From a virus, in the IMG/VR virus record IMGVR_UViG_3300013102_000052, positions 1 through 33,589 of that record: a DNA stretch of 33,589 bases. One strand, written 5' to 3'. Numbering within the stretch: the stretch's first letter is position 1; the number at the start of each line of letters is the position of its first letter. The position numbers and the translations under genes are program-made. Of the stretch, positions 1 to 33,589 are shown piece after piece. The notes under the pieces are model-generated. The model was not told the origin of the DNA, did no database searches, and saw only the letters and a program-made list of their open reading frames with translations.

Positions 1-123
1 ATGATTGAAGCGCGATTGACTCACGGGGGAACCTGATCCATTTCGAGCGAATGATAATGCTTATCATCCACTCGAGTGGTCAAGCCTTGATTTTGAATAC
101 AACACAAAACCTGTAGGAGTGAG
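1..123. other. Host DNA flanking the prophage
   Basis: This stretch lies outside the inferred phage terminus at 124. It holds no convincing gene; the short reading frame across it has no family resemblance and no good ribosome site. It does hold a Fur-box-like palindrome (51-67) and, just before the junction, a Shine-Dalgarno-like GTAGGAG at 113-119 on the plus strand. That layout fits the promoter and leader of a host gene whose coding part would lie beyond the right end of the prophage. The host assignment rests only on the position of the terminus. Confidence 0.6.
51..67. promoter_or_regulatory. Fur-box-like palindrome in host flank
   Basis: Bases 51-67 form a perfect palindrome, ATGATAA-TGC-TTATCAT, which closely resembles the 19-bp Fur consensus built of GATAAT units. 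Fur is the iron-dependent repressor that sits on promoters of iron-uptake genes. It lies about 57 bp upstream of the phage junction. Binding is inferred from sequence alone. Confidence 0.6.
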
Positions 124-216
124 TGTAAGCGCGCGCCGGATTTGGCACCGTTTAGCGCGATGATTGGCACCTGCGCATAGAAATTGCTGACCGATTCATT
201 GCACTGCATTTGGCAC
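124..216. repeat. Phage right end (attR) with three transposase sites
   Basis: Reading inward from the TGT at 124, the motif TTGGCAC or close variants occurs three times in the same orientation, with TGGCAC at 143-148, 165-170 and 211-216. The first two are 22 bp apart and the third 46 bp further in. This mirrors R1, R2 and R3 of Mu, where MuA binds 22-bp sites at the right end. The third site shares a perfect 12-bp match (TGCATTTGGCAC, 205-216) with an inverted site at the other end (33396-33407). Site identity is inferred from geometry and repetition. Confidence 0.75.
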
Positions 217-231
217 CGTAATCATCCGCGT

Positions 232-630
232 TCACTCACCAGGCAGGCTTGGCCAAATCGGGTGGCTCTGTGAAACGTCTACGCGGTTGACGGCAACTCG
301 AAATTGCTTCCAAACCTTAAGTTGTGCCGACTCTTGCCCCGTCTCATCACCTAGGTCTACAGCGTCCTGTAACGGCGCTATGCGGGCTGTTGCAATACGA
401 AGCAGCTCATCGCGTTTAGCGATGGCGGCAGAGAGGACTTGGTCTGCCGTCATCACATAGTCCCGAGAGACTGGAGGCTCCGCTTCAAAGTCGATGACCT
501 TGCCAGCCGCCTGTGCCTGCTGAAGAGCCTGATAGGCCTCATCAGTGAGCTCGACAGCGTCTGCTGGAACACTTGGCGTGATGTCCGAATCGTAAAAACC
601 TTTGTTCGACCTCGAAGAAAATATGGACAT
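232..630 (-). CDS. Tail fibre assembly chaperone
   Basis: A protein of about 132 residues, the last gene of the late operon. It resembles the Caudo_TAP/tail-fibre-assembly family: an N-terminal FYDSDI-type segment, a GK.I-type turn, and the family's typical C-terminal run ending in WKQFRVAVNRVD. Such proteins help trimerise and attach the tail fibre and may be shed before maturation. The start at 630 (ATG) follows an AGGGG ribosome site; an in-frame TTG at 642 overlaps the fibre stop codon and is the less likely start. It directly follows the fibre gene, as expected for a matched fibre and chaperone pair. No second fibre pair or invertase is seen, so host range is probably fixed. Confidence 0.8.
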   Translation of the reverse strand: MSIFSSRSNKGFYDSDITPSVPADAVELTDEAYQALQQAQAAGKVIDFEAEPPVSRDYVMTADQVLSAAIAKRDELLRIATARIAPLQDAVDLGDETGQESAQLKVWKQFRVAVNRVDVSQSHPIWPSLPGE

Positions 631-638
631 GTTGCCCC

Positions 639-1616
639 TCAATATCCGATTGCAATGTATTGACCGATTTCAGCCGTAGCGCCGAAGTTTTGAAAAATCA
701 CCTGGCCTGCGGGGTCCCCGCCCGATTGTCCTACGAGCATCAGAGCATTACTGCCAAGCGCCTTTCTCCCTCCAATAGCGACGAAACAGATTTGTGGGAA
801 TCTGAGCGGGAATGAAAATGCCTGATAGGAGCCGCCAACGACGGACACGCTCACTTCCCCCCACTGAACGATCAACCCTCCAGGAAGTTTTTGATAGCCA
901 ATGGAACTCAGCGCTCGCCCAGATAAGGCCGCAACAATTGCGGCCTGGACCTGTGCAGTAGTCGCCAGCTTTGTGCTGTTATCCGCCCCGGTCTGAGTGG
1001 GGCCTTGTGGATTGCCGGTGAGCACTGGAGACGCGAGGGTTGCATAAGTATTGTCAGCCTGTCCTTTTGTGAGGACTTGTTGGCTTTTGGTAGCAGTACC
1101 ACCTTGTTGCGCCCCGCCAGTGCTAGCAAGAACCACCCACGATCCGCCGCCTATCGAGCTGTTGTATTGCAGACAGGCATAACCATTGGCAACAAACTCA
1201 CCACCTTGTAGAGGGATGTGCGCGCTTCCAACAATTGGCTTGTCAGGCTGACCATCAGGACTAAAAGTACTCGCGCCGGGGTTCGCAGACTTGATTTTGA
1301 TCCTGACAACCGTTCCATCGGCTAACGTGGTAATTGGCGGTGTAAACGCTGCCTTGTAGACGCCAGCCGTCCCTGTGTCGACTGCGTAGTTGGTGGCCGC
1401 CCCCTGAACAATCACTTTGATGGCCGTCAGTACCTGGTCGTACTTGGCCTTATCTAGTGCCAAGCCCGCCCCTTGAACCACCGCGATCAACTCACGCTGG
1501 ATGGCGTTCAACCACTCAGCCTTGAGCAGCGTGGCATCCACACCCGCTGCGGCGTTGCCCTCCGTGTACTCACCATCAGCGTTCGCCGTGCTGGTGCTGT
1601 CTCCTATTTTTTGCAT
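639..1616 (-). CDS. Tail fibre protein
   Basis: A protein of 325 residues that would recognise the host surface. The N-terminal part (about 1-70, after MQKIGDSTSTA) resembles the attachment domain of short Mu/P2-like fibres. The middle contains the common fibre motif GADNSTKLATTAQVQAAI. The C-terminal ~90 residues begin with IGYQKLPGGLIVQWG, matching the gp53-like C-terminal receptor-binding domain of many tail fibres. The ATG at 1616 overlaps the gp48 stop as ATGA. It is shorter than Mu gpS, so the fibres are probably short. Receptor identity cannot be read from sequence. Confidence 0.85.
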   Translation of the reverse strand: MQKIGDSTSTANADGEYTEGNAAAGVDATLLKAEWLNAIQRELIAVVQGAGLALDKAKYDQVLTAIKVIVQGAATNYAVDTGTAGVYKAAFTPPITTLADGTVVRIKIKSANPGASTFSPDGQPDKPIVGSAHIPLQGGEFVANGYACLQYNSSIGGGSWVVLASTGGAQQGGTATKSQQVLTKGQADNTYATLASPVLTGNPQGPTQTGADNSTKLATTAQVQAAIVAALSGRALSSIGYQKLPGGLIVQWGEVSVSVVGGSYQAFSFPLRFPQICFVAIGGRKALGSNALMLVGQSGGDPAGQVIFQNFGATAEIGQYIAIGY

Positions 1617-2191
1617 CAGTTGTCTCCGTAACCGAATAGCAGAATGGACTCGGCAGGCATCATTTGACGTAGCCGACATTCGAGGTTTTTGTTGCCCCAA
1701 GCGGCGAGGGGGTCACCTGCTCCGGCAATGCCGGCTTTGGCATAGTTGACCGTCACGGCCGGAGCGTTAACGCGCCAGGTGAATGACCAATTGCCGCCAT
1801 AAATAGGCTCGCCCGCTCGAGCCAAGCCTGCGCGGGCAGGTCTAAACGTGGTGATAGTGATGTCGTAGCCCAAGCTCTTGGCGAGGGAGATAAAAAACGC
1901 CTTACTTTGACCGCCACGCCACTGCATCTTGCTGACAACGGCTTGAACACGCTGACCGACAGTTTGAGGGGCGCCAACCAGGCATGGATCTGGCAGCGCC
2001 AGGACTCGCTCCCAGTCGCTTAACCCATCTCCCGAGTCGGGGAAAATTGCGCTGTAAGCGCTGTCAACTTTGCTCTCTGCACCGCCCAGAGCAGCAGCTT
2101 CAGACTCAATCGCTGCAGACAACACAGGTGCGTTTCCGTCGTAAGAAACAGGCGGAAGTAACAAACGCAACTGATCGGCCAAGGAAGTCAT
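1616..2191 (-). CDS. Baseplate wedge protein, Mu gp48 family (DUF2313)
   Basis: A protein of about 191 residues of the Mu gp48/YmfQ (DUF2313) family, which completes the baseplate wedge next to the J-like protein. Visible hallmarks are the N-terminal LADQLRLLLPP, the acidic DWERVLALPDPC segment, and a Cys-bearing C-terminal NLECRLRQMMPAESILLFGY. The ATG at 2191 overlaps the gp47 stop (ATGA); an in-frame upstream extension into gp47 is rejected. Order gp47-gp48-fibre is that of Mu. Confidence 0.88.
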   Translation of the reverse strand: MTSLADQLRLLLPPVSYDGNAPVLSAAIESEAAALGGAESKVDSAYSAIFPDSGDGLSDWERVLALPDPCLVGAPQTVGQRVQAVVSKMQWRGGQSKAFFISLAKSLGYDITITTFRPARAGLARAGEPIYGGNWSFTWRVNAPAVTVNYAKAGIAGAGDPLAAWGNKNLECRLRQMMPAESILLFGYGDN

Positions 2192-3258
2192 TCTAGGAGC
2201 CCCAAAGTAATGGCCCCTGGACGAATCCACCCGATCAGCGCCAAATCTTCAGAAGCATTTATGTTGCCGCCCGGCGCGGTGACTGAGCGATCCACAACAC
2301 CAGCAAGGTTGTTAATCATTGCTTCGATATGAGAGCGCTTGAGCATTTCCCTGGGCTTTAACGCACCCAACATCGACTCATAGGCTTTCTGCGCTGCTGC
2401 CTGAACATCGGCAAGCTTGTAACCGCTCGCAAGCTCTACCAATGCAGCTGCGTTGACGACGCGGATAGTTGGCACATATACCAAAACATCCGCGATTACT
2501 GAGCATTGGCTCCGGACATACTCCTGGCAGTTGGCGACAACAGCGGCGGAGGGAAGCCCCCCATTCGCAGTAATCACCAAATCAACCGTACCCGCCCCAC
2601 GACGCTTCGGAAGCACCAAAACATCGGTAACACCATCAACCTCTTTGGCCCACCGCGCATAGTCATAGTCGGCCCCTCCTGCCGGAGGTTTTTGAATAAT
2701 CTCCAACAGTCTGGCCAACAGTGACTCGACCTTTTCTTTATCCACACCACCAGTAGTTTCCCCAAGAAATGTCGCAGTAGCGCTCATACCTAATGGCGCG
2801 CTGGTGATAATCAGATCACCAGTCAGATGGTTAAGCGCGCTCCCGGTAGACTGCGCCTCGACGACAACGGTAGTGCTCCCATCGACACCGATTGTCGCGC
2901 TTGACTTGGTGGCGAATTGCTCGCCACTGACAAGATGCTTCATTGTTGAACCAGTCAGCAGCTCAACTCCTGTCGCACCTTTAAGCTGCACAGTTGCAGT
3001 CGCGGCTACAGCCGATTTTTGCGGCACTCCGCGAATTGCCGCCGCGTGGATAACCTCTTCCTCGTCAGCGGTGTCAGGAAATATCTGGCGATAAACCCAA
3101 CCGATTTTTTGGTACAGACCTTCAATGGCCGCAGCGATTGCCGCCGAGCGCACATAGTTGTCACTGTCCGTGCCGATGTCGGCCTCGGATTGAAGGTTGC
3201 GGATATCTCTCAGAATGTTTGAGAGAATGGTCTCCAGCGCGGGGGAGGTATAAGCCAT
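2188..3258 (-). CDS. Baseplate wedge protein, Mu gp47 / baseplate J-like
   Basis: A protein of 356 residues of the Baseplate_J family, a main wedge component of contractile tails. It starts MAYTSPALETILSNILRDI and carries the family's typical GVTDVLVLPKRRGAGTVDLV region near the middle and the KPREMLKRSHIEAMINNLAG segment near the end. ATG at 3258 sits two bases after the gp46 stop. Length is close to that of Mu gp47. Together with gp46 and gp48 it forms the wedge that rearranges when the tail contracts. Confidence 0.92.
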   Translation of the reverse strand: MAYTSPALETILSNILRDIRNLQSEADIGTDSDNYVRSAAIAAAIEGLYQKIGWVYRQIFPDTADEEEVIHAAAIRGVPQKSAVAATATVQLKGATGVELLTGSTMKHLVSGEQFATKSSATIGVDGSTTVVVEAQSTGSALNHLTGDLIITSAPLGMSATATFLGETTGGVDKEKVESLLARLLEIIQKPPAGGADYDYARWAKEVDGVTDVLVLPKRRGAGTVDLVITANGGLPSAAVVANCQEYVRSQCSVIADVLVYVPTIRVVNAAALVELASGYKLADVQAAAQKAYESMLGALKPREMLKRSHIEAMINNLAGVVDRSVTAPGGNINASEDLALIGWIRPGAITLGLLE

Positions 3259-3259
3259 G

Positions 3260-3610
3260 TCAAATGACCCTTACAGGTTGGCGAAACACCTGCGGATTGC
3301 CGGTGGTGTCGGTGATGTCGATTAGCAGGTCTAGCCAGCCGTTGTGGGGTTGCTCGATGGTAATGGCGATCTTCTTGGCGCGGCCGTCATCGAGCAGCGG
3401 CTGGAGCGCCTTCTCGGCGTATTGCTTGGCAAGAATGCCGACCCGTGGGCGGTCTTTTTCGCGACGAAGTTCGTGCAGGCGGGAGCCCAGCGTGGGATCA
3501 GCCCACCAGCTTCCGAGGGGAGTCATGAGGCGGATGTAGACGGCGTTTGCCAGCGTATTGATACGCTGGCCCGTCAAGTCGCCAGTTGTGGGGTTTATGC
3601 CTGCGTCCAT
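3260..3610 (-). CDS. Baseplate protein, Mu gp46 family (gp25/GpW-like)
   Basis: A protein of 116 residues of the Mu gp46 family, related to T4 gp25, which links the baseplate to the sheath. The sequence MDAGINPTTGDLTGQRINTL, then an SWWADPTLGSRLHEL segment, is typical. It contains the EKALQPLLDDGRAKKI helix common to the family. Unlike most neighbours it is not coupled to the gene before it: a 75-bp gap separates it from gp45, and no strong Shine-Dalgarno precedes the ATG at 3610. Confidence 0.85.
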   Translation of the reverse strand: MDAGINPTTGDLTGQRINTLANAVYIRLMTPLGSWWADPTLGSRLHELRREKDRPRVGILAKQYAEKALQPLLDDGRAKKIAITIEQPHNGWLDLLIDITDTTGNPQVFRQPVRVI

Positions 3611-3685
3611 GAAGGCATGATGGTGGTGAAATTGGCTTCAGAGTCTTTCTAGACCGTTTAATCCGTACTCTGCTGAGCTCAGGCG

Positions 3686-4243
3686 TCACATGGTGATTGT
3701 GCCGCTCGAATTAGGGGAAATGCTGCCTTGAGCGAGGATATTGCCACTTGCACCAATGCTGCCCGTGGTAACGATATTGCCCTTCACTGCCAGCCCCTTT
3801 TCAATCGTTACCATGCCGCTCGTCTCCACCAGCGGCGTGTCGAACGAAACCTTAGTTGTAGCCTTCACAATGAGCGTGTCGGTCTCCACTTCGATCACCC
3901 GACCGCGCTTAAGATGCACCTTGTCACCTTCGTCGGTGTAGAGAGCGACCTCCCCATTTTTTAGCGTCAGCCTGTACCGACCATCTTCGCTGGCCACCAC
4001 CACGGCATGCTGGCTGCTCCCACCGACCGGCACGCAAATGTACTCTGCTCCGGCCAGCGGCGAGGACGTGAATCCGTAATGCTGGAATAACTCTCCCGCC
4101 ACGACTTCACCGGCCAAGCCTTGCATCTGCACCCCCATCAACTTGCCCTGAGTCGAGGCGCCGGCCACTGCTCGAAAAGCCTGGCGCACGCTACTACGCT
4201 CGCGATTTGCCTGTTCTCGCATCAGGCGTGCCATTGTTTTCAT
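3686..4243 (-). CDS. Baseplate spike assembly protein, Mu gp45 family
   Basis: A protein of about 185 residues of the Mu gp45/gpV spike family, the membrane-piercing tip of a contractile tail. After an alpha-helical start (MKTMARLMREQANRERSS) comes an OB-fold-like region, then a run of short beta repeats (LIVKATTKVSF, GMVTIEKGLAVKGNIV, GSIGASGNILAQGSI) that would form the trimeric beta-helix needle. ATG at 4243 overlaps the gpP stop (TAATG). An 81-codon upstream extension within gpP is rejected. Confidence 0.88.
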   Translation of the reverse strand: MKTMARLMREQANRERSSVRQAFRAVAGASTQGKLMGVQMQGLAGEVVAGELFQHYGFTSSPLAGAEYICVPVGGSSQHAVVVASEDGRYRLTLKNGEVALYTDEGDKVHLKRGRVIEVETDTLIVKATTKVSFDTPLVETSGMVTIEKGLAVKGNIVTTGSIGASGNILAQGSISPNSSGTITM

Positions 4244-5361
4244 TACAGCCCCCTCACCATCTCGATAAATGCAGCGTCCTTGTTGTTCTTCCCTTTGTGC
4301 TTCTTCTGCTTGGCGCCATCGAGCACCCACATCTTGTCTTCCCGCAAACGCAGCTCGGTGATAGCGCCCTGACTTCGGGTGAGTCGCAAGGTGCGAGCCA
4401 TCAGGAAGTAAATGGCGTTCAGCCCATGAGGTTCGCTCCTGACCCACACACGCTGACCAGGCGTCCATACAGCACCACTTCCACAACGGTGCCCCTTAAC
4501 GATCGCTCGGATTTCAAACCCTTCTAGGCGACTGTCTGCAAGCAGCTTGCGCGCGCGCGTGGTCGCCATGTCCTGGTTTTCCGTACTGCTATCGATCACA
4601 ACCTTCGGCCGGAAAATGCCTCGCTTGGCCAAGGTCTCATCCTGGATCACTGATCGCAGGTGTGAGCGAGTGGTGTCGAGGCCGTCATTGTCGTATTGAC
4701 CGTGCTGGCCCAGTACCGTGATCTGGCTGTACCGATTGGCGATAGACCGGCGAACCCCCAAGCGCTCGACGTTGTTGCCTTGGCCGTCGCGACTCAGGAT
4801 CAACTCGGCGACCGGTGGTGCCTCGTAGTTAGGACCACCCACCACCAGCGTGCCGTCAGGATCGAACCAGGGCCACAGACCGTTGGCCTCAGCGACCTGC
4901 ATTAGCGCCTCCCAGGCGGACTGCCCAGGCTCGATCTGCACGCGTCGACGCGACTTGGCGTTGTCTGCCTGGAGCCTGATCTTACTGACGCCCAGCGGCT
5001 TCACCACCAGGTTAATGACCTCAAGCAACGATGCTTCCCGCACTGACACGAATGGGCAGGAGCAATCAACAAGAGCAGCAGCGCCGTCTCGACCATTGAT
5101 ACGAATCGCGACGCCTTGGCGGTTCACATCGTGTTCGAACTCGTCGATCTGGCCGGTCAACACCCTGTCCCGACCGAGGTTGAGGGTACAAGAGGCCCCC
5201 TCGACCAGGATAGATGGCAGAGTGGCGGCATTCTTGACGTAAAGCTCCAGCTCAAATGCATCGGATGGGGTGAGCAGATCCGACTCAACGGACCAACCGT
5301 CCCAGGTCGCGTGGGTTAGCCCGCCGATGGTCAACGTAATGGGGTCATTCTGCGAACGCAC
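4243..5361 (-). CDS. Baseplate hub protein, Mu gpP (gp44) family
   Basis: A protein of 372 residues of the Mu gpP/gpD-like hub family, equivalent to T4 gp27 and VgrG N-terminal domains; it forms the ring on which the spike sits. Visible features are the N-terminal beta-rich domain (ITLTIGGLTHATWDGWSVES), the WEALMQVAEANGLWPWFDPD segment typical of hub proteins, and the late AVWTPGQRVWVRSE motif. The start is GTG at 5361 with GAGGT five bases upstream, and it overlaps gpN by 17 bp. The lysine-rich tail (KQKKHKGKNNK) is probably flexible. Confidence 0.9.
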   Translation of the reverse strand: MRSQNDPITLTIGGLTHATWDGWSVESDLLTPSDAFELELYVKNAATLPSILVEGASCTLNLGRDRVLTGQIDEFEHDVNRQGVAIRINGRDGAAALVDCSCPFVSVREASLLEVINLVVKPLGVSKIRLQADNAKSRRRVQIEPGQSAWEALMQVAEANGLWPWFDPDGTLVVGGPNYEAPPVAELILSRDGQGNNVERLGVRRSIANRYSQITVLGQHGQYDNDGLDTTRSHLRSVIQDETLAKRGIFRPKVVIDSSTENQDMATTRARKLLADSRLEGFEIRAIVKGHRCGSGAVWTPGQRVWVRSEPHGLNAIYFLMARTLRLTRSQGAITELRLREDKMWVLDGAKQKKHKGKNNKDAAFIEMVRGL

Positions 5362-6673
5362 GCAACACCTCGCCGGGTTGGATGTTGTAGGGAGCCCGCA
5401 GGCCCGGATTCAGTCGAGCAAGCTCAATGGCCCGCGAGTGATCGCCGTACCAACGATGAGCAAGTAGTCGCAGGCTCGCGGCTGACTCAACGGCGCGCTC
5501 GACCAGGGGCGGACTTAGCAGGATTACTCTGCGGGCTCGGGCCTGAATTAACGCTGCCGTGGTGCGCAGCGCATCGATCACCGGTAGCGCGGCCTGCACG
5601 TCATAAAGGCGTCGGTGCAGGAGGATGGCTGACGCTAGGAGAGACCTAACCAGATTGACCAGCGCTTCTAAATCACCTGGACTTAATGTCTGTGTGACAG
5701 CCTCGTCCTCGATGATCACTGACACGGCTTGAGCGTTCGCCAGCGCCGTTTCTGTGACGATCAGCACCACCAATGCCAAACCAGCCGCCTCAACGGGATC
5801 GGTCGGCATACCATCGGGGATCACCGACGCATCCGGCTCCGTGCCCTGTCTCGCACTAACGAGAAGCGCCGTTGCAGTTCGGGAGGCTTGCGTGGTCAAG
5901 CTGGCATCGCCTGGCACTCTGGCCGGAATCCCGCTCCGGGACAGCAGTTCACGCGAGGTCGACGGCGTGCTGTTCTGGATGGCGCCACGGATCTCCGTCG
6001 GCGTCCTAGCCAAGTCCACCAGCGGATCGAATGCAGACAAAGGGTTACTGGTGGCCATGTCGACAACCTGCGACACCACACCCATGATCTGGCTGCGAAG
6101 TTGCTGCAAGCGAAGGCCAATACCAGGTAATCCCAAAGCCTTTTCCAGCAGTCCAGTCCACCCGCCACCAATCCAGCTCTGGATCTCGGCCACCAGGGAG
6201 TCGACCTTGGCCAGGAGGTCAAACACCCCATCCTGCCAAGTGGTCTCATCTTCCGCATAACCGGACTTAACCAGCGTCCACACCAGATCCCGATCAAAGA
6301 AAGGATTGTCCGGGGTGTCCTCCAGAAATTGCAGATCCACTTCGGCAAAGTCCGGACGCTCGGCGGTGTGATGCACTTTCCAAGACTGAGCGACAACAGA
6401 GAGGCTGCCGTAAATTGGGTGGATCAACTCACCAGGACCAATGGTGTCCAGAGCATCGAGCAATGCCCTCAGTGAGAATTCATAGTTCGGGCCATTGAAC
6501 AGCACCCGCAATGCGAACACTCTGGCCCCTCGGCCCAGATCCTCAACGCAATCTCCATCTTTGTAAGGAGTTCCGTGCTGGCTGACGAAACGCTGGGCTT
6601 CTAAGTTTTCGTCTGCAACGTCGATTGGAACACCTCGAAACGAGGCATCCAGCAAGTTCTCTTCCCAGCTCAA
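5345..6673 (-). CDS. Tail/DNA circularisation protein, Mu gpN family
   Basis: A protein of 442 residues with the DNA_circ_N domain at its start (SWEENLLDASFRGVPIDVAD, then VFALRVLFNGPNY and a PIYGSL-type turn). In Mu gpN is a tail protein needed for baseplate assembly and entry of DNA. The C-terminal end has a LysM-like or spacer segment (NPGLRAPYNIQPGEVLRAFAE) common in this family. The start appears to be TTG at 6673, overlapping the tape-measure stop as TTGA, with a GAGG about nine bases upstream; no ATG gives the conserved N terminus. Confidence 0.87.
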   Translation of the reverse strand: MSWEENLLDASFRGVPIDVADENLEAQRFVSQHGTPYKDGDCVEDLGRGARVFALRVLFNGPNYEFSLRALLDALDTIGPGELIHPIYGSLSVVAQSWKVHHTAERPDFAEVDLQFLEDTPDNPFFDRDLVWTLVKSGYAEDETTWQDGVFDLLAKVDSLVAEIQSWIGGGWTGLLEKALGLPGIGLRLQQLRSQIMGVVSQVVDMATSNPLSAFDPLVDLARTPTEIRGAIQNSTPSTSRELLSRSGIPARVPGDASLTTQASRTATALLVSARQGTEPDASVIPDGMPTDPVEAAGLALVVLIVTETALANAQAVSVIIEDEAVTQTLSPGDLEALVNLVRSLLASAILLHRRLYDVQAALPVIDALRTTAALIQARARRVILLSPPLVERAVESAASLRLLAHRWYGDHSRAIELARLNPGLRAPYNIQPGEVLRAFAE

Positions 6674-8889
6674 TTTCCGCGCCTCACTTGAAGTTCGGTT
6701 CGACGCTCAACGTCGGCTTGAATCATTTCCGAGTTAACACGCACCTCAACAACCAGAGGTTTATCGATCAGTGATCGCAACCGCTGTTCGGCCATGTTGT
6801 CGGCACCTTGTTGGAGGGGGCCGACGGCCGCTTGAGTCAGACGACTAGCCGCGCCCTGCGCCCAACTGACAGCTCCGGTTGCAGAGGTTCCTGCCGCAGT
6901 AAGTCCGGTCTGTTCTCTTGCCAGTTGCTGAGCTTGGCTGGAAAGCCAATCTCCACTCGCATCCGGATTGTTCTTGGCAAGTTCAATGCGGTTTTTATAA
7001 AAGGAGGTCTTATAAGCCTTCTGACCAGCATCATCTAACTTAGAGTTCTGCGCGGCTTGCAGTCGGCCTTCGTCTGTGTTTTCCGTTGAACCACTTGTCC
7101 CCGCAGCAATAGCAGCCAAACTTATAATCCCCAACAGTCCTGTCGGAACTTCCTTCTTTGACTTACTATCTAGGTCGGGCGTCGGTGGAGTTGTTCCTTC
7201 TGACGGCCAGTTAGTAACGAATACCGAAGTCACGCCTGTTGCTTCCTCCAATACTTTACCAACGGCGATATTCTTCAGTGTTTCAGGGCCACCCATGAAT
7301 TTATTCATTAGTGCCCCGGCACCTGCCTTGGCGCCGCGTCCGGCGTAATAACCTCCAACACCGGCAGCGACACCGCCCGCTAATAGTTGCTCACCGGAAA
7401 GATTCAAATCATCAAGCAAGTAACTTCCAAAGTCTGCAAAGCCCTTGTTAAGAGGCTTGGCCATACGATCAATAGCCTCACCCATTGTCGCTTTCATTCG
7501 TGCCCCGGCGCCGGTTGCACTTTCCACGTTGTCCTTCAAGTCGCTCTCAAATATCGGTTTGGCGTCTTGAATCTCGCTTGATTGCTGTTTGAATGTATCG
7601 AGTTTATTGCCGCCGAGCATAATGCGCATACCGCGAATGGTGTCCTGATCCATGCCCTTGAACACCGTCCCCATAAACTTGCCGCGTTGCTCATCGGTTT
7701 TCATCTTGTCGTATTTGCGCTTTAAGTCCGCAAATACATCTTCTGGGTTACGCGATGCACCTTTCGAGTCAAAGAACTTTACGCCAGAGGCTTTCGTGAC
7801 CTGGTCACGATAAGTCTTATTGCTGAACACACGCAAAGTCGACTCGGCAAGCGTGCCTAATCGCTCCGGCTGCATTTCAACGGTCGAGAGTGTTTCGGTA
7901 AATGCCAGGGCCTGTGCGAGCGACATGCCCGCAGCCTGCGCTGCACCGCCGATTTTCGGGAACAGGTCAGCAAGGTTCTCCAGCTCGGCGTTACCCTGGC
8001 GACCGGCCACTGTCATCTTTTGCAGCAGATCGAGCGCGACACCAGCCTTGTTCAAATCCATGTTGAACGCGCTGGCACCCGCGACAACAGCTTTACCCAG
8101 TACCGCCGAGTCTGCCCCTGTGACAGCCGTCGCCTGGCCGATTGCATCGGATGTTGTTTTGGAGGCGCCATAGTTCACGCCTGAAGCGATCAAAGTATTA
8201 AAGCCGCTATCAACATCGGTTCGGTCGAGACCGTACTTCTTCGCGATCCGGAATCCTTCGTCGCGCCACTCTTCGCGCTCCGCATTCGTCATGCCTGCGG
8301 TCTGCTGAGTTCGGATCAGCGAGCGATCCAGTTTGGCGCTGCCGGTGAGGCCTGCACCGACACCGACACCAATTCCCAGACCAGCCAACTTGCCCTGCGC
8401 AGTCTGGCCGATTCCTTTCAAACGATTGAACTCATCTCGCACCCCAGCGGCTAGGCGCTTGAGCAGGCGCAGGTTGCTGCCGCCAGATTGCGCGAGACGC
8501 CGCATGCTGGCTTCCGTCTTGTCGACTGACTTGCGGAGTTGGTCAGCGCCTTCCTTGGCGGCCTTGGCCAGCTCGCCTTTGGTTTCCCGCGCGGCCTGGC
8601 GACCGACTTGTCCCATATTCTTCAGCTCGGCACTGGTCTGAGTGACACCCTGCCGGAACACACCCTGACCCTGCGCCGTTTCCCGCATTGCCTGGCGCAC
8701 GATCTTGTAACTTGTTGCGCCCGCTTGGGCGGACTTATTGAGGGCGGCCCCAGTCCTGTTCGCCTCGTCACCCAGCGCTTTGGCACCGTCTCGGGCGGTC
8801 TTTTTCAGACTTTGTTCAAGCTCCTGGATCTCGCGACGACTGTTGCCGGAAGTCGCTTGAATCCGCAGGGCAACCCGTAAATCACTCAT
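6670..8889 (-). CDS. Tail tape measure protein
   Basis: A protein of 739 residues that would set tail length and travel into the host with DNA. The first ~170 residues are highly charged coiled-coil (SRREIQELEQSLKKTARDG and similar). A TP901-type tape-measure core follows (GLTGSAKLDRSLIRTQQTAG, DLLQKMTVAGRQGNAELENL, LAQALAFTETLSTV). Two hydrophobic Gly/Ala-rich stretches sit at about 500-535 and 585-605. It has its own GGAG site nine bases before ATG 8889 and is preceded by a terminator-like hairpin, so it may have a separate transcription level from the genes upstream. Confidence 0.9.
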   Translation of the reverse strand: MSDLRVALRIQATSGNSRREIQELEQSLKKTARDGAKALGDEANRTGAALNKSAQAGATSYKIVRQAMRETAQGQGVFRQGVTQTSAELKNMGQVGRQAARETKGELAKAAKEGADQLRKSVDKTEASMRRLAQSGGSNLRLLKRLAAGVRDEFNRLKGIGQTAQGKLAGLGIGVGVGAGLTGSAKLDRSLIRTQQTAGMTNAEREEWRDEGFRIAKKYGLDRTDVDSGFNTLIASGVNYGASKTTSDAIGQATAVTGADSAVLGKAVVAGASAFNMDLNKAGVALDLLQKMTVAGRQGNAELENLADLFPKIGGAAQAAGMSLAQALAFTETLSTVEMQPERLGTLAESTLRVFSNKTYRDQVTKASGVKFFDSKGASRNPEDVFADLKRKYDKMKTDEQRGKFMGTVFKGMDQDTIRGMRIMLGGNKLDTFKQQSSEIQDAKPIFESDLKDNVESATGAGARMKATMGEAIDRMAKPLNKGFADFGSYLLDDLNLSGEQLLAGGVAAGVGGYYAGRGAKAGAGALMNKFMGGPETLKNIAVGKVLEEATGVTSVFVTNWPSEGTTPPTPDLDSKSKKEVPTGLLGIISLAAIAAGTSGSTENTDEGRLQAAQNSKLDDAGQKAYKTSFYKNRIELAKNNPDASGDWLSSQAQQLAREQTGLTAAGTSATGAVSWAQGAASRLTQAAVGPLQQGADNMAEQRLRSLIDKPLVVEVRVNSEMIQADVERRTELQVRRGN

Positions 8890-8924
8890 TGCTACGACTC
8901 CAACAGGGTCTTATATAAAGAAGA

Positions 8925-8944
8925 AAGGCCCGTCTCCGGGCCTT
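8925..8944 (-). terminator. Hairpin terminator within the tail operon
   Basis: Perfect 8-bp stem (AAGGCCCG / CGGGCCTT) with a 4-base loop. On the minus strand it is followed by TTCTTCTTTATATA, a weak U-rich tract. It lies between the small gene ending at 8948 and the tape-measure start at 8889. It could attenuate late transcription after the abundant sheath, tube and chaperone genes. Confidence 0.65.
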
Positions 8945-8947
8945 CAG

Positions 8948-9211
8948 TCAGTGAATGGTTGGAGCCTGAACCTCGACCGGTTCCCAACCTAGCTCGGCGC
9001 CACCTTCAGACTTGAGATTGATGAAGAATCGGCCGCGACCTTGAGGCTGGAAGCCAAGGCGTTGAGCAGACTCCCGCAGATCCTCTTGGAAGGCTTCCAT
9101 GGGGCACTCAGCCCCGATCACTAACACCGAGGCACCGCGCCTGGCTCGCAGGTTGTTCTCCAGTGTCTGAAGTTCGATTGCACTCAGTGATACGGATTGA
9201 TGCTGACTCAT
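8948..9211 (-). CDS. Hypothetical tail-region protein
   Basis: An 87-residue protein that I cannot assign. It begins with a polar helix (SLSAIELQTLENNLRARRG) and ends in a beta-rich part (GRGRFFINLKSEGGAELGWE). Its ATG at 9211 overlaps the stop of the frameshifted chaperone product (TGA 9208-9210) as ATGA, which is independent support for that frameshift and for this start. Its place between chaperone and tape measure suggests a role in tail assembly, but this is inference. Confidence 0.7.
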   Translation of the reverse strand: MSQHQSVSLSAIELQTLENNLRARRGASVLVIGAECPMEAFQEDLRESAQRLGFQPQGRGRFFINLKSEGGAELGWEPVEVQAPTIH

Positions 9212-9704
9212 CGCTTCTTTTTCCCCCTGGCGACGTACCTGGACGTGTTCTTTTTGCGGCCCAGCAAAAGATCGATAAGAGTATCAATCTCCGACTGAGT
9301 CATGTTGCGGATCTCTTCTAGCCGGTAGCCGTGCCGGACAAGGGCGTGCTCGATCCGTCGCCAGGCAAGGGTGCTGCCTCGCTCGGCAGCGCGAGCTTTT
9401 TTTCCAATGCCTCATCGGCCTCGGCGAGTATCGCCAGATCGACCTCGGCCAATTGCTCCAGGAGCAATTCGGTGGTCAGCGACTCCAGGGGAATATCACC
9501 GAGCGACAGTAACTGGCGGCGATAGGCCTCGACCGTGATCAACTGGAGAGGGCCCTGCGGGTGGGCCTGCTGGGCCACGACCATGTCACCGGCGACTGGC
9601 ACGCGGAGCGTAAACGTCTTGTGACGGCTGCCCGCGAACAGCACGCCGATACGCAGTTGGCCGGTGATGGTCAGGCCATCCCAAGCTTTGGAAGAACTGG
9701 TCAT
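9208..9704 (-). CDS. Tail assembly chaperone, long form made by -1 frameshift
   Basis: Joining 9704-9396 to 9396-9208 by a -1 slip gives a protein of about 165 residues: 103 residues shared with the short form, then 62 in the -1 frame. The extension is basic and contains WRRIEHALVRHGYRLEEIRN followed by MTQSEIDTLIDLLLGRKK, which resembles the second chaperone (GpE/gp42-like) of Mu-like phages. Its stop couples to the next gene. Long and short chaperones together bind the tape measure before the tube polymerises around it. This extension has no start codon or ribosome site of its own, so it would be missed by gene callers. Confidence 0.85.
9318..9704 (-). CDS. Tail assembly chaperone, short form (Mu gp41-like)
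   Basis: A 128-residue zero-frame product ending at 9318. It resembles the phage tail assembly chaperone family of Mu-like phages (gp41): a beta-rich start (TITGQLRIGVLFAGSRHKTF) then acidic helices (LEQLAEVDLAILAEADEALE). Just after EALEKK it crosses the slippery site. The tail of the zero-frame product is Pro/Ser/Gly-rich and looks unconserved. It lies directly after the tube gene, the normal site for this gene. Confidence 0.85.
   Translation of the reverse strand: MTSSSKAWDGLTITGQLRIGVLFAGSRHKTFTLRVPVAGDMVVAQQAHPQGPLQLITVEAYRRQLLSLGDIPLESLTTELLLEQLAEVDLAILAEADEALEKKLALPSEAAPLPGDGSSTPLSGTATG
9373..9402 (-). other. Programmed -1 frameshift signal (A AAA AAG + stem-loop)
   Basis: On the minus strand the heptamer A-AAA-AAG occupies 9402-9396 in the correct phase (codons GAA AAA AAG). 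Five bases downstream begins a perfect stem, GCTGCC (9390-9385) and GGCAGC (9378-9373), around a 6-base loop. This is the standard arrangement for simultaneous -1 slippage, with the same heptamer as E. coli dnaX. Confidence 0.88.
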
Positions 9705-9708
9705 GTCA

Positions 9709-10083
9709 TTACTCCGAAGACGAATATTTGAGGGCGGAAAGGGTCAGGTCGCGGGTGGCTTCGCCTTCGAGCTGGTACTTGCTGCCCATTTCGATAAGCG
9801 ACACGCCAGTCCAGCTTTCTTTCTTGCCGCCGCCGTCGACCGGCTCAATGGTGATCTTGGCATCCATCATGGCCCGCCAGTTCGGCTCGCCGCTTTTTGG
9901 AATGGCGACGGAAACGCGCAGGTCGTGCTCTTCCATACCAGCCGCAGTGCCGGATGGGGTACGGGAGCGGTTCATGGTCTTGACGACGGTGCGACCGGTT
10001 TTCATGGTGTGGTCGAGGGACTTGATCTCGTAGTCCGAACCGTTGATGGTCAGGACGATCTGCCCGACGTAGTTATCCGACAT
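9709..10083 (-). CDS. Tail tube protein, Mu gpM family
   Basis: A 124-residue protein of the Mu-type tail tube family. It is beta-rich, starts YVGQIVLTINGSDYEIKSLD and contains the typical RTPSGTAAGMEEHDLRVSV and GSKYQLEGEATRDLTLSALK segments. It polymerises into the inner tube inside the sheath. The ATG at 10083 has AAGGAG at good spacing. It follows the sheath gene by 15 bp, as in contractile-tailed phages, and its strong ribosome site fits a high-copy structural protein. Confidence 0.9.
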   Translation of the reverse strand: MSDNYVGQIVLTINGSDYEIKSLDHTMKTGRTVVKTMNRSRTPSGTAAGMEEHDLRVSVAIPKSGEPNWRAMMDAKITIEPVDGGGKKESWTGVSLIEMGSKYQLEGEATRDLTLSALKYSSSE

Positions 10084-10098
10084 GGGATTGGCTCCTTG

Positions 10099-11196
10099 TT
10101 ACAGCAGCAAGTCGATGCGACCGGCAAACACATGCAGGCCGTTTACGACATCGGTTGGAATGGCGGCATTCAGCCGGTGTACGTCCTGCGCAGAACGCTC
10201 TACGACCAGAGACGGGGCGTTGGCTTCGACTTCTTCGACGATCTCCAAAGCCTCAAGCTTTTCCAGTACGTCGAGCAGTTCACTGCGCACAGCACCAGGC
10301 GTCTTGTTCGAAAGCTTGGAGCGAGGGAAGCGCAGGCGAATACGCTCGCGGCAAGCCTGTCGCACGTAATAAAGAGTGCGAATGGTGGTCAGGTCGAGCA
10401 GCGAGACATCCGTGGCCCCGGCCGCGCTCTTGGTGTAGGTGGTGATGGCACGAACGATCTGAACCAGATCACCGGGGCCGACTTCAAGCGGTGTGACGCC
10501 GTTGTTGAGGCACGCTTCCTGCTCAGTACGACCCAGACGATTGGGGATTGGCGGAACAGCAATACCCGTCAAAGCCAAGGTGTTGAGCGGGCGCGCTGGA
10601 TCTTCCTCGGAAGCGATCATCGCTGCATAAGCGGCCGCGACCTGACGAGCAGTGGAAGTGGTGCCGGGCAGCAACGCGATGGAGATGGCACCGCAGTTCA
10701 GAGCCGTGGCCAACGCCGTTGCGGCCGACATGTTCGAAGTCACCGCCGCCACACCGATAATGGACTGCTGTTCAATCGAGTCGGTGTAGGTGTTGATGTG
10801 GGTACGCAACGCGGTCAGCGCGGTCTGGCTGAACCAGGCAGGAACCAGGATGGTATATCCGCCCAGCGCCGTGGCCGCCAAGGCTCCGGAAATATCGGGC
10901 TCAGTACTGCCTGTGACGGTGATGCCCACGCACGACACCGCCGCATAGCGATAGGCCTTGATCACTGCGGCGACCATCTCTTGAGCCACTGCACCGAACT
11001 TGGCGAGGGCTTCGGGTGCGCTGAATACCTGCTCCGGTACGTTGGGCAGAGCAGTCGCCTCAGCATCCAGCGGAACGAGCAGGCAGATGCTCTGCGCATT
11101 GGTGGGCAGGTTCCGCACCGCCAACGCGAGGTTGAATTCCATGTACACGCCAGGCTTGCGGATGCTGGCCGGGATGGTGTCGAGAACTACAGACAT
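10099..11196 (-). CDS. Tail sheath protein, Mu gpL family
   Basis: A 365-residue sheath subunit, so the virion has a contractile (myovirus) tail. The start MSVVLDTIPASIRKPGVYME matches the sheath N terminus, and the middle has SIIGVAAVTSNMSAATALA and AAAYAAMIASEEDPARPLNT typical of the Mu L/FI family. The C-terminal part (RSELLDVLEKLEALEIVEEV) fits the conserved sheath core. It is clearly shorter than Mu gpL (about 495 residues), probably lacking an outer surface domain. ATG 11196 overlaps the preceding stop (TAATG) and is preceded by GGGGAG. Confidence 0.92.
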   Translation of the reverse strand: MSVVLDTIPASIRKPGVYMEFNLALAVRNLPTNAQSICLLVPLDAEATALPNVPEQVFSAPEALAKFGAVAQEMVAAVIKAYRYAAVSCVGITVTGSTEPDISGALAATALGGYTILVPAWFSQTALTALRTHINTYTDSIEQQSIIGVAAVTSNMSAATALATALNCGAISIALLPGTTSTARQVAAAYAAMIASEEDPARPLNTLALTGIAVPPIPNRLGRTEQEACLNNGVTPLEVGPGDLVQIVRAITTYTKSAAGATDVSLLDLTTIRTLYYVRQACRERIRLRFPRSKLSNKTPGAVRSELLDVLEKLEALEIVEEVEANAPSLVVERSAQDVHRLNAAIPTDVVNGLHVFAGRIDLLL

Positions 11197-11414
11197 TATT
11201 TGCTCCCCTTAGCGGAGTCTTTGGCACCGGCCTTCGCGGCGGGTGTGGCCGATTCATCGACCAGCTTCAATTCGCCCGAGGCGATGCGGCGCAGGTAATA
11301 GGAATGTTTCGGAACCTCCACCGGCTCGGCCGGTGCGGGCAGGATGTTGTTCGTGTCCGACTGGCCATCGCTTGGCATCAGCGGCACGGGATGTTCTGTC
11401 GCGATCACACGCAT
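11196..11414 (-). CDS. Small tail-region protein, Mu gp38-like (DUF2635)
   Basis: A protein of about 72 residues of the DUF2635 family found just before the sheath gene in Mu-like phages. Hallmarks are MRVIATEHPVPLMP at the start and HSYYLRRIASGELKLVD in the middle. The tail is Ala/Lys-rich and probably disordered. ATG 11414 overlaps the gp37 stop (ATGA); an in-frame GTG one codon earlier is less likely. Function is unknown even in Mu. Confidence 0.8.
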   Translation of the reverse strand: MRVIATEHPVPLMPSDGQSDTNNILPAPAEPVEVPKHSYYLRRIASGELKLVDESATPAAKAGAKDSAKGSK

Positions 11415-11983
11415 CACAGTTCCCTCAATTCGATAACGTCGGTAGCAGTGCCCACAGGGTTGCTCGACGGGGTGTGGTAAGTCAGATCAATACCTTCAAG
11501 GAGCGGCATTTCTTCTTCCGGAATGTTCCAATCCAACTCGATGGCGAAGCTCTGGCCCAGCACCGAAAGGTGGCTGGTTTGAAACTTGCCATTCACCAGG
11601 TTGGCAAAGTCCGTCGGCGAGACCATGGCGCCGCCTTCCGTGTGCTGCCATCCAGTCAGGAGCCGCAAACAGCTCTCCCAGATCCAGTAACTCCCCGGAT
11701 CTCTGGCCACCGAGCCGCGCCGTGTCTCACGCTCGCCCCGCACCGAGGCGCTGGCAACGATCAGCCGAAACACCACAGCCGCCTTGAATCGTCGGCTCTG
11801 GCCAGCCTTGCGAAACACCACCTTGGGAGTGGTGATCAGCACACTGGGGGTCAGCTTCAGCATGTCGACCATCAATTCCGGGTCGCTTAATTCGCCGCCG
11901 TAGCTGTCCAGGTGCAGCCGTGGGAGCTGTTTTTTCAGCTCTGCAAGCCGCGCCTGGATGGCGTCTTCCAATTCGCCCAGCAT
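11414..11983 (-). CDS. Mu gp37-like protein (DUF1834)
   Basis: A 189-residue protein of the DUF1834/gp37 family, which in Mu maps to head-tail connection and tail completion. Supporting features are MLGELEDAIQARLAELKK at the start, LTPSVLITTPKV, and the tryptophan-rich SYWIWESCLRLLTGWQ segment. It is coupled by overlap to genes on both sides. Its place after gp36 and before gp38 is exactly as in Mu. Confidence 0.85.
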   Translation of the reverse strand: MLGELEDAIQARLAELKKQLPRLHLDSYGGELSDPELMVDMLKLTPSVLITTPKVVFRKAGQSRRFKAAVVFRLIVASASVRGERETRRGSVARDPGSYWIWESCLRLLTGWQHTEGGAMVSPTDFANLVNGKFQTSHLSVLGQSFAIELDWNIPEEEMPLLEGIDLTYHTPSSNPVGTATDVIELREL

Positions 11984-12474
11984 TACAAGCCGCCCAAAGT
12001 GTTGCGGTTGAACATCCGGGGCTGCTGGACAATCAACGGCCGGGCCGATCCGGACTCGGATGCGCCGCGTTTCTCGTCTTCGGTGGCCAGGCTTTGCAAC
12101 CGCTTGATGATGTCCAGGTAACGCAGGCGAACCGCCGACTCAGCACCAGCCTTTTCCCCGTACAGGTGAAAGCGGGTGAGTTCCGGCAGGTCGTCTGCCA
12201 CCCAGTCCGGCGCGTCCTCACCGGGCTTTCGGTAGCGGAGGTAAAACTGAACCTCGCTCCGAGCGCGGGTGGCCGAGTCGGCCATCCGCTCCATCGCCGC
12301 CACAGCCGATGCAATGTCCTCGGCATCCCAGTCATCCAACGACTCGCCCTTTGCCGCTGCCTCCAGCAGCTCAGGCTCAATTGGCCGACTGGTTGCGGGT
12401 ACGGCCAGTTCGGCCATTTCCTTGGCGCCGAAGCGGTTGACCAGGATCAGTGCGCTGGGCAGCGAGAGGTTCAT
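11983..12474 (-). CDS. Mu gp36-like protein (DUF1320), head-tail joining
   Basis: A 163-residue protein of the DUF1320/gp36 family. It starts with a helical segment around LVNRFGAKEMAELAVP and has the family's AMERMADSATRARSEVQFYL core with LRYRKP and DLPELTRFHLY motifs. The family is thought to act at the capsid-tail joint. Stop and start overlaps (ATGA upstream, TAATG downstream) show tight coupling in the head-tail block. Confidence 0.87.
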   Translation of the reverse strand: MNLSLPSALILVNRFGAKEMAELAVPATSRPIEPELLEAAAKGESLDDWDAEDIASAVAAMERMADSATRARSEVQFYLRYRKPGEDAPDWVADDLPELTRFHLYGEKAGAESAVRLRYLDIIKRLQSLATEDEKRGASESGSARPLIVQQPRMFNRNTLGGL

Positions 12475-13085
12475 TTATCGGCATCCTTTCCCGAACCACG
12501 CTTGCCGGTCGACTTGCCGCCCTTCACCACATCTGAGCCAGAACCAGGCTCCGGAGAAACTGGCGCAGGCGACGCCGAGACCGACGGCGTTTCAGCACCG
12601 CTGGTAGGACCGTTGAGAGTTGAATCGTTTTCATCGTCTGGCGCCTCCGCGCAGGCCGGTACGGGCTGAAGGTGTTGACTGATCAGGGAGAGCAGCGCAT
12701 CCCCTGCGATGCACATCACACCTTCAGCCGTCGGGTCTGCTGGCTCCAGCGCTCGGGCGTCTGCAACGATCAGAGCAGGCGCGGCCAGTCGCTGATCATT
12801 GAAAGCGGCCAGCAGTACACTTGCGGCGTCGTACTGGTCGTTTGCGACGCCCAGCTGAAACTCCAGGGAAGTAATGGTGTTACCCATCTCTTCCAGCCGC
12901 TCGTCATCCAGACCGGCATTGCTGAACGGCTCAGCCTGCTCGATCACAACCAGTTGCGGCTCTTTGCGAAACTGCTCAAGTTGCTCCTCGGTGAACTGAC
13001 CATCAGGGTAGAAAGTGCCTGCGGAGCGGTGAGCGATCCCACCGCGACGAAAGCCATCGGTCACTGCTTTGATGATTACGCCCAT
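12471..13085 (-). CDS. FluMu_N-domain protein (gp35-like)
   Basis: A 204-residue protein. The first ~50 residues (AVTDGFRRGGIAHRSAGTFY then FTEEQLEQFRKEPQLVV) match the Mu-like FluMu N-terminal domain. The middle is helical and the C-terminal ~70 residues are low complexity (Pro, Ser, Gly, Lys) and likely disordered. It lies between the capsid and gp36, where Mu has gp35. A capsid-associated or connector role is inferred from position. Confidence 0.8.
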   Translation of the reverse strand: MGVIIKAVTDGFRRGGIAHRSAGTFYPDGQFTEEQLEQFRKEPQLVVIEQAEPFSNAGLDDERLEEMGNTITSLEFQLGVANDQYDAASVLLAAFNDQRLAAPALIVADARALEPADPTAEGVMCIAGDALLSLISQHLQPVPACAEAPDDENDSTLNGPTSGAETPSVSASPAPVSPEPGSGSDVVKGGKSTGKRGSGKDADK

Positions 13086-13088
13086 GAC

Positions 13089-13997
13089 TTAGCCCGCCGT
13101 CCCGGTTGAACCGAATGCGAGTTGCCAGAAGCCGTAACCGCCAGCTGCACGCGCCTCGGCACCAAACTTGTACTTCTTGCGGCTGAACACGTCATCGGCT
13201 TCAGGATCGGTCTGCTGTACGAAGTCCGGTGCTTTGCGCTCCTGGTAGATGAAGGGGCGAACCGGTTTGCTGGTGTCCAACAGGAACCATGCGGTGTCAG
13301 AGGTGAGGCGTGCTTCAACGACCAGTTCGGCGGTGCCCTTGTAAGGGTTCGGCTTGCCATCTTCCAGACGATCAACCGTCAGCAGAGCGCGGCCAGTGTC
13401 TTCCAGAGCTGGCGGCACCAGCAGCACGGTTGGAATGGTGTTGATTGGGCGACCATCTTCATCCTTGAACTTGCGCATTGCGGTACGCGCCGCGCCATAG
13501 CTGCCCTGAGCCGCAGCCAGCGAAGCCACCGACAACGCCTTGGTGCTCATGTTACTGACGCTGCTGCCGGCCACAGGGTGATCGGTGTCGAAGAAGTATT
13601 GGCCGTCGTAACACGGAGTAGTGAACGCACCGTTCACCAGTTCGAAAACGATTTCGTCTGGCAGTTGCTTTGCCGAGAACCCGGCCATTTGCGCTTGGGG
13701 CTGATAAATGCCCAACTGATCGTCTTCGATATGGTTGCGATCCACTTCGACGGTCGCTTCGAAGTCTTCGTTTTCCACCGAATAGGAATAGGCTTTGAGG
13801 TTCTTGACGTGCTTCTCGCCGATCCAGCGGCGCATCTTTGGAAACGCCGACAGCCAGGCATAGAGGTTGCTGCCGGTGCTGGACGGCACCTTCATTGCGA
13901 TCTTGTCCCAGGTGCTCGGGGCAGCTGCGAACGCGTTGTTGAACAGGGTTTTCAGGGCGACGAATGCCGCCTGGATGGAAACTTTATTGACCAGCAT
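13089..13997 (-). CDS. Major capsid protein, Mu gpT family
   Basis: A protein of about 302 residues matching the Mu-like major head subunit gpT. Motifs include MLVNKVSIQAAFVALKTLFN at the N terminus, RRWIGEKHVKNLKAYSYSVE, VEVDRNHIEDDQLGIYQP, and FFDTDHPV, all family hallmarks. I chose the ATG at 13997, ten bases from AGGAG; a TTG at 14003 is in frame but only four bases from it. It follows the decoration protein and the protease/scaffold gene, as in Mu. Confidence 0.92.
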   Translation of the reverse strand: MLVNKVSIQAAFVALKTLFNNAFAAAPSTWDKIAMKVPSSTGSNLYAWLSAFPKMRRWIGEKHVKNLKAYSYSVENEDFEATVEVDRNHIEDDQLGIYQPQAQMAGFSAKQLPDEIVFELVNGAFTTPCYDGQYFFDTDHPVAGSSVSNMSTKALSVASLAAAQGSYGAARTAMRKFKDEDGRPINTIPTVLLVPPALEDTGRALLTVDRLEDGKPNPYKGTAELVVEARLTSDTAWFLLDTSKPVRPFIYQERKAPDFVQQTDPEADDVFSRKKYKFGAEARAAGGYGFWQLAFGSTGTAG

Positions 13998-14024
13998 GCG
14001 CAATGCGCTCCTATATAGAGAGGG

Positions 14025-14420
14025 TTACTCGATCCAGACGCCGTCGGAATCGATACCCACGATCAGTCCCGAGGCCGAACGCGTACCGCCGCCGTCAGTG
14101 GCACTGACAGTTGCGTCGTCGACGATGTATGCAGGCTGAAGCAGTCGGGCTTGGTTGATGGTTCCGTCGTTGGCCCACTTGAAGGCCGCGCCGCGACTGA
14201 CGACGACAGTCTTGGCACCGTCAGCGCCTGCGGAGTTGTCGACGAAATCTTCAGCACGACCGGCATACTTCAAGCCGGTCGCGGTTTTGCCGGGGATTGC
14301 GAAGCCTGTAGCGGACAGCGCGACCTGCGCTCCGGCGAAGATCCGTACGCCAGCACCAACGGCAATCGCGAGTGTTTTGGTTTGCTGCTTTGGGGTATTG
14401 CGGTCAGCGGTCAAAGCCAC
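14025..14420 (-). CDS. Head decoration protein (DUF2190-like)
   Basis: A 131-residue small beta-rich protein between protease and capsid genes. Its form (KTLAIAVGAGVRIFAGAQVA, GAKTVVVSRGAAFKW, GLIVGIDSDGVWIE) resembles capsid cement proteins of the DUF2190 or lambda D-like type. The start is GTG at 14420 with GAGG seven bases upstream, right after the protease stop. It would stabilise the shell after expansion. Family assignment is from resemblance and position. Confidence 0.72.
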   Translation of the reverse strand: MALTADRNTPKQQTKTLAIAVGAGVRIFAGAQVALSATGFAIPGKTATGLKYAGRAEDFVDNSAGADGAKTVVVSRGAAFKWANDGTINQARLLQPAYIVDDATVSATDGGGTRSASGLIVGIDSDGVWIE

Positions 14421-14422
14421 GG

Positions 14423-15400
14423 TCAGCCCTCACTCTTCAGGGATTTGGCGAATTCCACCGGATCGAGACCGAGCTGTTTGCAGACAGCTTGTTGTTCCGC
14501 GTTCAACGCAGTTGCGGTGGTTTCAGGTTGGCGATTGCCCAGGTCGGTCGGATCGGCCACCGATGGTGCGGCCTTCACGTACTCGCGGAAGCGATCCAGA
14601 CCACCTTGTTCGGCGCAGGCTGCACGGTGGTAGTCGGTGGTGGCCGGAGTGATCTTGCCCGCCTTCAGTGCTGCGTCGATTTCGATATTGATCGCGCTGT
14701 CACGCTCGGCGCGCTGGTGAGTGACCACTGCGGCTTCAGCATTGAGAGCGCGGGATTGCATCGCGTCGAAGTCTGGACGCGGAACGAAACGATTGAGGTC
14801 TGGCTGCTCGTTGTTACGGGCGGCAGCAGCGGATTTCAGTTGAGTGGCGGCCGCGATGGCCTCGTTTTCCGTGGCGGACTCGGCGATGCCGAGCGCCGAA
14901 CACAGGGCGATAGGTAGTGGCACGTTGTGCTCCTGAGTTTCGTGGTTGAGGGCGGTGAGAAAGAGGTTTGGCTTGTTGGTCAGGCCGACGCTGACCATGC
15001 GGCTGATGCGCATAAAGGTCAGGTCGTAGTCGAAGACCGGGGAAAGGAAGCGGTACTCGCGGGAAGCTACCTGCGCGGCAGCAGTCGGAGTCCAAGCGAT
15101 GTGGCCCCAAAGAGCGCCGTCGCGGATCTCCAACTGATCGACCCAGCCGGAGGCGGGAGCAGGCTGTCCAGCCGGTGCCAGGATCTCGCTGGCGTGCTCC
15201 CAGTCCACCACCATGTCAATGCCACGGGACGTGAACGCATCCAGCACCAGGCCTTGAGCAAGGTCGTCAAACAACCAGGTGCGACCATCGCGGCCGAGTA
15301 CGGTTGGGCCAGCAGGAATCAGTTCGATCCATTCGGGGGCTTTGCCGTCGGCGGAAGCCGAGGCCGAAAGGTCAGTGTTGAGTGCGAGTAATGTCTTCAT
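14423..15400 (-). CDS. Capsid protease and scaffold, Mu gpI family
   Basis: A 325-residue protein of the Mu gpI type. The N-terminal half is the protease (APEWIELIPAGPTVLGRDGR, VVDWEHAS, then REYRFLSPVFDYD and RMVSVGLTNKPNLF). The conserved His and Ser in those segments fit the catalytic dyad. The C-terminal third is helical and charged and should act as the scaffold (Z-like), ending in LNAEQQAVCKQLGLDPVEFA. Odd point: no Shine-Dalgarno precedes ATG 15400, and a hairpin abuts it. A candidate late promoter lies upstream. Confidence 0.9.
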   Translation of the reverse strand: MKTLLALNTDLSASASADGKAPEWIELIPAGPTVLGRDGRTWLFDDLAQGLVLDAFTSRGIDMVVDWEHASEILAPAGQPAPASGWVDQLEIRDGALWGHIAWTPTAAAQVASREYRFLSPVFDYDLTFMRISRMVSVGLTNKPNLFLTALNHETQEHNVPLPIALCSALGIAESATENEAIAAATQLKSAAAARNNEQPDLNRFVPRPDFDAMQSRALNAEAAVVTHQRAERDSAINIEIDAALKAGKITPATTDYHRAACAEQGGLDRFREYVKAAPSVADPTDLGNRQPETTATALNAEQQAVCKQLGLDPVEFAKSLKSEG

Positions 15401-15418
15401 GCCGCTAGTGTCAGCGGC
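15401..15418 (-). promoter_or_regulatory. Hairpin abutting the protease start codon
   Basis: GCCGCT and AGCGGC form a perfect 6-bp stem with a 6-base loop, ending one base before the ATG. A smaller ACCC/GGGT hairpin lies just upstream (15420-15432). No purine-rich ribosome site is present on the minus strand in the last 30 bases, so initiation may depend on this structure. Confidence 0.5.
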
Positions 15419-15502
15419 GACCCAAGGAGGGTGAGTTTCAGGTCGGTTTAAGGTGTCAGTGATTGACGGGAACCGAGCGGGGATTTACTGCGGGGCGGCC
15501 AT

Positions 15503-15540
15503 TCTATACTGCATTTCACAAACCTCGCTCCAACCATCAC
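15503..15540 (-). promoter_or_regulatory. Candidate late promoter before protease gene
   Basis: In the 244-bp gap 15401-15644, the minus strand shows an extended -10-like TATAGA at 15508-15503 with no good -35 at normal spacing, as expected of an activator-dependent phage promoter. Mu has a late promoter (PI) at this same place. The rest of the gap holds no gene. Activator identity is unknown; Mor is the only candidate activator seen. Confidence 0.4.
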
Positions 15541-15563
15541 CCCCGAATGACGCTCAGAACGAA

Positions 15564-15584
15564 TCTAACGCTAGTCTAACGCTA
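15564..15584. repeat. Tandem TCTAACGCTA direct repeat
   Basis: Two exact 10-bp copies start 11 bp apart (15564 and 15575), one helical turn, so a protein could bind both on one DNA face. They lie about 65-85 bp upstream of the candidate -10. The core TCTAACG recurs at the early control region. Confidence 0.6.
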
Positions 15585-15644
15585 TCAGCGCAGAGTGCCC
15601 GCCCCGGTTGTACCGTAGAAGGCCCTCAAACGCCGCCTGAGCGC

Positions 15645-16220
15645 TTAGATTTGATCGCCCTCAAAAGACCCTATCAAGTAGCTCTGAATGATCTCGGCCA
15701 CCTCCAGCTCGTCTTCGGCCGACAGCCCGAGGTATGGACGAGCTGTCATCTCGGTTGATCGAGCGCCATGCGTGACCCACTGCGAAAAGTTGGATGTGCT
15801 CTTCTTCACGAATCGATTCCCGACACCGTCCTTGCCTGCCTTGAAGTAAACCTGCTGGGATCGGGCGGCATGGTGAATGGGGCCGCCGAACTGATGGATG
15901 GCGCCATAAACGCGGTCGGTGCCAAAGTCCAATTCGTTATTGGATACCTGGTGCCGGAACGAGTCCTGCAACATGCCGCTTTCGCGCAGGATCTTTTCCT
16001 TGTTGCGCTTCTTGCGGGCGAGTGTCGACGGCGCCAGTGGCGCCCAAGGCGAGCCGTCCGGCCCGACCTTGCGCCGGAACCGATCATCGGTGGAAAGATG
16101 CAGGTACTCGGCAACATCATTTAACGGGGTGGTGACATCGCCCAAGCGCTCCGCCAACTCCAGCAGCGCCGCGCTCGCCTGCTCGGCCGTGCTGGTGACG
16201 GTAAGAAATGAACCTGCCAT
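15645..16220 (-). CDS. Virion morphogenesis protein, Mu gpG family
   Basis: A 191-residue protein of the phage virion morphogenesis family (Mu gpG / P2 gpS). Typical motifs are LHLSTDDRFRRKVGPDGSPW, APLAPSTLARKKRN and ILRESGMLQDSF, followed by YGAIHQFGGP and a C-terminal TARPYLGLSAEDE. In this family it is linked to tail completion and head-tail joining. It follows MuF with an 8-bp gap and precedes the 244-bp promoter-like gap. Confidence 0.92.
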   Translation of the reverse strand: MAGSFLTVTSTAEQASAALLELAERLGDVTTPLNDVAEYLHLSTDDRFRRKVGPDGSPWAPLAPSTLARKKRNKEKILRESGMLQDSFRHQVSNNELDFGTDRVYGAIHQFGGPIHHAARSQQVYFKAGKDGVGNRFVKKSTSNFSQWVTHGARSTEMTARPYLGLSAEDELEVAEIIQSYLIGSFEGDQI

Positions 16221-16228
16221 GTGCGCTC

Positions 16229-17458
16229 CTACTTAGGCCGGCGGTAAAGACGAACACCCACACGAAGGGTGGCCAACAACTCATCACCGCCTGCGCCCTG
16301 GTGGGTGGTCGAAGTCCAGCCATCGCCGTCCGTTTCGAAGGCCACGGTTTCTGGGTTGGTCTGGCCTGCCACGGCGAATCGCGAGACATAACGTTTGCGC
16401 AGGACTGCACGCTTCTGGTCCTCCAGCCAGTCAAGGCGCGTCCAGATCTCGTCGGGCTCGCGGATGGCCTGAGCCAACAACAGCAGATCACCAGGTGGAA
16501 GACGCAACTTACCATCAGCCCCCTCGAACATCCCGCGACCGATCACCAGCGGATCTCCCGCCAGATCTCGGAACACGGCCGGAGCGTCGGATTTGGCACC
16601 GAACGTCTTCAGGAAACGATCCACCTGTGCGGCAGGCTTGAGACCCTTCGGCATGCGCTGGGCATCAGTAACAGGTCTGGCTTCCGGCAGCGGGCGCGCC
16701 GGAGTACGACTTGGCACGCCCGGTGCTGGTTCGATCTTCTGACTTGGCTCGCGGATCTGGGGCACCGCACCAGTCAGCCTGGATTGACCAGGTGCATAGT
16801 CAAAACCGGGATCAATGCCGACGGGCACTTTCACCGAACGGGGGCCAAGCGGGCTGTTCATGCCCACCACTTTCTCTTCATATTCGATAGCAGGTGCAGG
16901 GCCGACCTTCAGGCCTTGCCGCTCAACGTCGCGCTGACTGACCATGAACTTTTTGCACTTACAGCCCCAGCCGTTCTGGGGGCTATGGGTAGACCACCAT
17001 GGATCGTCCAGGGGCAACACGGTGCCGTTCCAGGACAAGTGCACCGGCCGAGGATGGGCGCTGTCACCATGTCGATACAGCCCATACGGCCGTGCCTTCC
17101 TTAATTCAGGGTCGGCCATCTGTGCTTCGCGACCTGCGTTGTAGCTCTGCCGCAGGTTGGTCTCGTAGATCACACGCGTACGCCAGCCCCGGCCGCCGTT
17201 GTACTGCCAGCCATGCTTGGCGACGACTTGGTCAAAGTCTTTGCGAAACTGTTCCAGGGTGCCGCCGCTGACAATGGCCTTCTCAACCGAGCCCCGCAGG
17301 CTGGTCAGCAAGTCCCGCTTGGAGGCACCGGCCACTACAAACGCCCAGTCGTGCTCTTCTTTATATACATCTGCCCAGGCACGGGTCGGTAGGCTCGTCT
17401 TGCCACGAAAGAAATCGATCTGCTCCTGGAACGGGAGAGAGCCGTGAGAGACCGCCAT
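16229..17458 (-). CDS. MuF minor head protein with C-terminal PBECR-like RNase domain
   Basis: A 409-residue protein. Residues ~40-180 are the Mu gpF/SPP1 gp7 head-morphogenesis domain: RVIYETNLRQSYNAGREAQ near 95-113, the RPVHLSWNGTVLP segment, and GWGCKCKKFMVSQRDV near 163-178. A Pro-rich linker (about 235-275) leads to a compact C-terminal domain (about 280-409) with VDRFLKTFG, DPLVIGRGMF, a REPDEIWTRLDW helix and a final LLATLRVGVRLYRR strand. This matches the phage Barnase/EndoU/ColicinE5-RelE-like (PBECR) nuclease fold often fused to MuF proteins. Activity is untested. It is coupled to the portal gene (TAATG). Confidence 0.87.
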   Translation of the reverse strand: MAVSHGSLPFQEQIDFFRGKTSLPTRAWADVYKEEHDWAFVVAGASKRDLLTSLRGSVEKAIVSGGTLEQFRKDFDQVVAKHGWQYNGGRGWRTRVIYETNLRQSYNAGREAQMADPELRKARPYGLYRHGDSAHPRPVHLSWNGTVLPLDDPWWSTHSPQNGWGCKCKKFMVSQRDVERQGLKVGPAPAIEYEEKVVGMNSPLGPRSVKVPVGIDPGFDYAPGQSRLTGAVPQIREPSQKIEPAPGVPSRTPARPLPEARPVTDAQRMPKGLKPAAQVDRFLKTFGAKSDAPAVFRDLAGDPLVIGRGMFEGADGKLRLPPGDLLLLAQAIREPDEIWTRLDWLEDQKRAVLRKRYVSRFAVAGQTNPETVAFETDGDGWTSTTHQGAGGDELLATLRVGVRLYRRPK

Positions 17459-19017
17459 TACAGCCCCCTCAGCACGTCATAGCGTCCTGCCAGATTGGCC
17501 GCGACCAGTCCATCTGCCATGGCGTCCGCCAGTTGAGAGCTGTTCATGGCGGGATAGGCTTCGATCAGCCGATCCCGGAATTCTTCCAGGCTGTCCGAGG
17601 CATCGAGCAGTTCCTTGATCACATCGACCATGTCATCCATCCCGACTGCCGCCAGGCTTTCGAGTGTATCCACCTGGTTATCCACGATGTCCCGTGCGGA
17701 CGGCGCGGCCGTAGCAGGTTGCTCGCGGTTGGTGGCGGTGGCCAGCGCGGTTTGCTGGGAGGCTTGAGCAGGCACACCGAGAATCTCCGCACCATCGGCC
17801 GGGGCTGGAATGTTCAGCCTGTCCCGAATTACCGACTGCTCAACGCGAAGGCCCAGCGGCACAAGATCCTTGATTGCGCCGACCAAGAGCTGGACGTTTT
17901 CCGGCTTCGGAACGTCCACGATCAAGCGCGGATAGGGTCGACCCGGCGCATAGTTTAGATCGCAGTATGGGCGCACCAGGTATCGGTTCAGCGTGTTACT
18001 CAGAGCTTTTGCATCAGCCGTGAGCAAGTCCAAGCGCACTTCGTTGTGAACTTGGGCCTGCGCCAGGCTTGCTCCATCGTCGGCACTCATTGTCTGGCCG
18101 ACTACCGCCTTGCTGACCTGCTTGTCCCACCATTCGGCCAAGCCTTTAAAGAAGTCGCCAGCCCCGGCGACGTTTGCCGCTGCCTGGAAGTCGATGCGCA
18201 TCGAGTCGGGAATGACGGCCGCTGCATCACTGCCGAGATTGGCTACCGCCGACAGCAACACGCCGATATCGTCCGCGCTGGCACCAGGACCGTAACGACC
18301 GACGCGCATGGGGATACCGTAGATGTCGGCAAAGCCCATCCAGTCCTTCCAAGTCCAGGCTTTGCACATATAGGCAACGGTCGCGAGTCGAGCCAAGCCG
18401 CCACGGATGGGTAGGCCAGACCGTATTCGCGGAAGGTGTGTGATGAATTTGTAAGGCGCAAGGGCGAGCCCGTTCATGGGATCAGCCTCATCGAGCAGCC
18501 GCAGCTCACGCCCAGTGGCCCGGTCGAATTGGAAAAAGCGCTGATCGCGCTGCTCGTATCGCTCGGGCACCCATTCTTTCCCGCTGCGATCCCAGATGAT
18601 TTCCGATACGGCGTAGCCTTTGCCCAGGGCGTCGACCAGGTCGGCTTGCAGTTCTCCGAACTCCGGCTGGGTTACCAGCACTGTGAGGGCTTCGGCTCGG
18701 CGCACGTCCTCAGCATCGTCGCTCGCCGCTTCGATTCGGACATTCAAACCGGCGACCGCCAATTTCCTGGTGCCCAATACCGATGCGTAGTGCAGATCGC
18801 GCTCTTCCATTTCTTCGGCAAGGGTCAGGTAATCATGGGCCGAACCCTCGACTGCCGCCTGAAGAATGGACGCAAGGCGACCTGGAGTGAGGCCGCTGGC
18901 CACCGACGAGTGCCAAACCTGTCGAACTCCGGTCAGACGTGGGGCCGCAAGTTCTTGCGTCAGTTGACCTAAGTCGATTGGGCGGCCGTGTTGATCCACG
19001 ATGCGCGATTGAGCCAT
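17458..19017 (-). CDS. Portal protein, Mu gp29 family (DUF935)
   Basis: A 519-residue protein of the DUF935 portal family. Hallmarks: RIVDQHGRPIDLGQLTQELA at the start, AEEMEERDLHYASVLGTRK, the central IYGIPMRVGRYGPGASADDI, and KAVVGQTMSADDGASLAQAQ. It forms the ring through which DNA is packaged and to which MuF binds. Start and stop overlap the neighbouring genes by one base. The C-terminal ~100 residues are helical and acidic. Confidence 0.92.
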   Translation of the reverse strand: MAQSRIVDQHGRPIDLGQLTQELAAPRLTGVRQVWHSSVASGLTPGRLASILQAAVEGSAHDYLTLAEEMEERDLHYASVLGTRKLAVAGLNVRIEAASDDAEDVRRAEALTVLVTQPEFGELQADLVDALGKGYAVSEIIWDRSGKEWVPERYEQRDQRFFQFDRATGRELRLLDEADPMNGLALAPYKFITHLPRIRSGLPIRGGLARLATVAYMCKAWTWKDWMGFADIYGIPMRVGRYGPGASADDIGVLLSAVANLGSDAAAVIPDSMRIDFQAAANVAGAGDFFKGLAEWWDKQVSKAVVGQTMSADDGASLAQAQVHNEVRLDLLTADAKALSNTLNRYLVRPYCDLNYAPGRPYPRLIVDVPKPENVQLLVGAIKDLVPLGLRVEQSVIRDRLNIPAPADGAEILGVPAQASQQTALATATNREQPATAAPSARDIVDNQVDTLESLAAVGMDDMVDVIKELLDASDSLEEFRDRLIEAYPAMNSSQLADAMADGLVAANLAGRYDVLRGL

Positions 19018-20573
19018 TACCAGATGCCTTTTTTATTGCGCCAGTTACCACCCGATCCGACCTTGTGGCCTGATTGGGCGCCGGGCTGGACGCGGTGGTA
19101 TTCGAATATTTCGGTTTCTTGGCGAGACGCGTAGTCGGCCAGGGCGGCCGCGATACCGGCGTCACCGTGACGTTTATCGCCGCTCTTAGATCCGTCGCCT
19201 TTCTCAGTGGTGCGCTTCTCCGGGATTCGAGCAACGCCTTTCACGATCCGGAAAGCCCGGATGTCGCCGGTCACATCGCGGTCGGCCGGAATCTCATCAA
19301 AGGTGCCGTCTTCAAGCGCCGCCTTGAATGGCGGCATGTTGTCGCGATACCACCCCTCAGTGAGCATCACCCGCTCGATGCGGTTGAACCCGTACTTAAC
19401 GGCCGCATCTTCAGCGAGCTGTGATCCGTTGCCCCTGGCATCCGGCGCGCCCTTCAAAAAGTTCGGCAGGCGGTCGACGATGTAGAACAGGATTTGCTTT
19501 TGCTGCGCGAACGGCACATTCCGAAGCTCGACCAGGAAGGGCGTGCGCTTGCGCAAGTTTTGTTCTTTGACCAGCGGCCAGATCACCGACAGGTCGCCGC
19601 TGCGGGCGAAGTCGTGACCGTAGTAGCTGTAAACGTCGGTGGGGATCTGTGAAAGCAGCGGCTTCAATTCGCGCTCGCACCACTCCAGCGACTCGGCCAT
19701 CCGCAGGTGCTCATCGATGGTCTCGTACCCTGGAGGGCACTTGAATCGAAGCACTGGCACTTTCTTACTGGTTCGCTGCTCGATGAGGGCCATGCTGAAG
19801 TAAGCACCGCCGCCCTGGCTCGGGACGCAGTCCAACTCTTCCTCGGCTGCATCGCCGTAGAAGTCGTAAACATCCTGCACCCAGGCTTCTTCTTCCTCTG
19901 GGTTGTACGGGATACCTTTGCGCAGGCAGACACGCTTATAAAGGCCGTCCGCTACGGCCTCACGGAAGGTGCAACGAAACAGCTCGCCCTTGCGCTTGCC
20001 TGCCCGGATCTCTTCGATCAGGTCATTGAACGGGTTTTCGGCGCCGTCGTGAGTACTGATCACATGCACTTCACCGCCCCAGATCAGCAGTGCGAGCGCC
20101 GCCTTGAGCAGTTGGGCAAGGTCAGCATGGAAGCCTGCCTCATCAATGACGACGATGCCCTGCCTACCACGCAAGTTGCTTGGACGGCTGGTCAGAGCAA
20201 CGATCCGATGCCCCGAGGGGAACGCGATGGCGTAGGTCTTGATGTGCTTGTCGGGATCGCTATCCGGCCAGATGCCTTCCTCGATTTCCCCGGCTGCGTA
20301 GTCGAATGCTCGCGCCCAGAGTGCGCATGCCTGGATGTACTCGACTGTCATGTCCTGGTTGTATCCCAGGTAATAGACGTTCTGGCCACCGGCTGGTTTT
20401 TCGGACGCGCAGACGAGGACGTTATCCGCAGCCTCAGCCCACGTCAGGCCAATACGCCGGGACTTCTCACCGATTTTGAGCGGCGCCCGGATGCCGATCC
20501 ATTCCTTCTGGTAGTCCAGAAGCACAGCCGGAGCATCCAGATTTGCGGTGTTGTCCAGGACAACAGGAATCAC
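19017..20573 (-). CDS. Terminase large subunit, Mu gp28 family
   Basis: A 518-residue packaging motor. An adenine-binding-like segment (LLDYQKEWI) is followed by a Walker A variant GEKSRRIGLT at 35-44, Walker B IVVIDEAG at 140-147, and a coupling motif STHDG near 173-177. The nuclease part contains YYGHDFARSGDLSVIWPL with an acidic residue at D321. Mu-like packaging is headful from inside the left end into host DNA. The start is GTG at 20573, overlapping the small-terminase stop (GTGA), so it is probably translated by coupling. Confidence 0.93.
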   Translation of the reverse strand: MIPVVLDNTANLDAPAVLLDYQKEWIGIRAPLKIGEKSRRIGLTWAEAADNVLVCASEKPAGGQNVYYLGYNQDMTVEYIQACALWARAFDYAAGEIEEGIWPDSDPDKHIKTYAIAFPSGHRIVALTSRPSNLRGRQGIVVIDEAGFHADLAQLLKAALALLIWGGEVHVISTHDGAENPFNDLIEEIRAGKRKGELFRCTFREAVADGLYKRVCLRKGIPYNPEEEEAWVQDVYDFYGDAAEEELDCVPSQGGGAYFSMALIEQRTSKKVPVLRFKCPPGYETIDEHLRMAESLEWCERELKPLLSQIPTDVYSYYGHDFARSGDLSVIWPLVKEQNLRKRTPFLVELRNVPFAQQKQILFYIVDRLPNFLKGAPDARGNGSQLAEDAAVKYGFNRIERVMLTEGWYRDNMPPFKAALEDGTFDEIPADRDVTGDIRAFRIVKGVARIPEKRTTEKGDGSKSGDKRHGDAGIAAALADYASRQETEIFEYHRVQPGAQSGHKVGSGGNWRNKKGIW

Positions 20574-21082
20574 GACGCCATCCCCAGAATTTCGCGGCGG
20601 ATTTCGTCGACGGTGTTGGCATTGAGCCCACCCTTCTTGGCGATCTTCTCCACCCGAGCAGCGGCAGCTTCGGCCTTCTCGCGGAACTCAGCCTGCCATT
20701 TCTTCTGGACCACGGAGGCGCGCCCTAGCTCGGCTACGGCCTTTGCTACCTTCGGCAAGTCCATCTTGCCATCAGAGGCCATCAGCAATTTGAATAGATG
20801 TTCCTGGACGAGACGCATCAGCGCTTCGTTGACTGCGCCTTCATCATCAGGCGCGGTCTGAACGACCGCCTTGGCCTGTTCGCTGGACATCTTGAGCGCT
20901 GCCAGTTTGTCTTCAAACTCGGTGCCATACCGGTGCAGCGCCGACTTGCCGATGGAGTAGCCACGGCTTTCCAGCTCATCAGATAGCAGCTCGTAACCGG
21001 AAAAGTTGGACTCGACCAATGCCTGGTCAAGCCAAGCCTTCACCTCGGCCGGGAGACCGGCAACCTTGCTACGGGGCGGCAT
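20570..21082 (-). CDS. Terminase small subunit, Mu gp27-like (DUF3486)
   Basis: A 170-residue DUF3486 protein. It starts MPPRSKVAGLPAEVKAWLDQ, typical of the family, followed by a DNA-binding-type helix pair (SGYELLSDELESRGYSIGKS, then ALHRYG). The rest is long helical coiled-coil with a KWQAEFREKAEAAAARVEKI segment. It would recognise the phage left end for packaging. It sits next to the large subunit. Confidence 0.9.
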   Translation of the reverse strand: MPPRSKVAGLPAEVKAWLDQALVESNFSGYELLSDELESRGYSIGKSALHRYGTEFEDKLAALKMSSEQAKAVVQTAPDDEGAVNEALMRLVQEHLFKLLMASDGKMDLPKVAKAVAELGRASVVQKKWQAEFREKAEAAAARVEKIAKKGGLNANTVDEIRREILGMAS

Positions 21083-21085
21083 AGG

Positions 21086-21397
21086 TCACGACCAATACTT
21101 TTCGGGGCGAGCGATGCCTGGATGGCAGGCGACGGTGTATTCAGCAACGTCCACGCCCAAGGCGCTGAGCCCAACAACCCACGGACCACTTGGCGAGGCT
21201 TCCACCGTGACCAACAAGCGGTCTTTCAGATAGTCCAGCTCACGACGAAGCTCCATGACTGTGAGGTCGGGGTAAACGCTCTGAAGCGTGGACAGCACCA
21301 ACGCTTCGTGCGGATCTACCGGCCGACTGTTGTTCAGGGTCAGCAGGATGTGCCAGCGCAGCGACTCGCGCCGCACCTTGGCATGATCAATATTCAT
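21086..21397 (-). CDS. Winged-helix phage protein (VpaChn25_0724 family)
   Basis: A 103-residue protein with ESLRWHILLTLNNSRPVDPH and YPDLTVMELRRELDYLKDRL, typical of a small winged-helix protein found just before gp27/gp28 in Mu-like phages (Mu gp26-like position). Role unknown; it may bind DNA in packaging or regulate late genes. ATG 21397 overlaps the stop of DUF2730 by four bases. Confidence 0.75.
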   Translation of the reverse strand: MNIDHAKVRRESLRWHILLTLNNSRPVDPHEALVLSTLQSVYPDLTVMELRRELDYLKDRLLVTVEASPSGPWVVGLSALGVDVAEYTVACHPGIARPEKYWS

Positions 21398-21729
21398 TGA
21401 CGGATTCCTTTCAATTGTACGTTTTCAAGTTTCAAGGCCACTGCATCAAGCTTGGCCTCGATAATGGTTTGGTTGCGCACGAAGTCCTCACGGAGTACGT
21501 AGCTCAGGGGCATCTCGCCACGCAGACGCTCCAGGCCGATCTCGACTTGACGCAACCGCTCCGAGTCTTTGGCGACTGCGTTGAAGCGGTCATCCATAAC
21601 GGCAAAGCGATGGTCCAGGCGGCGCTCGGTCTGAGCCAGCAGCAGCTTTACAAGTCCGGCAAACATGCCCAGCAACGTGATGGCGGAGGCGAAGAGTTGC
21701 CACGCTGGGATCTCGATAGTTGGCATCAT
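21394..21729 (-). CDS. Membrane-anchored coiled-coil protein, DUF2730-like
   Basis: A protein of about 111 residues. One N-terminal membrane segment (WQLFASAITLLGMFAGLVKL) is followed by a long coiled coil (FNAVAKDSERLRQVEIGLER and on), the layout of DUF2730 proteins (Mu gp25-like). Two adjacent ATG codons (21729, 21726) are both possible starts; both overlap the TraR-like stop. A 34-codon upstream extension inside the neighbouring gene is rejected. Function is unknown. Confidence 0.75.
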   Translation of the reverse strand: MMPTIEIPAWQLFASAITLLGMFAGLVKLLLAQTERRLDHRFAVMDDRFNAVAKDSERLRQVEIGLERLRGEMPLSYVLREDFVRNQTIIEAKLDAVALKLENVQLKGIRQ

Positions 21730-21938
21730 CGGCGCATCCGCTCCTGGCGACCCTGGCACTCCACGCACAACAGCACGCCGGGGACGATCAACCGCCGGGC
21801 CTCCGGAATGTCCCCACCGCAATCCTCGCAATACTCAGCGGACGGTCGTTGTGGTGTTTTCTTTTGTGCCAAATGCGCCGCTATAAGCGCAGTGCGATGC
21901 GCATCTTCGGTCTCAGAGGCGATATCAATTACGTCCAT
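21726..21938 (-). CDS. DksA/TraR-type zinc-finger protein
   Basis: A 70-residue protein with a four-cysteine zinc finger: YCEDCGGDIPEARR (C37, C40) and LLCVECQGRQ (C58, C61). This is the TraR/DksA C-terminal finger and short length typical of phage TraR homologues. Such proteins bind the RNA polymerase secondary channel without ppGpp and could shift host transcription during the lytic phase. It overlaps the spanin gene end by 14 bp. Confidence 0.88.
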   Translation of the reverse strand: MDVIDIASETEDAHRTALIAAHLAQKKTPQRPSAEYCEDCGGDIPEARRLIVPGVLLCVECQGRQERMRR

Positions 21939-22566
21939 GGGTATTCCAGTCGATCAGGCCGTTAAGTTGTGCGCGGCAGGCTGCGGCGCGCTCGCTGTTG
22001 CGGTTGTGGTTGAGCAGCAAGGCTGCTTGGCCGAGGCCGGAATCCAAGCTGTCAGCGGCTCCGGCTCCTCCGGCCGACGCAGCAATTCCGACGGCGCCGG
22101 TGCTGGCTTGCACTGTTGCGGCACCGGCAATTCCAAGGGCGCTGTTCCACACCCGGACAAAACCATTGGTAAAGACAGCAGGAGGTAACGGCTCAAGTTG
22201 CGCATCGAGCGCACGCCGGTAGCTGGTCGTGACATTGGCGATTTCCTTGTTGAGTTTGTCGGTGGTGCGGCGCAGCTCGTTCTTCTTGTCGGTCAGTTGC
22301 TTGGCCAGGTCGTTGCCCCGATTGACCTCCGACAAGAGCCGTTCCGATGCCTCGTCAGCCGCTCGTTTCGCCGCAAGGGCTTGCGCGGCGACCTCGTCGG
22401 CGTGCTTTGCCTTCAGGTCGTTGAGTGCCGAATTTCCTTCGGCATGGGCCTTGTCGAAGCCTGCGCTATAGCCGTCCTGATAGTTCAGGTGCATCGTCCA
22501 CAGAAACGCACCCGCGACAGCGGCAGTCAGGGCCGCAGGAAAAAGCGTCTTCACAATCGGATTCAT
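21925..22566 (-). CDS. Inner-membrane spanin (Rz-like)
   Basis: A 213-residue protein. One N-terminal membrane segment (LFPAALTAAVAGAFLW) is followed by a long periplasmic coiled coil (about 40-130, rich in Lys/Glu/Ala/Asp), as in Rz-type i-spanins. It is longer than lambda Rz (153) because of a Gly/Ala-rich C-terminal region. The ATG at 22566 overlaps the endolysin stop (ATGA). An embedded Rz1 gene lies inside it in another frame. Together they would fuse inner and outer membranes at lysis. Confidence 0.85.
   Translation of the reverse strand: MNPIVKTLFPAALTAAVAGAFLWTMHLNYQDGYSAGFDKAHAEGNSALNDLKAKHADEVAAQALAAKRAADEASERLLSEVNRGNDLAKQLTDKKNELRRTTDKLNKEIANVTTSYRRALDAQLEPLPPAVFTNGFVRVWNSALGIAGAATVQASTGAVGIAASAGGAGAADSLDSGLGQAALLLNHNRNSERAAACRAQLNGLIDWNTHGRN
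21954..22205 (-). CDS. Outer-membrane spanin lipoprotein (Rz1-like), embedded
   Basis: An 83-residue reading frame wholly inside the Rz-like gene in a different frame. MRNLSRYLLLSLPMVLSGCG is a lipoprotein signal with lipobox LSGC. The mature part is proline-rich (LELPVPQQCKPAPAPSE, RRPEEPEPL), as in Rz1 o-spanins. ATG 22205 is chosen because it gives a proper signal peptide; the longer frame starting at 22235 adds ten residues before it. The combination of nested position, lipobox and proline content is hard to explain by chance. Confidence 0.85.
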   Translation of the reverse strand: MRNLSRYLLLSLPMVLSGCGTAPLELPVPQQCKPAPAPSELLRRPEEPEPLTAWIPASAKQPCCSTTTATASAPQPAAHNLTA

Positions 22567-23177
22567 GAGCAGCGCCCCTTGCCCCAACCAGCCTGGATAT
22601 AGAGGGGTTCCCACTGGCGCAGAATTAACCGTGGGTACGCCCGGTTTTCTTTGAATGCGGCTGCTGAGCGCCCCGCGTTGAAGCGTTCAACTGAATCGAA
22701 CCAGGTCAGCTTGTCGGCGCCCTTTGCCGAGGCCAACTTGCGGTCGCGGATCAGCCAGCCAAGGCCGCCGTTGTAGGAAGAGAGGATCATGGCCGCCTGC
22801 TCGCAGGAGTCGGCGGCGGTGATCCGGCTGGCCAGCCAGCGGTCGTAACTGACAAGCGCCTGCATAGACCAGGTGGGGTTATAGGGCTCGTTCTTCCCCA
22901 AGGCTTTGGGGAAGGTTGCGGCCAACCAGGCGGCGGTCGAGGGCATCACCTGGCCCAAGCCTTGCGCGCCGACAGGCGAGCGCGCATCGAACTTCCAGCG
23001 ACTCTCCTGGTGGATCTGGCCAGCGAACATGGCGACCGGCGCATCCAGCCCCCATTCGGCCTGCGCGATACGGGTGAGGTCCCGCTGGTATCGCTCCGCG
23101 ACAGCGGGGATTTCAGCGAGCGCGATAATTGGCATCAGCGCCCCGAGGACCAGTCCGATCAGTAAGGTTCGGCGCAT
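22563..23177 (-). CDS. Endolysin, secreted lytic transglycosylase (SLT)
   Basis: A 204-residue protein with signal sequence MRRTLLIGLVLGALMPIIAL ending near ALAE. The SLT domain follows: catalytic glutamate E58 in IHQESRW, GAQGLGQVMPSTA, and SSYNGGLGWL. It cleaves peptidoglycan glycan strands. Because it has its own export signal, release may be timed by signal cleavage or by membrane depolarisation rather than only by a holin pore. ATG 23177 lies two bases after the holin stop; the 23-codon extension upstream is rejected. Confidence 0.9.
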   Translation of the reverse strand: MRRTLLIGLVLGALMPIIALAEIPAVAERYQRDLTRIAQAEWGLDAPVAMFAGQIHQESRWKFDARSPVGAQGLGQVMPSTAAWLAATFPKALGKNEPYNPTWSMQALVSYDRWLASRITAADSCEQAAMILSSYNGGLGWLIRDRKLASAKGADKLTWFDSVERFNAGRSAAAFKENRAYPRLILRQWEPLYIQAGWGKGRCS

Positions 23178-23179
23178 GC

Positions 23180-23473
23180 TCAGAGCCCCAGCGTCAGGCC
23201 GAGGATGCAGGCCATCACGACCAGGGCACGGCGCAGGCCTGCCCACGGTTGATGAACTCGCATTACTCGGTCAGGGCGGGCATAAGGAAACAGCGCCCGG
23301 TCGATCCAGTAGCCCAGCACGCCGCCGCCCGTTACCAAGCCAGCCTTGTACAGAACAACTGGGAGTTTGGTTGGAGCGATCAGCGACAGCACCAACAGAA
23401 GCGCCAGGGTGATCACGGTCCAATTGGTCATGCGCGGCGCACGGGGGCGACCACGTCCTTTACGAAAGTTCAT
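23180..23473 (-). CDS. Holin-like small membrane protein
   Basis: A 97-residue protein with a basic N terminus (FRKGRGRPRAPR) and about three hydrophobic segments: WTVITLALLLVLSLIA, VVLYKAGLVTGGGVLGYWI, and the C-terminal LVVMACILGLTLGL. The LPVVLYKAGLVTGGGVLGYW and ALFPYARP motifs recur in putative holins of pseudomonad phages. Its position directly before the endolysin supports a holin role, timing lysis. ATG 23473 overlaps the preceding stop. Confidence 0.8.
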   Translation of the reverse strand: MNFRKGRGRPRAPRMTNWTVITLALLLVLSLIAPTKLPVVLYKAGLVTGGGVLGYWIDRALFPYARPDRVMRVHQPWAGLRRALVVMACILGLTLGL

Positions 23474-23796
23474 GCACGAACCTCACTTGAGGGTTTGATT
23501 GATGAGCGCAGGCCTGCCAAGTGCAGGGCTGCCACTTCCGGGTTACCGCGAATGCGCTGGGGTTCCTGGTATGGGGCAGGCGCGATGGGTTTGGTTTTTT
23601 GTACCGGTCGCAACTTCTCGCGCTGACGGACGGTCTCCGCGTCACGCTGTTCGGCGATGGCTACGTGTTTGAGAGCCAAGTCCCGCCAGTCCGCTGGGCA
23701 TGCCTGGATGGCGGTTTTGCGATCCTCCTGAGATGCAGCTGCATGGATCAGGACGGCATAAGCGCGAGGTGAAGTTGGCTTCGACTGGGTAGACAT
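23470..23796 (-). CDS. Hypothetical protein, first gene after the early terminator
   Basis: A protein of about 108 residues without a recognised family. N-terminal half: SPRAYAVLIHAAASQEDRKT, then ACPADWRDLALKHV, helical and compact. C-terminal half is Pro/Arg/Lys-rich and probably flexible. It is the first gene of the middle/late unit and overlaps the holin start. I use ATG 23796; a TTG at 23829 would add eleven residues. The leader holds an inverted repeat (23799-23837). Confidence 0.65.
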   Translation of the reverse strand: MSTQSKPTSPRAYAVLIHAAASQEDRKTAIQACPADWRDLALKHVAIAEQRDAETVRQREKLRPVQKTKPIAPAPYQEPQRIRGNPEVAALHLAGLRSSIKPSSEVRA

Positions 23797-23871
23797 GACG
23801 CGAATCCGTTTGCGAGAAGTACCCGGCAAGATTCGCGGTTATTGGGAGGGGGGAGAGTTTCTTAAACGCAC
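23797..23871 (-). promoter_or_regulatory. Candidate Mor-controlled promoter region
   Basis: The gap between the early terminator and the first lysis-operon gene must hold a promoter, because transcription from the early operon ends just before it. It contains an inverted repeat with 8-bp arms, CGCGAATC (23799-23806) and GATTCGCG (23830-23837). No good -35/-10 pair is visible, as expected for a Mor-dependent promoter. No specific Mor site could be identified. Confidence 0.45.
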
Positions 23872-23901
23872 AAGAAAAAGCCCCGCACTTGGCGAGGCTT
23901 T
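23872..23901 (-). terminator. Strong intrinsic terminator of the early operon
   Basis: On the minus strand a 10-bp stem (AAAGCCTCGC / GCGGGGCTTT, one G-U pair) with a 5-base loop is followed by TTTTCTTG. It lies 8 bp downstream of the GYF-domain gene and marks the end of the early transcription unit. Confidence 0.88.
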
Positions 23902-23908
23902 GGATGGG

Positions 23909-24442
23909 TCAGTTTACTAGGATGAAGTACAACAATAGGGTCGTAGCGATAAAGGATATCACCAGCTGCGGGAGCGAACCTTTCACCACACGGTTTCGCA
24001 CGTATAAATAAATTGTCGCAAAGTAGAACTGCCCGAAAAGCATTGGCGCAGCCCACATGTAGGTAGGCTTTGAATACCCCGCACGCCTGAGCATTCGAAT
24101 ATCAAGGACGATGAAGCAAAGCCAAACTAGTATCGCGATGACGCCCATGGTTGGAATTTTTTCTACCGGTGCGCCGTACACCATCAGAACCCATATCCCA
24201 GGAAATACCGCCACCAACCAAGCCCACAACTGAAACATGCTTTCTTTACGAATGGGTGGAGGCACAGTGAGACCGCTACCGAGTTCCGTTGCGCTGAGCG
24301 GACCCCAGTCAGCCATGCCCGCTCGCCAAACCAGAGTATCGAGATGCAGTCTGCTCTGGTTTAAAAGCTCCTGCATTGCAGTGGTTGTTACTGGCCCTTT
24401 CCTAGTGCCCGAATCATCGTAAAACCACTGCACGTCTGACAT
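23909..24442 (-). CDS. GYF-domain (DUF4339-like) membrane protein
   Basis: A 177-residue protein. Residues ~1-55 form a GYF_2-type domain (VQWFYDDSGTRKGPVTTTAM, then LVWRAGMADWGPLSA). Four membrane segments follow: around FQLWAWLVAVFPGIWVLMVY, MGVIAILVWLCFIVLDI, YMWAAPMLFGQFYFATIYLY and LVISFIATTLLLYFILV. ATG overlaps the mor stop (TAATG). It is the last early gene, before the terminator, and visibly more AT-rich than its neighbours, which fits an acquired extra gene. A role in superinfection exclusion or host membrane change is a guess; no phage assembly gene of this type is known to me. Confidence 0.8.
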   Translation of the reverse strand: MSDVQWFYDDSGTRKGPVTTTAMQELLNQSRLHLDTLVWRAGMADWGPLSATELGSGLTVPPPIRKESMFQLWAWLVAVFPGIWVLMVYGAPVEKIPTMGVIAILVWLCFIVLDIRMLRRAGYSKPTYMWAAPMLFGQFYFATIYLYVRNRVVKGSLPQLVISFIATTLLLYFILVN

Positions 24443-24885
24443 TAATGAATACTCCCTTTTGGTTCTTCGAATCCAAATAAATCGGGCCCATTGCGGCGAT
24501 GCAGTGCCCGTTGCCGGGCGATGATGTCATAAATCGTCGGGGAGGCAAGCCGATACTTCCTGACCAGTTCAGGCGGCTGAATGTTGTTGTCACGCCAATC
24601 TCGGAATATCGACGCATCCCGCATGGCCTTCTTCAGCGCTTCACCGCGCGGCAAATAAACCACGCTCCCCCCCATCACATCGCAAATCGCAAATACCACG
24701 AAGCGGGCGATCTCAGGGACATCAGTGCGCTCACCCAGCTTGGCACGCAACTCGGATTCGGCGATATCAACCATTTCCTTTAGAGTCCCCTCCCAACGCA
24801 AGAGGACTGCTGGATCTCCCATGTGAGCCAGAACTTTGGCCGGGTCGAGACTGTCCGAATCATCGGGAAACAGTTGCTCCGTCAT
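24442..24885 (-). CDS. mor: Middle operon transcription activator Mor
   Basis: A 147-residue protein of the Mor/C family. The C-terminal part holds the DNA-binding helix-turn-helix (PPELVRKYRLASPTIYDIIA), and the middle has VVFAICDVMGGSVVYLPRGE followed by ALKKAMRDASIFRDW, characteristic of Mor. Mu Mor binds as a dimer beside the -35 region of the middle promoter and recruits RNA polymerase. No separate C homologue is seen, so this protein may activate both middle and late promoters. ATG overlaps the gemA stop (ATGA). Confidence 0.92.
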   Translation of the reverse strand: MTEQLFPDDSDSLDPAKVLAHMGDPAVLLRWEGTLKEMVDIAESELRAKLGERTDVPEIARFVVFAICDVMGGSVVYLPRGEALKKAMRDASIFRDWRDNNIQPPELVRKYRLASPTIYDIIARQRALHRRNGPDLFGFEEPKGSIH

Positions 24886-25292
24886 GATGTTTGAACTCCC
24901 CGGCGTTTGGCATCGTACTCAAGCGCTGCAACTACGCCTTGAAGTTGCTTTGGACTCAACCACTCTGTCCGCTCAACCTTATACATCCGCACAGCCATGC
25001 CATCGGCATAAGCCCAACTGCGGCCAGCCGTAGTCAGTAAGGCGCCGATCTTGCCCACCAACTTCTCACGTCCCTGACTCGCCTTCGGTGCAACTCGACC
25101 GGGGTTCTTCTTCGGCTTCCAACCCAGTCGTTCAAACTCACTGAGCACTGCGGCCATTTGCAGTGGCTTCAGTCCCTTGGATGACTGCGCACCTGTAATG
25201 CGCAGAAGTAGTGCGCGGTAGGTTTCGTCATCAATCCCCAAGTCCTTTTTGGCTATGTGGATCTTCGATAACTGCATGTTTCGTGTGTTCAT
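24882..25292 (-). CDS. gemA: GemA family protein (Mu gp16-like)
   Basis: A protein of about 136 residues of the GemA/gp16 (DUF1018) family. KIHIAKKDLGIDDETYRALL and the RITGAQSSKGL segment are the family signature, with LSPKQLQGVVAALEYDAKRR at the end. In Mu, GemA alters host gene expression and DNA supercoiling and lies just before mor, as here. Starts at 25301, 25292 and 25277 are in frame; 25292 has GGAG/AGGGAG upstream at better spacing than 25301. Confidence 0.88.
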   Translation of the reverse strand: MNTRNMQLSKIHIAKKDLGIDDETYRALLLRITGAQSSKGLKPLQMAAVLSEFERLGWKPKKNPGRVAPKASQGREKLVGKIGALLTTAGRSWAYADGMAVRMYKVERTEWLSPKQLQGVVAALEYDAKRRGVQTS

Positions 25293-25344
25293 AGTCTCCA
25301 TTCTCCCTGCTTGATATTGACTGCCTACCCTGACAAGGACGCGA

Positions 25345-25755
25345 TTAGTGCAGGCGTGTGATTTCTGTGTTGTTTGCGACCAGGTGTTTCTTGAGGGAAT
25401 TGAAGCTTTTCCAGCAGTTGTCGTAGGTGTACCACTTCATTTCTGCTGCCTTGTCCGCTGCCCGCTTGCCATGCATACGTCGGTGAAACTCAAGATCCCT
25501 TTTGTTGTAAAGGCCACGAGTAACCTTACGCATAAAACGTCGGGTCTCTTCATGCTCGGGCTCGCCAGTACGGTTATCACACTTAAACCAGATACCTTTG
25601 AAGTAGCCATCGACATATATCGTCGTATACCAGCTATTGGTTTTAGGATCGGTAACTTGGTAGAGGTTTAGCTCGTATCCGTCGCACTTAAGGGCCATGC
25701 TCCCGTATGGGCTTGCCATCTGTTCTTTCAGCTCATCCCAATCAGATTGCTCCAT
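25345..25755 (-). CDS. Hypothetical early protein
   Basis: A 136-residue protein that I do not recognise. It is aromatic-rich in the middle (LNLYQVTDPKTNSWYTTIYV, GYFKGIWFKCDN) and strongly basic later (FMRKVTRGLYNKRDLEF, RRMHGKRAADKAAEMKW). The basic half could bind nucleic acid. Of two adjacent ATGs, 25755 has GAGG at the better spacing. A pair of strong hairpins lies just upstream. It is visibly more AT-rich than the head genes. Position between DUF3164 and gemA suggests an accessory early function. Confidence 0.65.
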   Translation of the reverse strand: MEQSDWDELKEQMASPYGSMALKCDGYELNLYQVTDPKTNSWYTTIYVDGYFKGIWFKCDNRTGEPEHEETRRFMRKVTRGLYNKRDLEFHRRMHGKRAADKAAEMKWYTYDNCWKSFNSLKKHLVANNTEITRLH

Positions 25756-25779
25756 CATTTCCTCGGCTGCTCGTCAGTA

Positions 25780-25824
25780 CCGGGCAACCACGCCCGGCAG
25801 ACCGCCCCGGTTTCCCGAGGCGGT
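25780..25824 (-). other. Tandem strong stem-loops in the early operon
   Basis: Two hairpins sit side by side in the 72-bp gap before the gene at 25755. One has a 10-bp stem (25801-25810 with 25815-25824, one G-U pair on the minus strand) closed by a GAAA tetraloop. The other is a perfect CCGGGC/GCCCGG stem (25780-25785, 25792-25797). Neither is followed by a U tract, so they may stabilise or process mRNA rather than terminate. Confidence 0.6.
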
Positions 25825-25830
25825 TTCGCT

Positions 25831-26064
25831 TTAGTGGATAGTCGGTTTGGTTTGAAGCAGCTCGCGGGTTGCCTTACAAACCTCGCAGTCACAGCCGGGC
25901 ATCGGTGAGTTAATGGGCAACGCAATGCGTCCCAGCAACTTGGCACCATTCACCATTGCATCTACAACGCGGCCTGCCGGGCTGCTGTGTAGATCGCTAT
26001 GGTTGTCGATGCTGATTGATACAGTGCCTTCGGTGTCATCTACGGTGATTTGGAACTTAGCCAT
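25831..26064 (-). CDS. Small hypothetical protein with CxCxxC motif
   Basis: A 77-residue protein. The N-terminal half is beta-like (FQITVDDTEGTVSISIDNHS). The C-terminal part carries CDCEVCKATRELL, a CxCxxC cluster that could bind metal, though a full zinc site would need another ligand or a dimer. Ribosome site is weak. It is a member of the early block of unknown genes, separated from DUF3164 by 41 bp. No function assigned. Confidence 0.6.
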   Translation of the reverse strand: MAKFQITVDDTEGTVSISIDNHSDLHSSPAGRVVDAMVNGAKLLGRIALPINSPMPGCDCEVCKATRELLQTKPTIH

Positions 26065-26105
26065 TGGACTACTCTTTCGATTCGGTGATTGGGTGGTAGC
26101 GAGGA

Positions 26106-26750
26106 TCAGTGCAGCGTCGACGGCGCCCTGTCGGCGACGAAGACGCTCGCGATATCCAGGGGGATCGGCGCGTACTGATCCGATGTCCCGATGCGCTCGT
26201 ATACCCGGATGTAGCTTTTCGAACCAACCACCTGGACGGCATCACCGATGGCCTGCATTGCGCGCTGCCACCGCTCGTCCTGGATCTCCAAACGACGCAG
26301 ACCGAGCACCCGGCCTGTGCTGATTTCACCGGCCTTGTCGGTGCGGAAGGCCTCATTCACCAACACACGCACTTCGCTGCGCGCATCCTGAGTCCACTCT
26401 GCGGCACACTCGTCGATCAGGGCGCGTGCGGCTTGTAGACGCTCGTCGAATTTGATCGAGTCCTGAACTGCGTGGACGATCTTGTACTGACCGTCGAAAG
26501 ACAGGAGGGTGACATTTCCTTTCTTGCCACCGATGGTGGCCTTGTACTGCTCAGCCGACAGTTCGACGAATGCCTTGATATCGCCGAATGCGGCTGCCTT
26601 GAGCTGCGCCAATACTTCCGACGCAAACTTGGCTTTGCAGACCAATTCGCTGACCAATTCGTCGCGAGCCAGGTCAATTGGCTTTATCAGTTCTTCGGGA
26701 ACCAAGTGGCCTTTGGCGTCTTGGCGAAAACCTGCTGGGATGTTGTTCAT
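26106..26750 (-). CDS. DUF3164 family protein
   Basis: A 214-residue protein of the DUF3164 family, common in early regions of Mu-like phages. Characteristic parts are FRQDAKGHLVPEELIKPIDL near the start, GNVTLLSFDGQYKIVHAVQD, and the RLQAARALIDECAAEWTQDA stretch. ATG 26750 overlaps the preceding stop (ATGA); an in-frame TTG one codon earlier is less likely. Its role is unknown; a DNA-metabolism or replication role is often guessed from position. Confidence 0.87.
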   Translation of the reverse strand: MNNIPAGFRQDAKGHLVPEELIKPIDLARDELVSELVCKAKFASEVLAQLKAAAFGDIKAFVELSAEQYKATIGGKKGNVTLLSFDGQYKIVHAVQDSIKFDERLQAARALIDECAAEWTQDARSEVRVLVNEAFRTDKAGEISTGRVLGLRRLEIQDERWQRAMQAIGDAVQVVGSKSYIRVYERIGTSDQYAPIPLDIASVFVADRAPSTLH

Positions 26751-27223
26751 CAAATATCTTCCATGCTTGTTTGTTGAGTGCCCTGGTTCGCCAGCTCAGC
26801 CAGCACTGCAAGGGCCTGCTTTTTTGAATCTTCGATCTCGTTGTCCGTCTTGCGTGCCGCACCTGGATTCGAACGGCGCTTCATCCCCGCCATGATCTGA
26901 TCAAGTGCTTTATTCCCGGTCTGGATCTGTTTTTCTGTTCGTTCCTGCTTGATGTAGCGCTGCTCAACTGGCTGAATCGGCAACTCACGCAGCAGCAGGG
27001 CAGGAGGCGGCCAGCGCTCGCAGCTTGCGAACAAGGTTTCGAACGCTTTGGCGATGCGCGAGGCGTCTTGTTCTTCGTTCCACTCCCGACCTTTGGTCAT
27101 AGCTACAAGCCAGATGTCCGCCGTTTTGGTGGCAGCGTCCGCTGCCGGAGCGCCATCGAGCCGCAGGGCGAGCAAGCCAGTTACACCCTTCGCGATTTCG
27201 CGCTTGAGCCAACCGTTATCCAT
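26750..27223 (-). CDS. Hypothetical early protein, helicase-loader-like in part
   Basis: A protein of about 157 residues. The stretch DASRIAKAFETLFASCERWP followed by PPALLLRELP resembles the core seen in small phage replication proteins of the lambda P/DnaC-loader type, but similarity is too slight to assign. The rest is helical and charged (NKALDQIMAGMKRRSNPGAA). I use ATG 27223 with GGAGG about ten bases upstream; it overlaps the preceding stop. If real, it might help replisome loading after transposition. Confidence 0.65.
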   Translation of the reverse strand: MDNGWLKREIAKGVTGLLALRLDGAPAADAATKTADIWLVAMTKGREWNEEQDASRIAKAFETLFASCERWPPPALLLRELPIQPVEQRYIKQERTEKQIQTGNKALDQIMAGMKRRSNPGAARKTDNEIEDSKKQALAVLAELANQGTQQTSMEDI

Positions 27224-27713
27224 TCGCCCAGTCCTCCAGGGCATTGATCGCGGCTACGGTCTGGCTTTGCTGACGCGGACGCACTGGTAAGGGAGTCCGG
27301 GGTTCCGGTGCCAAAACCACCGTTCCACCAACCGAAACAGGTTGGTACTGCGTCATGACCTGGTACAGCCAGCCATGACCCTTCAGTGGAGTGGCGAGCC
27401 TGCCGGATTCACGGGCTGTCAACGCTTGATCGATGGCCCACAACCAGCACTCTGGCGGAGCTTCGAACACCTGACCGCTGCGCTCGATGCGCTGCGCCTG
27501 AACATCTGGCAGCAGCTCGCCGAGCAGTTTCGCAACACGATCCAGAGTCAACTCCCGAGCCTCGGGACGGAACAAGCCGAGGTAACGCACCAGGGCATTC
27601 CCGAGAGGGCCGGACATCTTGAACGCGATCCCCAGTGCCTCGCGGGCGCCGTCATGAGCAATAAGCGCGTCAAGAGAAAGTGTGGTTCCGCAGTTCGGGC
27701 AACGAGTGCGCAT
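27216..27713 (-). CDS. Hypothetical early protein with N-terminal zinc-ribbon-like CPNC
   Basis: A protein of about 165 residues starting MRTRCPNCGTTLSLDALIAH. One CxxC knuckle is visible but a second pair is absent, so any zinc site would be partial. The rest is helical (LDRVAKLLGELLPDVQAQRI, CWLWAIDQALTARES) and includes a Pro-rich C terminus. ATG 27713 follows AGGGGG and overlaps the previous stop (ATGA); a 26-codon upstream extension is rejected. Not recognised beyond Mu-like early genes. Confidence 0.7.
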   Translation of the reverse strand: MRTRCPNCGTTLSLDALIAHDGAREALGIAFKMSGPLGNALVRYLGLFRPEARELTLDRVAKLLGELLPDVQAQRIERSGQVFEAPPECWLWAIDQALTARESGRLATPLKGHGWLYQVMTQYQPVSVGGTVVLAPEPRTPLPVRPRQQSQTVAAINALEDWANG

Positions 27714-28189
27714 CAATGCACCCCCTGATAGCGAACGCGAAGCACGCCACCGTAGGCCGAAACCATCGGCGCCGGATGCGTCTTGAACCATGCGATCTGT
27801 GCGTCAGACCATGCGCCCTCCGCCTCACTTTCAGGCATCGACCGGTGGTAAGCCTCCAACTGATCGCGGAACTGCCCGGCTTCGGCCGCTGTAGGGAAGT
27901 CAGCAATTTGGAAAGCCTCGCTTCCAAACTGGCTATTCAGCACCTCGACAAGCCACACACCAGCTTTGCGGGAACCAAACGTTAGACTTTCAGTCGTATC
28001 ACCCGCAGATACGTCCGGAATTTGATGTTCGACGAAAGAAAGCCCTCCCAGCTCCCTTGCTCTAACCTGCGCAAAATCGCGCGAAGCGGCGAACCCAATT
28101 ACGCGGCCTTCGCTGCATAAGCAAAACATCCGACCGCTCTCACGGACTTGGATCACTGGTGTAACGGGTGCATTAGTGGACAGTTGCAT
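27713..28189 (-). CDS. Hypothetical early protein
   Basis: A protein of about 158 residues with no family that I recognise. Parts such as SGRMFCLCSEGRVIGFAASR, GVWLVEVLNSQFGSEAFQIA and TAAEAGQFRDQLEAYHRS suggest a small alpha/beta fold. It ends WFKTHPAPMVSAYGGVLRVR. ATG 28189 has GGAGG eight bases upstream, preferred over ATG 28195 and GTG 28198. It overlaps the HTH gene by 17 bp. One TCTAACG motif (27980-27986) lies within it. Confidence 0.65.
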   Translation of the reverse strand: MQLSTNAPVTPVIQVRESGRMFCLCSEGRVIGFAASRDFAQVRARELGGLSFVEHQIPDVSAGDTTESLTFGSRKAGVWLVEVLNSQFGSEAFQIADFPTAAEAGQFRDQLEAYHRSMPESEAEGAWSDAQIAWFKTHPAPMVSAYGGVLRVRYQGVH

Positions 28190-28547
28190 AGCCATCACCT
28201 CCGCAATTCGGGTTGTTGGGGCATTGTTGGCAAGCGCGCCAGTGCTGCATCGCCATTGGATTGTGTGTCGGTGCTGAGCGTTGGTAAAAACCTTGGCACT
28301 GCTCGACCGTCAGACTCTCTCCAGCAGCGACACACTCGATACGTCCAAGCACTTCCATTACTCGCCGCTCAACTCCGGCGGTGCTTGGGCTTGAATATTT
28401 GTTGGCCAGCACCAGGCTTACAGCAGTACGACTCATGCCAATGCGCTCACCCGCTTTAGCGCGATTCGTCGCCGTTACCTCAGCAGCAAGCAGTCGTACA
28501 AACAGAGGCGGCTCGGCGCCCCAGTTGGAAAGATTCACAGTAGTCAT
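28173..28547 (-). CDS. HTH protein with C-terminal Cys cluster
   Basis: A 124-residue protein. Residues ~20-60 form a helix-turn-helix (ATNRAKAGERIGMSRTAVSL, VLANKYSS) like LacI/XRE types. The C-terminal end has CQQCPNNPNCGG, a CxxCx5C cluster that could bind zinc or an Fe-S centre. Such proteins follow MuB and a winged-helix gene in B3-like Pseudomonas phages. It probably regulates early genes, but its target is unknown. ATG overlaps the upstream stop (ATGA). Confidence 0.72.
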   Translation of the reverse strand: MTTVNLSNWGAEPPLFVRLLAAEVTATNRAKAGERIGMSRTAVSLVLANKYSSPSTAGVERRVMEVLGRIECVAAGESLTVEQCQGFYQRSAPTHNPMAMQHWRACQQCPNNPNCGGDGYATVH

Positions 28548-29323
28548 TGCAGGCCTCCAGACTCTTCGGTCGATGCCAGCTCAAGACGTGTGCGCTGGAC
28601 AAGATCGTTTGGAAGTTTGACTGGGCCGCTGTCGCGGTTTGCCAGATCAAGCCATTCACTCAGCAGATCGCGAGATCGCAGCAACGCAATCCCCGGCTCA
28701 ACCAAGCTACGATCAGCGCCAAAGGTGCCAGTGGTTTTCGTGAACACCAGTTTGTTGAGGTTGGGGTCGTAGACTTGCAGAGAGTCCAACTGCCGCAGCT
28801 CGGGAGGGCGCGGCCCCGTGTTTTTCGCGCTTATGAGCTTGTAGGTGTCTTGAGCATGTGCGCCGTTCTCTGTCTTTATCAGATAGCCCGCTTCAGTCAG
28901 TGCGTTCATGTACTGACGCACTTTGATGGGGGTCAGGACTGCCTCTGCGGTCGATGCCGTTTGTGCCACGTCCTCAACAGTCAACTCCCCGTTCAATATC
29001 CGCAAAGTTCGCCAGATGTTTTCGGTGGCAAGGTGGGCGTAGGTGCGCTGGCCCTTACTGTTCAGGCGAGGATGCTCCGCACCTTCATCCCGAACCAAAG
29101 CAAACACGCGACCCTCTTTCCCTTTCGGGGTTTCGATTACCTTGATGATTCCCGCTTTGGTAAGAGCCTGGAAATAACGGGTAATGTCACTGGGGTGCTG
29201 CCCGCTACGCCGTGCGATGTCATTGATTGAGAAGCCCGGACGAAGCAATCGAATGGACTCCCACATGTGCTGCCGAGGTTCTTTGGCGCCTGTAACCAAC
29301 AGGTGAGGGGTGCGACCAGCCAT
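28544..29323 (-). CDS. Twin winged-helix DNA-binding protein
   Basis: A 259-residue protein with two winged-helix-like repeats. The first is about 20-80 (SIRLLRPGFSINDIARRSGQ, then ITRYFQALTKAGIIKVIE). The second is about 100-165 (IWRTLRILNGELTVEDVAQT, then VRQYMNALTEAGYLI). The C-terminal third (RSLVEPGIALLRSRDLLSEW) is helical. Such architecture fits a DNA-bridging or regulatory protein working with the MuA/MuB replication complex; similar genes follow MuB in B3-like phages. ATG overlaps the MuB stop (TAATG). Confidence 0.72.
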   Translation of the reverse strand: MAGRTPHLLVTGAKEPRQHMWESIRLLRPGFSINDIARRSGQHPSDITRYFQALTKAGIIKVIETPKGKEGRVFALVRDEGAEHPRLNSKGQRTYAHLATENIWRTLRILNGELTVEDVAQTASTAEAVLTPIKVRQYMNALTEAGYLIKTENGAHAQDTYKLISAKNTGPRPPELRQLDSLQVYDPNLNKLVFTKTTGTFGADRSLVEPGIALLRSRDLLSEWLDLANRDSGPVKLPNDLVQRTRLELASTEESGGLQ

Positions 29324-30045
29324 TAGCGAACTCTCCGGCTAGGGGCTTCTCCAGTGAACCAGGCTTTTGATCCCCATGCCGCCAAATCGACATAGTCGAG
29401 CATCATTGCCGAGGCTTCGGACTGAACCCTGTAGAGATTAACGGCGATACGGCGCAAGCAGCCTTTGGTTACTCGGTTTAAGTCTTCCAAAAGATCATCA
29501 CCGAACTTCAGATCGGGATAACTTTCACCGGCGAGTTGACGGACGTCCTCAAGAGTCGCGGGTTGGGCAGGCACCCACTCCAGCACACGGTTATGCAGGC
29601 GTTCCAGGCGCTGTAGAGATGATGGAACACGCTCTTCGCCGATCAGGACAATCGTGCCCTCACTCGCGTTGTAGATATCGGTCAACACGTTGGCTGCCGC
29701 CTTGTCGAGCAGGTATTGCACATCGTCCACAATCAGCGGACGGCGTGAGGCTGAGAGTTGGATCGCGATCTGATCCACCATTTCGGAAAGGGTACGTCCC
29801 GGCAGAATGCTCATATCGCGAAGAATGGCGAGCAAGAATGCTTTCTTGCTCCAAGTGTCGCGGCATTCGGTGTAGTAACAACGATGCTGATTGGCTGCAA
29901 AGGCCGCTGCTGCGCTCTTGCCGTAACCGCTTGGACCGTACATGGCGACAAGCCCTGGAAGGCCCACAGGTCTTGCCTGAGCGCGTTTCATCGCGCCGGA
30001 AAGCAACCCGACATTTGTCAAAGGAACAATCTTGGTTACACTCAC
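29323..30045 (-). CDS. Transposition target-choice ATPase, MuB-like
   Basis: A 240-residue AAA+ ATPase of the MuB/IstB type. Walker A GPSGYGKS is at 37-44, Walker B LIVDDVQYLLDKA near 100-112, and a sensor-like IVLIGEERVPSSL follows. The C terminus is basic and helical. MuB polymerises on target DNA, gives target immunity, and stimulates MuA. The start is GTG 30045, six bases after AGGAGA; a longer frame starting at GTG 30081 has no ribosome site. It is shorter than Mu MuB (312), lacking part of its N-terminal region. Confidence 0.9.
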   Translation of the reverse strand: MSVTKIVPLTNVGLLSGAMKRAQARPVGLPGLVAMYGPSGYGKSAAAAFAANQHRCYYTECRDTWSKKAFLLAILRDMSILPGRTLSEMVDQIAIQLSASRRPLIVDDVQYLLDKAAANVLTDIYNASEGTIVLIGEERVPSSLQRLERLHNRVLEWVPAQPATLEDVRQLAGESYPDLKFGDDLLEDLNRVTKGCLRRIAVNLYRVQSEASAMMLDYVDLAAWGSKAWFTGEAPSRRVR

Positions 30046-30067
30046 TGTGCTTCTCCTATCTAGTCTG

Positions 30068-30085
30068 GCGTGCTGCAACACGCCG
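30068..30085 (-). other. Hairpin between transposase and ATPase genes
   Basis: GGCGTG and CACGCC form a perfect 6-bp stem with a 6-base loop in the MuA-MuB gap, about 20 bp upstream of the MuB start. It could tune relative MuA and MuB expression. No U tract follows. Confidence 0.5.
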
Positions 30086-30107
30086 ACTTCCTTTAGGCGG
30101 GGTGTTG

Positions 30108-32144
30108 TTATCCCGCGTGTTGTTGAAATACTTCTTGCATCGCAGTGAAATCCGGGTGGCTTGGGTAACGCTCATGCCACCTGGCTTCTTCCGGGGTAAG
30201 TTCTTCCCCAATCGTTTTTTTCTTATCTAATTGAATCCAAAGCCTGTATCGCGCTACGTCGTCGCCAGGGATTTCGAACTTCGGACGCTGCTGCTCCAGG
30301 GACTTCGCGTAATCTCTCGCCTCTTCCAATGCCTCTACAGAAAGGTTTGCGGACGGCGCGGTAGTGGGTGCGATCATTTCCACTCGGTGTCCGGTCAGTG
30401 TCTCCACCTTGTCTACAGCGCGTTTGAATTGGCCTTGCTGTCTCTTCTCTCGGGCCATCTCAAGCATGGTTCGCGGCATGTAATCCGTGCTGTTTCCATC
30501 AAGCTGGGCGGCACCGATCAGTTCTCCGTCTAACGTGTATGCCCAGACCTGGCTAGCATCTCTAACGTCGTAGGCAATACGTATTTCTTGGTCGTGCAAG
30601 GCCGTTAGATCAGTCGAAAAATATGTGTTGCCTGCCCATGCGATCTCGCCACGCCGAGTCCTGCGAAGGGTCTGCGGACGCATGAGCGATTCAACCAGCG
30701 AGTCGGGCGCGGTCATGGCTTCCCAACCCTCGTCAATTGCGGATTGCCAAGCCTCATTCGGGGTCATATGCCGCATGACGCCATTTTCTGGATCGCGAAA
30801 CTTTGGAAGGCCGCGATGGGGTGTGCTGTTGTAGGTTGCGATCTCGTACTCAACGCCAGACATGAACTCGCCGAACGTAGGCAAGACACGGCTTTTCCCG
30901 GTTTCGCGCAGTTCCTTCCGGCCTATGCGATGTATGCGAGTACCCGCATGCTTATCCATGTCAGCCCCGATGTAGCTGGTCAGTTTCTTGGCTGAACGCA
31001 CCCAAATGGTCTGATGCCCGCGCTCAGAGAGTCCCCGAGCCTGACTGTTGTAGGGCAGCGAGTGGGTCATCGTGCCGCCCAAGCGGTCTACGACTTCGCG
31101 CACGGTGTCGTTGTCGAAACCTGAGCCGTTGTCCACATAGAAAATATTGAACATGCAATCGCGAACGGCATCCCTTAGGGCATCCAAAACCCCAATTGCG
31201 GATTCGGATTCGCCGACCGAGACACCAACAACTTTGCGAGTTGCGACGTCTAACACCGTCGTAATTTCAGGCCGGTAGGGCTTGCCCGTAATTGGGTTGA
31301 TGACCTCAGCGTCAAATTTGTGGCCGTCAGCTGTGTACACGTCACCGGGATAAAGATTCTTTGTTGACCGGCGGCGAAACGGTTGCAGCGACTTGAGTTC
31401 TTGAGGACTCATGCGTCCTCGGTTTAAAGCTTCGGGCGACAGTTTTTTCAGCATGCGCTGAACCGAATGAATGCTTGGAGGAGTGCCAGTGAAACTGGAA
31501 GCAAACTCCGCGTAACTGGCTGCCATGGACGGTTTTGTTGGGCGCTGATAGCAACGGAGGAATGCTGGTAGCCAGTCGGGCATCCCAAGATTTGCCCGTT
31601 GGCGCAGCGGAGCCAAAGCTCCTTCATCTCGTCCAGCCGTTCGCCAGGTAGAAAGCCAGCGTTTCAACGTGCGCTCGGACAATCCTCGTTCACCCGTCAG
31701 GCGATCGTTTGCGACTTCTATACGATCCATTAGGTATGTAGAAAGTGTTCCCGCCTTCGCACCCTGGATAAGCGCTTCTATGGCTGCACGCTGTGATACG
31801 GCCCCCATCATTCGTTCAATTTCCCGACAAAACGCCAAGCGTGCGGCCATTACCTGACGCTGTTTGTCATTGAGTCCTGCTGTACCAGCCGACGGCGATT
31901 GCTCGCCCTCAAAGTGGGCAACATGGGTGTTAACTTCACTTGGAGCGGAGACCGCTTTCTCCAACAGTGCGGCTTGGGTTTCGGCCGGGAAAATGGCTAT
32001 TGGATACTCAACGGCCTTTGAGCCATCGCGCTTGCGACCTTGCCAATCGGCCTTGGCGCGAATCTGGATTGCCCGAGTTGTTTTAGGCATCCCCGGCAAT
32101 CCCGCAAGTTCTTGCGCGGTGTACCAGCCAAGTGATTTAGTCAT
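30108..32144 (-). CDS. DDE transposase, MuA-like
   Basis: A 678-residue transposase close in length to MuA (663). Domain order: N-terminal enhancer-binding helix-turn-helix (SLGWYTAQELAGLPGMPKTT), end-binding domains (about 90-250), DDE catalytic core (about 255-420), and C-terminal beta-barrel plus MuB/ClpX-interacting region. The triad is D273 (in YTADGHKFD), D338 (in YVDNGSG) and E374 (in LSERGHQ), all present. It cuts the ends and joins them to target DNA for integration and lytic replication. It follows ner by 44 bp with a weak ribosome site. Three TCTAACG motifs cluster at 30529-30609 inside the gene. Confidence 0.95.
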   Translation of the reverse strand: MTKSLGWYTAQELAGLPGMPKTTRAIQIRAKADWQGRKRDGSKAVEYPIAIFPAETQAALLEKAVSAPSEVNTHVAHFEGEQSPSAGTAGLNDKQRQVMAARLAFCREIERMMGAVSQRAAIEALIQGAKAGTLSTYLMDRIEVANDRLTGERGLSERTLKRWLSTWRTAGRDEGALAPLRQRANLGMPDWLPAFLRCYQRPTKPSMAASYAEFASSFTGTPPSIHSVQRMLKKLSPEALNRGRMSPQELKSLQPFRRRSTKNLYPGDVYTADGHKFDAEVINPITGKPYRPEITTVLDVATRKVVGVSVGESESAIGVLDALRDAVRDCMFNIFYVDNGSGFDNDTVREVVDRLGGTMTHSLPYNSQARGLSERGHQTIWVRSAKKLTSYIGADMDKHAGTRIHRIGRKELRETGKSRVLPTFGEFMSGVEYEIATYNSTPHRGLPKFRDPENGVMRHMTPNEAWQSAIDEGWEAMTAPDSLVESLMRPQTLRRTRRGEIAWAGNTYFSTDLTALHDQEIRIAYDVRDASQVWAYTLDGELIGAAQLDGNSTDYMPRTMLEMAREKRQQGQFKRAVDKVETLTGHRVEMIAPTTAPSANLSVEALEEARDYAKSLEQQRPKFEIPGDDVARYRLWIQLDKKKTIGEELTPEEARWHERYPSHPDFTAMQEVFQQHAG

Positions 32145-32188
32145 GAGTCATGCCTGTGATGTGTTCTTGGTAATAAAGCGTTAGACTT

Positions 32189-32473
32189 CTAGTCATTTTC
32201 CGAAGCCGAATCGGAGCGGCTTGATCGGCGGAGAGGTGTTCCGTCTTCGGCCCAGCGGTCTGGCCAGATCTGATAAGGCTTCATGCCAAGAGCCCTGGCG
32301 ATTGCTGACTCCATCCTTGGGTAAGGCAAGCGCTTCACGTTGTGAAGTGCATTCCTTTCAACCTCAAGCTTGCGAGCCAAGTCGGATAGCGATGTGCCGT
32401 GAGTACGCAGTTGGAACTTGATCCACTCCCAACGCATCGCGGAGTCTTTCGGGATTTCGTTATCTGTTGTCAT
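32189..32473 (-). CDS. ner: Ner-like regulator
   Basis: A 94-residue protein of the Ner/Nlp family: MRWEWIKFQLRTHGTSLSDL, a recognition region around ARKLEVERNALHNVKRLPYP, and MESAIARALGMKPYQIWPDR. In Mu, Ner turns down both the early and repressor promoters soon after the lytic switch by binding inverted sites between them. It is the first gene of the leftward early operon. Candidate binding sites (TCTAACG) lie upstream at 32519-32525 and 32554-32560, and one just after the gene (32179-32185). Confidence 0.9.
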   Translation of the reverse strand: MTTDNEIPKDSAMRWEWIKFQLRTHGTSLSDLARKLEVERNALHNVKRLPYPRMESAIARALGMKPYQIWPDRWAEDGTPLRRSSRSDSASEND

Positions 32474-32489
32474 TTTCTGGGTTCCAGTG

Positions 32490-32510
32490 CCACTTGAAAT
32501 AGTGGTTTTT
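32490..32510. promoter_or_regulatory. Inverted repeat with T-run in ner leader
   Basis: CCACT-TGAAAT-AGTGG (32490-32505) is followed on the plus strand by five more T residues, resembling a small terminator against rightward reading, or a leader hairpin in the leftward ner mRNA. A GTGCCA motif like the transposase-site core overlaps it at 32487-32492. Confidence 0.4.
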
Positions 32511-32518
32511 TAAGGGGG

Positions 32519-32567
32519 TCTAACGTTCCCTTGTGAATAAGCTAGCCGTTTTCCGTTAGATCATCAA
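32519..32567 (-). promoter_or_regulatory. Candidate early promoter with flanking inverted TCTAACG sites
   Basis: On the minus strand a -35-like TTGATG (32567-32562) and -10-like TAGCTT (32544-32539) are 17 bp apart, pointing to ner and muA. TCTAACG at 32519-32525 and its inverse CGTTAGA at 32554-32560 lie downstream of the -10 and inside the spacer. This is the layout expected for Ner operators on the early promoter. Boxes are weak matches, and the assignment is inference. Confidence 0.5.
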
Positions 32568-32580
32568 CAGGAAACCGAAG

Positions 32581-32718
32581 ATTTCGTTTCGGTTTTTCGT
32601 GGGATTGTTGGTCGAATTCGGCTATCTGTTTGTTTTTTATGGTTTTTTTCAGAAAGCGGAATTTCGTTTTGCCGATAAATGGCATTTCGCTTTCTCGGTC
32701 TAGGAAAACGAAATGCCA
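32581..32718. promoter_or_regulatory. Repeated ATTTCGTTT operator-like cluster
   Basis: Four copies of ATTTCG(T/C)TTY lie upstream of the repressor gene: direct at 32581, 32661 and 32684, and inverted at 32705-32714. The last two form a 10-bp inverted repeat, TGGCATTTCG (32680-32689) with CGAAATGCCA (32709-32718), which contains the repressor start codon. These are the best candidates for repressor operators that silence the lytic promoter and regulate the repressor itself. Confidence 0.6.
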
Positions 32719-33396
32719 GACAGCGAGATCGAGAAATACGCAAAAGGCCTCTCGGAGCGAATCCGGGCCTGCGCTAGTGCGGTGGGCAATGGGGAAGAGC
32801 TCTCGCGACGTACGGGCATTCCGCGTAGCACGTTGGAGTCATATCTGACCGGCGACAGCGAGCCGAAGGTTTCTCGGCTTGTGGCGATTGCACAGGCTGC
32901 ACAGGCAAATATCGGATGGCTCGCGACTGGCGAGGGAGAGATGGTGCCGACTGGCGCGCAGGCTGGGGCTCAAGACGATAGCTACGCCTACATCCCTCTC
33001 TACGATGCGAGAGTTAGCCAGGGGCATGGTGCGTGGAACGAGGGTGTGAGGGTTCTGACCATGCTGGCCTTTACCAAGTACAGTCTTCGGCGGAAAGGGC
33101 TCAATCCGGCGGAGCTGGCGGCTGTGCGCGTTGATGGAGACTCAAACGAGCCTATTCTGAGTGACGGCGATACCGTGATGGTCGACCTCAGTAGAAATGT
33201 CCTTCAAGGAGAGGCCTTCTATGTGATCAGGATTGACGACCTGCTATATGCGAAGCGCCTACAGCGAGAGTTTGACGGCAGTATCCTGGTGATCAGCGCT
33301 AACCCGGCATACAAGATGATCACTGTGCCCCAGAGCAGCTTGGACTCACTCCAGATCATTGGGCGTGTGGTGTGGGCTGGGGGCTGGATGATCTAG
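32713..33396 (+). CDS. Phage repressor with LexA-like S24 peptidase domain
   Basis: A 227-residue repressor, the only plus-strand gene. Residues ~10-70 are a helix-turn-helix (GEELSRRTGIPRSTLESYLT). The C-terminal domain (about 95-225) is S24 peptidase: S144 in DGDSNEPI and K181 in LLYAKRL form the Ser-Lys dyad. An Ala-Gly bond at 84-85 in the hinge is a possible self-cleavage site. This design, as in cI and LexA, fits RecA-triggered induction, unlike Mu c, which is not of the LexA-like type. AGGA lies seven bases before the ATG. Its stop codon overlaps the first base of a transposase-type site. Confidence 0.93.
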   Translation: MPDSEIEKYAKGLSERIRACASAVGNGEELSRRTGIPRSTLESYLTGDSEPKVSRLVAIAQAAQANIGWLATGEGEMVPTGAQAGAQDDSYAYIPLYDARVSQGHGAWNEGVRVLTMLAFTKYSLRRKGLNPAELAAVRVDGDSNEPILSDGDTVMVDLSRNVLQGEAFYVIRIDDLLYAKRLQREFDGSILVISANPAYKMITVPQSSLDSLQIIGRVVWAGGWMI

Positions 33397-33589
33397 TGCC
33401 AAATGCACCGCTTCAAGAATGGCCGTTTTGCTAAAACGGGGGAAATTGGCTCAATTTCCCCCGTGCGCCTCTTTGGCCCTGTTTTTTCGCTAGACCTCCT
33501 CTGAAGCCCGCGCCTTTCCTGCGTTTTCCAGTTTCTTCCCTCTTCTTCCCACCTGTTTCCTTTAGTGCCATCTAGAACGCTAACTCACA
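33396..33589. repeat. Phage left end (attL) with transposase sites
   Basis: Read inward from the ACA at 33589, GTGCCA (the inverse of TGGCAC) occurs at 33565-33570, 25 bases from the end, and at 33396-33401. The latter lies in GTGCCAAATGCA, an exact 12-bp inverse of 205-216. A weaker GTGCGC at 33463-33468 lies where Mu has L2. The layout matches L1, L2 and L3 of Mu in spacing. No gene is seen in this 193-bp stretch. Confidence 0.7.
33423..33462. terminator. Overlapping pair of hairpins after the repressor gene
   Basis: CCGTTTT-GCT-AAAACGG (33423-33439) overlaps by two bases a perfect 11-bp stem with 3-base loop, GGGGGAAATTG-GCT-CAATTTCCCCC (33438-33462). A T-rich stretch follows only further on. 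They could end repressor transcription before the phage terminus, or insulate the end from host reading. They lie between two transposase-type sites. Confidence 0.6.

Follow-up and report, generated by a model that had tools for sequence, protein, structure and literature searches.

Introduction

Fusions of the phage head protein MuF with a PBECR domain were described in 2017 (Iyer et al., PMC5512222); they are encoded in Mu-like head operons, and their PBECR part was predicted to be an injected RNase. The PBECR active site was placed in a C-terminal Ser/Thr and a His within a helix, for which one of the six families has Arg, and the PBECR domain of Mu gp30 was already proposed to be inactive. 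No mention of an RNA partner was found in that paper, whereas the intact PBECR2 domains analyzed here are accompanied by an RNA, which is lost alongside an active-site residue. The MuF polymorphic toxins (Jamet et al. 2017, PMC5576092) are likewise encoded directly downstream of the portal gene and have swappable C-terminal domains, but they are followed by small immunity ORFs. At that place intact PBECR2 genes have an RNA, and the window, by which we mean the whole 33,589-nt stretch of DNA that was analyzed, has nothing.

Two kinds of RNA-neutralized toxins are also comparable. Type III toxin-antitoxin systems (ToxIN, CptIN, TenpIN; PMC5086642) combine a putative endoribonuclease with a pseudoknotted RNA. 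However, their toxin family differs from PBECR2, and their antitoxin consists of upstream tandem repeats with an intervening terminator, while the PBECR2 RNA is downstream and usually a single copy of ~90 nt. The prophage toxin AbiF also has an adjacent structured RNA, RCd22, which neutralizes it by direct binding (PMC12373285). Unlike PBECR2, AbiF is related to Abi_2/Cas13 and is not part of a phage head, and for PBECR2 the inhibition is presumed. A literature search for PBECR2 and PF18810 returned no other relevant paper, and no PBECR antidote was found described. MuF-PBECR fusions have been known since 2017; the cognate structured RNA of intact PBECR2 appears to be new, although papers beyond those searched may describe it.

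Results

The MuF-PBECR2 gene of a Mu-like phage

The 33.6-kb record IMGVR_UViG_3300013102_000052 is a Mu-like phage with its genes in reverse orientation. It encodes a MuA-type transposase, an AAA protein, GemA, Mor, terminase, portal, MuF, gpG, protease I, the major head protein gpT and tail genes, and its right end carries an S24-type repressor. Its closest relatives are IMG/VR phages, with a MuF ~90% identical, and prophages of Pseudomonas species at ~60-65% identity. The features of the locus are listed in Table 1.

Table 1. Coordinates of the MuF-PBECR2 gene, its neighbors and selected residues in the window
Feature	Position	Strand	Basis or remark
Portal protein (Portal_Mu), upstream of MuF	17458..19017	-	Pfam 340 bits
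MuF-PBECR2 head protein gene, 409 aa (ATG start, read from 17458 to 16229)	16229..17458	-	ORF, translation, Pfam, PHROG 220
Phage_Mu_F domain, aa 54-168	16955..17299	-	Pfam 46.2 bits (cut-off 29.6)
Pro-rich linker, aa about 229-265	16664..16774	-	seen in translation
PBECR2 domain (Pfam PF18810), aa 280-405	16244..16621	-	Pfam, AF2, dN/dS
Glu312	16523..16525	-	alignments; approximate position of the N-terminal-helix His (His-type) and of LF-Arg (many Arg-type members)
Pro321	16496..16498	-	alignments; conserved Arg/His position, 14 residues before PxEIW
Thr385 (strand 4; W+4)	16304..16306	-	Val or Phe in sister phages
MuF-gpG gap, 8 nt	16221..16228	-	RNA insert absent in window
gpG (Phage_tail_S, virion morphogenesis), 191 aa, downstream of MuF	15645..16220	-	Pfam 118 bits

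The sequence-only reading had described a MuF head protein with a C-terminus of the PBECR group after a Pro-rich linker, and Pfam, PHROG 220 and the translation agree with this. The PBECR2 match covered the full length of the Pfam model (1-120/120; 67.3 bits, cut-off 27.1, E 1.8e-18), and PHROG 220 ("minor head protein and DNA pilot") matched the window MuF with E 2e-90. As in MuF polymorphic toxins, the window gene has a MuF domain, directly follows the portal gene and has an exchangeable C-terminus. Tails on the same MuF domain were PBECR2, PBECR3-like, MuF_C-like, ADP-ribosyltransferase, others unassigned, or none, and PBECR2 also occurred as solo genes without MuF. In two loci with an ADP-ribosyltransferase tail (PF03496; L136 and L137), ~170-210 nt precede gpG, which leaves room for a small ORF. 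PADLOC returned no match.

The AF2 model of the window PBECR2 consists of a helix followed by five strands (pLDDT 93). A fold comparison had been proposed as a check on the PBECR assignment. Foldseek searches of PDB and BFVD with the window domain and with the His-type domain of L154 gave no significant match, solved BECR nucleases included, and thus neither support nor refute a BECR fold; a PDB sequence search with PBECR2 also gave no significant match.

Active-site residues of the window copy

For the comparison of residues, 89 PBECR2 domains were aligned. Divergent members have an HxVxKR-like first helix and an Arg 14 residues before a PxEIW motif. In those nearer to the window the first-helix His is missing, and the Arg before PxEIW is kept or has a His in its place. 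In the AF2 model of the His-type L154 domain, helix 56-64 contains the His, and the next helix begins with the Arg. The Arg/His helix position presumably corresponds to the catalytic position of Iyer et al. (PMC5512222).

In the window clade, the N-terminal-helix His/Arg of an active PBECR/BECR RNase is replaced by Glu312 and Pro321; Pro321 is fixed in the clade, and sister phages share the fixed PPGD motif. For the C-terminal Ser/Thr, the window has a candidate in Thr385 of strand 4, where its sisters carry Val or Phe. This strand-4 Thr was considered as a discriminating residue and rejected, as it neither tracks the RNA nor separates the groups overall. The most conserved polar residues of the family, Glu337, Arg354, Arg356 and Arg399, vary little or not at all among its members. 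The window retains all four, and some activity may be left.

Purifying selection still acts on the PBECR2 domain of the window clade (omega about 0.19). The dN/dS of the MuF N-terminal 228 aa against close relatives is about 0.02, and the PBECR2 protein changes roughly eight times faster than MuF. Because the residue is lost while selection persists, the window PBECR2 is probably a retained but catalytically dead domain. The earlier description as a probable RNase-type toxin domain stands as far as the PBECR family is concerned, while activity of the window copy is doubtful, with Glu312 and Pro321 where family members have His or Arg.

An insert downstream of MuF tracks the helix residue

No immunity ORF (<150 aa) was found directly downstream of MuF, where only 8 nt precede gpG, and the statement that no immunity gene is visible nearby was borne out. 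There is no slot for a protein immunity gene, and two ORFs overlapping the junction and gpG were tested without a Pfam match. Because an immunity gene was sought, MuF-gpG distances were measured across PBECR2 loci. The spacing between the MuF stop codon and gpG was bimodal, either up to 34 nt (with some overlaps) or about 90-150 nt, with a few larger values, while MuF genes without a PBECR-type tail had gaps of 2-14 nt. In the closer relatives, the long insert begins at the MuF stop codon and lies just before the ribosome-binding site of gpG.

The insert was compared with the helix residue in 119 MuF-PBECR2 proteins for which gpG was found, the "intact" Arg/His class being defined after the alignment had been seen. 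Of the proteins with an Arg or a His there, 67 had the insert and 1 lacked it; of those with any other residue, none had it and 51 lacked it. The sole exception (L008) has an Arg by alignment, a gap of 33 and a loop deletion. On the tree, the RNA state changed eight times, with at least five changes on well-supported branches. In five well-supported independent pairs, the residue was concordant in 4.9 on average and never opposite (sign test p 0.0625; with eight concordant pairs p would be 0.008). The window, with Pro321, Glu312 and the 8-nt gap, has neither residue nor RNA. Thus, residue and RNA were lost together in the window lineage and, in parallel, in several others.

Tails of the MuF_C type gave a related picture. 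Those with an HxxR helix (L101, L102, L138, L139, L142) had gaps of at least 119 nt, and Mu gp30, phiSHP3 and JBD67 (L162, L166, L167), from which the helix motif is absent, had gaps of 2-11 nt. Two loci (L143, L150) were mixed, with long gaps and no clear His motif.

The insert RNA has a covarying kissing loop

The insert RNA of the relatives near the window is ~90 nt long and consists of a hairpin P1 followed by a hairpin P3 nested in P2, with the loop of P1 pairing with that of P3 as a kissing loop. Its alignment (group R1) comprised 33 sequences, which came from phages of the Pseudomonas type, prophages of Pasteurellaceae, an Entotheonella MAG and another Pseudomonadota genome. In this alignment, 95.1% of the cells were paired, and 21 of 27 pairs had compensatory changes on both sides. 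The covariation was 0.486, compared with 0.166 for shuffled and at most 0.109 for slid alignments. Since a G-U pair is present in 29 of the 33 sequences, the RNA strand is the coding strand.

A second RNA of like design, 96% paired, accompanies the solo His-type PBECR2 genes of Pseudomonas genomes; its kissing-loop pairs were compensated in 7/7. A third subtype follows His-type MuF-PBECR2 and has the stop codon within the outer helix (five sequences aligned). Inserts outside the R1 and solo-gene RNA groups were assessed from their length and by visual inspection. The kissing loop covaries in two RNA groups, and in intact relatives a pseudoknotted RNA lies beside the putative toxin gene, as in type III systems. 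Rfam contained no family, ribozymes included, for the insert RNA in the loci scanned. Single-sequence minimum-energy z-scores of the inserts were unremarkable, which is uninformative partly because the kissing loop is not modeled; the structure therefore rests on covariation. A search of the window with the R1 model gave no match.

The RNA is linked to PBECR2 genes

A sequence pattern built from the RNA only retrieved 27 IMG/VR loci, and in 24/24 checked a PBECR2 frame ended 37-44 nt upstream. The covariance model was searched against 399 Pseudomonadota, 300 Pseudomonas and 140 Pasteurellaceae genomes, and the matches mostly adjoined PBECR2; in Pasteurellaceae, the RNA was beside 11/11 PBECR2 above the cut-off. 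The linkage of RNA and PBECR2 is thus well supported.

The type III layout of upstream tandem repeats with a terminator was not found in the intact relatives. One Pasteurellaceae prophage (L308, positions 1618-1922) has three tandem, divergent RNA copies after a single MuF-PBECR2, an arrangement that resembles an immunity array.

Copies without an intact PBECR2 were few (L213, L214, L215, L306, L307). They were considered as clean proof of an antitoxin and rejected, as L306 is a prophage scrap with a PBECR2 remnant, L214 follows a remnant and L307 is partly degraded. Only L213 and L215 lack any remnant. The lone RNA of L213 (2409-2498, +) is close to a tRNA gene; the same Pseudomonas genome harbors a prophage in which MuF-PBECR2 is accompanied by the RNA. 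The lone RNA of L215 (2486-2576, -) adjoins a DUF3800 gene. In two Pasteurellaceae genomes, the RNA is located at one end of a CRISPR array, close to cas1/cas2 in L306 (2711-2800, -) and to cas3 in L307 (2707-2795, +).

The solo PBECR2 genes of Pseudomonas genomes (L232-L249) each have their own kissing-loop RNA, and some are near C4 antisense RNA or tRNA genes. Their positions suggest satellites or integration hotspots.

Discussion

How the producing cell is protected was a question of the sequence-only reading, and the RNA between F and G is probably the answer for the intact relatives, the window having lost both this RNA and the residue. The insert RNA, which resembles the antitoxins of type III systems but differs in layout, probably serves PBECR nucleases as an antitoxin or immunity element, which would act by inhibition. 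The explanation that we favor, with a probability of about 0.62, is that the PBECR2 of the window is disarmed, and that its armed relatives carry a cognate RNA antitoxin, which was lost together with the residue.

On this explanation, the window PBECR2, at the C-terminus of the MuF of a Mu-like, Pseudomonas-type phage, would descend from an RNase module that phages deliver, and would since have been disarmed. In armed relatives, the ~90-nt kissing-loop RNA lies within a few nt downstream of the PBECR2 frame on the same strand, and probably on the same transcript. It would fold in the producing cell, bind the PBECR2 domain and block the nuclease. A MuF entering a new cell with the phage DNA, a delivery presumed from the literature, would come without the RNA and be free to cut RNA. 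A live nuclease would need its antidote; once the nuclease was dead the antidote might decay, or loss of the antidote might force the death of the nuclease. Since the domain stays under purifying selection after the loss of residue and RNA, the disarmed PBECR2 presumably keeps a non-catalytic role, which may be RNA or DNA binding or head structure.

The RNA could also serve PBECR2 as a substrate, guide or activator, or be an autoregulatory cut site in the mRNA, and have been lost once the enzyme was dead. Its strict adjacency and its loss together with the residue are equally expected in that case, and the toxin stop codon within the outer helix of some subtypes suits control at the mRNA level. 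However, three tandem divergent copies after one toxin suit an immunity element better, and RNA copies outlive the nuclease gene, although the latter point is weak, most of them being prophage remnants. Such a role of the RNA is unlikely in our judgment, but is to be taken seriously. A leader, processing signal or ribozyme acting on gpG or late mRNA independently of the nuclease would fit the place of the insert, which separates F from G and directly precedes the ribosome-binding site of gpG. This is highly improbable, as an equivalent RNA accompanies solo PBECR2 genes, gaps are short where MuF has no PBECR-type tail, the insert tracks a PBECR2 residue, and no Rfam ribozyme family matched.

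Two further accounts concern the protein. The window PBECR2 might still be an active RNase working through Glu337, Arg354/356 and Arg399, with the producer spared by low copy number or sequestration in the head. The near-invariance of these residues, their retention in the window and the purifying selection on the domain would be in keeping with activity, but Pro321 and Glu312 stand where the family has Arg/His, sister phages carry Val or Phe instead of the strand-4 Thr, and the RNA partner is gone, so that we consider an active window copy rather doubtful. That PBECR2 was never a toxin, but purely a structural or DNA-pilot part of MuF, would agree with the inclusion of the domain in the minor head protein of PHROG 220, and with its persistence after loss of the residue. 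Tails are nevertheless swapped among relatives with the same MuF domain, and PBECR2 also exists without MuF, so that a purely structural part seems improbable.

Returning to a disarmed PBECR2 with an RNA antitoxin in its armed relatives, the wider proposal would be that PBECR nucleases, both the phage-head MuF fusions and the solo chromosomal ones, form a new toxin class with a cognate kissing-loop RNA antitoxin, that lineages disarm by joint loss of residue and RNA, and that hosts may retain stray RNAs as immunity. We lean toward it, though only slightly. The RNA, in tracking the intact residue, would be a simple marker for armed phage-head nucleases, and the question of producer protection becomes a two-plasmid test. 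If true, RNA-neutralized toxins would extend to proteins carried within phage heads.

Rfam also matched elements other than the insert RNA, for which it had no family. A MuF-PBECR2 locus (L158, 2010-2094, +) matched sRNA-Xcc1 (RF02221, 69.8 bits). In the window, a type II hammerhead ribozyme (RF02276, 72.1 bits) was located at 25761-25831 (-), in the early gene region and close to gemA and mor, stopping just short of the ORF 25345-25758.
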